Assembly: GCA_031282525.1 (NCBI GenBank)
Contig: JAITDN010000003.1
Span: forward strand, 310,001-374,000
DNA: 64,000 nt
Reading direction: 5' to 3'
Source: Candidatus Endomicrobiellum basalitermitum
GTDB taxonomy: Bacteria > Elusimicrobiota > Endomicrobiia > Endomicrobiales > Endomicrobiaceae
This document shows, one piece after another, positions 1-64,000 of this stretch. A model generated the notes under the pieces. The model was not told the DNA's origin. It ran no database searches and saw nothing but the letters and a program-made list of their open reading frames with translations. The position numbers and the translations under genes were made by a program. Positions within the stretch are counted from its first letter, which is position 1. Each line of letters starts with the position of its first letter.

Positions 1-38
1 GCTGCTCAAAATCAAAGGATTTTTCCATACATCCTCAC

Positions 39-746
39 TTAAAATTTAATAGTATAACCCATCTTAAATATTCTCTCATTAAAAAATCTATTATTAGTTT
101 TACCAGAACCATTTTTCCAAAAGCAACAATCTCTAATAACACAGTCTATACTTAAACACTCATTTAAGGCAAATCTAAAACCAAGATTAAGTCTCGCATT
201 TGGTAAATAACTTATGTTGTCATATTCTGCCATAAAATACACTATTTCTCTATGTAAAGGAATTACTGAATTTATAAACCAATGAACTTTATTGTTAAAA
301 TTAACACCAATATTAATCATTAAATTTTCAATAAAAAATTCCCTGCCTATAACAAAATAAAATCCACGTTCTCTCTGTAAATAATTTCTTCCATCAGAAA
401 AACAACCCTGACAATCATAACCTACTGCTATCCCAGGATAATCCATATTTCCATCGTAAGCTTTGAATTTAACTTGCAAAGCCGGAATTGCAATCTTTAA
501 TTTATCACTATTTTTTCCAATAAATCTAGACAATTCCCAAGACAAACCTACATTAAGACACTTAAAAATACCAAAATTAGCTCTAGAAAGAAGATTACCA
601 CCTGAAAAAAATTTAAGTCCAAAATCACAAAAATCATAATCCAACATATCTACAGTAGGCGTATCTATCACATAGCCTTTATTTGCAAACGACAAAGAAC
701 TGAGACTGAAAATCACTATTAATAAACTCAAAATTTTTCTTAACAT
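39..746 (-). CDS. Exported, probably outer-membrane beta-barrel protein
   Basis: I do not recognise a named family. From ATG at 746 the protein has 235 residues. It starts with a clear signal peptide: two basic residues, a hydrophobic core of about 15 residues, and a likely cleavage after SLSFA near residue 21. The rest has short alternating polar/hydrophobic stretches, many aromatic residues, and ends in Y-T-I-K-F. A terminal phenylalanine is typical of proteins inserted in the outer membrane by the Bam machinery, so a small barrel is inferred. A TTG start 12 bases upstream is possible, but ATG directly before MLRKILSL gives the better signal peptide. It lies just downstream of the broken aroK. 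Function unknown. Confidence 0.6.
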   Translation of the reverse strand: MLRKILSLLIVIFSLSSLSFANKGYVIDTPTVDMLDYDFCDFGLKFFSGGNLLSRANFGIFKCLNVGLSWELSRFIGKNSDKLKIAIPALQVKFKAYDGNMDYPGIAVGYDCQGCFSDGRNYLQRERGFYFVIGREFFIENLMINIGVNFNNKVHWFINSVIPLHREIVYFMAEYDNISYLPNARLNLGFRFALNECLSIDCVIRDCCFWKNGSGKTNNRFFNERIFKMGYTIKF

Positions 747-754
747 ATTTATTC

Positions 755-1281
755 TCAAACATTAAAGAAACAAAATATACTAACGCAACAAAATTTCATT
801 ACAGTATCATTTATTAATATCTTACCTACAATTTCAATAAGCGTCAAATTATTCGCATCAAAATAAATATCACAACTAACATAGGAATTCACATCTAAGA
901 CTCTGCTTATTTCTTTTAGAGAACTTCTATACTTGAGAAGAGGCTTATTAAGTCTAACTTTTTATCACCTTTGCGGAAGCATAAAAGATTAATTAATACA
1001 CCCCCATTTTTTTCTCAAAAATACAATATTTTCATAACTACACAACCACAGAAATTACAACAGAATCCTTTTCTGAAACTTCTTTTATAACTTCACCTTT
1101 AAGTCGTCTAAAACTGGTCTCTATAAATTTTTAAAAATATCAAATAGTGATAGATTAGACTGATTTTCCTATATTAAAGCATTCGTATCAAAAAAACTGC
1201 GATCTAATTTTTTGATATAACCTATCCAATTTTTGATTTCCTTCCCCCACTCTATCATAAAACTAGCAAACATCGATTCAT
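755..1281 (-). pseudogene. aroK: Shikimate kinase pseudogene (aroK remnant)
   Basis: The region has no long reading frame, but minus-strand pieces line up in order with shikimate kinase, the enzyme that phosphorylates shikimate with ATP. Near 1240-1281 there is a degraded P-loop (LLVL, stops, then SGG-KSKIG). Next come KKLDRSFFDTNAL (normally FFDTD), ETSFRRLKGEV (the FR-x-x-E motif), VISVV where the GGG loop would be, and LLKYRSSLKEISRV (the R-P-L-L lid region). At least three frameshifts and several stops separate these pieces. It sits directly downstream of broken aroC, so the two were probably one operon. The assignment rests on motif order only. Confidence 0.65.
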
Positions 1282-1302
1282 TATAGCACTTTTAATCACT
1301 CC

Positions 1303-2457
1303 TTAATATATATCCACATTCTTTTTCATATCTTCAAAAGAATCACCACCAAATTTCTCTTTTAAAGCTTTTGCCAGTTCAATAGCAACTGCAGCTTCTG
1401 CTACAATACCTGCCGCTGGAACTGCACATACATCGCTCCTTATAGACGACTCAGCTTTAGCAGATTGTTTCGTAACAAGGTTTACAGAGTTTAGTGGTTT
1501 GCTAAGCGAAGGAATAGCTTTCATGGTACATGTAATAACAAGAGGTTCTCCATTACTCATGCCTCCTTCTATACCGCCAGCCATATTCGTAGTTCTGTGA
1601 AATCCTTTTACTTTATTGTAAAAAATTTCATCCTGTGAAAAAGAACCGAAAAGTGAAGCAAGTTTTGTTCCTGCTCCAAACTAAACAGCTTTTATAGCCT
1701 GAATTGAAATCAAACTCTGCGCAAGTCGACCATCAAGTTTTAAATCCCATTGCGTATGACTTCCAAGACCTACTGGAACATTGTTAATCACAACAGTAAT
1801 CTTACCACCCAAAGTGTCACCTTTTCGCGCCCAGTCTTTTTTATTAATTTAACCATTTTCCTACTAGCATTTGCATCCGGGATACCTAACATAAGAAACT
1901 TCCGTGTTAAATCGCACATCACCTTCCTTAATAGAAGACATATTGGCCAAAATATTTCCTATCTGTACCGTGTAAGACATTATGCTTATTCCAAACGCTT
2001 TCAAAAGCAATTTACAAACAGCTCCTGCAGCTACTCTTGTCGCAGTCTCTCTTGCTGCTGAAGCTCTTTCTAATATATCCCCCCCCCTAAAATCACTTAC
2101 ACCATATTTCATAAGTCCTGCCAAATCAGCATGCCCAGGACGAGGTTTTAAGAGAGTTGTTCCATCCAAATCTACAGATCCCGTTGGCATTGTGTGTAGC
2201 CAATTTTTAAAATCTCTATTTGAAATATACATAGTTATTGGAGAACCGATTGTCTTTGCATAGCGCACTCCCGAAAAATTTTGACACAATCTGTCTCTAT
2301 ATTCATTCTTTGACCTCTGCTGCCATGACCCCCTTCTGTCTTCTTTCAAGTTCCAAATCTATATCTTCAGAACTACCGTAAGGCCTGCGGGAATTCCTTC
2401 AAGAACAACAAAGATCCCTTCTCCATGAGATTCACACGCTGTAGTAAATCTAATCAT
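1303..2457 (-). pseudogene. aroC: Chorismate synthase pseudogene
   Basis: Chorismate synthase converts EPSP to chorismate, the last step of the shikimate pathway. The start at 2457 reads MIRFTTACESHGEG (normally T-x-G-E-S-H-G). Frameshifts follow near 2380 and 2300-2345, before a long piece with SGVRYAKTIGSPI, TGSVDLDG, RPGHADLAGLMKYG and ERASARET-like ERASAARETATRVAAGAV, all hallmarks of the family. After more breaks, [17 protein letters not shown] meets an in-frame TAG near 1681. The last piece (1584 down to 1303) has GGIEGGMSNGEP and SKPLNSVNL. A run of nine C (2079-2087) lies inside it. Identity is clear and the gene cannot make a full product. Confidence 0.92.
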
Positions 2458-2502
2458 AACCTCACTCCAAAATAATACATCCATGTAAACAACATAAAAT
2501 AT

Positions 2503-2538
2503 AAAAAAGAGAACAGATTAAAATTGCATCTGCTCTCT
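2503..2538 (-). terminator. Rho-independent terminator of the por operon
   Basis: Read on the minus strand, GAGAGCAGAT (2537-2528) pairs with ATCTGTTCTC (2518-2509), with one G-U pair and a 9-base loop, followed directly by six T (2508-2503 region). It starts about 20 bases downstream of the porB stop and closes the leftward por operon. Confidence 0.85.
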
Positions 2539-2556
2539 TGTTAATCTATCAAAAAT

Positions 2557-3492
2557 TTATGCCTCGCAGGTAGATCTCGCTCTGCGTTGCAAAAAAGTCC
2601 ATTTATCATCTACACTTTTTTGAATCTCTTCAAGAATATAAGTATTTTCAGGCTTGAACAAATGTTTAAATCTTGTTTGTAATTTTAAAAATTCAGTTAC
2701 AGGTTTTTTCACTTTAGGTTCAACATTTACTTTATACACACCATTTTCAACTTCGTAAGAAGGCCATACGCAAGTTTCAACTGCAAGTCTTGCAATCTCC
2801 ATTGTACATTCTGGTTTATAACCCCAACCCAGTCTACAAGGCGTCAAAATATTTATAAAAGACGGGCCTTCAACTGACAAAGCTTTTTGAACTTTAGTCA
2901 TAAAGTCATTCCAGTTCCCAACATAAGATTGCGCTACGTAAGGAATATCGTGTGCAATCATAATTTGCGTCAAATCTTTTTTATTCTGTGATTTACCTTG
3001 ATGTTTCTTCCCTGCAGGGGCAGTGGTTGTATGTGCACCCTTAGGCGTTGCTCCAGATCTTTGAATTCCAGTGTTCATATATGCCTCGTTATTGTAACAA
3101 ATATAAAGCATTCTATGTCCTCTCTCCATCGCACCAGATAAAGATTGTAAACCTATATCATAAGTTCCACCATCACCACCAAAGGTTATAAACCTAATGT
3201 CTTCTTTAACTTTACCTTGAACTTTCAAACTTCTATATGCAGCTTCAATGCCACTACAAGTAGCTGCGGCATTTTCAAATGCGCTGTGAAAATATGGACT
3301 TTTCCATGCACTATAAGGAAAAACCGTAGTTGAAACTTCTAAACATCCTGTAGCATTTGTAACAACAACTGGTGTACTACCAGCAGCTATTAAAGTTTGT
3401 CTCGCTACTATCCCTGCACCACAACCGGCACAAAGACGATGCCCACTTGTCACACGAACTGGGTTTTTACTTAATTCTTTCAGATTTGCCAT
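2557..3492 (-). CDS. porB: Pyruvate/2-oxoacid:ferredoxin oxidoreductase, beta subunit
   Basis: This is the thiamine-diphosphate-binding subunit of the four-subunit enzyme that oxidises pyruvate (or another 2-oxoacid) with CoA to acyl-CoA, CO2 and reduced ferredoxin in the cytoplasm. The 311 residues begin with HRLCAGCGAG, holding two of the Fe-S cysteines. They continue with the TPP/Mg motif GGDGGTYDIG near residue 105, NNEAYMNTGIQRSGATPKGA near 133, and CRLGWG near 219. Length matches PorB. It is the last gene of the leftward gamma-delta-alpha-beta operon and is followed by a strong terminator. The sequence favours pyruvate over branched-chain acids, but substrate cannot be fixed by eye. Confidence 0.93.
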   Translation of the reverse strand: MANLKELSKNPVRVTSGHRLCAGCGAGIVARQTLIAAGSTPVVVTNATGCLEVSTTVFPYSAWKSPYFHSAFENAAATCSGIEAAYRSLKVQGKVKEDIRFITFGGDGGTYDIGLQSLSGAMERGHRMLYICYNNEAYMNTGIQRSGATPKGAHTTTAPAGKKHQGKSQNKKDLTQIMIAHDIPYVAQSYVGNWNDFMTKVQKALSVEGPSFINILTPCRLGWGYKPECTMEIARLAVETCVWPSYEVENGVYKVNVEPKVKKPVTEFLKLQTRFKHLFKPENTYILEEIQKSVDDKWTFLQRRARSTCEA

Positions 3493-3615
3493 TTATTTTT
3501 CTCCTAAGAGCAAAACCTTACATTCAATTCACGTCATTATTGGTATTTATCTACAAGCTTATATATAATGATTACAAAAAACTTCATTTTCAATCTCACC
3601 CCTAACCTTCCCCCG

Positions 3616-4821
3616 TCATTCTATTCTTATATTTATATACTCAATTCTATTAGAAGGCTTTTCAAGACCTGATGCAACTTTACCAAGCGTTTCATAAACA
3701 TTGACAATTTGTTCACCACAAAATTCTCTACCACCTATGCCATAAACATAACTTAGAATTTTAGGATTTAAAATTCCTGAAGAATATAAAGATGCAACAA
3801 CATCAGAATAAACAGGAGGAAATGCCCCGGAACAAGAATCTGACCTATCCATAACTGCAATCGCTTTAACATGTGCTAAATCTTTTGCTATCTGTTCTGT
3901 TGGGAAAGGTCTGTAAACTCTTATTTTTAAAAGTCCTGCTTTAATTCCTTTTTCTCTCAACTCTTTTACTACAGCCTTAACATTTCCTGCCGTTGAACCT
4001 ATAATCACTATTGCAACTTCTGCATCGTCAAGCATATATTTCTCATAAAAACTGTATTCTCGCCCAAAAGTTTTCTTAAACTCTTCTGCAACATCTAAAA
4101 CTATATCTCTCGCATCTCTCATAGCCTGAGCAAGCTGATATCTATGCTCAAAATAGTAATCTTGCAAATCAATTGAGCCTAATGTATAAGGTCTTCTAAC
4201 ATCTAAAAGATATCTTTCAGGTTTGTATTCGCCGACAAAAGCTTTCACGTCAGCATCAGGATAAATTTCAACAACCTCCATACAATGAGAAGTAATAAAT
4301 CCATCCATAGCAACAAGTGCAGGAAGCTTAGCTTCCTCAGCTATTCTTATAATCTGAATCATATTATCGTAAGCCTCTTGAGAATTCTCTGAGTATATTT
4401 GAATCCAACCAGAATCTCTCGCACCCATTGTATCCGAATGATCAGCATTAATATTAATAGGTGCAGAAATCGCTCTATTAACTTCTGCCAAAATTATTGG
4501 AAGTCTCAATCCTGAGGCTATATAAAGCATCTCCCACATAAGACACAATCCTTGAGAAGAAGTGCTTGTTATAGCTCTTGCACCAGCGGCTGATGCCGCA
4601 ATTGTCGCCGATATAGCAGAATGCTCACTCTCCACTGCCACATATTCGCTCTTGACAATACCATCTGCAACAAACTGTGAAAAAATCTGCACTATTTCTG
4701 TAGCTGGAGTTATAGGATATGCAGCCATTACATCCGGTTCTATCTGACGTAAGGCCTCAGCTATAATCTCATTGCCAGTTTTTGCAACAAGATTACCTTT
4801 TGAATATACTGTCTTTATCAT
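3616..4821 (-). CDS. porA: Pyruvate/2-oxoacid:ferredoxin oxidoreductase, alpha subunit
   Basis: Alpha subunit, 401 residues, which with beta forms the TPP-dependent active site. Near the N-terminus AYPITPATEIVQ is the family signature, followed by VESEHSAISATIAASAAGARA and TSSQGL near residues 62-92. A central MDGFITSH stretch and a C-terminal domain with IIGSTAGN and RVYRPFP match the transketolase C-terminal-like fold. The full length is conserved and no breaks are seen. It lies 116 bases downstream of the delta gene and 123 bases upstream of beta, so the four subunits are probably cotranscribed. Confidence 0.94.
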   Translation of the reverse strand: MIKTVYSKGNLVAKTGNEIIAEALRQIEPDVMAAYPITPATEIVQIFSQFVADGIVKSEYVAVESEHSAISATIAASAAGARAITSTSSQGLCLMWEMLYIASGLRLPIILAEVNRAISAPININADHSDTMGARDSGWIQIYSENSQEAYDNMIQIIRIAEEAKLPALVAMDGFITSHCMEVVEIYPDADVKAFVGEYKPERYLLDVRRPYTLGSIDLQDYYFEHRYQLAQAMRDARDIVLDVAEEFKKTFGREYSFYEKYMLDDAEVAIVIIGSTAGNVKAVVKELREKGIKAGLLKIRVYRPFPTEQIAKDLAHVKAIAVMDRSDSCSGAFPPVYSDVVASLYSSGILNPKILSYVYGIGGREFCGEQIVNVYETLGKVASGLEKPSNRIEYINIRIE

Positions 4822-4937
4822 TTTTATTAGCTCCTAGCTCCTCATTAGACACACGTCATTTCAAGGAACATCTTCACAATCTAAACCAATCCATCTGAGA
4901 TGTTAAAACTTTTAAAATACGCATTATTTTTACACAT

Positions 4938-5252
4938 TTATTTCTTTTCTTGTTCCATCGTAATAGCACTAATCCTAGTTGGGCATTCTTTCGCGCAAAT
5001 TCCGCAACCTTTACAATTATCATAATCTATGCCATCAACAAAGCTAGTTCTTTTTTCATCTGAAACAATTTTAATAGAACCATCAGGGCAGGAAATCCAA
5101 CATATTAAACAACTAATACATTTGTCTCTGTTCCATACAGGTCTTTGAGAACGCCAAGTTCCAGTGTGAAAATTAACCGCCGTTCCCGCTTCAACTATTC
5201 CACCTATAGGAAGTTCAGCAGCTGTCAGCTTCTTATCTTCTTCTTTTCTCAC
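4938..5252 (-). CDS. porD: 2-oxoacid:ferredoxin oxidoreductase, delta (ferredoxin-like) subunit
   Basis: This 104-residue protein carries the two [4Fe-4S] clusters that take electrons from the alpha/beta active site to ferredoxin. Two clusters of cysteines are visible: CISCLICWISCP near residues 45-56 and CKGCGICAKECP near 79-90, each a C-x2-C-x2-C-x3-C-P motif. The N-terminal part, with NFHTGTWRSQRPV, is typical of PorD/VorD. It sits between the gamma and alpha genes, the usual order for the four-subunit archaeal/thermophile-type enzyme. A fused single-chain enzyme is excluded by the separate genes. Confidence 0.94.
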   Translation of the reverse strand: MRKEEDKKLTAAELPIGGIVEAGTAVNFHTGTWRSQRPVWNRDKCISCLICWISCPDGSIKIVSDEKRTSFVDGIDYDNCKGCGICAKECPTRISAITMEQEKK

Positions 5253-5364
5253 TATATCCCTCCAAGAGGTTTCAACCTTCTTCTATAATCTATTCAAACT
5301 CTAACATCAAAAAAGCCTAATTCGTAAAAAAAACTCTGAAGAATAAATATACTACTATATGAAA

Positions 5365-5943
5365 TTAGTTTTTTACTTTGTCAAAAGCCATTTTTATAGA
5401 CGCAAGATTACCCTCTACAATCCCAGGTTTATGTCTAAATTTCGCCATAAGTTTGAAATTTATATCTTTCAAAACGCCATTAATATCCAACGTTCCTATA
5501 ACTTTCAGCAAAGCGCCGAGCATAGGAGTGTTGGGTATATCTTTCCCTATTGTTTCCAAAGCAATTTTACTTGCGTTTACTACATAAATTTGACTTGTGT
5601 CAATGTCAAGTCTTTCTGCAATTTCTGATGTACTTAAAGAAGTATTAACTATAACTTTCCCAGTCTTATCTATACCATCTGTTATCGGAACCGATTCCAT
5701 GAGGGATGAATCTAAAATAACTACATAATTTGGATTCTTAATCCCCGAATGGATTACAATAGGATCTTCACTTATTCTGTTAAAAGATTGCACAGGGGCA
5801 CCCATCCTTTCTGGCCCGTACTCAGGAAACGCTTGGATGTACATTCCTGTAGCCATAACCGTTTCGGCAAACAAAAGTGCAGCAGTTTTCGCACCTTGCC
5901 CACCACGTCCGTGCCAACGAATCTCAATCATTTTTGCTGACAT
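5365..5943 (-). CDS. porC: 2-oxoacid:ferredoxin oxidoreductase, gamma subunit
   Basis: First gene of the por operon, 192 residues. The N-terminus IRWHGRGGQGAKTAA is the diagnostic gamma-subunit motif, followed by FPEYGPERMGAPVQSF. The centre has VILDSSLME and the C-terminal half has IPNTPMLGALLKV. Gamma is a structural and electron-transfer partner of the alpha/beta/delta assembly. The length is normal and all family landmarks are present. The enzyme would feed reduced ferredoxin to hydrogenase or other acceptors outside this window. Confidence 0.93.
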   Translation of the reverse strand: MSAKMIEIRWHGRGGQGAKTAALLFAETVMATGMYIQAFPEYGPERMGAPVQSFNRISEDPIVIHSGIKNPNYVVILDSSLMESVPITDGIDKTGKVIVNTSLSTSEIAERLDIDTSQIYVVNASKIALETIGKDIPNTPMLGALLKVIGTLDINGVLKDINFKLMAKFRHKPGIVEGNLASIKMAFDKVKN

Positions 5944-6074
5944 TATTCTACTCCTTTACTTTATACACACAACATATCATAATGTACAAATACATCCAAT
6001 TTTTAAAATATGAAATAGTTAAATAAATACACTTGTTATTTCTAATGAGATTTCTTCTTCTATATCCTTCTTCA

Positions 6075-6686
6075 TTACATCTCCGTACGACCCGCAATAG
6101 CACGAGAAATAGTTATCTCATCAGCATACTCAATGTCGCCACCTACCGGCAATCCATATCCCAATCTTGTGACCTTAATGCCTAACTTTTTTATAATCTC
6201 CGCAAGATAAACAGCAGTTATCTCACCTTTAGAGTCTGTATCAGTTGCAATCAAAACTTCTCCTATGTTACCATTTTTTAATCTTTTCATCAATTTATCA
6301 ATCCTTATATCACCGGGACCAATAGCGTCAAGAGGTGATAAAGCACCTCCCAGTACAAAGTAAAGCCCTTTGTATTTCTTAACTTTACTTACAGCTATCA
6401 AATCCTGCGGAGTTTCAACAACACATATAATATCCTGTTCTCTTGTAACATCAGAACATATAAAACAAGGGTTATGTTCACTTAGATTATAACAGATATT
6501 ACAACATTTTATTATTTGTCTTGCTTTTTGTATAGAACCTATAAGTTTATCAATCTCGTTACTAGACATTTTTAATATATGGTAACTTAAACGCTCCGCC
6601 ATTTTAGGTCCTACACCAGGCAGTTTTTTTATCACTTCAACCATTTTCTCTACAAGTTGAGGTCTATTCATAATTATAAAATCCAT
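6075..6686 (-). CDS. recR: Recombination mediator RecR
   Basis: RecR acts with RecO (and RecF) to load RecA on gapped DNA. The 203 residues show an N-terminal helix-hairpin-helix (KKLPGVGPKMAERLSYHIL, about 20-38). A four-cysteine zinc finger follows (C-x2-C ... C-x2-C, NICYNLSEHNPCFICSD, about 61-78). The Toprim domain is recognised by LIATDTDSKGE. The C-terminus has RLGYGLPVGGDIEYADE, which is strongly conserved. Two starts are plausible: ATG at 6686, or ATG at 6671 (MNRPQL), which fits the usual family length better. dnaX lies 98 bases upstream, the common dnaX-recR pairing, but the ybaB gene often found between them is absent here. Confidence 0.94.
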   Translation of the reverse strand: MDFIIMNRPQLVEKMVEVIKKLPGVGPKMAERLSYHILKMSSNEIDKLIGSIQKARQIIKCCNICYNLSEHNPCFICSDVTREQDIICVVETPQDLIAVSKVKKYKGLYFVLGGALSPLDAIGPGDIRIDKLMKRLKNGNIGEVLIATDTDSKGEITAVYLAEIIKKLGIKVTRLGYGLPVGGDIEYADEITISRAIAGRTEM

Positions 6687-6784
6687 ACAATATCAAAATT
6701 ATTCTATGTATTCATATCATTAATGCAAAAAAACTAATACGCTAACAAAGAGGAAAAAACAATTCTCTTAATAAATAAAAAACT

Positions 6785-8410
6785 TTAAACTTTTTTAGCG
6801 ACAGCACCGAAGCTTTTCGCTATTTCCTTTATATTCTTAGGTACTGAGCTTTTTTCACCTTCATCATCATTTTTTTTTATGCCACAAGCATCATTTAGTG
6901 AAAAACTTTTCTCACTAATAACCATATCCTCTTGAGTCATTGCTTTATTTTGAATCATAGCTTTTTTAACAAGCACTTTCACTTCTATATTCAAGCCTGT
7001 TTTTTTCTGGAAAAGATCTAAGATCTGCTCTCTAAATTCCAAAACTCCATCATAATCAAACTGTTTTGAAACTGTCAACTGTATAGATGAAATGCCAAAT
7101 GTTTCAGCTAACGCATTTTTCAAAGACTGCCCTGTAAGCGGGTGTTTTTTTACTATCTCAGAAACGATCTCATCCCATATGCCTATCAAATCTGTAGAAC
7201 TTAAAACTTTCTTAACACTAAATTCCTCATTGCGTTTATTATATTGATTTTTAAGAGTAGATCCTAGCTTATTTTCAATCTCAATGTTTTTTTCTAGCTT
7301 AACAATTCTATCTATAAGTTCGGCAACATTATAATATGGCTCCGAAATTTTGAGAAGATAAATTTCAAGAAGAATTCTGGGCTGATCATGCCAACGCATT
7401 TCTTCAAGAGCTTTTGACAAAAGATTATTCATACGAACATGACGCGAAACAGAGAACAAAGTTTTTTGAATGTCAAAAAGTTTTTTATCATCACACGAAA
7501 TTTCAATAGCTGACGGATTTATAGAGTAAACCATAATTTTTCTAAGATAATCAATCAAATCTCTTACAAACTGTAAGATGTTGTACCCTTGCTCAAAAAC
7601 TTCTCCAACAATTTTTAAAATCCCTTGAATATCACTTTTTGAGATACTTTCGGTAACAGAAGCTAAAATATCTTTGGGTAAAAGTCCAAGCAATTCCCTT
7701 ATATAAGTGCCTGTTATTTTACCTGAAGTTGAAGAGACAGCTTGTTCTAACAAACTTAAAGCGTCCCGCATAGAACCACCGGATGCCGAAGCTACTATAC
7801 TTACAGCTTCATCCTCTATTTCAAAACCTTCTTTTTGGCCTATTTTCTTTATCGTGCAAGAAATTTCAGCGTTTGATAAAAGCTTGAATCTATATCTTTG
7901 GCATCTTGAAAGAATAGTGATAGGAATTTTATGTTGTTCAGTTGTAGCCATAATAAAAACAACATGACTAGGAGGTTCTTCAAGTGTTTTTAGTAAAGCA
8001 TTAAACGCCTGTACAGTTATCTGATGAGCCTCATCTATTATGTAAATTTTATATTTTGAATTGGCGCTTGAAAACTTTACATTTTCCCTCAACGTTCTTA
8101 TCTCATCTATACCGTTATTCGACGCCCCATCAATTTCTAAAACGTCTATACTAGAACTTTTTGAAATCGCCAAACAATTTTCGCATACTCCACATGGTTC
8201 AATTATCGGGCCATTTTTGCAATTTAAAGCTTTAGCAAGAATCCTAGCCATAGTAGTTTTACCGCAACCTCTAGGTCCACTAAATAAATAGGCATGAGCA
8301 ATGCGCTTTTCAGAAATTGCATTTTTAAGAGTCTGTGAAATATGTTCTTGACCTACAACTTCACTAAAATTCCGAGGTCTAAACTTTCTGGCTAAAACAA
8401 GATATGGCAT
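6785..8410 (-). CDS. dnaX: DNA polymerase III subunit gamma/tau
   Basis: Clamp-loader ATPase of the replicative polymerase. From ATG at 8410 it has 541 residues and begins MPYLVLARKFRPRNF-EVVGQEHI, the standard DnaX start. An upstream in-frame extension to 8455 is less likely. The Walker A motif GPRGCGKTT lies near residue 45, followed by the zinc module (C, then CGVCENC). Walker B is IIDEAH, and sensor 1 and the arginine-finger region are TTEQHKIP and LSRCQRYRF. The tau-type C-terminal region is present but divergent and lysine-rich. A run of nine A in the coding strand (6870-6878) lies near the C-terminus, too late to yield a normal gamma form. Confidence 0.94.
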   Translation of the reverse strand: MPYLVLARKFRPRNFSEVVGQEHISQTLKNAISEKRIAHAYLFSGPRGCGKTTMARILAKALNCKNGPIIEPCGVCENCLAISKSSSIDVLEIDGASNNGIDEIRTLRENVKFSSANSKYKIYIIDEAHQITVQAFNALLKTLEEPPSHVVFIMATTEQHKIPITILSRCQRYRFKLLSNAEISCTIKKIGQKEGFEIEDEAVSIVASASGGSMRDALSLLEQAVSSTSGKITGTYIRELLGLLPKDILASVTESISKSDIQGILKIVGEVFEQGYNILQFVRDLIDYLRKIMVYSINPSAIEISCDDKKLFDIQKTLFSVSRHVRMNNLLSKALEEMRWHDQPRILLEIYLLKISEPYYNVAELIDRIVKLEKNIEIENKLGSTLKNQYNKRNEEFSVKKVLSSTDLIGIWDEIVSEIVKKHPLTGQSLKNALAETFGISSIQLTVSKQFDYDGVLEFREQILDLFQKKTGLNIEVKVLVKKAMIQNKAMTQEDMVISEKSFSLNDACGIKKNDDEGEKSSVPKNIKEIAKSFGAVAKKV

Positions 8411-8533
8411 AAAATGAAACCCTTTCACAAAAATGAGACACATTAATTTTAACAAATATGCAATTTACATTACAATCCATGCTAACGACACTTTTTACTT
8501 CATATCCAAACATTATGCCGAAAATTAAAATAT

Positions 8534-8542
8534 TGTTATAAT
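8534..8542 (+). promoter_or_regulatory. Extended -10 promoter for tRNA-Ala
   Basis: TG-T-TATAAT is a perfect -10 hexamer with a TG extension, 26 bases upstream of the tRNA 5' end. No good -35 hexamer is seen at the usual spacing, which is normal for extended -10 promoters. Confidence 0.55.
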
Positions 8543-8568
8543 ACTAAAGTAAGAGATATAAGGACAGG

Positions 8569-8639
8569 GGGGTCATAGTTAAACGGAAGAATGTATCGTT
8601 CGCAACGATAAGATGCGGGTTCGATTCCCGCTGACTCCA
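8569..8639 (+). tRNA. tRNA-Ala, anticodon CGC
   Basis: A full cloverleaf can be drawn by hand. The acceptor stem is GGGGTCA with TGACTCC, including a G3-U70 wobble pair, the classic alanine identity element, and A73 as discriminator. The anticodon stem is TATCG/CGATA with loop TTCGCAA, giving anticodon CGC (reads GCG). The T arm GCGGG-TTCGATT-CCCGC is perfect. The D stem is short (three pairs with a G-U). CCA is not encoded; A and T follow directly. Identity element and anticodon agree, so the assignment is firm despite the weak D arm. Confidence 0.85.
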
Positions 8640-9024
8640 TAAAATCTTTTTAAACAGCACTATTAGTGTTTCTATTGAAGTTGACTTTTTTTGAAGATAT
8701 AGAGACGGCATGAGGATATTTTAGCGAAGTATCCTGCTCTGAGAATTACCCTAACCCTATCATAAAAAATATAGAACATCTAAAGAAAGGAAATATTTAA
8801 TGTTTAAAGATATGCTTTTGGGTTTTAGCTGGATATAACAATGAAGATTATGCCACCAGAGAGATTTTAAAAATTTGGAGTTGTGGATCGTAAAATCCAA
8901 AGTAACTTTTATAATAAAACTAAAGCAGGCAAAATCTTTAAAGTTAAATGACGAATATTCATTGAAGTTAGTTTTTCTATCTTGTTACTTGTGTAATACG
9001 ATAAATTGCTTTTAAGGAAAGTTA
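8640..9024 (+). other. Gene-free stretch before the broken restriction gene
   Basis: No intact gene. Short plus-strand readings such as LTFFEDIETA and YFSEVSCSENYPNPIIKN are interrupted by a single stop each, so this may be older decayed coding sequence, but I cannot assign it to a family. Confidence 0.4.
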
Positions 9025-10836
<1,812 letters not shown>

Positions 10837-11169
10837 GAATGCAGTATATCACAGGACGGAATGCGAAATTTAGGCTTTTTGCCATATATCATAGTTTGTT
10901 GTTGTTTTTTTTAGAAGTGAATAAAATAACTCTTGAATCTATTGGATAACTAAATATAATAAGCACCTATTTAAAAAAAACAAAGGTTAGCATTTTATTT
11001 ACCTGAGTATTTAAATTTAGCTTTTTCTTCTTTTTTATGGAAATAACAAGTCAATCTATAAAAAAAGTTTTCTGAATTATTTTGCTGTAGTAGTTAGAAT
11101 ATTTTGTAATTGGTATTTTAGATGGGAAACTAAAATTTTGTATATAGTAAAATTAAGAGCTTTTTTTAT
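10837..11169. other. Gene-free stretch
   Basis: AT-rich sequence between the dead methyltransferase and the iron-uptake genes. I see no coding reading, RNA fold or repeat in it on either strand. Confidence 0.4.
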
Positions 11170-11337
11170 TTATTGTCTATTTTTCAAATTATAGCTTATA
11201 GCTACAACATGACGAATCTCCTTTAACTTTCTCGTTTTTCCTGTTATACAGTAACAACATCTACCTTTTATCAAGAGCTTAAATAAAATTACAACAAAAA
11301 CTATTAAAATTAAAACTAACATTACGCTTAGCAACAT
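11170..11337 (-). CDS. Small Cys-containing membrane protein downstream of feoB
   Basis: A 55-residue protein starting at ATG 11337, seven bases after a GGAG ribosome site. It opens with a single hydrophobic helix of about 18 residues (MLLSVMLVLILIVFVVIL). A basic juxtamembrane segment and C-C-Y-C (about residues 27-30) follow, then a lysine/arginine-rich tail. The gene lies 120 bases downstream of the feoB stop on the same strand. Many bacteria have a short one-helix, Cys-rich protein after FeoB (FeoB-associated family, role unknown). Topology, cysteines and position fit that, but the sequence is too short to prove it. Confidence 0.6.
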   Translation of the reverse strand: MLLSVMLVLILIVFVVILFKLLIKGRCCYCITGKTRKLKEIRHVVAISYNLKNRQ

Positions 11338-11457
11338 TCATATTCTCCAATGATAAACTTAAATTAAAAAAAGAACAAAATAATATATATATTATTAAGC
11401 AAAAATGAATAAGATAGCAGAACATCATCTCCCTCTCATATCATTATTTTTCTTAAT

Positions 11458-13539
11458 TTACACACCTATTCTTAACAACATTCCAACTTGAAAAACAATA
11501 AATGAAACCACCCACGCAAAAACTGCATTTCCTATAATAATAAGTATAAGCCATTTGTAGCTTGAACCACTTTCCTTAAAAAAAACCGCTACACACGCAG
11601 CACACGGTGTATAAATTAAACAAAAAATAAGAAAAGTCAAACCTTTTAAGGGTGACCAATCTTTATCACAAGCAATTTTTTCCCTCAAAGATTTAGAAGA
11701 ATCATATTTTTCAATAGAGTAAATCGTTCCCAAAGTACCAACAATAACCTCTTTTGCCGCAAGGCCAGCTATTAAAGCAACTGCTCTGTTAGCATCCATG
11801 CCTATAGGCTTAAATAAAGGTTCTAAGATTTTTCCCATTCTTCCCACTAAACTATATTTCAATTGCACAACAACTCTCTCACTTTTTGTCAGATTTTCAT
11901 TTACATGAGCTTTGGGATATGCAAATACAACCCATATTAAAACAGATATGAGCATAATTAGTGTCCAGGCTTTTCGCAAATATAGCCAACTCCTCTCCCA
12001 CATTTTCAAAAGCAAGCCTTTAATTTGAGGCATGTGATAAGGAGGCAGTTCCATAACAAAATGTGCTGGCTCATCTTTCAAAAGAGTTATGCTTAATAGT
12101 TTTGCAACGATAAAAGCGATGAAAAAACTTAGAATATACACAAAAGACATAATATTAGCTAGACTTTTTGATGAAAAAAAAGCTCCCGTAATCAAAACAA
12201 AAACTGGAAGTTTAGCACCACATATCATAAATGGCACAACAAACATAGTTATGAGTCTATCACGTCTAGAATCTAAAGTTCTAGCGGCAAGAATACCAGG
12301 CACGGCACATCCATTAGTTGAAATCATTAATGGTAAAAAAGACTTGCCGTGAAGACCAAATCTGCTCATAACTTTATCCATCACAAAAGCAGCTCTAGCC
12401 ATATATCCAGAATCCTCAAAAAATGCTATTGCCAAAAACATAAACAGTATTAATGGAAAAAATCCTAATATTCCACCAGCACCACCAATTATTCCATCAA
12501 CAATTAAAGATCTAATTGATTCTTCTGAAACAACGCTTCCGACAATATTAGCAAGTCGTTTAAAAAACATTTCAAAAATATTTACAATAGGTTCTGAAAA
12601 AACAAACGCAAACTTAAAAATTATATACATTATAATCACAAAAATAGGAATCCCAAGATATTTATTAAGTACAAAATTATCTATAATTCCAGTTACGTCA
12701 ACTTTTTCTCTACCTATTTTTTTTACAACCGTCTTTACGACAGAATTCGCAAAACCATAGCGCCTATCGGCTATTTCAGTTTCAGCCTCTCTACCAAAGT
12801 GCCCCTTAATATGACTTCTACTCCTACCACACTGACTCAAAATGATATTCTTTTTGTCCGCCTTATAAACAAGTTCCAACGCTAGAGGATCATTATCCAA
12901 AAGTTTTATTGAAAGCCAACTCTTTGGAAATTTTAACAATTGAGAATCTTTTAATATAAGTTTTTTAAGTTTATCAATCTCTTCCTTAATGTTTTCACCA
13001 TAGTCAACTTTAGCTGTTATTTGCTTCTTTAACTTCTCTTCCTCCATTACATCCACAACACAATCTAAAATACCAACTATCTCTTTATTTACCAAAGCAA
13101 TAAATACAGGAACTCCTAAAAGATTTGACATCACTTCCTTATCTATTGTTTTACCCTGCAGTTTTAGAATGTCAATCATATTCAAAACTATCATAATAGG
13201 AATATCTAGCTCTACAATCTGCGTAAATAAATAAAGATTACGCTCTATATTAGAGGCATCAATAACATTAATTACAATATCAGGTTTTCCATTTATTAAA
13301 AAATCCCTCGCTACTATTTCATCATCAGAATATGCTGAAAGACTATATGTGCCAGGTAAATCAATAAATTTTATATTATAACCTCTATGATTTTTTAAGC
13401 CCTCTTTCTTTTCCACTGTCACACCGGGATAATTGCCAACGCTTTGATTAGATTCTGTTAAACTATTGAATATTGTCGATTTACCACTGTTAGGGTTACC
13501 TACCAGAGCAACAATAATATCTTTTTTTAACGTACTCAA
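11458..13539 (-). CDS. feoB: Ferrous iron transporter FeoB
   Basis: Inner-membrane Fe2+ uptake protein with a cytoplasmic GTPase. The 693 residues begin with the G domain: G1 GNPNSGKST near residue 15, G2 with NYPGVTVEKKEG, G3 DLPGTYSL near 59, and G4 NMID. A helical spacer follows. The membrane part has Gate motifs, including GFFPLILFMFLAIAFFEDSGYMARAAFVMD and a second copy around LIFCLIYTPCAACVAV, plus NGCAVPGI. All the FeoB landmarks are present and the length is normal. The start overlaps the feoA stop by four bases (ATGA), so the two are translationally coupled. Likely iron-repressed by the DtxR-type gene just upstream. Confidence 0.96.
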   Translation of the reverse strand: MSTLKKDIIVALVGNPNSGKSTIFNSLTESNQSVGNYPGVTVEKKEGLKNHRGYNIKFIDLPGTYSLSAYSDDEIVARDFLINGKPDIVINVIDASNIERNLYLFTQIVELDIPIMIVLNMIDILKLQGKTIDKEVMSNLLGVPVFIALVNKEIVGILDCVVDVMEEEKLKKQITAKVDYGENIKEEIDKLKKLILKDSQLLKFPKSWLSIKLLDNDPLALELVYKADKKNIILSQCGRSRSHIKGHFGREAETEIADRRYGFANSVVKTVVKKIGREKVDVTGIIDNFVLNKYLGIPIFVIIMYIIFKFAFVFSEPIVNIFEMFFKRLANIVGSVVSEESIRSLIVDGIIGGAGGILGFFPLILFMFLAIAFFEDSGYMARAAFVMDKVMSRFGLHGKSFLPLMISTNGCAVPGILAARTLDSRRDRLITMFVVPFMICGAKLPVFVLITGAFFSSKSLANIMSFVYILSFFIAFIVAKLLSITLLKDEPAHFVMELPPYHMPQIKGLLLKMWERSWLYLRKAWTLIMLISVLIWVVFAYPKAHVNENLTKSERVVVQLKYSLVGRMGKILEPLFKPIGMDANRAVALIAGLAAKEVIVGTLGTIYSIEKYDSSKSLREKIACDKDWSPLKGLTFLIFCLIYTPCAACVAVFFKESGSSYKWLILIIIGNAVFAWVVSFIVFQVGMLLRIGV

Positions 13540-13955
13540 TTATTTATCTCCCTTACTAAAATTTTATCCGCAACTTCATTACTTAAAGCAATTTTAGCAC
13601 CTTTTATTTTAATCATCACACCTCCACTTGGGCCACCATTATTAATGACAATTAAATCTTTGCCCGGAACAAACCCCATTTCAAGAAGCCTATACTTAAG
13701 CTTTCTATTGCAGTAAATCACAAGCAGTTTATATTCTCCCGGATTAACACAACTTAACTTAGTAAAATTATCAACTACATCGTTATTAAAAGGCTTAAAT
13801 CCATGAACACGTTTATGAAAATTAGCATAATCGCAAGATTTACCTTTCATTCCCTTATGAATATGTTTATGAATGTGCTTATGAAAATGAGCTTTAACCA
13901 AGTATCTATGCAAATATCCGTAAATATAACGTAAAATTCTCTTAATTTGTTTCAT
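13536..13955 (-). CDS. feoA: FeoA with a histidine-rich N-terminal extension
   Basis: FeoA is a small SH3-like partner of FeoB. The domain occupies the C-terminal half of this 139-residue protein (PGEYKLLVIYC ... LLEMGFVPGKDLIVI ... GVMIKIKGAKIALSNEVADKILV). FeoA proteins are usually about 75-90 residues. The extra 55-60 N-terminal residues here are basic and histidine-rich: HFHKHIHKHIHK near 23-34, a cysteine, and three more histidines. This suggests metal binding, which is an inference. It is the first gene of feoA-feoB, with an ATGA overlap, and two copies of the candidate operator lie 19 and 37 bases upstream. Confidence 0.9.
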   Translation of the reverse strand: MKQIKRILRYIYGYLHRYLVKAHFHKHIHKHIHKGMKGKSCDYANFHKRVHGFKPFNNDVVDNFTKLSCVNPGEYKLLVIYCNRKLKYRLLEMGFVPGKDLIVINNGGPSGGVMIKIKGAKIALSNEVADKILVREINN

Positions 13956-13973
13956 ATCTTCTCTGCCCCTTCC

Positions 13974-14003
13974 ATTATTTTAGTCAAATGTAATTATTTT
14001 AGT
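13974..14003 (-). promoter_or_regulatory. Candidate iron-regulator site upstream of feoA (two copies)
   Basis: On the plus strand ATTATTTTAGT occurs at 13974-13984 and again at 13993-14003, 19 bases apart, just upstream of feoA. The same core occurs upstream of the DtxR-type gene. Shared placement suggests an operator or promoter element of the regulator; this is an inference from repetition. Confidence 0.45.
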
Positions 14004-14091
14004 TTTATCTAACTTATTGCCAAAACAAACACATTTTCACCGCATTATCCCATATATTACTCTTAATTGCTACCTCTATTTATTTTTACTA

Positions 14092-14553
14092 CTATTTTTC
14101 CAAATACTCTTTTAAACTGACAACATCTTCCTTTTTGTGAAAAAAATTCTCTTCCAAAAGAGTATGCAATTTTTTAAGCCTCTGTATAGTCTCTGCTCCA
14201 ACTAAATGCTCTATTTGACAGGCCTCTTCATCAGCTGTCTTACCGTTTATAAATAACAAACTATTTAAAAATCTATACAATATGTCATGCTTTGTCCGAA
14301 CCTCCAAAGCTATTTTTTCTCCCTTTTCAGTCAAATCCACGTATCCATATCTTTCATGTATTACAAACCCATTTTTAGCTAAAAAGTTAATTGCAACGTT
14401 AACACTTGAGCTTTTGACGTTCAAAGATCTTGCAATATCGCCTATCCTAGTGTATTTTTTTTCTTTTTTTAACGCCGCAATCGTCTCAAGGTAATTTTCA
14501 AGGGACGCACTCAAATTGTTAAAACATCTTCTTTTTTTAAAATTTAACTTCAT
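14092..14553 (-). CDS. DtxR/MntR-family metal-dependent repressor
   Basis: This 153-residue protein has an N-terminal winged helix (ARSLNVKSSSVNVAINFLAKNGF, about 44-66) and the DtxR dimerisation domain. It has no SH3 tail, as in the short MntR-like forms. Metal-ligand positions can be read by eye: H in RTKHDIL and the C-x2-E-H set in EEACQIEHLV. The cysteine matches DtxR (Cys102) and differs from the Glu of manganese-sensing MntR. The first-helix ligand (Met in DtxR, Asp in MntR) appears as N in LENYLET. It lies directly upstream of feoA, so iron control of feoAB is the simplest reading. Confidence 0.87.
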   Translation of the reverse strand: MKLNFKKRRCFNNLSASLENYLETIAALKKEKKYTRIGDIARSLNVKSSSVNVAINFLAKNGFVIHERYGYVDLTEKGEKIALEVRTKHDILYRFLNSLLFINGKTADEEACQIEHLVGAETIQRLKKLHTLLEENFFHKKEDVVSLKEYLEK

Positions 14554-14593
14554 CGCTTACTATCCTTAGACTCTGTAAGTATAAGTCATAAAT

Positions 14594-14624
14594 AATTATT
14601 TTAGATTAATATAAAATTTTTAGT
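14594..14624 (-). promoter_or_regulatory. Candidate operator upstream of the DtxR-type gene
   Basis: AATTATTTTAGA (14594-14605) repeats the motif found before feoA, and TTTTTAGTC (14617-14625) is a second, shorter match to TTTTAGTC. It lies about 40-70 bases upstream of the regulator start, which would allow autoregulation. Inferred from shared words only. Confidence 0.4.
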
Positions 14625-14735
14625 CTGATGTCAATAAAATATAATAAAAGTGTAATAATCTTAACTCATATACGTTTATACATAAATAGACTAAATTAAT
14701 AAGATGTTTGTTATTATGTTACAATAAAGACATAC

Positions 14736-16118
14736 ATGAAAAACATAATTATACCTCAAAACTATAGATCAACAATTCATAAAATTTCCGTCACTGCGAT
14801 AGAAAACAACTTTGAGGCATACATCGCAGGTGGATTTGTAAGAGATTTATTTATCAACAGAGAACCTAAAGATCTTGATATTATGGTCTGTGGTGGAAAA
14901 ACTGAAAATGACAGAAAACTATCTGGGATCAACTTCTCAAAAATTTTGGCAAATAAGTACAAACTTTCTAAACCGATCTTATTTGAAAAATTCGGAACTG
15001 CTAAATTATCTCTTGACAATAAAGAAATAGAATTCGTTATGCCTAGAAAAGAGTATTATGATGTAAATTCTAGAAATCCACACATCAAGGTTGCTCATCT
15101 AAAACAAGACGCTTTAAGACGTGATTTTACAATTAATGCTTTGTTTTTAAGACTTAGAGATATGAAAATTCTAGATTTCACTCGTCAAGGTATTAAAGAC
15201 ATTAAAAACAAAACTATAAGAGTAACCGATACAGAAAATGCTGAAATAATATTTAAGCAAGATCCTTTAAGAATTTTACGTGCCGTGCGACAAAGTTTAC
15301 AACTTAATTTCAAAATTGAATCTCAAACTCTCAATGCAATGAAAATGTCAGCACAACGTATTAAAATCGTTTCATCAGAACGTATAAGAGATGAAATTAA
15401 TAAAATTTTAACCACAGATAATCCGTCAAAGGCATTTATATTAATGTACAAAATTAATTTATTAAACGATATCTTACTAGAATTACAAAAATTAACACAA
15501 ACTAGGAAATACTCAATAGGCAGTACGTTTGCACATAGTATTGAGATTATAGATAGTACAAGAAATAACATTGTTTTAAGAATGGCAGTTTTAATGCATT
15601 GTATTACAAAGTATTTAAAATGTAAGGAATTATACGTTAAAACTCATTTACATAAATCTCACAATGAGAACATAAATCATATTAAACTTATTTTAGACAG
15701 ATTAAAATATTCAAAAGAATTTATAAAAAAAACCACATCTATCATACAAAATGGCATATATACTAAAGTATATTCAAGTGACTGGACAGACGGCATGGTA
15801 CGAAAATTTTCTAAAAAATGTAGAGATGAGTTAGATTTAACAATGGAATTTTCAAAAATATATTACGCTAAAAATAATAATAGTATAAAAATTAATGAAC
15901 TCAAAGAAAGAATTGAATATTTAAAATCAAAAAATATTTTATATAATAGTCCAATTTTAACCGGAAGAGAAATAATAAAAATATTTAACAATCCTGCAGG
16001 GGAATGGATAAAAAACGTAAAGAATAAAATAGAAGAAATACAACTAGAAAATCCTGATCTCACAAAAGAACAAGCAATTAAAATAGTAAAAATAATATTT
16101 TCTAATAAACAAAAATAA
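14736..16118 (+). CDS. cca: CCA-adding tRNA nucleotidyltransferase / poly(A) polymerase family
   Basis: Class II nucleotidyltransferase of 460 residues. The head domain has AYIAGGFVRDLFI and the catalytic D-x-D in KDLDIMV (about 43-49), then RRDFTINALF near 120, the RNA-binding head motif, and RILRAVRQSLQLNF. The middle should hold an HD domain. HS in FAHSIEII remains, but the expected HD pair reads MHCITKY, so the metal-binding aspartate is gone. Both tRNA genes in this window lack an encoded CCA, so a CCA-adding enzyme is needed. Very rich in K, I and N. A poly(A) polymerase role is possible but less likely. Confidence 0.85.
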   Translation: MKNIIIPQNYRSTIHKISVTAIENNFEAYIAGGFVRDLFINREPKDLDIMVCGGKTENDRKLSGINFSKILANKYKLSKPILFEKFGTAKLSLDNKEIEFVMPRKEYYDVNSRNPHIKVAHLKQDALRRDFTINALFLRLRDMKILDFTRQGIKDIKNKTIRVTDTENAEIIFKQDPLRILRAVRQSLQLNFKIESQTLNAMKMSAQRIKIVSSERIRDEINKILTTDNPSKAFILMYKINLLNDILLELQKLTQTRKYSIGSTFAHSIEIIDSTRNNIVLRMAVLMHCITKYLKCKELYVKTHLHKSHNENINHIKLILDRLKYSKEFIKKTTSIIQNGIYTKVYSSDWTDGMVRKFSKKCRDELDLTMEFSKIYYAKNNNSIKINELKERIEYLKSKNILYNSPILTGREIIKIFNNPAGEWIKNVKNKIEEIQLENPDLTKEQAIKIVKIIFSNKQK

Positions 16119-16395
16119 AGACATGGTGATTAAAGCAAAAACTAAAAGGTCTCTTCCACAGATTAAAAATAAAAAAATATAATGAAAACAATTCATCTAT
16201 AACACTAAAGGTATTCTAGTACATGGCGCAATAGGACCCTTAATAAGCACATAATAGTTTCTTTTTACAATTATTTTTATCAAATCAACAGAAACAAGAG
16301 GCATGTTTCTAGGAGCGATCATTGCAACAAAATCAAAAAAAATAAAGATTAATCCCAAATAGTTGTTTTCGTTTTATGTCTCATACATTAATTAT

Positions 16396-16770
16396 TTAGT
16401 TTTCTATTATTATAGTCGCCGAAGATGAATTGCTTTCAAAAACTTCAACTTCACAAATTTTTGCATTTTCTGTTTCTATACACTTAAGTTGTTCTAATAT
16501 AAACGCAGCTATATTTTCAGAAGTCGGATTAACTTTATCAAAAGGATCAATTTCATTTAAAAATTTATGATCTAAAAATTTCATAATTCTATTGAGATGC
16601 ATTTTAATATCTATAAAATCTATGAGCATACCTGTATCGTCAAGCTTGTTTCCACAAAAAACAACCCTGACTTTCCAATTATGTCCATGTAAATTCTCAC
16701 ATTTACCTCTATATCCTCGCAAACAATGAGCTGAAGAAAAATTTTTCTCTACTGAAATTTTATATTTCAT
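16396..16770 (-). CDS. queD: 6-carboxy-tetrahydropterin synthase (queuosine/7-deazaguanine pathway)
   Basis: QueD converts dihydroneopterin triphosphate to 6-carboxy-tetrahydropterin, the second step towards preQ0 and queuosine in tRNA. From ATG 16770 the protein has 124 residues. The zinc histidines are in SSAHCL and NLHGHNW, and the catalytic cysteine is in RGKCENLHGH. DDTGMLIDFIDIK, LDHKFLNE and NPTSENIA are family motifs. A TTG start 18 bases upstream would overlap murI, and the ATG at MKYKISVEKNF is preferred. It follows murI closely and probably shares its transcript. The other queuosine genes are not in the window. Confidence 0.9.
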   Translation of the reverse strand: MKYKISVEKNFSSAHCLRGYRGKCENLHGHNWKVRVVFCGNKLDDTGMLIDFIDIKMHLNRIMKFLDHKFLNEIDPFDKVNPTSENIAAFILEQLKCIETENAKICEVEVFESNSSSATIIIEN

Positions 16771-16781
16771 TTTTATCTCGC

Positions 16782-17609
16782 TTAACAAGTCATTTTTATT
16801 TTTTTAACGTCAAAAATTTTTTTAGAAAAAAAACGACTACCTATCATCTTGAATTTATCAGGATTATCACTTACGTAAAATTTTAAAAATTTCTTGCTTC
16901 TTGGATCTGCAAAGAGACACTTATTGTTCAATATATCTCTAACTTCGTAAGTCGTGGCGTTTGCAGAATCTATAAGAATAATTTTCTCACCCAAATTCTT
17001 TTGCAAAGCTTTTTTCAAGAGAGGATAATGTGTACATCCTAAAACCAGAGTGTCAATTTGCTTATCCAAAAGAGGTTTTATGTACTTTTTCACTATGCTA
17101 TCTGTAACTTCATCATCATCCCATCCTTCCTCAATAAGCGGAACTAATAAAGGACATGCTTGCTGATAAACTTTACATCTGCAAATTTTATTTATCTCTT
17201 GTAAGTATGATCTGCTATCAATAGTACCCTCAGTCCCTATAACACCTATTTTTTTATTTTTTGACGCAAATACCGCAGCTTTTGACCCTGGCTTAATTAC
17301 ACCTATAATAGGTATTTTTAAAGTCCTCTTTAAAATCGGCAGAGCAAAAGCAGACGCTGTATTGCACGCTACTACAATAAGTTTAACTTTGCATTTTACT
17401 AAAAAAGAAGTTATTTCTTCAGAATATCTTATTACAATACTTTTCGATTTTGATCCATAAGGAACATGAGCAGTATCACCAAAGTAAATAAGATTTTCTA
17501 AAGGAAGAGCTTCATTTATTGCAGACATCACGGTAAGCCCACCAAATCCAGAGTCAAAAATTCCTATTGGATTGTTATTTATCGTCTTGTTTTTTGTCTT
17601 TATTCGCAT
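16782..17609 (-). CDS. murI: Glutamate racemase
   Basis: Cytoplasmic enzyme making D-glutamate for peptidoglycan. The 275 residues show GIFDSGFGGLTV near 17, YFGDTAHVPYG near 41, the first catalytic cysteine in VVACNTASA near 80, and the second in VLGCTHYPLL near 190. Length is normal and no break is seen. The start overlaps the end of the amidase gene by 35 bases, so translation is probably coupled. Together with the amidase and PASTA protein upstream it forms a cell-wall cluster, evidence that this organism still makes peptidoglycan. Confidence 0.95.
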   Translation of the reverse strand: MRIKTKNKTINNNPIGIFDSGFGGLTVMSAINEALPLENLIYFGDTAHVPYGSKSKSIVIRYSEEITSFLVKCKVKLIVVACNTASAFALPILKRTLKIPIIGVIKPGSKAAVFASKNKKIGVIGTEGTIDSRSYLQEINKICRCKVYQQACPLLVPLIEEGWDDDEVTDSIVKKYIKPLLDKQIDTLVLGCTHYPLLKKALQKNLGEKIILIDSANATTYEVRDILNNKCLFADPRSKKFLKFYVSDNPDKFKMIGSRFFSKKIFDVKKIKMTC

Positions 17610-19332
17610 AATATTTAACTACTCCTTCATATACGGAATTAGCCACTGACGCAATAAATTTATTAGAAGTAACAAATTTTGCCTCTTGAGCGTAATTGCT
17701 TATATAAGCACTCTCCACAAGTACAGAAGGCATATGAGTCCCTCTCAATACATAAAAATTTGCCTGTTTTGGATCTCTACTTGGAATTTTAAGTCTCTGT
17801 TTAGTTTCATAAACCATAAAACCACATAACTCCAAAGAATCATTTAAATACTCGTTTACACCTAAAGATAGAAACACATTTTGAATTAGAGGGTAATTTT
17901 CAGTGCGCGCCTTTTCAATTTCTAAAACAGAGTTTTCAAGAACTTCAGTCGCAGCAGCCCTAGAATCAGTAGCTTTATCCGAAAGAACATAAACCTCAAA
18001 AGCATTTACGTTCCTATCAAAATTTGCGTTACAATGCACAGATACGAATAAATCAGCCTTGCTATCGTTAGCTATATTGGTTCTCCCAGCAAGAGAAATA
18101 AAAGTATCATCTTTTCTCGTAAGGATTATTCCATAATCCTTATTATTGTCAAAAAGCGTTTTAAGCTCATAGACTATAGCAAGATTTATATCTTTCTCTT
18201 TCGTGCCATTCGGGCCTATAGCACCCGGATCTTCTCCACCATGTCCAGCATCAAGGACTATAATTCTTTTACGTTTATTACCCTTCTGCTGCTTAGGTAT
18301 AACTTCCTCAACTACAGTTTTAGTATCATCAATTATTGAGGAACTATCATCAATTATGTTACTATTGTCAAATTTTTTGACAGGGATCTTTTTAAGATCT
18401 TTATTATCTTCATTATTTTCAGTTAAGGGTATAATCTCGTCTATTTGCGCTTGTCCATATTTTTCAGGAGAGGTTAAATCAATATCGACTACTTTTTCAT
18501 CTGACAAAGACTCAAATTCTTTTTTAGGCTTAACAATAACTGTTTCCTTTAAATTACTATCTAAATCAATATTTTTAGAATGCATAATATCAACAGATAT
18601 CCTATCAGGTTTTGAAAGTAGTGATGTTTTAACAAGTTTCGGAGATTGTTGAAGATTAACTTTTATTAAGGCAAACTTTCCTTCATTACTACATATTATA
18701 TCTTTCACAATACCGTTGTTCACATGTATTAAATCATGCTGCACTCTACCTCTTGATATTTTTATAACCACATTTTCAGAAGACTTCAAAACATCATAAG
18801 ATAAAGGCGCTTCAAGTTGAATAACAATTTGCGTACTTTCTGGCATTTTAAAATATTTCACAGCTGAAATATTTGAGTGGGGTGTTATTTTTAACACTAA
18901 AGATGTAGAATTCCATACAGTATCCGCTTTGGCAATTTTTGCAAATTCTCTTGAAGTAAGAAATTCAGGAGGAATATAAATATCTTTATTTATAAACCTT
19001 GAAGGAAGAGACATTTTTTTCTCTTTCTTTCCAAAAACAATTCCAGTACTGTTCGCCTTAATATCTATTTTACTATTGTTTAAATACATCGTTACTTGAG
19101 AGCTTACAGGCTTCCACTTAAGAACAGCATTATATATTTTAGCAACTTCTTTTATGGAAAAATAATTCGTTTGCTGAGAAACTTTATAAACACTCATACC
19201 AGAAAAAGGCTTTTCATCAACAAATACATTAATAGCCTTTGACGAGGTATTAGCTCTCTTTCCTGCATGTAAATAAGTGGAGGGAAACATGGCCAGAAAC
19301 GAAAAAAATAAAACGATGAATTTTTTTATCAT
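17575..19332 (-). CDS. N-acetylmuramoyl-L-alanine amidase with AMIN domain (AmiC type)
   Basis: A secreted zinc amidase of 585 residues that cuts the bond between MurNAc and the stem peptide. Residues 1-23 are a signal peptide. About 30-145 resemble a copper-amine-oxidase-N-like/stalk domain (YFSIKEVAKIYNA ... IYIPPEFL). About 150-245 are an AMIN domain, which targets the septum or wall. An acidic, Asp/Ser-rich linker follows. The amidase_3 domain starts at IIVLDAGHGGEDPGA (first zinc His), with a Glu in the GTKEKDIN loop, second His in VSVHCNA, and catalytic Glu in VLVESAYISN. It sits nine bases after rpe. Likely role is daughter-cell separation. Confidence 0.92.
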   Translation of the reverse strand: MIKKFIVLFFSFLAMFPSTYLHAGKRANTSSKAINVFVDEKPFSGMSVYKVSQQTNYFSIKEVAKIYNAVLKWKPVSSQVTMYLNNSKIDIKANSTGIVFGKKEKKMSLPSRFINKDIYIPPEFLTSREFAKIAKADTVWNSTSLVLKITPHSNISAVKYFKMPESTQIVIQLEAPLSYDVLKSSENVVIKISRGRVQHDLIHVNNGIVKDIICSNEGKFALIKVNLQQSPKLVKTSLLSKPDRISVDIMHSKNIDLDSNLKETVIVKPKKEFESLSDEKVVDIDLTSPEKYGQAQIDEIIPLTENNEDNKDLKKIPVKKFDNSNIIDDSSSIIDDTKTVVEEVIPKQQKGNKRKRIIVLDAGHGGEDPGAIGPNGTKEKDINLAIVYELKTLFDNNKDYGIILTRKDDTFISLAGRTNIANDSKADLFVSVHCNANFDRNVNAFEVYVLSDKATDSRAAATEVLENSVLEIEKARTENYPLIQNVFLSLGVNEYLNDSLELCGFMVYETKQRLKIPSRDPKQANFYVLRGTHMPSVLVESAYISNYAQEAKFVTSNKFIASVANSVYEGVVKYYANKDKKQDDK

Positions 19333-19341
19333 ATTTATTTA

Positions 19342-19992
19342 TCACATCAAAAGAGATTTTATAGCTAATCTCGGATTTTCAGCTGAAAAAATATAACTTC
19401 CGCTAACTAGTACATCTGCACCTGCATTAATGCAAACTGAAGCAGTCCGAGAATTAATCCCACCATCAACTTCTATAAAACAGTTGTAGCTATTCTTATC
19501 AATTATTTTTCTTAAATCTTTTATTTTACAAACCATATCCTTAATAAAGGATTGTCCACCAAAACCCGGGTTAACTGTCATGACTAAAACTAAATCAATA
19601 TAAGGAATTAAATACTCTATATCCGAAATAGAAGTTTTAGGATTTATTGATATGCCAACCTTAATACCTGATGATTTTATATCATCTATTAATTTTTTTT
19701 TGTCAGTTAGAACCTCAGCGTGAAAAGTTATTAAATCTGCTCCCACTTTCTGAAATTCTCGCCAATACCTCTCAGGATTTGTTATCATAAGATGTACATC
19801 AAATAACAACTTAGTTACATTTCTTAACGACTTTACGACCAAAGGTCCCACAGTAATATTTGTTACAAAATGTCCATCCATCACATCAATATGGACCCAT
19901 TTGGCTTCAGAATCTTCTATCATTTTTAGATCGTATTTTAATGTAGCAAAATTTGCCGATAAAATTGATGGGGCAATTATAACTTTTCTCAC
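19342..19992 (-). CDS. rpe: Ribulose-phosphate 3-epimerase
   Basis: TIM-barrel enzyme interconverting ribulose 5-phosphate and xylulose 5-phosphate in the pentose phosphate pathway. The 216 residues have APSILSANF at the start, HIDVMDGHFVTN with a metal-binding Asp, DVHLMI, TVNPGFGGQSF and EVDGGIN, the five standard motifs. No signs of decay. It lies between the PASTA protein gene and the amidase gene, with nine bases before the latter. Confidence 0.96.
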   Translation of the reverse strand: MRKVIIAPSILSANFATLKYDLKMIEDSEAKWVHIDVMDGHFVTNITVGPLVVKSLRNVTKLLFDVHLMITNPERYWREFQKVGADLITFHAEVLTDKKKLIDDIKSSGIKVGISINPKTSISDIEYLIPYIDLVLVMTVNPGFGGQSFIKDMVCKIKDLRKIIDKNSYNCFIEVDGGINSRTASVCINAGADVLVSGSYIFSAENPRLAIKSLLM

Positions 19993-20058
19993 TTATTTAT
20001 TCACTTAAAATAAAAAAACTTTAGAATCCAGATATCATCACTTACTTCACTAGAAGAA

Positions 20059-20766
20059 CTAACTCAACCATAAATCAATACTTCTTAAATTTGTTATATC
20101 TTCATCGGGCTCTGGAAACTGTTTTACAACAATATTCGTTTTAGGAATATTGTCATTCACAATAATATTTATGTTTATACCTCGCTGAGAGGACCAAACT
20201 CTAGCTTCAGCAATATTTTTATTCAAAAAATTTGGCATAAGAACTACTCCTTCCGGCGGAGAACCATCTGAAACAACAACATTTACAACGGAATATTTAC
20301 CTATGGCGGATCCAGATTCAACATCTTGCGAAATAACTATACCCTTATTTACCGTAATAGAATATTTCTTTAAAACCTCCCCAATCATTAAAGCTGAATT
20401 TTTCAAAGAAATACCCGCAGAGCGAATAGTTTGCCCAATAAGATTTGGAACATAAACTATCTCCCCACCCTTACTTATTGAAACTTTAACAACTTTTCCT
20501 TCCTTAACACTCATTCCAGCATGAGGATCCTGCCTTAAAATTACTCCTGCAAGCACATTTTGGTTAAATTCTTCACTTTCTTTTTTTAAGCCACAACCTA
20601 CACTTGAAAGTTCCTCCAATGCTTTATAAAGATTCTTTCCAACAACGTTAGGTACCGTAATCTCTTTTTTATTGCGAACTAAAGCTCCAATAATCATATT
20701 AAAAGCAAAATAAAAAGCCGTACCAATAATTAATACTACAACAAATAATTTTAATAGCTTACCCAA
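20059..20766 (-). CDS. Membrane-anchored protein with three PASTA domains
   Basis: The 235-residue protein has a single N-terminal membrane helix (about 8-27) and three PASTA repeats, each opening with a V-P-N or M-P-N motif: VPNVVGKNLYKALEEL, VPNLIGQTIRSAG and MPNFLNKNIAEARV. PASTA domains bind peptidoglycan or beta-lactams and are usually the outer part of Ser/Thr kinases or penicillin-binding proteins. Here there is no kinase or transpeptidase part, so the protein is a stand-alone wall sensor or anchor. It is the first gene of the leftward cluster with rpe, amidase and murI. The function is inferred from domain and neighbours only. Confidence 0.88.
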   Translation of the reverse strand: MGKLLKLFVVVLIIGTAFYFAFNMIIGALVRNKKEITVPNVVGKNLYKALEELSSVGCGLKKESEEFNQNVLAGVILRQDPHAGMSVKEGKVVKVSISKGGEIVYVPNLIGQTIRSAGISLKNSALMIGEVLKKYSITVNKGIVISQDVESGSAIGKYSVVNVVVSDGSPPEGVVLMPNFLNKNIAEARVWSSQRGININIIVNDNIPKTNIVVKQFPEPDEDITNLRSIDLWLS

Positions 20767-20822
20767 AAAAATCTCACCTCAACATTACAATAGTCCTTAA
20801 TAAGCCCTTATTCCCTTGATTC

Positions 20823-21821
20823 TTATTTCTTAATCCACGTCATCTGAGAACGCAATTTTGCGCCAACTTTTTCAATTAGTCTATCACTTATTTCTCTTCT
20901 TGATTCAGCAAAAGATAATCTTCCAGCCTTATTTTCTTTAAGCCAATCATCTGCAAATTTGCCAGATTGTATATCGGCTAAAACTTTCTTCATTTCCTTT
21001 CTAGTAGCGTCATTTATTATTCTCTTTCCGCTTAAGTATTCACCATATTCAGCAGTATCGGAAATCGAATAGTTCATTCTACCAAAACCACCTTCAAATA
21101 TTAAATCTACAATAAGTTTTACTTCATGCAAACACTCAAAATAAGCTATTTCAGGCTGATAACCAGCAGTTACAAGAGTTTCAAATCCAGAGTTTATCAA
21201 CTCTACAAGTCCACCACAAAGAACGACTTGTTCACCGAATAAATCAGTTTCGGTTTCTTCAGCAAAAGTTGTCTCCAATACCCCTGCTCTAGTGCCCCCT
21301 ATACCTCTTGCATATGCAAGAGCAAAATCCTTTGCTCTTCCGCTCGCATTTTGCTCTACAGCTATCAAACATGGAACACCTTTACCTTCCTCATACTCTC
21401 TCCTCACTAAATGTCCTGGCCCTTTAGGTGCAATCATAATTACATCTAAGTTCGACATAGGAATTATCTGCTTAAAGCGTATATTAAAACCATGCGAAAA
21501 GCTTAAAATTGCTTCTTTTTTAATATTTGGTTTTATGTCTTCTTCCCAAATTTTTTTTTGAACCTCATCCGGTAAAAGAATATGAACCAAATCTGCTTGT
21601 TTAACTGCCTCAACAACACTTAATGGTTCCCAACCATCTTCTATAGCTTTTTTATAATTATCCCCACCAGGCTTTTGAGCAACTATAACATTTAAACCGG
21701 AATCTTTAAGATTTAAAGCATGTGCATGTCCTTGACTTCCATAACCCAAAACAGCAATTGTTTTATCTTGTAAAAAATCCAAATTAGCATCATTTTCATA
21801 GTACATTTTTGCCTCTGTCAT
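20823..21821 (-). CDS. ilvC: Ketol-acid reductoisomerase
   Basis: NADPH-dependent Mg enzyme of valine and isoleucine synthesis. From ATG 21821 it has 332 residues. This start is seven bases after an AGGGGGA ribosome site, so the longer frame to 21845 is not used. [13 protein letters not shown] near residue 25 binds the cofactor. [32 protein letters not shown], the metal-binding ETDLFGEQ, and SDTAEYG near the C-terminus are all class I motifs. It is the last gene of ilvD-ilvB-ilvN-ilvC. Confidence 0.96.
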
Positions 21822-21866
21822 TTTCATTCCCCCTATCCATCTCAATACTCTAATTTTATTTATTAT

Positions 21867-22361
21867 TTACTTACCTTCGATAACACTTTGACCGCGATGT
21901 AAAGCAATAACACCCGTCCTGCACATTTCTTTTATGCCATAAGGTACAACTTTCCCCACAAAATCATTAATCTTATCTTCACTACCACTCACCTCAACAA
22001 TGACCGAACTTTGCGATACATCAATAATTTTTGATCTAAAAATTTCGATCATGTTCATAACTTCATTGCGATTAGATTTATTTAAGCCTATTCTTATAAG
22101 ACAAATACCTCTCTCAACATGCTCAATATCATTAAACTCATTAACTTTTATCACATCAATAAGTTTATTTAACTGTTTTGTTATCTGCTCAAGAATGCGG
22201 TCATCGCCTTTTACAACAATAGTCATACTTGAAATTGCCGGATTTTCAGTTTCACCTACAGCAAGAGAATCTATATTAAATCCACGTGCCGCAAAAAGAG
22301 TAGATATCCTTGCCAGGACACCAAACTTATTTTCAACCAAAACCGAAATTGTATGACGCAT
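21867..22361 (-). CDS. ilvN: Acetolactate synthase small (regulatory) subunit
   Basis: Small subunit that activates acetolactate synthase and carries valine feedback control. From ATG 22361 it has 164 residues. This start is chosen because GGAGG lies eight bases upstream, while the longer frame to 22412 has no such site. The ACT domain reads SVLVENKFGVLARISTLFAARGFNI, then SLAVGETENP and MTIVVKGDD. The C-terminal domain with GVIALHRG closes the protein. It lies 45 bases upstream of ilvC and 80 bases downstream of ilvB, in the usual operon order. Confidence 0.95.
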   Translation of the reverse strand: MRHTISVLVENKFGVLARISTLFAARGFNIDSLAVGETENPAISSMTIVVKGDDRILEQITKQLNKLIDVIKVNEFNDIEHVERGICLIRIGLNKSNRNEVMNMIEIFRSKIIDVSQSSVIVEVSGSEDKINDFVGKVVPYGIKEMCRTGVIALHRGQSVIEGK

Positions 22362-22441
22362 ACATCTTCCCTCCACCATATCTAAAAACCCCACTAAACT
22401 AATTTTAAACAATAATTATTGGTAAAAAAGAGCAAATTTAA

Positions 22442-24178
22442 TTATCCATTCATTCGCGTGATAATATTATCAAGAGATGCACCCACAGGAACCATAGGAA
22501 AAACATTTTCTTCTATTTCAGTCCATACATCAAGAACAACAGAATTTTTTGTTCTAAGCATCTCTTTTAAAGCGGGTTCCACATCATTTTTTTCAGTCAC
22601 ACGTATTCCCAAGGCACCATAACTTTGCGCCCACTTTAAAAAATCAGGAACATAAACGGGACACGTATCTCTTTTCGGTGAATTACACCACTTTGGACAT
22701 TTTTTACGTTTTGCAAGACAAGTGTGCGAATATCTTTTACCATAAAACATTTCTTGCCACTGACGCACATTCCCAAGATATTGATTATTTAATATAACAA
22801 CCTTGACATCAATGTCATTCAATACGGCTACTGCCATCTCCTGCATATTCATCTGGAAAGAGCCATCGCCTGCCACAACTATAACCTCTTTATCAGGATT
22901 CCCAAACTTTGCCCCAATACCAGCAGGATAGCCAAAACCCATAGTCCCAAGTCCTCCAGAGCTTAAAAATAAACGCGAATTCTTAGCCTTATAATATTGC
23001 GCTGACCACATTTGATGCTGCCCAACTTCTGTCACAACAATTGCTTCTCCTCTTGTGAGTTCAGAGATCTTTTCAACTACATACTGCGGATGGAGTTTAC
23101 CGTCATTTTTATTGTAGCACAAAGGATGTTCAGTTCTCCATGCATCAATTGCCTTGAGCCAATCTTTTCTATCTTTATTATCCATAAAAACAGCCATTTC
23201 TTTTAAAACCATTTTTGCATCGCCCACCACAGGAATATCGGCATCAACAACTTTTGATATAGATGTAGGATCTATATCAATATGAATTTTTTTAGCATTT
23301 TTGGCAAACTCACAAACTTCCCCTGTACATCTATCGTTAAATCTTGCGCCAACAGATATAACAACATCAGCCGCTTGTACCACCTTATTAGCGCAAAAAG
23401 TTCCGTACATTCCTAACATCCCTAAGCTTAAATTTGTATCAAGTGGATATGCCCCAATAGCTAACAGAGTATTTGTAACAGGAATATTACATTTTTTTGA
23501 TATTTCAAAAATTTCATTTTCCGCATTAGAAGCAACAATACCAGCACCTATATGAAATACAGGCCTTTCACTCTTATTTATAACTTCAGCTGCTTTCTTA
23601 ATCTGTATTGGATGTCCATTATAATTAGGTTTATAAGAACGTATATCGACTTTATCAGGATAAACAAACTCACAAGATGCACGTTGTACATCAACCGGAA
23701 TATCAACTAAAACAGGACCAGGTCTACCTGTAGTCGCAATATAAAACGCTTCTTTTAAAGTTTTTGCTAAATCATTTACATCTTTAACTAAAAAATTATG
23801 TTTTGTTACTGGTCTTGTAATACCTGTTATATCCGCTTCTTGAAAAGCATCCTGACCAATCACACTCGTCGCAACCTGACCACTAATTCCAACCAAAGGA
23901 ACAGAATCCATGTACGCATTACAAAGTCCTGTAACTATATTTGTAGCTCCTGGACCTGAAGTAACTATAAATATCCCCGGCTTACCTGTAGACCGAGCAT
24001 AACCATCGGCCATATGCGAAGCTGCCTGTTCATGTCTCACTAAAATAAAATTTAATTCTGATCCATGAATTGCGTCAAACATTGGCAACGCCTGTCCACC
24101 AGGAAGTCCAAATACTACTTCAACATTTTCTTTTAATAAGCTTTCAACTAAAATTTGAGCTCCTGTTCTCTTTACCAT
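22442..24178 (-). CDS. ilvB: Acetolactate synthase large (catalytic) subunit
   Basis: TPP- and FAD-dependent enzyme that condenses pyruvate (or pyruvate and 2-oxobutyrate). The 578 residues have the catalytic Glu region VFGLPGGQALPMFDAI and RHEQAASHMADGYAR near the N-terminus, GPGATN, the Q-dependent GQDAFQEADI, and the TPP motif GDGSFQMNMQEM ... NNQYLGNVRQWQ near 445-480. Normal length and complete. An insertion with several cysteines (CLAKRKKCPKWCNSPKRDTC) near 500 is unusual and not something I associate with the core family. It shares the operon with ilvN and ilvC. Confidence 0.95.
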   Translation of the reverse strand: MVKRTGAQILVESLLKENVEVVFGLPGGQALPMFDAIHGSELNFILVRHEQAASHMADGYARSTGKPGIFIVTSGPGATNIVTGLCNAYMDSVPLVGISGQVATSVIGQDAFQEADITGITRPVTKHNFLVKDVNDLAKTLKEAFYIATTGRPGPVLVDIPVDVQRASCEFVYPDKVDIRSYKPNYNGHPIQIKKAAEVINKSERPVFHIGAGIVASNAENEIFEISKKCNIPVTNTLLAIGAYPLDTNLSLGMLGMYGTFCANKVVQAADVVISVGARFNDRCTGEVCEFAKNAKKIHIDIDPTSISKVVDADIPVVGDAKMVLKEMAVFMDNKDRKDWLKAIDAWRTEHPLCYNKNDGKLHPQYVVEKISELTRGEAIVVTEVGQHQMWSAQYYKAKNSRLFLSSGGLGTMGFGYPAGIGAKFGNPDKEVIVVAGDGSFQMNMQEMAVAVLNDIDVKVVILNNQYLGNVRQWQEMFYGKRYSHTCLAKRKKCPKWCNSPKRDTCPVYVPDFLKWAQSYGALGIRVTEKNDVEPALKEMLRTKNSVVLDVWTEIEENVFPMVPVGASLDNIITRMNG

Positions 24179-24403
24179 ACAAGCACTTGATCCTTAATTA
24201 CTTTATTTAAACTCGATGTTGCCTATTTTTTTCATTGCACAAAATCTTCCCGTACACACCATTATAAAAGTCTTTCAAAAAATTTAAATATCAAATATAT
24301 TTTAAGTGAAAATGTATAACTTTCGCATCAATTAAACACTTTAAATAGTAAAAAGTCCTTTTTAAAATATCACTTTAATTAATAACAAAAAAATGATTCC
24401 TTT

Positions 24404-26053
24404 CTATTTTAGTACAGCACCAGTATCTGCTGATTGTACCAATCTAGCATAACGTGCCATGTAACCAGTTTTAATTTTAGATTCAGGTTTTATGACTTTA
24501 GCAATTCTTTCTTTTAATTCGGAACATGTCAATTTAACATCTAGTGTCCTTTGTGGTATATTAATGTTTATTGTATCGCCGTCATTAATTGCAGCAATCG
24601 CTCCACCTGCCGCAGCCTCTGGAGAAATATGTCCTATACACATACCCCTTGTGCCGCCAGAAAATCGTCCATCTGTAAGAAGAGCGACGGAGTCACTCAA
24701 ACCCATACCGTGTAATGCGCTCGTAGGACTCAACATTTCCCTCATACCCGGCCCACCTGCAGGTCCCTCATATCTTATAACAACAACATCACCCGAAACA
24801 ATTTTTTTAGCAAATATAGCCTTCATAGCATCATCTTCACAATTAAACACTCGTGCTCTACCTGAAAAAACTCTCATCTTATTACTTACAGCAGCCTGCT
24901 TAACAACACATCCATTGGGAGCAATATTCCCTTTTAAAACTGCAATACCACCTTCGGACTTATAAGGATTTTTTAATCTTATAACATTTTCATCTAAAAT
25001 TTCAGCTGACTCCGCAATTTCAATTATGTCACACCCAGACACAGTTTTAGAATGAACTAATTTTTTTTTAATTGCAAAAAGTACTGCTGACATACCACCT
25101 GCATTATCTAAATCTTCCATATAGTGATCACCGGCTGGCTCTAAACAAGCAATTTGCGGAGTTTTTCTAGAAATTTCATCAAATAACCCAAGTGACAATT
25201 TTATATTCAACTCATTAGCTATTGCAGGAAGATGCAACACCGTATTTGTAGAGCCACCTAAAGCCATATCCACTGAAATCGCATTTTTAAAAGCATTTAT
25301 CGTCAAAATATCACGAGGTTTTATATCTTCTTTTATAAGTTCCACAACCCTTATACCAGACTCATAAGCAATTCTTTTCTTCTTTGCGCTAACAGCAAGT
25401 GTAGTAGCACAACCTTCTATAGACATGCCCATAGCCTCAGTTAAACACGCCATAGTATTAGCAGTATACATTCCCTGACAGGATCCTGCCCCAGGACATA
25501 CCGCCATTTCTAGTCCTTCAAGTTGTTTTTCAGTAATTTTACCACATTGAAATTGCCCAACTGCTTCAAACGTATCTCTTACCATGGAACGTCTTTTTTT
25601 CTCATACATACCAGTCATCATAGCACCTGCAGTAACAACAATCGAAGGTATATTGAGTCTTGATGCCCCCATAAGCATTCCCGGTGTAACCTTATCACAA
25701 TTTGACAAAAGAACAAGACCATCTAACATATGGGCGTTTGCAACTGTTTCTATTAAATCTGCAATTATTTCTCTGGAACCTAGTGAATAGTGCATACCAC
25801 TATGTCCCATAGCTATACCATCGCAAACCGCAGGAGCTGAAAAAATAAAAGGAACTCCCCCACCTGCCGCAATGCCTCTTTCTATATATCTTTCTAAATC
25901 GCGCATTGTGATATGACCTGGAACTAAATCAGTAAATGATGAAACAATTCCCACAAAAGGTTTATCTAAATCTTTCGGACTTATCCCCATGGAGTACAAC
26001 AAGCTTCTACTTGGCGCCCTTTCTATACCTTTTTTTATCTGATCGCTTCTCAT
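24404..26053 (-). CDS. ilvD: Dihydroxy-acid dehydratase
   Basis: Fe-S dehydratase making the 2-oxoacid precursors of valine and isoleucine. The 549 residues show the cluster cysteines in [12 protein letters not shown] (near 117) and [15 protein letters not shown] (near 190), and [33 protein letters not shown] towards the C-terminus. Length is typical and there is no break. It is first in the leftward ilv cluster, with 225 bases between it and ilvB. A TATAAT-type promoter lies about 100 bases upstream. Complete ilvDBNC implies valine and, with threonine deamination elsewhere, isoleucine synthesis. Confidence 0.96.
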
Positions 26054-26147
26054 TTAAAACCCTATTTCTCAACTTTTTTATTGGATTTCAGTCTTTAAAT
26101 TCTTCATCTATAATTATTATAATCATAATTTATAAACTATATTCTTT

Positions 26148-26153
26148 ATTATA
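26148..26153 (-). promoter_or_regulatory. -10 element of the ilvD promoter
   Basis: On the minus strand TGG-TATAAT is an extended -10 box, 95 bases upstream of the ilvD start. The leader is short and I see no leucine/valine-codon leader peptide or T-box stem-loop in it. Confidence 0.5.
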
Positions 26154-26256
26154 CCACAAATATTCGCTAAATATGTAAAAATGTACAAACAAACTTTGAT
26201 AACATAAAAAACAGAATTTAATTCAAAGATATTATTTACCATTTCAAGTATCGCCT

Positions 26257-26285
26257 TTGAATTTTTTTAAAAAATTAAGTATAAT
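26257..26285 (+). promoter_or_regulatory. Promoter of tRNA-Asn (and perhaps guaB)
   Basis: TTGAAT (26257-26262) and TATAAT (26280-26285) are separated by 17 bases, a near-consensus sigma-70 promoter 56 bases before the tRNA. Confidence 0.7.
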
Positions 26286-26340
26286 CTAAGATAAAATTAA
26301 AACTTATTCATATCAAAAATAAATATAATATATAATGGGT

Positions 26341-26412
26341 TCCGACGTAGCTCAATGGTAGAGCAATCGGCTGTTAACCGGTTTGTTGCTGGTTCGAGTC
26401 CAGCCGTCGGAG
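26341..26412 (+). tRNA. tRNA-Asn, anticodon GTT
   Basis: Acceptor stem TCCGACG pairs with CGTCGGA, G73 as discriminator. The anticodon stem-loop has loop CTGTTAA, giving GTT for asparagine. The D loop (CTCAATGG) and T loop (TTCGAGT) are standard. CCA is not encoded. A short T-run follows the 3' end. Clean and full-length. Confidence 0.96.
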
Positions 26413-26458
26413 TTTTTAATTTATTTGACTATTAACTATAACCCTGTCTAGATAATAG

Positions 26459-27964
<1,506 letters not shown>

Positions 27965-28008
27965 AGGTTTTATGCGTTGAAAAATAAAGTTATATAAAAA
28001 TTTTAAAT

Positions 28009-28946
28009 ATGTTTGATAACCTAATATCGCTTTTTATAATGGCAAGTTCAGGTGTGTTTTTTCAATTGAAAAAACCGGGCAATATAAGTCCTGATACAGC
28101 AAGGCATATGATTAACACAAGCGTGATAAAGTTTTTTTTCCGGCACTGTGCTTTAAAGCTATATATACGGCAGATATAAACAAAAATATTCTTTTGTTAC
28201 CGCTATCTGCAATAATAACAATATTTTTATCTCTTTTAATATCTTTTGGAACTTACACAATAATTGAAAAACTAATAGTCTTAAACAAAAAGGAAAAAAG
28301 GGTTCTAATTTTAACTTCTTCCTTCGGAAATATCACCTTTCTAGGACTTCTACTTCTTACAGATTTATATGGTAAAAACGCAACAGAATATGTTCTCCTA
28401 TATGATTTACTCGCGGTAAACCCTTTGGTGTGGTTTGTCGGCACAGCCATAGCTTCCTCTTACTATGGAAGCGGGGAAAAACACACAATTAAAAAAGCCT
28501 TAAAGCAGTGCTAGAGCTTCCTTCAGTTTGGGCACTTTTTGCTGGGTTTATAGCAAACTTTACAGGATTGCGTTTCCCAAGTTTTTTGATAAAAACTCTG
28601 GATCTTATGTCTATGCCAATAGTACCGCTCATGACATTTAATATAGGACTTACTCTTACAATGTGCCAAAGTTAAAATATTTAATAATTTCGATTCCTGC
28701 AATCCTAACAAAGTTGTGTTTAGTACCACTAATTGCTTTCGGAATCGCCACGGTTCTAGGCATCAATGGACTTGCTTTAAAATCAACAGTTATGGAAGCG
28801 GCCATGCCCACAATGTGATTCTAACCCTTATTATATCTTCTCACTACAAGCTTGATCACAATCTTAATGCATTTGTAATTCTGTCTACAACAATAATGTC
28901 ACTCGTAACACTTCCTATAATAGCTTGGCTAATTCAAGAATATTAA
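28009..28946 (+). pseudogene. AEC-family (auxin efflux carrier) transporter pseudogene
   Basis: One membrane protein spread over at least four reading-frame pieces. They are: MFDNLISLFIMASSGVFF with TARHMINTSV at the start; a long piece (28194-28514) with FGNITFLGLLLLTDLYG; LPSVWALFAGFIANFTGLRFP with MSMPIVPLMTFNIGLTL; and PAILTKLCLVPLIAFGIA ... LKSTVMEAAMPTM followed by HYKLDHNLNAFVILSTTIMSLVTLPIIAWLI. Asn-rich gate helices, the P-L-x-x-F-x-I-G stretch and the ends match the AEC family, which exports or imports organic acids. Four frame breaks make it non-functional. Confidence 0.85.
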
Positions 28947-29281
28947 AAACATCCATTTATTTAAAAAATTAATAAATACACACTGCGCTAACTTAAACTG
29001 TTACTATAAAATAAAACTTCAAGTAATTAATTTCAAAATAAGAATAAAATTACTAATCTATTTATGTAGCGTATAACTATTTTAATTATTAAAACAAAGG
29101 AAGGAAACAAAGAAATGATATCTATTTATTAATAAAGATAAAACACCATACTAAATCCTTACAATAACGTTAAGATATTATTTACACTTAGAAACGTCAT
29201 CTACTTTTTACTTTTTTATTATGATATTACAAACAATAAGCTTACACCCTTTTAATTTAATTAAGTATAATCTAACTATAA
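28947..29281. other. Gene-free stretch
   Basis: Very AT-rich. Nothing recognisable except a promoter-like TTAAGTATAATC on the plus strand around 29263-29275, which points away from rpsI and towards no gene. Confidence 0.4.
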
Positions 29282-29677
29282 CTAACGTTTTGAGAATTGG
29301 AAGCGTTTTCTTGCTTTCGGTCTACCCGGTTTCTTTCTTTCTACCATTCTGGGATCTCTTGTTAAAAGACCTTCTTTCTTTAATACTGATTTTGACAATT
29401 CATCAAGTTTTAAAATTGTTCTTGCTAATCCGTGGCATATAGCGCCCGCTTGTCCACTAACTCCTCCACCATTAACACTAACATAAAAATCATAATTTTT
29501 TACGTTTTCCCAAATATTAAAAGGTTTTAAAACTATTTTCTTAAGTCTTTCCAATCCGCCAAAATATTCATCTAAAGTCTTTCCATTGACTAATATTTTT
29601 CCGTCACCCTCTGAAACTTTTACTCTAGCAACTGCATTTTTTCTACGTCCCGCAGTCATATAAGAAATATTATTCAC
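29282..29677 (-). CDS. rpsI: 30S ribosomal protein S9
   Basis: The 131 residues have TAGRRKNAVARVKV at the N-terminus, VSVNGGGVSGQAGAICHGLAR in the middle and the very basic tail ending FQFSKR (K-R ending at the P-site is typical; the usual last residues are S-K-R). It directly follows rplM, 18 bases away, the universal L13-S9 operon. Confidence 0.97.
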   Translation of the reverse strand: MNNISYMTAGRRKNAVARVKVSEGDGKILVNGKTLDEYFGGLERLKKIVLKPFNIWENVKNYDFYVSVNGGGVSGQAGAICHGLARTILKLDELSKSVLKKEGLLTRDPRMVERKKPGRPKARKRFQFSKR

Positions 29678-29695
29678 TTTCTTCCTCTCTATTCT

Positions 29696-30127
29696 CTACT
29701 TTACTGGTATCGCAATCTGTGCATTGTGTTTATCTTCATCACTCTTAAAGACTCTAAGTCTTGTAATCTGTTTATTTGCAAGTTTATTCTTTGGAAGCAT
29801 ACCCTTAACTGCGGCAATCAAAGCTTTTTCAGGTTTTTTAGTCATTAAAACAGAATAAGGAGTAAATTTCGCGCCACCAGGATAACCAGAATATGTAAAA
29901 TATGTTTTCTGATCTAGTTTTTTACCCGTAAGAACAATTTTGCTCGCATTTGTAACAACCACAAAATCTCCACAGTCCATATGATTTGTATAAAAAACTT
30001 TATTTTTACCTCTTAAAAGTTCCGCTATTTTAACAGCAAGCCTTCCCAGGACCTTACCATTGGCATTTAATAAATGCCACTTTCTTTTAATCATATCTTG
30101 CTTGGGTAAATATGTATTCTTATTCAT
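29696..30127 (-). CDS. rplM: 50S ribosomal protein L13
   Basis: The 143 residues match L13: KWHLLNANGKVLGRLAVKIAELLRGK, YTNHMDCGDFVVVTNA, YFTYSGYPGG, and the C-terminal VKGMLPKNKLANKQITRLRVF. First gene of the L13-S9 operon, with a promoter about 40-65 bases upstream. Confidence 0.97.
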   Translation of the reverse strand: MNKNTYLPKQDMIKRKWHLLNANGKVLGRLAVKIAELLRGKNKVFYTNHMDCGDFVVVTNASKIVLTGKKLDQKTYFTYSGYPGGAKFTPYSVLMTKKPEKALIAAVKGMLPKNKLANKQITRLRVFKSDEDKHNAQIAIPVK

Positions 30128-30168
30128 AACTACACCTATCCTATATGTAAAATAAAAAAATTACTTGT

Positions 30169-30196
30169 TTTATGCTACAACAATAAAAAATGTCAA
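30169..30196 (-). promoter_or_regulatory. Promoter of rplM-rpsI
   Basis: On the minus strand a perfect TTGACA (30196-30191), 16 bases, then CATAAA (30174-30169), 42 bases upstream of the rplM start. Confidence 0.6.
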
Positions 30197-30704
30197 CTCA
30201 GGAATTAATTCTTAAAAATAAACTGTACTCTATACCTTTAAATTATAGCAAAATTATTAAAACATTCAGAAACATACTCACAACATATTCATTATTTCAT
30301 AATAAATTTTAATTTAACAAAATCAATTTTATTCTTACTTAAAACCTTCATCAAGTTATTCTTCTAATAAATTTATCTAATCTTAATATATATATATATA
30401 TTCTAGTTTCAGACACAGATATAACAAAACAGCTCTATCCTTAATATTATTTATAGAATAGCCATTCCAAGCGTAAATAACAAGTGCTGTGATTCATTTA
30501 AATTAAAAATACAACATCTAGAACTAGACCTATAACTTTTTGTGATTAAGTAGAGAGATCTCTTTTTTTTACCATCCATCTATTCCAATAGTCCAAGTTC
30601 CCCTATACGAATTTCAGTTGTAAAATAAGATGTAATTAAAATAGTCAGTTGATTTATTTATAATTACAATTTCATAACCATCGGAATTAGAGTCACTTTT
30701 ATTC
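30197..30704. other. Gene-free stretch with an AT microsatellite
   Basis: An (AT)8 run occupies 30386-30401. On the minus strand near 30560-30700 there is a protein-like but interrupted reading (SDGYEIVIINKSTDYFNYIL, then YRGTWTIGIDGW), directly downstream of the broken ImmA gene. I cannot name a family. Nothing else supports a gene. Confidence 0.35.
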
Positions 30705-31045
30705 TTAACTTCTCAAATTTTTCTTTAAAGTACTTCTATGGCATGAGTGGTTCACTGCAAATCTATTAGCATCCCGTTCTTTCCCCCCCCACCAGGATTC
30801 GACGAATCTTCCCTATAATCTACTCTCTCGCTCTTGCCATTTTTATGATGTTTCAAAACAATATGACCTATTTCACGAGCTAACATAAATCTCTGTCGCA
30901 TATCAAAATCTGCTTCATTTAACAAAATTTTTCTTTCATTACAATTAACTGTACCTGATATATTCAACGTTTCAAAAGTAGATCTAAACCTACATACTCC
31001 ATACACAATATCTTTTGCAACACCTACTAGTGGAACAGGCATCAC
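30705..31045 (-). pseudogene. ImmA/IrrE-family metallopeptidase pseudogene
   Basis: These small zinc proteases cleave XRE-type repressors, often of mobile elements. The reading starts at GTG 31045/ATG 31042 and has the family order: CNERKILLNEADF, RQRFMLAREIGHIVLKH, then the domain's E-x-D/E-A-N-x-F-A motif. Two defects show. The zinc motif H-E-x-x-H reads R-E-I-G-H, so the first histidine is lost (CGT for CAT). A G8 run (minus strand, 30783-30790) also throws the frame; one extra G would restore KERDANRFAVN. No repressor gene is intact next to it. Confidence 0.75.
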
Positions 31046-31139
31046 TCTCCCTATTATGATATAAACTATCTATTTGTTCTTTTTAAATCTATCCATACAT
31101 AATACCCATTCCCTCAACTTTTTACCCAAATTACGGATA

Positions 31140-31224
31140 CAATAAAAAACACTACTCCATCGTACTTTAATTTTGATGATCTAATTATAGCATATTATTA
31201 TAAATGCAATAAAAAACACTACTC
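31140..31224 (+). repeat. 18-bp exact direct repeat, 67 bases apart
   Basis: CAATAAAAAACACTACTC occurs at 31140-31157 and 31207-31224, upstream of the broken ImmA-type gene and downstream-flanking the rRNA methyltransferase gene. The unit is low in complexity at its A-run but the CACTACTC part makes chance unlikely. It could be an old operator pair or duplication scar. Confidence 0.6.
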
Positions 31225-31301
31225 TTCATACACACAACTTCTCTTAAAAATTTTTAACATATAAATTAAAATATACCACCTATTTTCTAACTTACTTACA
31301 C

Positions 31302-32084
31302 TCAAATGAATCCCTTTGATACTTCATAAAGAATAATAGCCGAAGCACATGAAACATTTAGCGAAGAAATAGTATTTTTCTGCGGAATTGATATTAAAAA
31401 GTCGCAATTTTTTTTTATTAAATTGCGAACTCCAAATCCTTCGCTTCCCATTATTAATGCCATAGGAAAGCACAAATCGATCTTTCCAAGTATACGTCCA
31501 TCACTCTTAACACCAACAGCTATCCAAAAACCGTTTTTTTTCAACAGATTTAGCGTTTGATTAATATTCGCAACTCTTGATATTGAAATATGCTCTACAG
31601 ATCCAGCGGAAGATTTTGCAACACTCTCATTTATTCCAACAGCTCTCCACTTGGGTATTATTATACCATCTGCTCCAAAAGCTACGCAGTTTCTTATAAT
31701 TGCACCCAAATTATGCGGATCCTCAATACCATCTAAAACTACAAGCAATGGTCTAGGGGACTCCTTTGATTTTTTAATTAAATCACCCAAATCCGCATAC
31801 TTCACAGATGAAACTTCGGCAACTACTCCCTGCGAATCTCTAGAAAAACTGTCTAGTTTTTTTGGCGGGACATTATGCACAGCTATACTTTTATGCTTTG
31901 CAAGATTAATAATTTCTAAAATAGTCGTCCCTCTTGCAGTTTGAGAAAGCATTATTTTATTTACGCTACGCTTATTAGCTTTCAAAAGTTCCAAAACAGG
32001 ATTTCGTCCGTAAACAATGTTTTTTGTTAATGAACTATTATTGTTCTTATTAAATTTAGCATGCCATATTTTTAAATCTCTCAT
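31302..32084 (-). CDS. TrmH/RlmB-type rRNA 2'-O-ribose methyltransferase
   Basis: SPOUT-class methyltransferase of 260 residues. The N-terminal substrate-binding domain reads VYGRNPVLELLKA. The SPOUT core has motif 1 LDGIEDPHNLGAIIRNC near 123-139, motif 2 ALIMGSEGFGV near 210, and motif 3 SSLNVSCASAIILYE at the end, forming the trefoil knot that binds SAM. The closest characterised relative is RlmB, which methylates G2251 of 23S rRNA, but substrate cannot be fixed by eye. It lies 30 bases after cysS, a common pairing in bacteria. Confidence 0.92.
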   Translation of the reverse strand: MRDLKIWHAKFNKNNNSSLTKNIVYGRNPVLELLKANKRSVNKIMLSQTARGTTILEIINLAKHKSIAVHNVPPKKLDSFSRDSQGVVAEVSSVKYADLGDLIKKSKESPRPLLVVLDGIEDPHNLGAIIRNCVAFGADGIIIPKWRAVGINESVAKSSAGSVEHISISRVANINQTLNLLKKNGFWIAVGVKSDGRILGKIDLCFPMALIMGSEGFGVRNLIKKNCDFLISIPQKNTISSLNVSCASAIILYEVSKGFI

Positions 32085-32114
32085 AATTATACATATTCGC
32101 CAAAAAATATAAAA

Positions 32115-33509
32115 TTATGTCCTTCTCACTAATATTGAACTACCATCTTTATTATCTACTATTTTATAGCCCCTTTCATATATCATTTTTCTAAGTCTAT
32201 CAGATTCTACCCAGTTTTTACAATTTCTTTTTTCCTTTCTTTCCTTTAAAAGATCCTGTAAATCTAAATTTCTACTTTGTTCCTTAAGCAAAGCAATACC
32301 TAAAGATGTTTCAATAAAATCTTCAAAAAGGATTTTTAACTGAGAGAGTCTTTCTACACTTACATTAAGAAATTCTTTTAATGCAATCTTCTTCAATTTA
32401 TGAAGACAATATAAAGCTTTTGGATAATTAAAATTATCATCAAGAAAACTTAAAAAGTTCTCTTGCAAAATGAGTAAATCTTTATCAGTTATTTCTCTCA
32501 CAGATTCCCTAACAGAATTGACAAGCTTACTATAAAATTCATCTATCCCTCGTAAGGTATTTTTAGCACTTTCAAGACCCTCTTTAGAAAAATCTAATGG
32601 ACTTGAATAGTTTTGCGTTAAAAGATAATAGCGTACAATACGCGAATTGTATTTTTTTAAAATTCCTTCCAAACTAAATGAATTATTTAGCGATTTTGAC
32701 ATCTTTTCCTTATTTATAGTAACAAAACCGTTATGTATCCAATATTTAACAAATTGCTTACCACTTCTTGCTTCGCTTTGTGCAATCTCGTTTTCGTGAT
32801 GAGGAAATATCAAATCTTGTCCGCCTCCATGTATATCTATCGTCTCGCCAAGTAATTCAGACGACATTACTGAACACTCAATATGCCAACCAGGACGACC
32901 TTTTCCCCATGGACTTTCCCATATTACTTCATGTGGCTCACCTTCTTTCATTTTTTTCCACAGTACAAAATCAAATGCCGATCTTTTATCACTGCTCATG
33001 TCTACCCTTGCAGCTATTTTTAAATCTATAAGACTTCTTTTTGACAACTTTCCATAGTCTTTAAACTTCTCAACTGAAAAGTAAACGCCTCCATTAACTT
33101 CATAAGCAAAACCTTTATTTACAAGTTCCTTAATAAAATTAATTATTTCTTTAATCATCTGCGTAACACACGGATATTTATCAGCTTCTAAAATGTTTAA
33201 TTTTTTGGCCTGATCAAAATAATCCTTTATATAAGCCTGAACAACCTCGGAAGGAAGTATATTTTTCTCCTGCGATTTTTTAATAATTTTATCGTCAACA
33301 TCTGTAAAATTTTGTATATGCCTTACCTTATAACCTCTTCTTAATAAATGCCTTTTTATAATATCAAATACTACATAAGCCCTTGCATGTCCCAAGTGCA
33401 TATTGTCATAAGGAGTTATTCCACATACATACATAGAAACGAATTTTTCCTTTTGTGATTTAAATTCTTCTTTCCTATTTGTAAGAGTATTATAAATTTT
33501 TATAGTCAT
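32115..33509 (-). CDS. cysS: Cysteinyl-tRNA synthetase
   Basis: Class I synthetase, 464 residues from ATG 33509 ([11 protein letters not shown]). The longer frame to 33536 would run deeper into ispF. The HIGH motif is [17 protein letters not shown], whose Cys is the first zinc ligand. The others are in [10 protein letters not shown] and [15 protein letters not shown] is present as EKMSKSLNN near 265. The start overlaps the end of ispF by 20 bases, indicating coupled translation. Confidence 0.96.
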
Positions 33510-33987
33510 CTTTTTTATCTCTGCCAATAGAAGCAACCGCCATGGCAGCTATACCTTCACCTCTTCCAAGAAAACCCAATTTCTCATTGGTAGTAGCTTT
33601 TATCCCAATTCTCTCCTTTTCCAATTTAATAGTTTGGGAAATATTTTGCTTCATAGTACCAATAAAAGGATATATTTTAGGTGTCTCTGCTACCACGACA
33701 ACATCAACATTGTTAATATAGAAATTTTGTTTTCGCAACTCCTCATAGACAAATTCTAAAAGACAAATACTAGAAACGTTCTTATATTTTGGATATGTAT
33801 TTGGAAAAAACTGACCTATATCATTAAGTCCTGCAGCACCAAGCAACGCATCCATCAAAGCGTGAATTAGAACATCAGCATCACTATGACCATCAAGACC
33901 TCTAGAGTTTTCTATTCTAACACCGCCTAAAATTAGTAATCTGCCTTTTTTAAGTCTATGAACATCATATCCAAACCCAATATACAT
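33490..33987 (-). CDS. ispF: 2-C-methyl-D-erythritol 2,4-cyclodiphosphate synthase
   Basis: MEP isoprenoid pathway enzyme, 165 residues. [13 protein letters not shown] holds the metal-binding D-x-[31 protein letters not shown] the third ligand and active-site loop, and the C-terminus has [24 protein letters not shown]. Complete. It overlaps cysS downstream and lies 179 bases after ispD. Confidence 0.97.
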
Positions 33988-34166
33988 ACTTACCTTAATG
34001 TCTTTACTAGAAAATTACAATTCTTTAAAATTTTAGATGATTTTAAGAAAATAATTTCTGTAAATTTCATTCATTTTATTTTTATATATAAAACTTATAT
34101 CTTAAATACATCAAAAATAGAAATATAATAAACTTTTTCAGCGATTTTACTTAACCTTAAATAAAC

Positions 34167-34886
34167 TTATTTGGAGATTGTTGATTTAAAAGCAAAGAAG
34201 GTTGCTACTAATTTAAAATCTTGTTTTGTTGTTATTTTAAAATTTGGAAATTTTGTTTCAACAACAGATACTTTAACTTTTAAATTCTCTACAAGCTGTG
34301 AATCATCAGTCACAGTACCAGACATTTTTTTTGAATAAGCTTTTTTAAGAAGATTAGATTTAAAAATTTGAGGAGTCTGTGCATTCCTTAAAGTCGCTCT
34401 ATTCAGAGTTTTTAATACGTATCCCCCTTTTTTTCCATCAACATCTGACACTAATTTAATAGTGTCTTTAGTTTTTTCAACCGCTATAGCAGCTCCTGTT
34501 TCTTCAGCACTTTTTAGAACTGCTAAAATATCTTGCCTTGACACAAGCGGCCTTACAGCATCATGCACGGCTATAAAATCAATATTATTACCAACAACAG
34601 AAAGAGCACTTTTCACTGAATCAAATCTTTCTTTACCACCTGAAATAAAAATAAAACTTGTCTTATATTTCTCATATTTTAAAGATAATGTTCTAAGCAT
34701 TTTAGATGGCACAACTACAATTATTTGTCCAAAACTTTTTATTGAGGCAAAAGCCTCAACGCTCCACAAAAATATTGGCTTACCATTAATATTTAAAAAT
34801 TGCTTAAAAATCCTGTTTTTATTAGAAGTTACATTCCAAAATCTTTTTCCCAATCCAGCTGCCAATATTATTGCGGCGTTTTTCAT
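34167..34886 (-). CDS. ispD: 2-C-methyl-D-erythritol 4-phosphate cytidylyltransferase
   Basis: MEP pathway enzyme joining MEP to CTP. The 239 residues start with the nucleotidyl-transfer signature ILAAGLGKRF, then GKPIFLWSVEAF, GGKERFDSVKSAL and AVHDAVRPLVS, and the C-terminal TVTDDSQLVE loop. Full-length. With ispF downstream it shows the organism makes isoprenoids by the MEP route. Confidence 0.95.
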   Translation of the reverse strand: MKNAAIILAAGLGKRFWNVTSNKNRIFKQFLNINGKPIFLWSVEAFASIKSFGQIIVVVPSKMLRTLSLKYEKYKTSFIFISGGKERFDSVKSALSVVGNNIDFIAVHDAVRPLVSRQDILAVLKSAEETGAAIAVEKTKDTIKLVSDVDGKKGGYVLKTLNRATLRNAQTPQIFKSNLLKKAYSKKMSGTVTDDSQLVENLKVKVSVVETKFPNFKITTKQDFKLVATFFAFKSTISK

Positions 34887-35054
34887 TTAAATTACCAAAA
34901 CAAAATAAACGCAAAATTTTAGTTTTTACTTAATAAATTCTTAAAAAGAGTTTCAGCAAATCTTATAATCAGAAAATTTCCAAATCCATATTTCAAATCC
35001 ACAAGCATTCCGACGGATAAACATTCCACACAATAATATTTTTTATTTTTCTCC

Positions 35055-35358
35055 TTAAATCTTGACTAAACCCTGCCCTGAACAGTCGGTATTACAACCA
35101 TAAGATTTACCGTTCTTAAAACTCAGAGTACTTACACTCCCTTTCTTTCTGTAGCTTCATATAAAAGTCAACATATTTCATTATTTCAATTTATTGTTTT
35201 CTCAGGATATACATTATAAGATCTGACTAAAAAGCAAGATGAACACAGTTTAAATCTTCCTTTTCAAACCACTGATTTTTTATTCAAGCGAAAGGGAATG
35301 CATTTATACCGGGCATCTTCCCCCCAGAAATCGCGAACAATTTCATTTCATTATTCAT
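35055..35358 (-). pseudogene. aroE: Shikimate dehydrogenase remnant (N-terminal part of aroE)
   Basis: Decayed minus-strand sequence upstream of ispD. From ATG 35358 it reads MKLFAISG, the usual AroE start, then an eroded substrate loop, a stop, and NQWFEKEDLNCVHLAF, matching the N-x-x-F ... Y-L-x-F part. After a broken stretch, STLSFKNGKSYGCNTDCSG near 35070-35130 matches the strongly conserved V-N-T-L ... G-K-x-x-G-x-N-T-D-x-x-G that joins the catalytic domain to the NADP domain. The NADP-binding half is missing altogether. Two or more stops and frameshifts. This would be the third dead shikimate gene in the window, though it rests on short motifs. Confidence 0.55.
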
Positions 35359-35400
35359 CATTTTAACATAGCTCCTAAGCTAAAAACATAAACTTTATTT

Positions 35401-37011
35401 TTGTATTTTACAACAATGCCAAATAATTATCAATTTATAACACTTACATATAATCTTAAAATCATTACATATTTTTTCTTGCCAAAACAGATCAATTTTG
35501 ATAGTATTTTAGCGGTAGATAATTTATGTATTAGTATTGTTGAAATGCTTGAGAGTATTTTATTAACTTTTACCGACTTTAATTTACGAACTTTTTTTAC
35601 AGCCACTATTTACATAGTTTTGTCTGTGGGAACCAGCATACATATACTGCTACATAAAGACGATACTAAAAGCTCAATAGGATGGATAGGTCTTGTTTTT
35701 CTATCTCCATTTATTGGAACTATTATATATGTTTTTTTAGGAATTAACAGAGTAAAAAGAAAAGGCACTCGTTTAAGGAAAAAAAATGACACATATACAA
35801 AATATCCCATTCAAACAATAAAAAATATTTTCAAAAACTTGCCTGAAAATTACAAGCAATTTGTAAATTTTGGATACAATGTATACCCACAAAGTTTTGT
35901 TTTTGGGAATTCTATAGTCCCTCTACAAAACGGCGTTGAAGCCTATCCGGAAATGATTAAAACTATTCAAAATGCAAAAGAGGAGATTTTAATCTCAAGT
36001 TATATCTTTGATTATGACAGCGAAACAGTAAAATTCCTTGAAGCTTTAAAGAAAGCAATCAAAAACGGAGCAATAGTAAAAATCTTAGTTGATGGTATAG
36101 GCACTCTAAAGTTTTTTCATCGCTCAATAGAAAAAAAACTTGCACAAATAAAAGGTTTGGAATATGGTGTGTTTCTGCCTCCTCAGATTCCAATTACAAT
36201 GCCTTTTGTAAATTTAAGAAATCACAGAAAAACTATAATAATTGATGGAGAAACAGCTTTTTTGGGAGGAATGAATCTTTCAAAAGAAAACGTTCTAATA
36301 GATAATTTGAAAAAAGGTGTTTTAGATATTACTTTTAAGATCAAAGGTCCTGTTATACATCAGATATCAGAGATATTTGAAGATGATTGGGAATTTGTCA
36401 CAGGTAAAAAATTTCAATCAATATCTAAGTCTAAAGGACCAAATCATAACACTGAATTTTATCCTGTTCCCGCAAGATTAATTCCAGATGGACCAAATAA
36501 TAAAAACGGTATAATAGAACTTATTGTTCACGGAGCAATAAATGCAGCAACAAAAAAAATCCTCATAACGACACCTTATTTCTTACCTGAAAACAATATT
36601 TTAACAGCTCTTAAAATGGCATCTATGAAAGGTGTCAATGTAGAGATAGTAATTCCCGATAAAACTGATTACACTTTCATAAATTGGGCTGTTGAACCAA
36701 ATTTTTTGCACTTAATTGAAAGTGGTGTTAAAATTTTTCGTACACCACCACCCTTTGATCACAGTAAAATTTTCCTAGTTGATAATGAATGGATTTTTAT
36801 AGGGTCAGCAAATTGGGATGTAAGAAGCTTTAAACTTCACTTTGAATCCAACATGGAAATATTTAGCAAAGATTTAGCAAAAGAACTCAGCGAGATCATT
36901 AAAACAAAAAAGAAAAAAGCAAAACTTACCACTGCACAAGAATGCATAAATCTTCCGTTACTAAAACGTATTAGAAATAATGCGTATAGACTTCTAACAC
37001 CTTATGGTTAG
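35401..37011 (+). CDS. cls: Cardiolipin synthase (phospholipase D family)
   Basis: Membrane enzyme condensing two phosphatidylglycerols. The N-terminal region has two hydrophobic helices (about 68-82 and 95-117) with the SIGWIGLVFLSPFIGTIIYVFLGINR motif typical of Cls. Two HKD motifs form the active site: NHRKTIIIDG near 275 and DHSKIFLVDNEWIFIGSANWDVRSF near 453. Length (536) exceeds the usual ~480-500 because the reading starts at a TTG. The ATG at 35416 or 35545 may be the true start; no strong ribosome site decides. It begins the plus-strand block. Confidence 0.92.
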   Translation: MYFTTMPNNYQFITLTYNLKIITYFFLPKQINFDSILAVDNLCISIVEMLESILLTFTDFNLRTFFTATIYIVLSVGTSIHILLHKDDTKSSIGWIGLVFLSPFIGTIIYVFLGINRVKRKGTRLRKKNDTYTKYPIQTIKNIFKNLPENYKQFVNFGYNVYPQSFVFGNSIVPLQNGVEAYPEMIKTIQNAKEEILISSYIFDYDSETVKFLEALKKAIKNGAIVKILVDGIGTLKFFHRSIEKKLAQIKGLEYGVFLPPQIPITMPFVNLRNHRKTIIIDGETAFLGGMNLSKENVLIDNLKKGVLDITFKIKGPVIHQISEIFEDDWEFVTGKKFQSISKSKGPNHNTEFYPVPARLIPDGPNNKNGIIELIVHGAINAATKKILITTPYFLPENNILTALKMASMKGVNVEIVIPDKTDYTFINWAVEPNFLHLIESGVKIFRTPPPFDHSKIFLVDNEWIFIGSANWDVRSFKLHFESNMEIFSKDLAKELSEIIKTKKKKAKLTTAQECINLPLLKRIRNNAYRLLTPYG

Positions 37012-37122
37012 TAAAATTACTCAATTTTATGTGCTTTTTTTCTCGCTTTACATACAAATTATATACAACCTGAAAATATTCTCGTTGGGGCTATTACAAA
37101 ATAAGAGATATTAAAATATATA

Positions 37123-38013
37123 ATGAAATATATAAAAAAATTTAACTACACTGATGTTCTAGGCTGGTCTATCTCAAGATATGAAAAATTTTTAAACTGC
37201 AAAAGACAATACTTTTACGATTATTATGCAAAGTTTGACAAAGAAATGCCTCTTGAGAAAATACAATTCTTAAAAAGTTTAACTTCTAAACCATTAGAAA
37301 TTGGGAACATTACACACGATATTATAAGAGATATGCTTAAAAGATACCAAAAAAGTACAAAACCACTAAATAAAGACAAGTTTTTTGAGTATTCTTTCAA
37401 AATGACGGAAAAATATTGTTGTTCAAAAACTTTTTTTGAACATTACTATAATGGTGAGATCACACTACCATCTAAAATCTATGTGAAAGTTAAAAGAATA
37501 TTAGAAAATCTTCTTAACAACTCAAGATTTATATGGATTGAAAAAAATGCTGTACCACAAAGTTCTGAATGGATCATAGAACCTGACAGTTTTGGAGAGT
37601 TCAGAATAAAAAATTACAAAGCATTTTGTAAAGTGGATTTTCTATTTCCTATTCTTGACAAAATATATATCATGGATTGGAAAACAGGAAAACCATATGA
37701 AAAAAAACATTTAAAACAACTTACCGGATACACACTCTGGGCAAATTATCACTTCAATAAAAAAGCCAGTGACATTATACCTATTGTAGTCTACCTTCAT
37801 CCTCAATATAAAGAAAAAAATGTTAAAATTGATGATAACTCGATTTTAGAATTTGAAAACGTAGTAATAGACGAGACAAAAAATATGTATGAATATCTTG
37901 TTGATATAGAAAAAAACATTCCTAAAGACAAAAAAGAATTCCCCTTTACAAATAATATAGCTTTATGTAAATATTGTAACTATAAAGAAATATGTTTCGC
38001 TTCCAAACTTTAA
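37123..38013 (+). CDS. RecB/Cas4-like PD-(D/E)XK nuclease with Fe-S cysteines
   Basis: The 296-residue protein is a free-standing nuclease domain of the AddB/RecB/Cas4 type. The N-terminus SISRYEKFLNC gives the first cysteine (26) in the usual S-x-S-R-x-x-x-F-x-x-C setting. GNITHDIIRDML holds the early histidine. The catalytic core is CKVDFLF (Asp) and DWKTGKP (D-x-K), with QLTGY as the downstream QxxxY motif. The last three cysteines, 282, 285 and 291 (CKYCNYKEIC), complete the 4Fe-4S staple. No helicase is fused and no CRISPR genes are near. It may act in DNA repair, perhaps with the rmuC gene downstream. Confidence 0.87.
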   Translation: MKYIKKFNYTDVLGWSISRYEKFLNCKRQYFYDYYAKFDKEMPLEKIQFLKSLTSKPLEIGNITHDIIRDMLKRYQKSTKPLNKDKFFEYSFKMTEKYCCSKTFFEHYYNGEITLPSKIYVKVKRILENLLNNSRFIWIEKNAVPQSSEWIIEPDSFGEFRIKNYKAFCKVDFLFPILDKIYIMDWKTGKPYEKKHLKQLTGYTLWANYHFNKKASDIIPIVVYLHPQYKEKNVKIDDNSILEFENVVIDETKNMYEYLVDIEKNIPKDKKEFPFTNNIALCKYCNYKEICFASKL

Positions 38014-38414
38014 GAACATTTTAAATCACAAATTTTAATTTTTTAATACAAGCCCCCCCCTTTTATAATCTATAAACTTTGTTACACTCTTAAAAATGGA
38101 AAAATTATATAGTCCACAACTTGAATTGCCAGTTGTTAAATAACCATTAAAATCTCTCACTCAAAACGCAAATGATTCATAGACTGCAGTAAATACTTTC
38201 TCAGTCACACCCACATTTCATTTTTCTCTTTACAATAACCGTTATCTCCAAATAGTTTTAACAAATGTAATCATCAACAACACAACCTTTAAGTTCTTCC
38301 TTGTATAAATTAACTTATATTTTAAATTTAAAGAATCTTAAAAAAAATTCAAATATAAATCAAAATTTGAAAGGAAAGTTAGTTTTTATGTAGAATTTTT
38401 TAAAGAGGTCACTT
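38014..38414. other. Gene-free stretch with a C8 run
   Basis: No intact gene. A run of eight C at 38053-38060 resembles the runs found in broken genes of this window. A minus-strand reading near 38100-38200 (VTEKVFTAVYESFAF, RDFNGYLTTGNSSCG) hints at decayed coding sequence, but I cannot identify it. Confidence 0.35.
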
Positions 38415-39590
38415 ATGAATATAATAATTTCAGTTTTATTGTTTTTGTTCGGAATAACACTAGGAATTTGCTTATCTATATATAGATATATATTTGTGAC
38501 AAAAGACAACGCGACAAAAGAACAAAAAATAAAAAATTTAACTGAACAAATTGAAAAACAGTCAAAACTTAACGAAAATTTAAAAATAGAATTTGAAAAC
38601 ATCGCTTCAAAAGTATTAGAAGAAAAAAATACACAAATTACAAATTTAAATAAAAACTCTTTGGAAAATATTGTAACCCCTTTTAAAGTAAAAATAGACG
38701 AATTTAGAAGTAAGATTGAAAATCTCCAAATCTATGAAGCTGAGAAAATGTCAGAATTGCAGAAAGAGTTAGAGAAGTTGACAAGTCTTAATAAAAATAT
38801 AAGTGAAGAAGCGAGCAATCTCGCCAAAGCTTTAAAAGGCGAAAATAAAATTCAAGGGATATGGGGAGAATTAGGTATTGAAAGAATTTTTGAATATGTA
38901 GGAATGGTTAAAGGCGTGAACTATACATCTCAGAAACAATTTAAAAGTGACGACGATAAGAAAATTCCGGACTATATAGTAAACTTACCAGATAAAAAAC
39001 ATATTATAATAGATGCTAAAACTTCATTTGTAGCTTATGAAAAATATTATAGCTCACGAGATGAGTCTGATAAAAAAAACTATTTAAAACAACACTCCGC
39101 AAGCATAAAAAGACATATTGATGACCTTGTTTCAAAAGATTACGCAAATTTACCAAAACTAAACCAACCTGAATATATTTTGATGTTTGTGTCCATAGAA
39201 GGAGCGGTTTCACTTGCGATAAAAGACAACCCCGATCTTATTGCTTACGCTTTTAAAAAAAACATAGTAATTACAACTCCATCAACGCTTTTAGCTACTT
39301 TAAAAACTATTGAATACATATGGCGTCAGGAATATCAGAAAAAAAATGTACTTGAAATAGCGAAACAAGGGGGAAGTCTTTACGATAAATTCGCTACATT
39401 TGTTCAAATTTTAATAGAAGCTGACAAAAAAATATCGGAAGCAAAAAATAAAACACAAGAAGCTATAAAGAGACTTCAATCATCCGATAAAAAGGGCGAT
39501 AGTCTTATAGAAAGAGCACAAAAATTAAAAGAACTTGGGGCTTCTACAAAAAAAGAAATACCAGAAGAAATCTTAAAACATATAGAATAA
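38415..39590 (+). CDS. rmuC: RmuC-family DNA recombination protein
   Basis: RmuC limits inversions at short inverted repeats and is a predicted restriction-like nuclease. The 391 residues show an N-terminal membrane helix (about 3-22), a long coiled coil (about 38-135, rich in K/E/L/N), then the nuclease core: GIWGELGIERIFEYVGM near 157, DYIVNLPDKKHIIIDAKTSF with the catalytic D ... D-A-K, and KRHIDDLVSKDYANLP, the family signature. PEYILMFVSIEGAVSLA and TPSTLLATLKTIEYIWRQE complete it. Starts 29 bases before the RNase H gene, so probably cotranscribed. Confidence 0.94.
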   Translation: MNIIISVLLFLFGITLGICLSIYRYIFVTKDNATKEQKIKNLTEQIEKQSKLNENLKIEFENIASKVLEEKNTQITNLNKNSLENIVTPFKVKIDEFRSKIENLQIYEAEKMSELQKELEKLTSLNKNISEEASNLAKALKGENKIQGIWGELGIERIFEYVGMVKGVNYTSQKQFKSDDDKKIPDYIVNLPDKKHIIIDAKTSFVAYEKYYSSRDESDKKNYLKQHSASIKRHIDDLVSKDYANLPKLNQPEYILMFVSIEGAVSLAIKDNPDLIAYAFKKNIVITTPSTLLATLKTIEYIWRQEYQKKNVLEIAKQGGSLYDKFATFVQILIEADKKISEAKNKTQEAIKRLQSSDKKGDSLIERAQKLKELGASTKKEIPEEILKHIE

Positions 39591-39619
39591 ATAACACAGA
39601 CAATTTTAAGGAAGATAAA

Positions 39620-40306
39620 ATGTTATGTAAAAAAGAACTCCAAAATAAAATTCTAGAGTTACAAAATATACTTAAAAAACAAAATATAAATTTGTTCTTT
39701 GATAACACTTCTTTTAAAGATTATTTCGTTAAACTTATAATTTCTGTAAATAATAAGTACTGTGGAAGTATTTTGATTTATTATAAACCTACAAGAAATA
39801 CCTACTCTATAAAAAAACAACTATACAATCCTGAAATTGACACAGTTATAGACTCAGCGTGGAATAAAATAAATCATTTTGAGACTTACTCAGCAGAAAG
39901 TAATATCTATGAAGCTTTTGTGGACGGCTCATATATTGCAGGTATTACGAGTTATGGTACAGTTATTTATTTGGGAAATGAGATAAAAGCTGAAATTTCA
40001 GGCACTGTTTCAAATACACAATTTAGGCAATTCGGAGGAGAGTTAAAATCGGTCATTGAAACAATAAAATGGTGTCAGAACAATAGCGTAAAAAAAATAA
40101 GAATTAATTATGACTATCAAGGCATAGAAAAATTTGCATCCGGTGAATGGAAAGCAAAAAATGTTCTTTCAAAAGAATATGCAAATTTCATCTTAAAAAC
40201 AAAAATAGAAATTGAATGGAGACACATAAAAAGTCACACCGGGAACCCTAAAAACAACAGAGCCGACTCTTTGGCACAAAAAGCCGCAACGAAAAAAAAC
40301 AAATAA
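39620..40306 (+). CDS. RNase H type-1 domain protein with unknown N-terminal domain
   Basis: The C-terminal two thirds of this 228-residue protein is an RNase HI fold. The four catalytic acids can be read: D in AFVDGSY (about 101), E in FGGELKSV (about 139), D in NYDYQGI (about 164) and D in NNRADSLAQ (about 217), with H in KSHTGNP as the flap histidine. Such enzymes cut RNA in RNA/DNA hybrids. Residues 1-90 match nothing I know; they are mixed alpha/beta and basic, possibly a nucleic-acid-binding module. rmuC ends 29 bases upstream. The other possibility is a chromosomal RNase HI under another name. Confidence 0.87.
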   Translation: MLCKKELQNKILELQNILKKQNINLFFDNTSFKDYFVKLIISVNNKYCGSILIYYKPTRNTYSIKKQLYNPEIDTVIDSAWNKINHFETYSAESNIYEAFVDGSYIAGITSYGTVIYLGNEIKAEISGTVSNTQFRQFGGELKSVIETIKWCQNNSVKKIRINYDYQGIEKFASGEWKAKNVLSKEYANFILKTKIEIEWRHIKSHTGNPKNNRADSLAQKAATKKNK

Positions 40307-40820
40307 TTCATAACTTTTATCACTATTAAAATTGACTTAAATTACAAAATTTGTATACAATATGCAGAGTGTAAGTATAAATTTACATTAAATTTTTTCT
40401 AGAGTATGTTCTTAGCTATTAGAAAAAAGAATAATTCCTATTATTTTTTAATTCTACAATTCTTGTAAACTTACAGGTTTTTAGGTTCTTAGTGCTATGG
40501 TTATTACAATAAATACAAAGAACTTTTGAAAATCAGCTAAGGGGAGTTTATATCTTAATATTATTGCCTATTCCTAAAAAAGAAAATATTTTAGATGGAA
40601 AAGATATTTTAACGCAGTTTATGATTGCGATTATGATCTAGACATAACGTATTTATCTAAATTATTTATTCAACTGTTCCATACGCTAAGAATATTTAAA
40701 ATCATACGAAAGTTAATAAACAAAAAGTTCTCACTTAAAAGAAAAATTTAAACAATAATAGTAGGTAAGTATTGAGAGTTTTGACATAAATTCAGCTAAA
40801 TTATAAAAGGAGTAATTAAA
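40307..40820 (+). other. Gene-free stretch holding a promoter
   Basis: No intact gene. A promoter lies at its left end (next entry). The region between it and the pyruvate kinase start (about 450 bases) has short stops in all frames. A faint plus-strand piece (LPIPKKENILDGKDIL, then YDLDITYLSKLFIQLF) suggests decayed coding sequence. A small RNA or long leader is also possible. Confidence 0.4.
40332..40361 (+). promoter_or_regulatory. Strong sigma-70-like promoter
   Basis: TTGACT at 40332-40337 and TACAAT at 40356-40361 with an 18-base spacer (or TATACA at 40354 with 16). The next gene starts 460 bases further on, so the product could be a long leader or a separate RNA. Confidence 0.55.
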
Positions 40821-41933
40821 GTGAGTAAGACAGGAATTGTTTGTACAATGGGCCCTTCAACACGTTCCCTTAAAACTTTAAAAAGAATGGCAGATAACGG
40901 GATGACAGTAGTTAGACTTAATTTTTCACACGGTACTTACGAAGAATATGAAAAAGATTTTGACTTGATAAAAACTCTAAACAAGAAATACAAAAAACAC
41001 ATAAAAACTCTTGTAGACCTTGAAGGTCACAGAATAAGAATTGGTAAAATAAAAGATGGGAAAACTGAAATAAAAAAAGGGCAACAATTAATTCTTACAA
41101 ACAAAGGAAAAGAAATCATAGGCGATGATAAAAAGATTTTTATAGACTATCTAAATCCGCTCAGTGATATCAAAAAAGGATTAGATATATTTATAGATGA
41201 CGGCAATCTTACACTTAAAGTTTTATCCTCAACAAATGACGAACTTATCACTGAAGTTCAAATGGATTATATTCTAAAGGCACATAAGGGTGTAAATATC
41301 CCACAAGCTGATCTTAAATTTCCGTTAATGGAAGAAAAAGATCGAGAAGGAATGGTTTACGCACTAGAATCTAACGCAGATTTTGTTGCAAATTCTTTTG
41401 TCCGAGATCGCTCTGATATGGAACCATTAATAGATATCTTAAAATCAAAAAATAATAAAAACTGCAGACTCATTGCAAAAATTGAAGATAAAATGGGGAT
41501 TTACAACATTGAATCTATCTTTAAAGTATGTGACGGAATAATGGTTGCAAGAGGTGATATGGGAATTTCAATTCCCATATGGACAGTTCCTATAGTACAA
41601 AAGCATATAGTAAAAAAATGTATGGCGCAAAAAAAATTCGTAATAATTGCAACACAGATGCTTGAAAGTATGGTTGAAAATCCAATACCGACAAGAGCTG
41701 AGGTAAGTGATGTTGCAAATGCTGTCATAGACGGAACTGACTACGTTATGCTCTCTGCGGAAACAGCTGTAGGGCAGTATCCAGATAAAGTTGTAGAGGT
41801 GATGGGCAATATAATAAAGTTCACGGAGAAAAATTATTATATTATCCAGCATCCAGATAAAGTTGTAGAAGTGATGGACAATATAATAAAACATACAGAG
41901 AAAAATAATTATATTGTATCTAAACAAAGTTAG
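40821..41933 (+). CDS. pyk: Pyruvate kinase, short form with duplicated C-terminus
   Basis: Converts PEP and ADP to pyruvate and ATP. GTG start nine bases after AAGGAG. CTMGPSTRS, RLNFSHGTYEEY, IAKIEDKMGI (catalytic Lys and Glu), MVARGDMGI, IATQMLESM, PTRAEVSDVANAV and MLSAETAVGQYP are standard. The T-K-G-P-E-I-R loop reads LEGHRIR, a clear departure. The protein has 370 residues against ~470-480: the allosteric C-terminal domain is missing. In its place residues 320-343 (YPDKVVEVMGNIIKFTEKN...) are repeated as 344-367, a 72-base tandem duplication (41779-41850 and 41851-41922). It probably still has the catalytic barrel and B domain; loss of function is possible. Confidence 0.88.
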   Translation: MSKTGIVCTMGPSTRSLKTLKRMADNGMTVVRLNFSHGTYEEYEKDFDLIKTLNKKYKKHIKTLVDLEGHRIRIGKIKDGKTEIKKGQQLILTNKGKEIIGDDKKIFIDYLNPLSDIKKGLDIFIDDGNLTLKVLSSTNDELITEVQMDYILKAHKGVNIPQADLKFPLMEEKDREGMVYALESNADFVANSFVRDRSDMEPLIDILKSKNNKNCRLIAKIEDKMGIYNIESIFKVCDGIMVARGDMGISIPIWTVPIVQKHIVKKCMAQKKFVIIATQMLESMVENPIPTRAEVSDVANAVIDGTDYVMLSAETAVGQYPDKVVEVMGNIIKFTEKNYYIIQHPDKVVEVMDNIIKHTEKNNYIVSKQS

Positions 41934-41944
41934 ATTTTCTTAAT

Positions 41945-42529
41945 ATGGAAAAAAAAACAAAAACGTCCATTACTGTCACTGTTTTAATTATCAGTCTCAT
42001 GTTAATATTTCTGCAAACAATAGGAGCTTTTTATTCTAAAAGTTTCGCCCTATTTTCTTACACAAGTTTAATTATTACAAATATTTTCTCTTCATTTTTA
42101 AAATTTACGAGTTTAAACAGAGTTGATGAAAACTTACAAAGAGCACAGATCGTTTCAATTATTTTAAACTCACTGACTCTTTCTATTCTAGCTTTAGTTA
42201 TAACAAATAAAGCTTCAATTTCTACAAATATTCAATCACCAAAAATCATATATATATATATTGCAGAAGTAACAACAATAATAGTATCCATTGGACTTAT
42301 TTTTTGTTCTTTCATTGATAGACAATTTATTTTCATAGCTTTACTATCACTTTTGATGATATTTGGATTTTTGACTCATATTTTTGAAAGAATAATTTCT
42401 TTAGATTATTATTTAAGCATATTCTTTACTGTATTAACTGTGATACAAACAACGTTATTAATAAAAATTTCTCTCAAAATATTAAAGAATAAAAAGAGAT
42501 ATCCCGTTCTATCTCCAAAAAAAACTTAG
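41945..42529 (+). CDS. Multi-pass membrane protein of unknown function
   Basis: Not recognised. The 194 residues have a short basic N-terminus (EKKTKTS) and five or six hydrophobic helices: about 8-27, 33-52, 65-84, 98-120, 126-150 and 155-178. They end in a basic, positively charged tail, placing both ends in the cytoplasm if the count is six. No catalytic motif is seen. It starts 11 bases after pyk and ends 12 bases before the ZIP transporter, so the two membrane genes are probably cotranscribed. A role with metal transport is guilt by association only. Confidence 0.75.
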   Translation: MEKKTKTSITVTVLIISLMLIFLQTIGAFYSKSFALFSYTSLIITNIFSSFLKFTSLNRVDENLQRAQIVSIILNSLTLSILALVITNKASISTNIQSPKIIYIYIAEVTTIIVSIGLIFCSFIDRQFIFIALLSLLMIFGFLTHIFERIISLDYYLSIFFTVLTVIQTTLLIKISLKILKNKKRYPVLSPKKT

Positions 42530-42541
42530 GAAAATAAAAAA

Positions 42542-43258
42542 ATGGGAATTATTTATTCACTTATAGCAACAAGTGCAGCAATGATAGGAGTTATCTTGGT
42601 ATTGACTTTTCACGAATGGTCTAAAAAAAACTCTTTTCTTATAATAAACTTTTCAGCAGGTGTAATGCTTACTTTGGCGTTTACTCATTTAATACCAGAA
42701 AGCTTAAACATTAACACAACAAATTCTACTAAAATAATGACATATGTCCTTTTGGGTTTTTTAGCTATGTTTTTTTTACAGTTTGTAATCTTGTTCCATC
42801 CTTGCCATGATGATAAATGCTCTAAACATCTAGGCTTAACATCAATTATAGGATTTTCTTTGCACTCAATTACTGATGGACTTATAATTGCCGTGGGTTT
42901 TGAAGCAAATACCAGCATAGGGATTCTTACAACTCTTGCAATTCTTCTGCATAAGCTACCTGACGGGGTAACAGTTTCAGGTATTTTACTACATAATGGT
43001 GCTTCTAAAAAAAAGATTTTAAATTTTTCATTCCTTACCACATGTTTCACTCCAATAGGTACACTTCTAGGTACATTTTTATTCAAAAACATACCCATGA
43101 ATGCCCTCAGCGCTTTATTGAGCATGACTGCAGGTACTTTTATCTTTCTTTCTGCTTCAGATTTAATTCCAGAAACTCATAAATGCAAAAACAGACTTAC
43201 ATCTTTTATGTTGTTTGCCGGTGTTATTATTATTCTTCTTCTTGAGCATATTATGTAA
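42542..43258 (+). CDS. ZIP-family metal transporter
   Basis: ZIP proteins import Zn2+ or other divalent metals (some bacterial members also move Fe or Mn). The 238 residues have eight hydrophobic segments. Helix IV carries HSITDG near 103 and helix V LLHKLPDGVTV near 140, together giving the binuclear metal site H-S-x-x-D and H-K-x-P-D/E-G. A histidine/cysteine loop (HPCHDDKCSKH, about 84-94) precedes helix IV and may be a metal sensor. No breaks. Forms an apparent pair with the unknown membrane gene upstream. Confidence 0.92.
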   Translation: MGIIYSLIATSAAMIGVILVLTFHEWSKKNSFLIINFSAGVMLTLAFTHLIPESLNINTTNSTKIMTYVLLGFLAMFFLQFVILFHPCHDDKCSKHLGLTSIIGFSLHSITDGLIIAVGFEANTSIGILTTLAILLHKLPDGVTVSGILLHNGASKKKILNFSFLTTCFTPIGTLLGTFLFKNIPMNALSALLSMTAGTFIFLSASDLIPETHKCKNRLTSFMLFAGVIIILLLEHIM

Positions 43259-43545
43259 ACTAAGCATAATTTTCTTTACTGCTACGAGTACTAACAAAGT
43301 CAGTTGAAAAAGTAAAACTTTACGATTTGAAAATGGAATTATTGGCTTCTTTACGTAAAGCCAAGCGTATTTGTGTTAATCTGTATCGCGGAAAGAGTGA
43401 ATATACACAAAATACGTTATGATACTTTTTAAATATGATGGATGGAGTAGTTATCGACTTTAATCAAATACAGATTAGGAACAAAGAATACCGAAAAGGA
43501 GTCAAGGACTATATCTTGACTATTTAGAGAAGTACATTTTCCATA

Positions 43546-43918
43546 CTACTCTACTTTAAAGGCTTTAAAATAATTCTGTTCTAACTGTTTTACATTATAC
43601 ACATGATCTGACGCTTCTTCTACATAAAACTAAAAAACTTCTTTTAGAAGATTATCTTGTGTGTCCACTAAAAATATTATTCCAACAAGTCTATGCGAAT
43701 TTCTATCTATCACTATTTCTTTGTCTAAAAACTACAGGACAAATAACATTAAACATTTATTTTTATATCTTTCATATGAGTTACTTAGATTAGTGAAGAG
43801 GTCTAAGACTTTAAACTTAGTAAATTCTTTCTCCTTTTGTAAGAATTTACTATTTTCTATCAGTCAAACTTAAGACATAATTTTTATCATCAAGGGTAAT
43901 ATGGTCAAACTTCGCCAT
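43546..43918 (-). pseudogene. Decayed gene of unknown family
   Basis: Starts MAKFDHITLDDKNYVLSLTD at 43918 and stops at once; shifting the frame by one gives a 120-codon reading with only two stops (KEKEFTKFKVLDLFTNLSNS, DRNSHRLVGIIFLVDTQDN, EEASDHVYNVKQLEQNYF) to 43546. That this reading is nearly clean shows recent loss. The N-terminus has the look of small phage tail proteins, but I cannot confirm it. A 70-residue frame on the other strand at the same place has poor composition and is rejected. Confidence 0.45.
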
Positions 43919-44023
43919 TTCGATTCATCAAACAATAAAATCATTTTCCTTTATAACTTATAGAATTCTTTTTAATCACTAACTATATTTAACTCTTTTT
44001 ATTTTCTGGTCTTTTTTCATTAT

Positions 44024-44959
44024 CTAATTCTCTTTATTCCCCATCATTACTAACACTATTACAAACCCTACTACTAGCCCTAAATTAATAAAATCCATCT
44101 TATGATGGATAAACACTTGGAAGGCAAATGTAAAAATACAAGCACTAGTTATCATCTCTATAATCTGTTTCATTGATAATCATCTCTAACTTTTATGTAT
44201 AATTCTACTATAACTTCTTTAAAGACACAATATTAAGCACTTTTCTACAATCATATAAAAATATATTAATATACTCCCATCTCTGTATTTTACTAATTTA
44301 TATGATAATTTTACCCTCCCTATCCTCATTATAAGTTTTAGTTACTCTTATAAAGAGTCTTTGAACTATCATAGCCAAAAACTCTTATATAACTTCTGAT
44401 TATTATAGAATAAATCTTTGCAAATATACTAATACTATCAAGTCTTTATTACACCTAAAATTTCTAGCCATACACTCATTAGATTTTTAGGCATGTTATC
44501 TTGTGATACAACTAGTTTTTCTAATGCCCCTATAAAATCTTACTTCCAATATTGTGTTATTGATAATTTTCCTATTACTTCTAAAGTCTCTTAAAAATCC
44601 ATTCTTCTGTTAATTTACTCACATCAACTTCATACACTAAATTGCGCTAAATGGATTCAATAGTCTCTGTTTCTTCTGCTTTCTCATCTGGTGAAGTTAT
44701 CTTTATAGTAAAACAGTACTCTTTTTTTCTCTTTTACTTTCTTACATATCACATACTTTAACTCTAACTTTATGTATTTCAACTTTTATATTCTTGGACC
44801 CACATACCATCATCTATCATTAATTCTAACACTTCTATAGCCTACTCTTTGTTATCTTGGCGTCCTAGCATTAATTTTATATTATAGCTTTTTCTTCTTC
44901 ATCTTATAATATAAGTTAATCTAAGGATCTACTACAATAAAAGAATGGGTATTTGCCAT
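44024..44959 (-). pseudogene. Decayed gene tract with a small intact membrane peptide
   Basis: Broken minus-strand readings include MANTHSFIVVDP, KLMLGRQDNKE, AIEVLELMIDDGMWVQEY, FTIKITSPDEKAEETETIES, VYEVDVSKLTEEW and DFIGALEKLVVSQDNMPKNL. They are in several frames with in-frame stops. At the end an intact 49-residue reading (44173 to 44024, MKQIIEMITSACIF ... LGLVVGFVIVLVMMG) encodes a two-helix hydrophobic peptide. I know no matching family; a prophage or other element remnant is a guess based on small-gene order. Confidence 0.4.
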
Positions 44960-45008
44960 ATGTAAAAAACGTAGTTCATTGCTATTCCAACATATTATAT
45001 TTTTACTA

Positions 45009-45683
45009 CTAAATGTGTTTTAAATTTAAAAGCTCACTTATAGTAACTATCTCATAATTTGATTTTTTAAGTTCATCTATAAAATAACTTAAAAACAATA
45101 AAACTTTAGTATTTTCATTTAAATCGTGCATCAAAAATATAGCTCCATTTTTTACGGATTTTCTATACTTATCATACATTTCTTCAGCAGTCATTTTTTT
45201 CCAGTCACATCCAAAACTCCAGTTTATTACATAATAACCGTATTTTCTTGCCACTTCTAAAGCATCTGACTTTGAATAACCATATGGGAATCGGACCAAA
45301 AAAGTCTTAATATTAGTAATTTCTTTGATTGCATTCTCGCTTTGTAAAAGTTCTTCTTCTATTTTAGCTGTTTTATCTTTCCCATTATAAGAATAAAAAT
45401 TTATGTGTTGATAAGTATGATTTGCAACCTCATGCCCCGCGAAAGCAATTGCTTTCGCCATATCTGGATTAGCTTTCACTCTTGCCCCAACTAGAAAAAA
45501 TGTGGCTCTAACACTTTTTCTTTTTAATATATCTAGAATTTTTTTTGTCACTTTGTTAGGACCATCGTCAAAAGTCAAAGCAATTTTTTTTACATTTTTA
45601 CATCCATCATAATAAAATATTTTTGCCTGAGCAGTACACACACATATATTCATAAAAAAAAGAAATACAATAATTTTTTTCAT
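45009..45683 (-). CDS. Polysaccharide deacetylase (NodB domain)
   Basis: Secreted or membrane-anchored carbohydrate esterase 4, probably deacetylating peptidoglycan or a surface sugar. The 224 residues start with a signal peptide (about 1-20). The NodB core has TFDDGPN (catalytic Asp and metal Asp), the H-x-x-x-H metal site HTYQH near 106, RFPYGYSKSD (normally R-P-P-Y-G), and MHDLNENT near 189 with the catalytic His. Length is typical. It shares direction with the lipid-kinase-like gene 46 bases upstream. Confidence 0.9.
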   Translation of the reverse strand: MKKIIVFLFFMNICVCTAQAKIFYYDGCKNVKKIALTFDDGPNKVTKKILDILKRKSVRATFFLVGARVKANPDMAKAIAFAGHEVANHTYQHINFYSYNGKDKTAKIEEELLQSENAIKEITNIKTFLVRFPYGYSKSDALEVARKYGYYVINWSFGCDWKKMTAEEMYDKYRKSVKNGAIFLMHDLNENTKVLLFLSYFIDELKKSNYEIVTISELLNLKHI

Positions 45684-45729
45684 CTAAGTCTTTTTTTTAA
45701 ATAAATTACATAAAGCATTAATATAATAA

Positions 45730-46317
45730 TCAGTATGTCATCAAGTTTGATAAAAACGATAAAAACCCTGCATTAATTATTTGCATCCAAAAATTATCAT
45801 TTATTTTCCAGGGGATCGCTTCAACTATAGTTGCCACAATAGCTCCTAGCAATGCAAACTTCAAGTCAAATATAAAAACCCCTATTATAAAACAAACTAT
45901 CAAACACACTAAACTACCTTCTAAACTTTTACCCGCAAAAGTTTTATTCTTTCCAAAAACTCTACCTACTAAAGCTGCAGAAGAATCGCCAAAAGCAAAA
46001 TATAGAAAACTTGCAAAAACCATATATTTGTTACGAAATATTAAAATAGTAAGTAATGCACCAGACAACGTACCAACCAAACCACTAATTCTATCAGCTT
46101 CTTCAGATCTATAAAAACCTTTAAAATTATTTTTGAAAAAATTGTTGAATTTACGATTTTTGAATCTAAAATACTCAAAAAAAATAACAATAACAATTGC
46201 AATTAAAAGTCCGCAAGTAACAAAAACCTTTGAGAGATACCAATAACCGAGTATGTATATAAGAGACAACAAATGAAACATTTTTCTTTTTATTTCATCT
46301 TTTGGAATTCTAACCAT
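45730..46317 (-). CDS. CTP-dependent lipid kinase-like membrane protein (Sec59/DGK1 type)
   Basis: The 195 residues form six or seven membrane helices. The family signature of phosphatidate cytidylyltransferase/dolichol kinase-like proteins is visible: KRKMFHLLS at the N-terminus, a polar loop EADRISGLVGTLSG, and FGDSSAALVGRVFGK ... GKSLEGSL. Members use CTP or make CDP-lipids; most bacterial ones are uncharacterised. It overlaps the protease gene upstream by 28 bases, so the two are tightly coupled. Substrate is unknown. It is distinct from CdsA in lacking the usual C-terminal signature. Confidence 0.72.
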   Translation of the reverse strand: MVRIPKDEIKRKMFHLLSLIYILGYWYLSKVFVTCGLLIAIVIVIFFEYFRFKNRKFNNFFKNNFKGFYRSEEADRISGLVGTLSGALLTILIFRNKYMVFASFLYFAFGDSSAALVGRVFGKNKTFAGKSLEGSLVCLIVCFIIGVFIFDLKFALLGAIVATIVEAIPWKINDNFWMQIINAGFLSFLSNLMTY

Positions 46318-46979
46318 ACTTCTAACACTCCACTACATATAGATTTATAAGTATTTATTATATTGACAAAAATTTGAAGAGACACTTTCTTTAAATTTAC
46401 TTCGTTTGGAAAAACTAAAGCTGTAATTATAGTAAACATCAAAATATTTACTGCAAAGATTATAACAAAAGAAAAAAAAACACCATAAATTTTTAAATCC
46501 GGCTGTTTCGTTACGAGTACATATATTGTAAGGGCAACATGAAAAGCTATTGAAAAAGCAACAATGAAAAGAAAATAATCATAAAAGTTTTTTATATCTA
46601 TAAACCAAACTAAAAAAATGTAAATTATTATTATTGCAAAAGTATATATAGGGAAAAAATAAGGTGCAAGAGCTATACAAATATTATTTTTAGTTAAAAC
46701 TACACTCCCAAACTCTTTACCAACTTTAAATTTCTTAATTTTGGCTCCACTCAAAATCCCGACTATTGCATGAGAAAGTTCATGTCCAAATACATAAATC
46801 CTCATAGGTTTGTAAAAGGCAATCTGAAATACTATATAACATACGATACCTACCCAAAAAGAAATATATTGATTTTTAGCAAAGCCCGCAAAATATAACA
46901 AATATTTAACAAGCACACAACCTGCAGCCCCAATTGCAGGTATTAATAATAACGCAAAAATATTTTTTAAAAATCTCAC
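46290..46979 (-). CDS. M50-like membrane metalloprotease
   Basis: The 229-residue protein has about six membrane helices. HELSH (66-70) in a hydrophobic setting, VFGHELSHAIVGILSGAKI, is the zinc motif of the site-2 protease (M50) group. The second motif N-x-x-P-x-x-D of canonical S2P is not visible; LAPYFFPIYT occurs instead. This matches the short 'M50-like' proteins found in many bacteria with unknown substrates. It overlaps the lipid-kinase-like gene by 28 bases. No PDZ domain. Confidence 0.75.
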   Translation of the reverse strand: MRFLKNIFALLLIPAIGAAGCVLVKYLLYFAGFAKNQYISFWVGIVCYIVFQIAFYKPMRIYVFGHELSHAIVGILSGAKIKKFKVGKEFGSVVLTKNNICIALAPYFFPIYTFAIIIIYIFLVWFIDIKNFYDYFLFIVAFSIAFHVALTIYVLVTKQPDLKIYGVFFSFVIIFAVNILMFTIITALVFPNEVNLKKVSLQIFVNIINTYKSICSGVLEVWLEFQKMK

Positions 46980-47142
46980 TTTAGAATTTACAACAAGCGA
47001 ACTCTCGCAATAGACACATATTTTTTATACTTATTATATCCCTTCCCATGCATCCCCCGCATCGTGCTATAAAAAAATCCCTACACAAACAAAATACTAA
47101 ATCCGAATGTAGCTCTCTTTACTAGTTATTTATTTGATATTT

Positions 47143-49554
47143 TTAATTTTTATTCCGCATACCTATAAACGATTTTATCACAAATATAACTGCAACAATA
47201 AAAAATATTGAAGCAAGAATAGCATTTAACATACCTTTCGAATTAAGAGCTAACGCAAGTTCTAAAGCAAGAAGTCCAAAAAGTGTTGTAAATTTAATTA
47301 TAGGATTCATTGAAACTGAAGAAGTATCTTTAAAAGGATCTCCCACTGTATCCCCTACAACAACCGCCTTATGAAGCTCGGTCCCCTTTTCGCGCAAATC
47401 AACTTCAACATATTTTTTCGCATTATCCCAAGCACCACCAGCATTTGCCATAAAGATTGCTTGAAAAAGACCAAATAAAGCTATTGAAATAAGGTAGCCT
47501 ATAAAAAAGTAAGGTTCTATAAATGCAAAAGCAAGAGTTGTAAAGAAAACAACTAAAAACAAATTTATCATACCCTTCTGAGCATATTTTATGCATATTT
47601 CAACAACTTTTTTAGAATCTTCTATTGAGGCTTTATCTAAACTACCATCAAGCTTTATGTTATTCTTAATAAATTCCACAGCGCTATATGCCCCACTTGT
47701 CACAGCATGATTAGAAGATCCTGTAAACCAATAAATTACAGCTCCGCCTGCAATTAAACCTAGTAAAAAGGGAGCATGTAACAGCGATAGATTTGCAATA
47801 CCAGACGTAAGTCCATCAGTAAGCACAACTATTGTTGAAAATATCATGGTCGTTGCACCAACAACTGCAGTCCCTATAAGGACAGGCTTTGCCGTAGCTT
47901 TAAATGTATTTCCAGCACCATCATTTTCTTCAAGCAATATTTTTGATTTACTGAAATCCGGTTGAAACCCAAATTTTTCTTCTATCTCTTTACAAATATT
48001 AGGAACATTTTCAATAACTGAAAGTTCATATACAGACTGGGCATTATCAGTTACCGGACCATAAGAATCAACTGCAATTGTAACAGGTCCCATACCCAAA
48101 AACCCAAAAGCCACAAGACCAAAGGCAAATACGGCCGGAGCTATCATAATTGAGTCTATACCATTTAAACTAATTAAATAAGCAATCCCCATAAGAATTA
48201 TTATTACCATACCCATTAAATACGCACTAAAATTTCCAGCTGTAAGCCCTGCAAGAATATTAAGAGATGCCCCACCATTCTTTGAAGAAGAAACAATGTT
48301 CTGAACAAAAGCACTTCTTACAGAAGTGAAAATTTTTACTACTTCTGGTATAACTGCACCCGCTATTATCCCACAGCTTATAATAAGTGAGAGTTTCCAC
48401 CAGAGAGTTCCGTTACACAAATCACCTATCATAATATTAGAAACTGTAAAAGTTAACACAATAGATATTATTGAAGTAATCCACACAAGAGATGTTAATG
48501 GCGTCTCAAAATTCATTTTATCCAAAGTAGTATACTTTACTTTTGCTATCAACGAACTAACTCCATAAGAAAGAGCACTTGATATAAGCATTATTAATCG
48601 CATTACAAAGATCCACGTTAAAAGTTTAACCTGCAAAGCGGGATCACTTACAGCTAAAACTATAAACGTTATTAATGCCACTCCCGTAACGCCATAAGTT
48701 TCAAAGCCATCAGCGGTAGGACCTACAGAATCTCCAGCATTGTCACCTGTACAATCTGCAATAACACCTGGATTCCTTGCATCATCTTCCTTGATTTCGA
48801 AAATTATTTTCATCAAATCAGAACCAATATCAGCAATTTTCGTAAATATTCCGCCTGCAATTCTAAGAACTGAAGCACCCAAAGATTCACCAATTGCAAA
48901 ACCTATAAAACATGCACCAGCAAGATCAGAAGGAATGAAAAGAAGAATTATAAGCATTACAAACAGTTCAATGCTTATCAAAAGCATGCCTATACTCATA
49001 CCTGCGCAAAGCGGGATCGAGTATAGAGGGAAAGGTTTACCTCTTAAACTTGCAAAAGCAGTTCTTGAGTTTGCAAAAGTATTGATTCTCATACCAAACC
49101 ACGCTACAGCATAACTTCCTAAAATACCTATAATACTACAAAATACTATCATGGTAACCTTAACTATTCCAAAATGCTGTAGTAAACCGAAATATACTAT
49201 TATTATATTAGTAAGCAAAATTTCAAGTATAATTATGAACTTCCCTTGACTTATAAGGTACGTTTTACATGTTTCATATATAAGTTCAGAGATTGATTTC
49301 ATTGATTTATGAACTGGGAGATTCTTAATGTTAAAAAAATGATAAAGACCAAATAAAATTCCGAAAATACAAATAAAAAAACCAAACTCCAAAAGTGCCT
49401 TGGCAGTAATAGTGTTACCAAAAAAACTTACTGAAGTTAAATCAGGAATAATCAAATTTGCTTCGTTTGCAAAAGATTGATTGACAGCTAAAATCATAAA
49501 GATAAAAGCTACCCACACTCTTTTCAATGAAAAAATCCTATTCAATATTAACAT
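47143..49554 (-). CDS. hppA: Membrane-bound ion-translocating pyrophosphatase
   Basis: Couples hydrolysis of PPi to pumping of H+ or Na+ across the inner membrane. The 803 residues form about 16 helices after a signal-like start (1-29). The active site reads GGIFTKIADIGSDL, EDDARNPGVIADCTGDNAGDS near 258-278, and near the end GGAWDNAKKYVE and GDTVGDPFKDTSSVSMNPII. GNTFKATAK has Lys where potassium-dependent forms have Ala, pointing to a K+-independent enzyme. The CTGDNAGDSVG wording differs from the common NVGDNVGD. Ion choice cannot be told by eye. It probably conserves energy from biosynthetic PPi. Confidence 0.93.
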   Translation of the reverse strand: MLILNRIFSLKRVWVAFIFMILAVNQSFANEANLIIPDLTSVSFFGNTITAKALLEFGFFICIFGILFGLYHFFNIKNLPVHKSMKSISELIYETCKTYLISQGKFIIILEILLTNIIIVYFGLLQHFGIVKVTMIVFCSIIGILGSYAVAWFGMRINTFANSRTAFASLRGKPFPLYSIPLCAGMSIGMLLISIELFVMLIILLFIPSDLAGACFIGFAIGESLGASVLRIAGGIFTKIADIGSDLMKIIFEIKEDDARNPGVIADCTGDNAGDSVGPTADGFETYGVTGVALITFIVLAVSDPALQVKLLTWIFVMRLIMLISSALSYGVSSLIAKVKYTTLDKMNFETPLTSLVWITSIISIVLTFTVSNIMIGDLCNGTLWWKLSLIISCGIIAGAVIPEVVKIFTSVRSAFVQNIVSSSKNGGASLNILAGLTAGNFSAYLMGMVIIILMGIAYLISLNGIDSIMIAPAVFAFGLVAFGFLGMGPVTIAVDSYGPVTDNAQSVYELSVIENVPNICKEIEEKFGFQPDFSKSKILLEENDGAGNTFKATAKPVLIGTAVVGATTMIFSTIVVLTDGLTSGIANLSLLHAPFLLGLIAGGAVIYWFTGSSNHAVTSGAYSAVEFIKNNIKLDGSLDKASIEDSKKVVEICIKYAQKGMINLFLVVFFTTLAFAFIEPYFFIGYLISIALFGLFQAIFMANAGGAWDNAKKYVEVDLREKGTELHKAVVVGDTVGDPFKDTSSVSMNPIIKFTTLFGLLALELALALNSKGMLNAILASIFFIVAVIFVIKSFIGMRNKN

Positions 49555-49862
49555 ATAGTTTCTCCTCTAAAGTTACCTCTTAATTTCACATTTATTTAAA
49601 AAGATTTATTCCATCTTTCACATTCTTCATTTCCTCTTTATTCTCTATCAAAAAAACCTATAACGCATAACTTCAATTATACAACTCGCTTTAAATTATA
49701 TTATTATCTTTATAAATTGAAATTCTTAAAGTCTTAAAAAGAAAAAAACATTTTAAGATTGTTTATGTCTGTATATATAACAAATTTTACACAGTGTTTC
49801 ATGGGAAAAAGCTCATTTCAAAAAGATTCTAAAAACTACAGGGTAATTTAATGGATTTATTT
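49555..49862. other. Gene-free stretch upstream of hppA
   Basis: AT-rich; an 8-bp inverted repeat TCTTAAAA ... TTTTAAGA near 49730-49757 is the only structure seen. The repeat is all-A/T and not followed by a clean T-run, so I do not call it a terminator. Confidence 0.35.
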
Positions 49863-50720
49863 TTACAAACTATTTTTTATTATTTCCTGTATATATTCTT
49901 CAATACCTATTGCCATGATATGAACACCATCAGCGAAAGAGCGAAATTCCTTAATAGTTTCAGAACAAATTCTTATGCCTTCAACTAAGGGATCGGGAGC
50001 AGAATTTATTCTATCTTGAACTTTTTCAGGTATATTCACACCGGGAAGTGATTGCATAAAGTGCATAAATTCTTTAGATTTAATAAGAATTACTCCAGGT
50101 AAAACTTTTACTTTTAAATGTTTTACTTTGTCAAAAAAAATTTTATATGCTAACACATCAAAAACCGCTTGCGTTTGGAAAAATTCAGTTCCAGCTCTAG
50201 TCTTTTTTTCAAACATTAAAACCTGCAAATCACTCGGCTGAGCCGAAGGATTTATAACTGCTCCAATACAGAATTTTGGACTACCACTCAATTTTTTTCC
50301 TGCTAAATCCACACCACTTTCTAAAAGTCTCGCAGTTTTTATAAGTTGTACAGTGTCTAAGTCATAAACTGCTTTTGAGCTACGATATTCACCAACAATT
50401 GGATGATCACCACTTAAAAGCAAGACATTTTCTATACCTAAAACATTAGCACTTAACAGTTCTGATTGTAGAGCAATTCTGTTTCTATCTCTTGTAGTAA
50501 TCTGTAAAATAGGCTCTATTGATTGTTCTAATAGTATCTTACTCATTGCAAGAGAACCTACTCTCATAGAAGCTCTCTGATTATCCGTAACATTCACAGC
50601 ATCTAGATTTGACAAACAACTAGCTCTACGTAAAAAAGAAGAAATATCCACTCCCCTTGGAGGGAACAACTCTGCTGTTATTAAAAATTTATTTGATTTT
50701 AATTTTTCTTTGAAGTTCAA
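49863..50720 (-). CDS. metF: Methylenetetrahydrofolate reductase, MetF subunit
   Basis: Reduces 5,10-methylene-THF to 5-methyl-THF for methionine or acetyl-CoA synthesis. The 285 residues have TAELFPPRGVD at the start (Glu of the FAD barrel), NVTDNQRA, LQITTRDRNR near 100, LLLSGDHP and IGAVINPSAQP, the usual flavin-barrel motifs. It follows a small MetV-type gene by 26 bases. The MetVF arrangement is the type found in acetogens and other anaerobes, with electrons from ferredoxin or an Fe-S partner and not NADH. Complete. Confidence 0.93.
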   Translation of the reverse strand: MNFKEKLKSNKFLITAELFPPRGVDISSFLRRASCLSNLDAVNVTDNQRASMRVGSLAMSKILLEQSIEPILQITTRDRNRIALQSELLSANVLGIENVLLLSGDHPIVGEYRSSKAVYDLDTVQLIKTARLLESGVDLAGKKLSGSPKFCIGAVINPSAQPSDLQVLMFEKKTRAGTEFFQTQAVFDVLAYKIFFDKVKHLKVKVLPGVILIKSKEFMHFMQSLPGVNIPEKVQDRINSAPDPLVEGIRICSETIKEFRSFADGVHIMAIGIEEYIQEIIKNSL

Positions 50721-50746
50721 ATTTTTTTATCTCTCACATTTAAAAA

Positions 50747-50977
50747 CTACTTTTTAGGTTCTAAGTACTTATTAACAAATTCTTCCAACTTCCCACTACT
50801 TTTAAGTCTTTCATAAATTGAAACCCACACACAATCTTTTGTCTTAATTACTTCGCACTTCCCGTTAAAAAAACTACCACAGGGACCGTTAACAAATCCC
50901 TTAGGACAGCCTAATATCTTATTTTTATTATTGAAAGAATCTTTAAAAATTTTGTCGTTACATCTTTTTTCTGTCAT
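50747..50977 (-). CDS. metV: Short MetV-type methylene-THF reductase partner
   Basis: The 76-residue protein matches the conserved C-terminal domain of MetV: KILGCPKGFVNGPCGSFFNGKCEVI, then DCVWVSIYERLK. The motif C-P-K-G-x-x-N-G-P-C-G, with two more cysteines, probably binds a metal or cluster and couples MetF to its electron donor. Full-length MetV has about 200 residues, so only the cysteine domain is here. Nothing upstream extends the frame before pth 12 bases away, so this is a stand-alone short form and not a fragment cut by a frameshift. Its gene is placed directly before metF, as in other MetVF operons. Confidence 0.82.
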   Translation of the reverse strand: MTEKRCNDKIFKDSFNNKNKILGCPKGFVNGPCGSFFNGKCEVIKTKDCVWVSIYERLKSSGKLEEFVNKYLEPKK

Positions 50978-50989
50978 TGATTATCTTCT

Positions 50990-51565
50990 TCACTTTTTAT
51001 TTGCAATTATTGAAGCTGCTTTATTAAGTCCAAACACAAACACACTATCAAAAAAATCAACAACTATTTTTTTAATCATATCTATTTTCTTTTTATCATC
51101 ATCCTTAAATTCTGATAATACATAATCTTTAGGTTTTACAAAATCTGGAATAGGACCTATACCGAGTTTCATTCTAGGAAAACTCTTATCACTTATTCGA
51201 GCTATTATAGAATTTATACCGTTATGTCCTCCAGAAGATCCCGACATTCTTATCCTATACTCCCCCAATGGAATTGAAAAATCATCATAAAAAACAAAAA
51301 TTTCCTCAGAAACAATTTTATAATAACTCATAAAAGAATAAACTGCATTTCCTGAATAATTCATAAAAGTCATGGGTTTCAAAAGAGCCACTTTGTCATC
51401 TTGTTTTTCATAAAAAGAAACTAACATATCAGACCAGTTTTTAAATTCAAGTTGTTTTGACTTTGCTATCTCATCTAGAGCAACAAAGCCCATGTTATGA
51501 CGAGTGTTTTCATATCTTCTTCCAACATTCCCAAGTCCTACAAAAAGTTTAACTTGTTTATTCAT
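50990..51565 (-). CDS. pth: Peptidyl-tRNA hydrolase
   Basis: Frees peptidyl-tRNAs dropped by stalled ribosomes. The 191 residues start with FVGLGNVGRRYENTRHNMGF, carrying the catalytic His of N-T-R-H-N. KPMTFMNYSG, VFYDDFSIPLG with the catalytic Asp, and GSSGGHNGINSI are further motifs. It follows rplY by 45 bases, the usual ctc/rplY-pth pairing. Confidence 0.97.
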   Translation of the reverse strand: MNKQVKLFVGLGNVGRRYENTRHNMGFVALDEIAKSKQLEFKNWSDMLVSFYEKQDDKVALLKPMTFMNYSGNAVYSFMSYYKIVSEEIFVFYDDFSIPLGEYRIRMSGSSGGHNGINSIIARISDKSFPRMKLGIGPIPDFVKPKDYVLSEFKDDDKKKIDMIKKIVVDFFDSVFVFGLNKAASIIANKK

Positions 51566-51610
51566 ATATTAAAATAATTTTTCATTTATACATGCCTTTT
51601 ACTTGACAAT

Positions 51611-52312
51611 TTATTTTTTTGTCCCACTCGCTACAATATTACCTGTTGTTGGCACAATTTCATCACCTTCTTTATCTTTCTTACCTTTGCTTATCACTTC
51701 AGGTTGAGCTTGAACTGTTCCTTCTCCCTCCAAATTCACAGTAGATTTTTCTTCTTCAGATGAAACAGCCACAATATGTACTACTAACGTTGACGGCTCT
51801 TGAAGATATTCTACTCCCTCAATTTTAGGCAAATCTGCAACAGTTATTCCTTGTCCTATAGCTAATGGATTAACATTAACACTTATTTTTTGAGGGATAT
51901 TTCCCGGTAAAGCTTCAACTTTAATCTCTCTCACTACAAACTCCATAACACCACCAAAATTTTTAACTCCATCAGCAACTCCTTCAATATGAACAGGAAC
52001 AAAAACTTCAACTTTATCTTTAAGCGAAATCGCCTGAAAATCTATATGTATAAAACTCTGACTTAAAATATCTTTCTGAACTGATTTCACTATTGCTGCT
52101 TTTCTTTCATCCTTAAAATTTAAATATATAATTGCATTTGTTCCATTGGTTTCCAATATTGAAATAAAAGCTTTTGAGCTAACGGCAATGGATTCCGATT
52201 TAATTCCTTTACCATAAAAAACAGCAGGAATTTTTCCACTTCTTCTTAAAAAAGCAAGATTTCTCTTTGAACTTATTGTTCTAGATTCTATATCTAAAAT
52301 TACTCCTTCCAT
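51611..52312 (-). CDS. rplY: 50S ribosomal protein L25 (Ctc type)
   Basis: 5S-rRNA-binding protein of the long Ctc type, 233 residues. The N-terminal L25 domain (about 1-90) has RSGKIPAVFYGKGI. The C-terminal TL5-like domain (about 95-185) has VFVPVHIEGVADGVKNFGG and LPGNIPQKISVNV. A charged, low-complexity tail (GEGTVQAQPE ... KGKKDKEGDE) is unique to this lineage. Conserved position between prs and pth. Confidence 0.95.
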   Translation of the reverse strand: MEGVILDIESRTISSKRNLAFLRRSGKIPAVFYGKGIKSESIAVSSKAFISILETNGTNAIIYLNFKDERKAAIVKSVQKDILSQSFIHIDFQAISLKDKVEVFVPVHIEGVADGVKNFGGVMEFVVREIKVEALPGNIPQKISVNVNPLAIGQGITVADLPKIEGVEYLQEPSTLVVHIVAVSSEEEKSTVNLEGEGTVQAQPEVISKGKKDKEGDEIVPTTGNIVASGTKK

Positions 52313-52478
52313 TTAAATTAATACCTCCCTTTTACTAATGCCAAAATACTTGTCACAAACATAAATGCACACATATCACAGATCGCAACCACCATCCTTC
52401 CCTTCGCGATAACTCCTTAAATAAAACTAATTTAAGCTAAATTCATATTTATATCTCTTGCACAATTTAATTTTCTAA

Positions 52479-53414
52479 TTAAAAAAATAGGGCACTTATA
52501 GACTCATTATTAGAAATCCTCTTTATCACTTCAGCTAAAATTGGGGCAATGCTTAAAACTTCTATTTTTTCTGTTGGACCATCCTTTAACAGTGGGACTG
52601 AATTCGTTAAGACAAGCTTTTCTATACAAGAATTTTGTATTTTTTCCTTAGCATCCCCAGAAAGAACTCCGTGTGTTGCAGCGGCAAAAACGCTCATCGC
52701 TCCTTTCACTTTTATCGCTGCAGCAACTTTTGTCAAAGTTCCAGCAGTGTCAACTAAATCATCTAAAATTATACAATTTTTATTTTTAACTTCTCCTATA
52801 ATATTCATAACAAATGCTTCATTAGGTCGTGGTCTTCTTTTATCTATGATTGCTAACTCAGCACCAAAATGCTTAGCAAAAGACCTAGCTCTTTCAACAC
52901 CACTTGCATCGGGAGAAACAATCACAATATCTTTTTTTAACTCTTTAGATTTAAAATAATTTAAAAGCACTGATCTACCATAAAGATGATCAACAGGAAT
53001 GTCAAAAAAACCTTGAATTTGTCCGGCATGTAAATCCATTGTTAAAACTCTTGTAATGCCTGCTGTAGCAAAAAGATCCGCAACAAGTCTTGCCGTAATT
53101 GGGACTCTAGGTTCAGCTTTTCTATCCTGCCTACCGTATCCATAATAAGGAACAACTGCTGTTATTCTCTTTGCTGACGCTCTCTTCAATGCATCTGAAA
53201 TAATTAATAGTTCCATTAAATTTTCATTAACAGGTGAGCTTGTAGATTGAACTACATAACAATTCTTACCTCTCACGTTTTCGACAATTTTAACTGTTAT
53301 TTCACCATCGCTAAAACGTCCTACTTTTACTTCGCTTAGTTCAACTCCAAGCTCATCAGCAATTTGTCTTGCAAGTTCAATACTAGCATTACCAGAAATA
53401 ATTTTATATCCCAT
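52479..53414 (-). CDS. prs: Ribose-phosphate pyrophosphokinase
   Basis: Makes PRPP for nucleotide, histidine and cofactor synthesis. The 311 residues have GRFSDGEITVKI near 32, the flexible loop YYGYGRQDRKAEPRVPITARLVAD, DLHAGQIQGFF near 128 with metal ligands, and the PRPP loop IILDDLVDTAGT near 217. Class I, complete. It follows glmU by 150 bases, a widespread pairing. Confidence 0.97.
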   Translation of the reverse strand: MGYKIISGNASIELARQIADELGVELSEVKVGRFSDGEITVKIVENVRGKNCYVVQSTSSPVNENLMELLIISDALKRASAKRITAVVPYYGYGRQDRKAEPRVPITARLVADLFATAGITRVLTMDLHAGQIQGFFDIPVDHLYGRSVLLNYFKSKELKKDIVIVSPDASGVERARSFAKHFGAELAIIDKRRPRPNEAFVMNIIGEVKNKNCIILDDLVDTAGTLTKVAAAIKVKGAMSVFAAATHGVLSGDAKEKIQNSCIEKLVLTNSVPLLKDGPTEKIEVLSIAPILAEVIKRISNNESISALFF

Positions 53415-53564
53415 AAATACTATACCTTTTAAATATTATTAATCAAGATAACAAACTTCTATAACTAAACTTTCAAAGGACATACATTTTTTTGCTTATT
53501 CTTACACAATGTTAATATTTACAAAAACTTCTCATTATATTATATATCTCAAAATTTCTTAGTA

Positions 53565-54920
53565 TTAACCTTCTCTTTCTTTGATTTCTTGCTTCGCTCT
53601 TGCAATAGCAAACTTTCCAGAAGGGACATTACGTGTGATAGTAGAACCCGCTGCAATAAAAGCATTTTCTCCTACTTCAACCGGAGCTATCAAATTTACA
53701 TTAGAACCTATAAATGATCCCGAACTTATAACAGTCTCATGTTTTACTATTCCATCAAAATTGCAAGTTATCGTTCCTGCACCTATATTTACATCTTTCC
53801 CAACCTGACTATTGCCCACATAAGAGAGATGATTGACTTTAGAATTTTCTGATATAATACTTTTTTTCACTTCTGAGAAGTTACCTATTCTAACATTTTC
53901 CTTTAAAACAGAACCTTGCCTTATATGTGAAAAAGGTCCTACTTCAACTTTTTCATTTATAATGGCGTCTTCTATATAAGAATACAATATTGTGCTCGCA
54001 TCACCAATCTTAGAATTTTTTATATAACTATTACCCTTTATTGTACAATTTTTACCTATTGAAACGCCAGTATCTATAAAAACACCTGGATAGATAATCG
54101 AATCCATACCAATTTTCGCATCATAAGATATGTACACATTATCCATATCTACAACACTGACACCATCATACAATAGTTCTTTTATTTTTTTCTCTCTCAA
54201 CATACTTTCAACTCTAGAAAGTTCTATTCTGGTATTTATACCCTTAACTTCACAACTATCTTCAACAATAATAGAAGAAACCTTTTTACCCAACTGCCTT
54301 AGAATAACAACAGTATCGGTTATATAATATTCCTTCTTTGCATTATTTGGTTTCAATTTTAACAAAGCTTTCCAGAGATTCTCATTAAAACAATAAATAC
54401 CCGAATTTATTGTTTTAATTTGTTTCTCTGATGGTGTAGCATCTTTCTCTTCAACTATCTTTTCCAGACATCCATCATTTTTTACAACAATTCTACCGTA
54501 ACCAAAAGTGTTTTCAGTTTGTGCGACCAAAACAGTAGCTGAGGCTCCTGTTTTTCTATTATTTTCTATTAAAGATAGTAAAGTGGACGATTTTATTAAA
54601 GGAACATCCGTATTTAAAACTAAAATATCACCTTTATAATCTCTTAAAATCTTTTCTGTCTGCATTAAGGCATGTCCAGAACCGAGTTGTTCTTTTTGAT
54701 AAACAAATTTTATATTACTGTCAGATAAAAAGTCCTCAATAAATTCGGCACGCCAACCAAGAACAACAATCAAATTATCCGGTCTTAAAACAGAAACAGT
54801 ATCTACAATCCACTTTATCAAAGGTTTACCTGAAAGCTTATGCATGGCTTTAGGCAAAGAAGACTTCATCCTTTTACCTGTACCTGCTGCAAGTATAACC
54901 ACTGAAAAATTTTCCATCAA
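53565..54920 (-). CDS. glmU: Bifunctional UDP-GlcNAc pyrophosphorylase/glucosamine-1-phosphate acetyltransferase
   Basis: Makes UDP-GlcNAc, the first precursor of peptidoglycan and lipid A. The N-terminal uridyltransferase half starts VVILAAGTGKRMKSSLPKAMHKLSGKPLI, then GSGHALMQT and GDILVLNTDVPLI. The C-terminal half is a left-handed beta-helix of hexapeptide repeats (about 250-430), with GPFSHIRQGS and VNHLSYVGNSQVGKDVNIGAGTITCNFDG, the acetyltransferase active site. 451 residues, full-length. The trailing C-terminal segment is K/E-rich. Confidence 0.96.
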   Translation of the reverse strand: MMENFSVVILAAGTGKRMKSSLPKAMHKLSGKPLIKWIVDTVSVLRPDNLIVVLGWRAEFIEDFLSDSNIKFVYQKEQLGSGHALMQTEKILRDYKGDILVLNTDVPLIKSSTLLSLIENNRKTGASATVLVAQTENTFGYGRIVVKNDGCLEKIVEEKDATPSEKQIKTINSGIYCFNENLWKALLKLKPNNAKKEYYITDTVVILRQLGKKVSSIIVEDSCEVKGINTRIELSRVESMLREKKIKELLYDGVSVVDMDNVYISYDAKIGMDSIIYPGVFIDTGVSIGKNCTIKGNSYIKNSKIGDASTILYSYIEDAIINEKVEVGPFSHIRQGSVLKENVRIGNFSEVKKSIISENSKVNHLSYVGNSQVGKDVNIGAGTITCNFDGIVKHETVISSGSFIGSNVNLIAPVEVGENAFIAAGSTITRNVPSGKFAIARAKQEIKEREG

Positions 54921-55083
54921 TTAATCCAACAAATCCTTATGAAACTATTTATTATATAAACCCTAAAAATAAACTAAAAATTTTCTTAAAACCTCTAGAG
55001 GCAACAAGCTAACAATTACATTATTTACATTGTACCCTCTAAGCTACCTAAATTCTTAAAAAAGAACCACACTTTAACTTTAC

Positions 55084-55338
55084 TTATTTCTTATCTTTTT
55101 TAGACTTTGTCCTTCCACCCCTACTCATAACCGATCTTGAAATATCTCCAACCTTATCAACAAAATACAGGTAACCTTTTTCTTTTTTTAAACCTATTTT
55201 TTTTACTTTTAAAGATTTACCACCTTTTTTCCCACCTCTTGCCATAGAAGCCTTTGAAATATCTCCTTGTTTATCAATGAAGTAAAGATATCCCGATTCT
55301 CTTTTTATCCCAACTTTTTGCACTTTTTCAGCCATCAC
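55084..55338 (-). CDS. Small basic protein with two GYLYFIDKxGDIS repeats
   Basis: An 84-residue protein made of two copies of one unit: KVGIKRESGYLYFIDKQGDI-KASMARGG (about 7-36) and KIGLKKEKGYLYFVDKVGDISRSVMSRGG (about 46-74). A lysine/glycine-rich linker and tail of K-S-K-K-D-K-K flank them. The copies differ at many positions while keeping Y-L-Y-F-x-D-K-x-G-D-I-S, so the pattern is under selection. No family is recognised; the charge suggests nucleic-acid or ribosome binding, which is speculation. A reasonable ribosome site (GGAGG, 55345-55349 on the minus strand) precedes it. Confidence 0.72.
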   Translation of the reverse strand: MMAEKVQKVGIKRESGYLYFIDKQGDISKASMARGGKKGGKSLKVKKIGLKKEKGYLYFVDKVGDISRSVMSRGGRTKSKKDKK

Positions 55339-55728
55339 ACTCCCTCCTCGCTTGATTATATGCTCTTAATTCCTCTCTACAATTATTATCCTATCACAAT
55401 TTCTCGATTCTCATCTTTTTGTAATTATCTTACATCTTTTGAACCAATTATCAACAACATCTTTAGAAAACCTATACTGCCCCCCTAGTTCTTTAAGGCT
55501 GAAATTCTTTTCATTCTTATTAAATTGTATGTTATTCTAGACTTTTCACAATACTTAACTTGGAAATCTCTTTTACATCCATCATCTACTTACTCATTCC
55601 TTATATCTATAATACATTTCCCATTTATTGTTAATTATATAATTATTTTATTATATTTCGTCAAACATTATTCTCTATTACTTATCCTATCAACAATAAA
55701 TTCAAATGTACGTTTATAAATACTAGAC
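55339..55728. other. Gene-free stretch
   Basis: Apart from the HTH-like fragment described next, nothing coding, structured or repeated is seen. The right half (55540-55728) is featureless AT-rich sequence. Confidence 0.4.
55411..55539 (-). pseudogene. Remnant of a small helix-turn-helix (excisionase-like) protein
   Basis: A minus-strand reading with no start codon gives KNFSLKELGGQYRFSKDVVD then NWFKRCKIITKR and a TGA at 55411-55413. S-L-K-E-L-x-x-x-Y-x-x-S-K-x-x-V-x-N-W looks like the MerR/excisionase helix-turn-helix. Stops occur directly upstream. It contains a G6 run on the coding strand (55480-55485), like several other broken genes here. Low confidence: one short motif. Confidence 0.35.
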
Positions 55729-56316
55729 TTAAATCACGTATTCATATATAGAAGGTTCTATTGTATATATATTCTTCCTGTACATATTTGCAAATATATA
55801 CTTTGAAACTGAAAATAACGTCATGACATCTGCCATCGCTCTGTGACTTATATTCACTTCAATACCTAAGACATCAGCTATGTTTTTAAGTTTATTTGAG
55901 GCAAAATTAAAATACTGTCTAGCAAGCTTTAAGGTATCCACATAGAGAATATTTTTGGCAAATATGCCAGCTTGATAAAGTTCCCTATGAATAAAAAGTA
56001 AATCAAAAGAAGCATTGTGACATATAACAACATTATTCCCTATAAAAGAAATTATATCTTTTGCAACTTTTTCGAAAGTGGGCGCATCTTTAACCATATC
56101 ATCGTAAATAGAGTGAATTTTGGAATATTGTGACGGTATATGTTGTATAGGATTTATAAGACTTTCATATCTTTTTTTGGCGCCACTACAAACTTTAAGC
56201 ATTGAGATTTCAACTATTTTTGCTTCCTTTTTAGGATCAAGTCCCGTAGTCTCGATATCCAAAAAAACTAAATTATCAGGTGAATTTGTAAAAATCGGTT
56301 TTATATTGAGCAACAT
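55729..56316 (-). CDS. DnaQ/PolC-type 3'-5' exonuclease
   Basis: DEDDh exonuclease of 195 residues from ATG 56316; a GTG start at 56328 is also possible. Exo I is LVFLDIETTGLDP, Exo II ICHNASFDLLFI near 104, and Exo III HRAMADVMTL near 162 with the catalytic H-x5-D. The final ISHRAMADV is the DEDDh hallmark. It could be the proofreading epsilon subunit, or a separate polymerase-associated exonuclease; the short C-terminus without a DnaE-binding motif makes the first less certain. Confidence 0.85.
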   Translation of the reverse strand: MLLNIKPIFTNSPDNLVFLDIETTGLDPKKEAKIVEISMLKVCSGAKKRYESLINPIQHIPSQYSKIHSIYDDMVKDAPTFEKVAKDIISFIGNNVVICHNASFDLLFIHRELYQAGIFAKNILYVDTLKLARQYFNFASNKLKNIADVLGIEVNISHRAMADVMTLFSVSKYIFANMYRKNIYTIEPSIYEYVI

Positions 56317-56328
56317 TCTATTTAACAC

Positions 56329-56668
56329 CCATAAAATAAGTACCTTATTACTTAACTTATTTTAAACACTTAGAATTCTGTGTATTAAGATATTTATCTT
56401 TAAACATAAATTACAGTATTTTATTTAAGCAAATAACCCATTTAGCACGTATTTTTTTGTATTATTTATTATATTTTTCTTTTTACACAAGTTTTTCTAA
56501 GCGCATAAATTTATATTTTATTCACATCGCAATTTTCACTTTTTGCCAATCTTTATTCTTCAAAAGCTTCACTACATTCTGATTATTTTCCACATATTTT
56601 CAGCTTATTTAACTTTTTATGCCTCATTTTATTATACAATTCGTCATTACGCAAAAATACTCAACTTT
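56329..56668. other. Gene-free stretch
   Basis: AT-rich, T-biased on the plus strand. I see no gene, RNA or repeat. Confidence 0.4.
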
Positions 56669-58330
56669 TTACATTTTGTCAGGAGCAGAAACCCCTAAAA
56701 GATTTAACCCATTTTTAACAATTATAATGACACCTTCAATAAGTTTGAGTCTTGCAGATGTAAGATTATTGTCATCTGTCAAAACGCGACATTTCTCATA
56801 GAATTTATGATATACGTCCGCAAGTTCAATCAAATAAGTCGTAAAATGATGCGGACTCATAGTTTTTTCAGATATAGCAAGCGTATCGCAAAACGCTGAA
56901 AGTTTTTTTATTAAATTCTTCTCTTCTTTAGTATCAAGCAAAGTAAAATTTATAGCTTCAATATCAGAAATAATATTTTTCCTATTTTTACTTTCTCTAA
57001 TAATAGAATTACATCTTGCATTTACGTATTGAACATAAAAAACAGGATTCTCATTTGAACGTTTTTTAGCTAATTCTAAATCAAATTCAAGCGAAGAATT
57101 AGGATCACGTAATAAAAAGAAAAACCTGCAAGCATCTTTTCCAATTTCATCTACAACCTCTCTCAAAGTTATAAACTCGTTGCTACGCGTTGACATAACA
57201 ACAGAACGTCCATTTCTTGTTAATGAAACAAGTTGATAAAGAATAATATCTAATGCTTCTCCACTAAAACCCAGCATCTGCACGCAAGCTTTTATTCTTG
57301 CAACATATCCATGATGATCTGCGCCCCATAAATTTATAAGTTTTGTAAAACCCCTCTCAAACTTATTTTTGTGATATGCAACATCCGAAGCGAGATAAGT
57401 ATATTCGCCGTTGCTTTTTCTTAAAACTCTGTCTTTAGTATCGCCAAATTTTCCAGAAAAAAGCCATAGCGCTTCATCTTTTATATAGGCTTTGTTTTTA
57501 GCAAACAGATATTCACATATCTTGTCAACTTTTGTCTTTCCGTTTTCATCCTTAACAACAGCTATTTTACTTTCAGAAAACCAATTGTCAAACTCAACTG
57601 CAAAATCTTTTAAATCATCTTTTATCGTTCTTAAAATATCTCTTATAGTTTCATACTTAAAATCTATTTCACTTATATCCCTACCTGTAGAAAATATACG
57701 CTTCGCAATATCAATAATATATCCACCTTGATAGTGATCTGGAGGAAAATCGATTTCTCCATCTGTCATTTGTTTATATCGGATTTCAGTAGATTCCGCT
57801 AAAACAAGCATTTGATTCCCAACATCATTTAAATAATATTCTTTAGTAACATCATATCCCAAATATCGCAGTATTCTTACAAGAGAATCACCTATTGCAG
57901 CACCTCGTCCATGTCCAATATGCAAAGGTCCAGTAGGATTTGCTGAAACAAACTCCACTAAAATTTTTTTCTTATTATTTTCTTTAGGTATGCTACCATA
58001 TTTATTTTTTTCTACAAGAATTTTTTTGAGTGCCCCATAAATAACTTCACTTCTAACACATAAGTTAATCAAACCATTTTCAGCTATTTCGACTTTCTCT
58101 ATAATATCAAAGGTTTCTCTCAATATAATTTCTGCAAGCTGTTTAGCAACAATTTTATGATCCATTTTGAGTTTTTTCGCTATGAGTATCGCTGCATTTA
58201 CGGCAAAATCGGAATCAATGTTTTTCGGCGGAACCTTCAAAATAAAACTAAAACTATTGTGTAATCCTTTACTATTCAAATATTTTACAAATACACTATT
58301 TAATCTAGTCAATACCTGTTGCCTTATCAT
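56669..58330 (-). CDS. argS: Arginyl-tRNA synthetase
   Basis: Class I synthetase of 553 residues from ATG 58330. The N-terminal Add-1 domain (about 1-110) recognises the D loop. The HIGH motif is SANPTGPLHIGHGRGAAIGDS near 129. NLWGADHHGYVARI and YQLVSLTRNGRSVVMSTRSNEF follow, with the KMSKS site replaced by VVMSTRS, which is common in ArgS. The C-terminal anticodon-binding domain (about 440-553) ends LLGVSAPDKM, the usual terminus. The ATG overlaps the nitroreductase stop (ATGA), so the two are translationally coupled. Confidence 0.96.
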   Translation of the reverse strand: MIRQQVLTRLNSVFVKYLNSKGLHNSFSFILKVPPKNIDSDFAVNAAILIAKKLKMDHKIVAKQLAEIILRETFDIIEKVEIAENGLINLCVRSEVIYGALKKILVEKNKYGSIPKENNKKKILVEFVSANPTGPLHIGHGRGAAIGDSLVRILRYLGYDVTKEYYLNDVGNQMLVLAESTEIRYKQMTDGEIDFPPDHYQGGYIIDIAKRIFSTGRDISEIDFKYETIRDILRTIKDDLKDFAVEFDNWFSESKIAVVKDENGKTKVDKICEYLFAKNKAYIKDEALWLFSGKFGDTKDRVLRKSNGEYTYLASDVAYHKNKFERGFTKLINLWGADHHGYVARIKACVQMLGFSGEALDIILYQLVSLTRNGRSVVMSTRSNEFITLREVVDEIGKDACRFFFLLRDPNSSLEFDLELAKKRSNENPVFYVQYVNARCNSIIRESKNRKNIISDIEAINFTLLDTKEEKNLIKKLSAFCDTLAISEKTMSPHHFTTYLIELADVYHKFYEKCRVLTDDNNLTSARLKLIEGVIIIVKNGLNLLGVSAPDKM

Positions 58331-58827
58331 TCCCAAGTCTCATATTTAATCTTTTCAGGTTGCCATCTGTTTTTTGGAGAATCACTATCGACAGATTTTC
58401 CTATGACCACAATAGAAAACGCTTTAATATTTTTTGGAAGATTAAAAAGTTTTTCAACAGCTTCTGAAATTTTTTTATTTGAATAAACACCACACCAAAC
58501 TGATCCATAGCCTCTTGCAGTGGCTGCAAGAAGAATATTCTGTGTTGCAGCAGAACAATCTTGTGGTAAATACTCTTCAAAAGCTATGTCTTTATCTCCT
58601 ACAACTAAAATTGCTAAGGGAGCCTGCAATATCATTTGTGCAGCATGATGTATCGCAGCAATTTTTTTATGAGTTTCCTTGTCTCTTATCACAACAAAAG
58701 AGTAACATCTTGTATTCCTTGCCGTAGGCGCAGACATTGCAACGTGTAGAATATAATCCAAATCCCTTTTTTCAACATCCTCACTCGTATATCTGCGAAT
58801 GCTCTTTCTCTCAAGCAAAATATCCAC
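58327..58827 (-). CDS. Nitroreductase-family FMN oxidoreductase
   Basis: The 166 residues fit the small NfsB/NADH-oxidase fold: LLERKSIRRYTSEDVE at the start (FMN-phosphate-binding R-R-S/K), AMSAPTARNTRCYSFVVIRD near 30-50, and LLAATARGYGSVWCGVYSN near 100. Substrate is unknown; such proteins reduce nitro compounds, quinones or act in cofactor turnover. Shorter than the typical ~210. Overlaps argS by four bases, an odd pairing without known meaning. Confidence 0.88.
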   Translation of the reverse strand: MDILLERKSIRRYTSEDVEKRDLDYILHVAMSAPTARNTRCYSFVVIRDKETHKKIAAIHHAAQMILQAPLAILVVGDKDIAFEEYLPQDCSAATQNILLAATARGYGSVWCGVYSNKKISEAVEKLFNLPKNIKAFSIVVIGKSVDSDSPKNRWQPEKIKYETWE

Positions 58828-59035
58828 CTTATTCCTCCCCCCTCAGATAAAATTAATTTTATTCAATACCAATGCAACTAAAAACTCTTCTAAAAATCAT
58901 TTCATAAACTTTGTTATTTTTAGATATTTTGTTCTTCATCACACACATATATTATCAACACAATTTTGAAATTGCTTTACAAAAAAATTATAGTGAAAAT
59001 ATGTTTCTAACTAGCAGTTTATTGATTATTTATTT

Positions 59036-59066
59036 TTGAATTATATCAAAAATTTTTAGATATAAT
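59036..59066 (+). promoter_or_regulatory. Promoter of uvrD
   Basis: TATAAT at 59061-59066 and TTGAAT at 59036-59041 (19-base spacer). Transcription would start about five bases before the ATG at 59079, so the message may have almost no leader. Confidence 0.5.
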
Positions 59067-59078
59067 GTATTTTCAAAA

Positions 59079-61295
59079 ATGAAAGAAATTTTAACTAAAA
59101 ATCTGAATCCCTCTCAAATAGAGGCTGTTTGTTGTACTGAAGGCCCTTTAATAATTTTCGCGGGCGCAGGAACAGGTAAAACCAAAGTTATCACACACAG
59201 AATAGCGTATTTGCTTTCTTTAGGTATAGCACCATGGTCTATCCTAGCAGTTACATTTACGAATAAAGCCGCCACTGAGATGAAGAAAAGAGTGACTAAT
59301 TTAATCTCACAAACCTATCAAAATGTATGGATATCCACATTCCATTCTTTTTGTGCATACCTTTTACGTGTTGAAGCTTCAAAAATCAATTTAGATCCAA
59401 ACTTTTCAATATACGACTTCATGGATCAGAAAAATGCAGTTAGAGATTGTATGAAGGAGCTAAATATTGATGAAAAAAAATTTAAAGTCTCAACAATAGT
59501 AAATAAAATAAGTCGCGCTAAAGACGATTTAAAATCTCCATTAGATATGGCATCCGAAGCTGAACAATCAGATAATCTCTTTGAATCTACAATATCAAAA
59601 ATTTATGAGCTTTACCAAAAAAAATTGAAAAGAGCAGGCGTTCTTGATTTTGGAGATCTAATAATGAGAACTGTTGCAACTTTGCGACAGTTCTCGGCAA
59701 TACTAGAACACTATCAGGGAAAATTTAGATACATTATGATTGACGAATATCAAGATACAAACCGCGCTCAATATATACTTATAAAATTGCTTGCAAGAGA
59801 ACATCGCAATATTTGCGTCGTAGGAGATGATGATCAATCGGTATACTCGTGGAGAGGGGCTGACATAAATAATATTCTAAATTTTAAAAAAGATTATCCA
59901 AACGCAAAATCAGTAAAGTTAGAACAGAATTATAGATCAACACCAAAAATTTTATCAACAGCTTATCAAGTAGTGAAACATAACAATGTAAGAATAGACA
60001 AACAACTATGGACAGGAAATCCAGACAACGGATCAGTAATAACTATAAAAGCTACAAATGAAAACGATGAAGCAGCAAAAGTTGCAAATTTAATTTTATT
60101 AAACGCATATAAATATAAGCTTTCAAATTTCGCAGTTTTTTACAGGACAAACGCTCAGTCCCGCACATTTGAAGATGCACTTAGAAGAGTAGGAATACCT
60201 TATGCTCTCATAGGAACATTAAGATTCTATGATCGCGCTGAAATTAAAGATATAATAGCTTACTTAAAACTTATACATAATCCAAACGACAATGTAAGTT
60301 TCAAAAGAATTATCAACATTCCTAGAAGAGGCATAGGCAAAACATCAATAGAAGCTTTTGAAAAATTCGCACTACTAAAAAGTATGTCGCTGTGGGAAGC
60401 CATACCTTTAGCATCTAAAGCAGGTTTGACAAAGAAGGCACAAAAAGCTTTGGATTCTTTTATGCAATTCATTGAAGCTTTTTCGGAGCTAAAGAAAAAC
60501 ACTTCCGCCAAAATAGTATCCGAAAAAGTCATAACCCATTCAGGATACTTAAAAGAACTTGAAGCTGAAAATACACCTGAATCAAAAACAAAAATAGAAA
60601 ATATACAAGAGTTAATTTCCGCTATTAATGATTTTGAAAATCGTTCACCAGATAAGTCGCTTGCCGGGTATCTTACACAGATTGCTTTAACAAGCGATAC
60701 AGATTCTATTAATGAATCAAAAGACAAAGTCACTTTAATGACTTTACATTTAGCTAAAGGACTGGAATTTGAACATGTTTTTATATGTGGCCTTGAAGAA
60801 GGACTCTTCCCAATTTGGGAAGCCATATCTAATAATGAAGAACTAGAAGAGGAAAGAAGACTCATGTATGTTGGAATGACAAGAGCAAAAAAAAACTTGT
60901 ATTTATGTTGGTCAACGGAAAGAACCATTTACGGCAAAACAAGATGGAATATACCGTCGCGTTTTATTAAAGAAGCAGGATTTGTCTACGATTTTGTAGG
61001 ACCAGAGCAAAATCAAAATTTTGAAAAACCCAATGAAAAATATTTTAGAGATGAGGTAATTCATAAAGACATCTATAATAATGGTTATGAGACAAAAAAT
61101 GAACCCTTCTCTAGTACAACAATCAAGGATACGAATCCATATAAAATAGGAACAATAGTTTTACATCCTACTTTTGGCAGAGGCAAAATTATCGACCAGA
61201 GTGGCAGTAGAGAGAATTTAAAACTTGTAGTTTTATTTGAAAATGGACAGTGGAAAAAATTGCTTGCAAAAATAGCCAATCTTAGATTTATTTAA
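59079..61295 (+). CDS. uvrD: UvrD/PcrA-type 3'-5' DNA helicase
   Basis: Superfamily 1A helicase for nucleotide excision and mismatch repair and for removing RecA. The 738 residues have all motifs: Q-motif NPSQIEAV, I AGAGTGKT near 32, Ia TFTNKAATEM, II MIDEYQDTN near 225, III GDDDQSVYSWRGAD, IV YRSTPKIL, V VTLMTLHLAKGLEFEHVF near 555, and VI YVGMTRAKKNL. The C-terminus has GTIVLHPTFGRGKII, the KOW-like tail that binds RNA polymerase in PcrA. No frameshift. Confidence 0.97.
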   Translation: MKEILTKNLNPSQIEAVCCTEGPLIIFAGAGTGKTKVITHRIAYLLSLGIAPWSILAVTFTNKAATEMKKRVTNLISQTYQNVWISTFHSFCAYLLRVEASKINLDPNFSIYDFMDQKNAVRDCMKELNIDEKKFKVSTIVNKISRAKDDLKSPLDMASEAEQSDNLFESTISKIYELYQKKLKRAGVLDFGDLIMRTVATLRQFSAILEHYQGKFRYIMIDEYQDTNRAQYILIKLLAREHRNICVVGDDDQSVYSWRGADINNILNFKKDYPNAKSVKLEQNYRSTPKILSTAYQVVKHNNVRIDKQLWTGNPDNGSVITIKATNENDEAAKVANLILLNAYKYKLSNFAVFYRTNAQSRTFEDALRRVGIPYALIGTLRFYDRAEIKDIIAYLKLIHNPNDNVSFKRIINIPRRGIGKTSIEAFEKFALLKSMSLWEAIPLASKAGLTKKAQKALDSFMQFIEAFSELKKNTSAKIVSEKVITHSGYLKELEAENTPESKTKIENIQELISAINDFENRSPDKSLAGYLTQIALTSDTDSINESKDKVTLMTLHLAKGLEFEHVFICGLEEGLFPIWEAISNNEELEEERRLMYVGMTRAKKNLYLCWSTERTIYGKTRWNIPSRFIKEAGFVYDFVGPEQNQNFEKPNEKYFRDEVIHKDIYNNGYETKNEPFSSTTIKDTNPYKIGTIVLHPTFGRGKIIDQSGSRENLKLVVLFENGQWKKLLAKIANLRFI

Positions 61296-62285
61296 TACAA
61301 TAAATTTCCAATTCATATTCGTTGTATAAAAACTAAACAATTTCATGCAATCCCTGTATGAATTTTAAAGCTTTCTTTAAAATTTCTGAGAAGAACATAA
61401 AACAAAATTTCATTGTATATCAAAGTTTTGACCTTTCTATTTTTTCACAGACAAAACTTTCCAACAGATTTTCTGTTAAACCCGCAAATACTGAAAATAC
61501 GACTGTTAAAGCTTTAAAAAATAATTTTTCTCATAGGCAATACGGGTTTTATATTTAGAAAAAACATTATTCTTTTCGGTTTTTGCGTAGTATATATTAT
61601 ATAGTAATACAAAACACTACGATATAATCCTAATCTTTTAAAAAATCAATTGAAAAATCTGAAACGCAGACACTCTAAAACCCTGAACTAAGTCCAGAAT
61701 AATAATATGTATATTATTATCTCTTTATCAATAAGAGCACTTTACTCAATTCCATAACTATTCTTACTCTCACTATTTTAATCTCTTCTGATTATTAATC
61801 ATCAGTGTTACTATATAGTTGTTATTAATGAGTAAAATGGGAGAGTTCAGATATTAATACTTCGGAGGAATCAAGAAAAATTATAAATACAAAGAATCCA
61901 CCTGTGGATCGTGTTGATTTGATACATAAATTACAAAAAGAGATGGGGGCGGTAAGAATAAAACTCAAGAGCACATTAAAGATGTTTTAAAAAAAGATAG
62001 CGATGACTGTCAAAAAAATATCAATAATGCAAAAGAAACATATGTAGTTAAAAAATTTATTAGTATTTCACTTATCTACTTATTATATTTAGTACTTGAG
62101 ATTATGTTTTCATATTATTAGTTCTAGGTTATAATTTTTACAAAAATAAAACTTAATATTGACACAAATCTCTCTTCACGTAATTTTTATGCTGATATAA
62201 CCTGCACTATTAGTGTTTCATGAACAGTATTTAAAAATTGTAAATTTTAAAACTCATTCTCACATATTTACTATATATATCTGAT
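61296..62285. other. Gene-free stretch with one decayed gene
   Basis: Nearly 1 kb without an intact gene. The one convincing remnant is described next. A 66-residue plus-strand frame near 61358-61558 has no start signal and poor composition and is rejected. Confidence 0.4.
61828..62121 (+). pseudogene. Decayed small membrane protein gene
   Basis: Pieces in different plus-strand frames give one protein. MSKMGEF is followed by a frameshift, then NTSEESRKIINTKNPPVDRV and DLIHKLQKEMG, a second frameshift at a G-rich stretch (GGGGGCGG, 61945-61952), and NKTQEHIKDVLKKDSDDCQK ... KETYVVKKFISISLIYLLYL plus a hydrophobic end to 62121. It would be a polar cytoplasmic domain with a C-terminal membrane helix. 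No family recognised. Nothing in the neighbourhood points to its job. Confidence 0.45.
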
Positions 62286-62519
62286 CTATTTCTTGAGTAA
62301 TTTAAAAAAAAGATTTATATTTGGAAAAAATCCACTTAAAGCTTTATTATATTCCTGCTTAGCATTATCCAATTCAAGTTCAACAATGGCAATATTATGA
62401 TTGTTTTTTAAAGTTTCAGTGTCAACTATTTGCCTATTTATTTTTTCAGCGACAACATGTGAACCTAACCCTGATATCAATATTAAAGATAAAATAACAA
62501 AAAAATTTTTTATAGACAT
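62286..62519 (-). pseudogene. Truncated TolC-like outer-membrane factor (N-terminal part)
   Basis: 77 residues: a signal peptide (about 1-24), then a helix, NHNIAIVELELDNAKQEYNK, and ALSGFFPNINLFFKL, the N-x-x-I-x-x-A-x-x-x-L-x-x-A-x-x-x-x-x-x-A-x-x-x-x-x-P typical of TolC-family proteins. Full TolC proteins have ~420-480 residues, so this lacks the barrel and nearly all of the helical tunnel. The stop comes straight after the first helix and no further pieces follow upstream of the gene end. Could be a short protein of its own, but a stump is more likely. Confidence 0.6.
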
Positions 62520-62574
62520 TTAGATGATTCACAAAAATATCAAATAACAATATATAATCATAATGAACTTTTAA

Positions 62575-64000
62575 TCACGTTTTAAGTATTTTCATCAGGA
62601 TTTCATTGACAAGTTGCGGATTTGCTTGCCCTTTAGATTTTTTCATAACAAGACCGACGATTGCTCCAATAGCCTTTTCTTTGCCTGACTTAAATTCCCT
62701 AACAGCTTTTGTACTTTCAAGGATAGCTTCTTCACACATTTTTACAATAATCAATTTATCGGAAATTTGTACAAGTCCCCTTTCTTTTATTATTTTTTCA
62801 GGGTCAGATGACTTTTCAAACATCTCGTCAAAGACAATTTTTGCAATTTTACCTGAAATAGTTCCATCTAAAATAAGAGAAACTAACTTAGCTAAATTTT
62901 GACAAGAAACTGGAGACTCTGAAATAGAAATCTTTGAAACGTTAAATTTCGCATTCAATTCAGTAGAAATCCAATTAGCGAGCAATTTAGACGAAGCTTT
63001 TTTATCTTTTAAATAATTTAATGCCTCTTCATAATAGTCGGCGACTATTTTTGTAGAAGTTAAATAACTCGCAGTATATTCCGTTAAACCGTAATCTTTT
63101 ATAAATCTTGCTTTTCTCGTTCTTGGCAGTTCTGGAATTTCTTTGCATAATCCTTCGATGAAAGAATCTGTCAATTCAAAAGGCACTAGATCTGGTTCAG
63201 GAAAATATCTATAATCTAAAGCCCTCTCTTTAGAACGCATTGATTTTGTCATCTTTTCTTCTGCTTCCCACAACCTTGTTTCCTGTATAAGTTTGCCACC
63301 TGAAGTGAGAACTTTTTTTTGTCTTTCAATCTCATAAGCTATCGCATCTCTTACACCAGATAGAGAATTTATATTTTTAATTTCAACTCTTATCCCATAT
63401 TCCTTCTGCCCAACAGGGCGTATGCTTACATTTACATCGCAGCGCATTTTACCTTCTTCCATATTACACTCAGAAGTCTCTAAATATTCAACAATATTTT
63501 TAAGTTCGCTTAAAAATTCAAAAGCCTCTTCCGGTGAATTGAGTTCTGGTTCAGTAACAAGTTCCATTAAACCTACACCTGCTCTGTTTAAATCTAGAAG
63601 AGAGTAATCAAGTTTTCTACTACCTATTTCATGCACAAGCTTCCCTGCATCTTCTTCAAGATGAATTCTAGTTATATTTATAACTTTTTCTTCCCCTTTG
63701 ATAACAATTGAAAGTTTCCCTTTAGAGCACAAAGGTGGATCAGATTGTGTTATCTGATAATTTTTAGGAGAATCAGGATAAAAATACTGTTTTCTAGCAA
63801 AAATACTTTCTTTATTTATATTAAAGCTCAAGGCCAAACCTGTTTTAATTACAGCTTCAGCAGCCTTTTTATTTAATATTGGAATCGTCCCAGGCTGAGA
63901 TGTGCAAATTACACATGTATTTGAATTCGGCTCTAAACCAAACTGCGTAGAGCATTCACAGAAAATTTTTGATTTTGTATTAATCTGCATATGAACCTCA
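62575..64000 (-). CDS. gatB: Aspartyl/glutamyl-tRNA amidotransferase subunit B, 5' end outside the window
   Basis: GatB is the tRNA-binding, kinase-like subunit of the GatCAB complex that converts mischarged Glu-tRNA-Gln (and Asp-tRNA-Asn) to the cognate form. The frame stays open through 64000 with [14 protein letters not shown], so the first ~10 residues lie beyond the edge. The zinc cysteines are in FCECS and [33 protein letters not shown] and YRYFPEPDL follow, and the C-terminal YqeY-like tail ends [10 protein letters not shown]. Complete within the window. A gatA gene is not visible here. Confidence 0.95.

What the first reader, a model, noticed from the sequence alone, without database searches (positions are those of the whole stretch)
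37123..40306. Three-nuclease cluster: Fe-S PD-(D/E)XK nuclease, RmuC, RNase H
A Cas4/RecB-like Fe-S nuclease, the RmuC DNA-metabolism protein and an RNase H with an unknown N-terminal domain lie in a row on one strand; the last two are only 29 bases apart. Together they could process R-loops, stalled forks or foreign DNA. I know no described system with this trio, and it is kept intact in a genome that sheds genes. This is my best candidate for a new functional unit in the window.
Basis: inference. Interest (0 to 1): 0.6.

Follow-up and report, generated by a model that had tools for sequence, protein, structure and literature searches.

The report
Ordinary DNA-upkeep gene neighbours
Three genes that look like DNA- and RNA/DNA-hybrid-cutting maintenance enzymes really do sit in a row in this termite-gut endosymbiont, but in its relatives they separate, get lost one at a time or have a sensor-kinase gene between them, so they are best read as inherited neighbours rather than a new three-part system.

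Summary
The three genes are real and at the stated coordinates: a PD-(D/E)XK nuclease with four Fe-S-type cysteines (NUC), RmuC, and an RNase HI with an undescribed N-terminal domain (RNH). All are under purifying selection. Within the genus the order is kept in 34 of 34 genomes with all three on one contig; RmuC-RNH are almost always within 72 bp. The "new functional unit" reading is not supported. Four of ten other genera of the family have a ~1010-aa sensor histidine kinase directly after NUC. One species has NUC-kinase-RNH with RmuC gone, one genus has NUC touching RNH without RmuC, one keeps NUC alone at the locus, three have NUC beside recA and RNH behind queDCE genes. One close relative keeps RmuC-RNH beside a wrecked NUC. 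The 401-base gap holds a promoter-like element conserved in two close relatives. RNH is the only RNase HI found; AddAB, RecA and RNase HII sit elsewhere. No Argonaute or reverse transcriptase was found in the genus. Best reading: an inherited neighbourhood, rmuC-rnhA one transcription unit, NUC separate. The RNase H N-terminal domain (no Pfam match; only this family within the phylum) is mildly new.

The parts
37123..38013 (+). NUC: stand-alone RecB/Cas4-type PD-(D/E)XK nuclease with four Fe-S-type cysteines (C26, C282, C285, C291)
   Evidence: dN/dS 0.15-0.19 versus close relatives
38014..38414 (+). gap at the position of a ~1010-aa PAS/HisKA/HATPase sensor kinase in relatives; no remnant detectable in the window itself
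38367..38396 (+). promoter-like element TTGAAA-N18-TAGAAT upstream of rmuC
   Evidence: 10 of 12 matches; region as a whole hardly enriched: 30 found, 23.8 +/- 5.1 in shuffles; conserved in L032 and L054, degenerate in L034, absent in L033
38415..39590 (+). RmuC: hydrophobic N-terminal segment (by eye), coiled coil, PD-(D/E)XK domain (D186, D200, K202)
   Evidence: dN/dS 0.06-0.09 versus close relatives
39620..40306 (+). RNH: RNase HI, catalytic domain about residues 96-225, undescribed N-terminal domain residues 1-90; only RNase HI found in the assembly
   Evidence: N-terminal domain without Pfam match

Best explanation
A family-specific chromosomal neighbourhood of three separately acting DNA-maintenance genes. 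rmuC and the RNase HI gene probably form one short transcription unit (29-base spacing, ribosome-binding sites, promoter-like element in front of rmuC). NUC is the end of the upstream gene group and became their close neighbour because the sensor-kinase gene once between them was lost. Likely jobs: NUC trims DNA ends or flaps like other stand-alone RecB/Cas4-type Fe-S nucleases; RmuC limits rearrangements at inverted repeats as a membrane-anchored nuclease; RNH is the cell's RNase HI and removes RNA from RNA/DNA hybrids (R-loops, primers), its N-terminal domain probably helping substrate binding. Shown: families, catalytic residues, selection, synteny and its exceptions. Inferred: transcription unit, kinase loss in this exact lineage, biochemical roles.
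For: Families and catalytic residues. Only RNase HI found in the assembly beside one RNase HII. Kinase directly after NUC in genera g3, g4, g6, g11 and in genus members L036 and L048; decaying remnants at the same place in L037, L042, L044, L045, L049, L050, L051, L052. NUC-RmuC distance varies 37-3255 bases while RmuC-RNH is 14-72 bases in 33 of 36. Promoter-like element upstream of rmuC. Separations and single losses: G057 lacks the local RmuC, G051 NUC is wrecked, g9 NUC touches RNH with RmuC elsewhere, g2 has CLS-NUC without the other two, g8 has all three apart, g10/g12/g13 have NUC next to recA and RNH behind queDCE. AddAB-like pair and RecA elsewhere in the genome.
Against: Inside the genus the trio's order is kept in 34 of 34 contiguous genomes although the gene downstream of RNH is of 15 kinds among 29 loci, even in 0.2-0.5 Mb assemblies, which could mean functional coupling. 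No kinase remnant was found in the window's own gap. Promoter calls in DNA of 28% GC are weak by themselves.
Confidence: 0.75

Rival explanations
1. Functional trio: NUC, RmuC and RNH act together on R-loops, stalled forks or recombination intermediates.
For: Order kept in 34 of 34 contiguous genus genomes despite shuffled downstream flanks; all three are nucleic-acid enzymes under purifying selection; NUC-RNH adjacency also occurs in g9 without RmuC.
Against: Each member is separately lost or relocated in relatives that keep the others; in several genera an unrelated sensor kinase sits in the row; RNH sits with queDCE and NUC with recA in other genera; promoter-like element inside the gap.
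Confidence: 0.12
2. Anti-phage or anti-plasmid defence cassette (Shield, DRT or Argonaute/Cas4-like).
For: PADLOC profile RTasRmuC hits RmuC (E 1.3e-101) and Aga_Cas4-like_Nuc hits NUC (E 9.6e-16); the best PDB fold match of the weak NUC model is an Argonaute-associated Cas4-family protein, 9iac, E 2.8e-3; ShdA shows RmuC domains can be used in defence (PMC10270631).
Against: No Piwi and no reverse transcriptase in any of 42 genus genomes, so the profile hits are general family matches; the Shield paper reports Shield only in Pseudomonas and sets it apart from housekeeping RmuC; the genes are present in nearly all genus members, not a patchy island.
Confidence: 0.04
3. Pure coincidence: no coupling at all, not even rmuC-rnhA cotranscription.
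For: Variable gaps between NUC and RmuC; separations in other genera.
Against: rmuC-rnhA spacing is 14-72 bases in 33 of 36 genus genomes, and the two are adjacent also in G055 (g3), g6 and g11.
Confidence: 0.09

Closest known systems
E. coli RmuC / PF02646 (COG1322)
   Same: Central PD-(D/E)XK domain with the D-(x)n-D-x-K residues and coiled coil; Pfam E 5.9e-92
   Different: 391 aa against about 475 aa in E. coli; genus members G054 and G033 carry in-frame duplications in the coiled coil
RNase HI, RNase-H/viroplasmin-family type (e.g. PDB 2kq2)
   Same: Catalytic domain and all five catalytic residues
   Different: N-terminal domain of about 90 residues has no Pfam match; within the phylum this architecture was found only in the window's family
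Stand-alone RecB/Cas4-type Fe-S nucleases (PF12705)
   Same: Motifs and C-x(n)-CxxC-x5-C cysteines
   Different: Cas4 profile below cut-off (20.3 bits against 22.7); no Argonaute in the genus; no CRISPR genes among the immediate neighbours
Shield (ShdA)
   Same: Uses an RmuC domain
   Different: Reported only from Pseudomonas and in defence islands (PMC10270631); ShdA sequences were not compared here

Membership tests
RmuC (PF02646) | Profile match above the curated cut-off | tested here: met
   308.3 bits against 26
RmuC (PF02646) | PD-(D/E)XK motif | tested here: met
   D186, D200, K202 invariant in 44 sequences; motif described in PMC1189080
RNase HI | D-E-D-D plus His catalytic residues and fold | tested here: met
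   D102, E141, D165, H206, D216 invariant in 24; fold match E 4e-9
RNase HI | RNA/DNA hybrid cleavage | not testable with these tools
   Needs an enzyme assay
RecB/Cas4-type Fe-S PD-(D/E)XK nuclease | Profile match and four cluster cysteines | tested here: met
   56.6 bits against 22; C26/C282/C285/C291 invariant in 25
CRISPR Cas4 | Match above a Cas4 cut-off | tested here: not met
   20.3 against 22.7 bits; TIGR00372 17.8 against 65
Argonaute-associated Cas4 nuclease | Argonaute gene nearby or in the genome | tested here: not met
   No Piwi match in 42 genus genomes
DRT with RmuC | Reverse transcriptase gene | tested here: not met
   No RVT_1 match in 42 genus genomes
Shield | ShdA-type RmuC protein in a defence island | tested here: inconclusive
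   Neighbours are CLS, pyruvate kinase and a ZIP transporter, not defence genes; the ShdA sequence itself was not compared

The most novel reading that the evidence does not exclude
In this family, rmuC and a family-specific RNase HI with a new hybrid-binding N-terminal domain act as a coupled module on R-loops or recombination intermediates (perhaps after natural DNA uptake), with NUC as an accessory end-processing nuclease.
Probability: 0.1. Interest if true: 0.5.

Novelty: new member of a known kind. Interest (0 to 1): 0.18.

Why it matters
If ordinary, it is a clear example of how gene loss brings unrelated upkeep genes together, so that a reduced genome can look as if it carried a new cassette. 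The undescribed RNase H N-terminal domain and the persistence of RmuC and RNH in assemblies of only 0.2-0.5 Mb are the points worth a later look.

Tried and rejected
Kinase remnant in the window's own gap: searched with tblastn and with a kinase profile in six frames, none found. RNase H C-terminal extension in genus g4 as a second copy of the N-terminal domain: looked similar by eye, but profile comparison gave 1.4% probability, so not claimed. N-terminal domain as a double-stranded-RNA-binding domain: the predicted order of helices and strands resembles one, but no Pfam match and the fold search was swamped by the catalytic domain; left as a guess. NUC fold: model weak (mean pLDDT 68), so its fold matches are not relied on. 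RmuC frame breaks suspected in G054 and G033 turned out to be in-frame duplications, not decay. PDB sequence hits for NUC (PCNA) and RmuC (adiponectin) look spurious. Viral contigs: one distant NUC relative, 26% identity. Rfam: nothing in 35-43 kb. Papers linking RmuC with R-loops, or RmuC with RNase H in an operon: none in the library.

Full report
What is there. The window lies in a 719 kb, 84% complete assembly. Its closest named relatives for rmuC are 'Candidatus Endomicrobiellum' species (87% identity to Ca. E. glyptotermitis), which from general knowledge are endosymbionts of termite gut flagellates. Three ORFs are present exactly as described, at 37123-38013, 38415-39590 and 39620-40306, all on the + strand. 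Pfam assigns PDDEXK_1, RmuC and RNase_H. Catalytic residues are invariant across orthologs, and dN/dS against three close relatives is 0.15-0.19 (NUC), 0.06-0.09 (RmuC) and 0.18-0.25 (RNH). All three genes are therefore real and selected.

How conserved is the arrangement. Searches of 96 genomes of the class were tabulated. In the genus, NUC, RmuC and RNH were found in 37, 38 and 38 of 42 genomes; the four that lack all three are 52-75% complete. In 34 genomes all three lie on one contig, always in the same order and strand. RmuC-RNH spacing is 14-72 bases in 33 of 36; NUC-RmuC spacing runs from 37 to 3255 bases. The gene downstream of RNH is of 15 kinds among 29 loci, while the gene upstream of NUC is the cardiolipin synthase (CLS) in 20 of 31. 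So there is genuine conservation of order inside the genus, strongest for rmuC-rnhA.

Why this is not evidence for a new unit. Neighbourhoods from ten other genera of the family show how the row probably came about. In g3, g4, g6 and g11 a protein of about 1010 aa (886 aa in g6) follows NUC. Two copies scanned are sensor histidine kinases (HATPase_c, HisKA and PAS domains). The gene is intact in genus members L036 and L048 and decaying in L037, L042, L044, L045, L049, L050, L051 and L052. In the window no remnant is left, so loss there is inferred from relatives. The members also part company. G057, 99% complete, has NUC-kinase-RNH with no local RmuC. In g9 NUC overlaps RNH and RmuC is elsewhere. 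In g2 NUC stays by CLS without the other two. In g8 all three are apart. In g10, g12 and g13 NUC sits beside recA, and RNH behind genes that read as queD, queC and queE (named from the sequences, no profile run). In G051, a genus member, NUC has lost about 95 residues and is broken by frame shifts while RmuC and RNH are intact.

Promoter. The 401-base gap is unalignable between close relatives except for its last hundred bases. There TTGAAA-N18-TAGAAT (38367-38396) is present in the window, L032 and L054, with a degenerate form in L034, and absent in L033. Promoter-like sites are only slightly more frequent than in shuffles of this AT-rich DNA, so the conservation, not the match, is the argument.

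Function. RNH is the only RNase HI found in the assembly and there is one RNase HII, so an ordinary RNase HI role is the simplest reading. RmuC was predicted to be a nuclease limiting inversions at short inverted repeats (PMC1189080). NUC is a stand-alone RecB/Cas4-type nuclease; the genome also has RecA, a UvrD, and an AddA-like helicase (1020 aa) next to a 933-aa AddB-like protein with its own PDDEXK_1 domain, plus a third small PDDEXK_1 gene. Published work reports expressed competence and recombination genes in Endomicrobium (PMC8809381), a plausible setting for such enzymes, but no link to this cluster was tested. Membership in defence systems was tested where possible: no Argonaute and no reverse transcriptase in 42 genus genomes, Cas4 profiles below cut-off.

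The N-terminal domain of RNH. AlphaFold gives a confident model (mean pLDDT 88; N-terminal blocks 84-95) with the order helix, four strands, helix. No Pfam family matches it, and in 248 genomes of the phylum the two-domain protein occurs only in this family. It resembles a double-stranded-RNA-binding fold in the order of elements only; this could not be tested further.

Verdict. The interpretation as a new functional unit is not supported; rmuC-rnhA as a transcription unit is likely. The finding is mostly ordinary.

Noticed in passing
window 40821-41933: Pyruvate kinase consisting of the barrel domain only, with no C-terminal PK domain match; the window copy ends in an in-frame repeat (HPDKVVEVM..NIIK.TEKN). 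Relatives have about 340-362 aa.
   Followed up: partly
window 40307-40820: The 514-base stretch between RNH and pyruvate kinase is 71-72% identical to L033 and L054 over about 450 bases, with no long open frame on the + strand and no Rfam match; decayed gene or leader unknown.
   Followed up: partly
L089, L108, L109, L111: RNase H of genus g4 carries a C-terminal extension of about 95 residues; resemblance to the N-terminal domain was not supported by profile comparison.
   Followed up: yes
L104 10666-12171 and L040 10001-11293: In-frame duplications within the RmuC coiled coil in G054 and G033.
   Followed up: no
L088 6094-8590 and 12893-13627: A family of hydrophobic, membrane-protein-like sequences (about 200-280 aa) on the opposite strand, several copies lying between NUC and RNH in g3/g4 genomes.
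   Followed up: no
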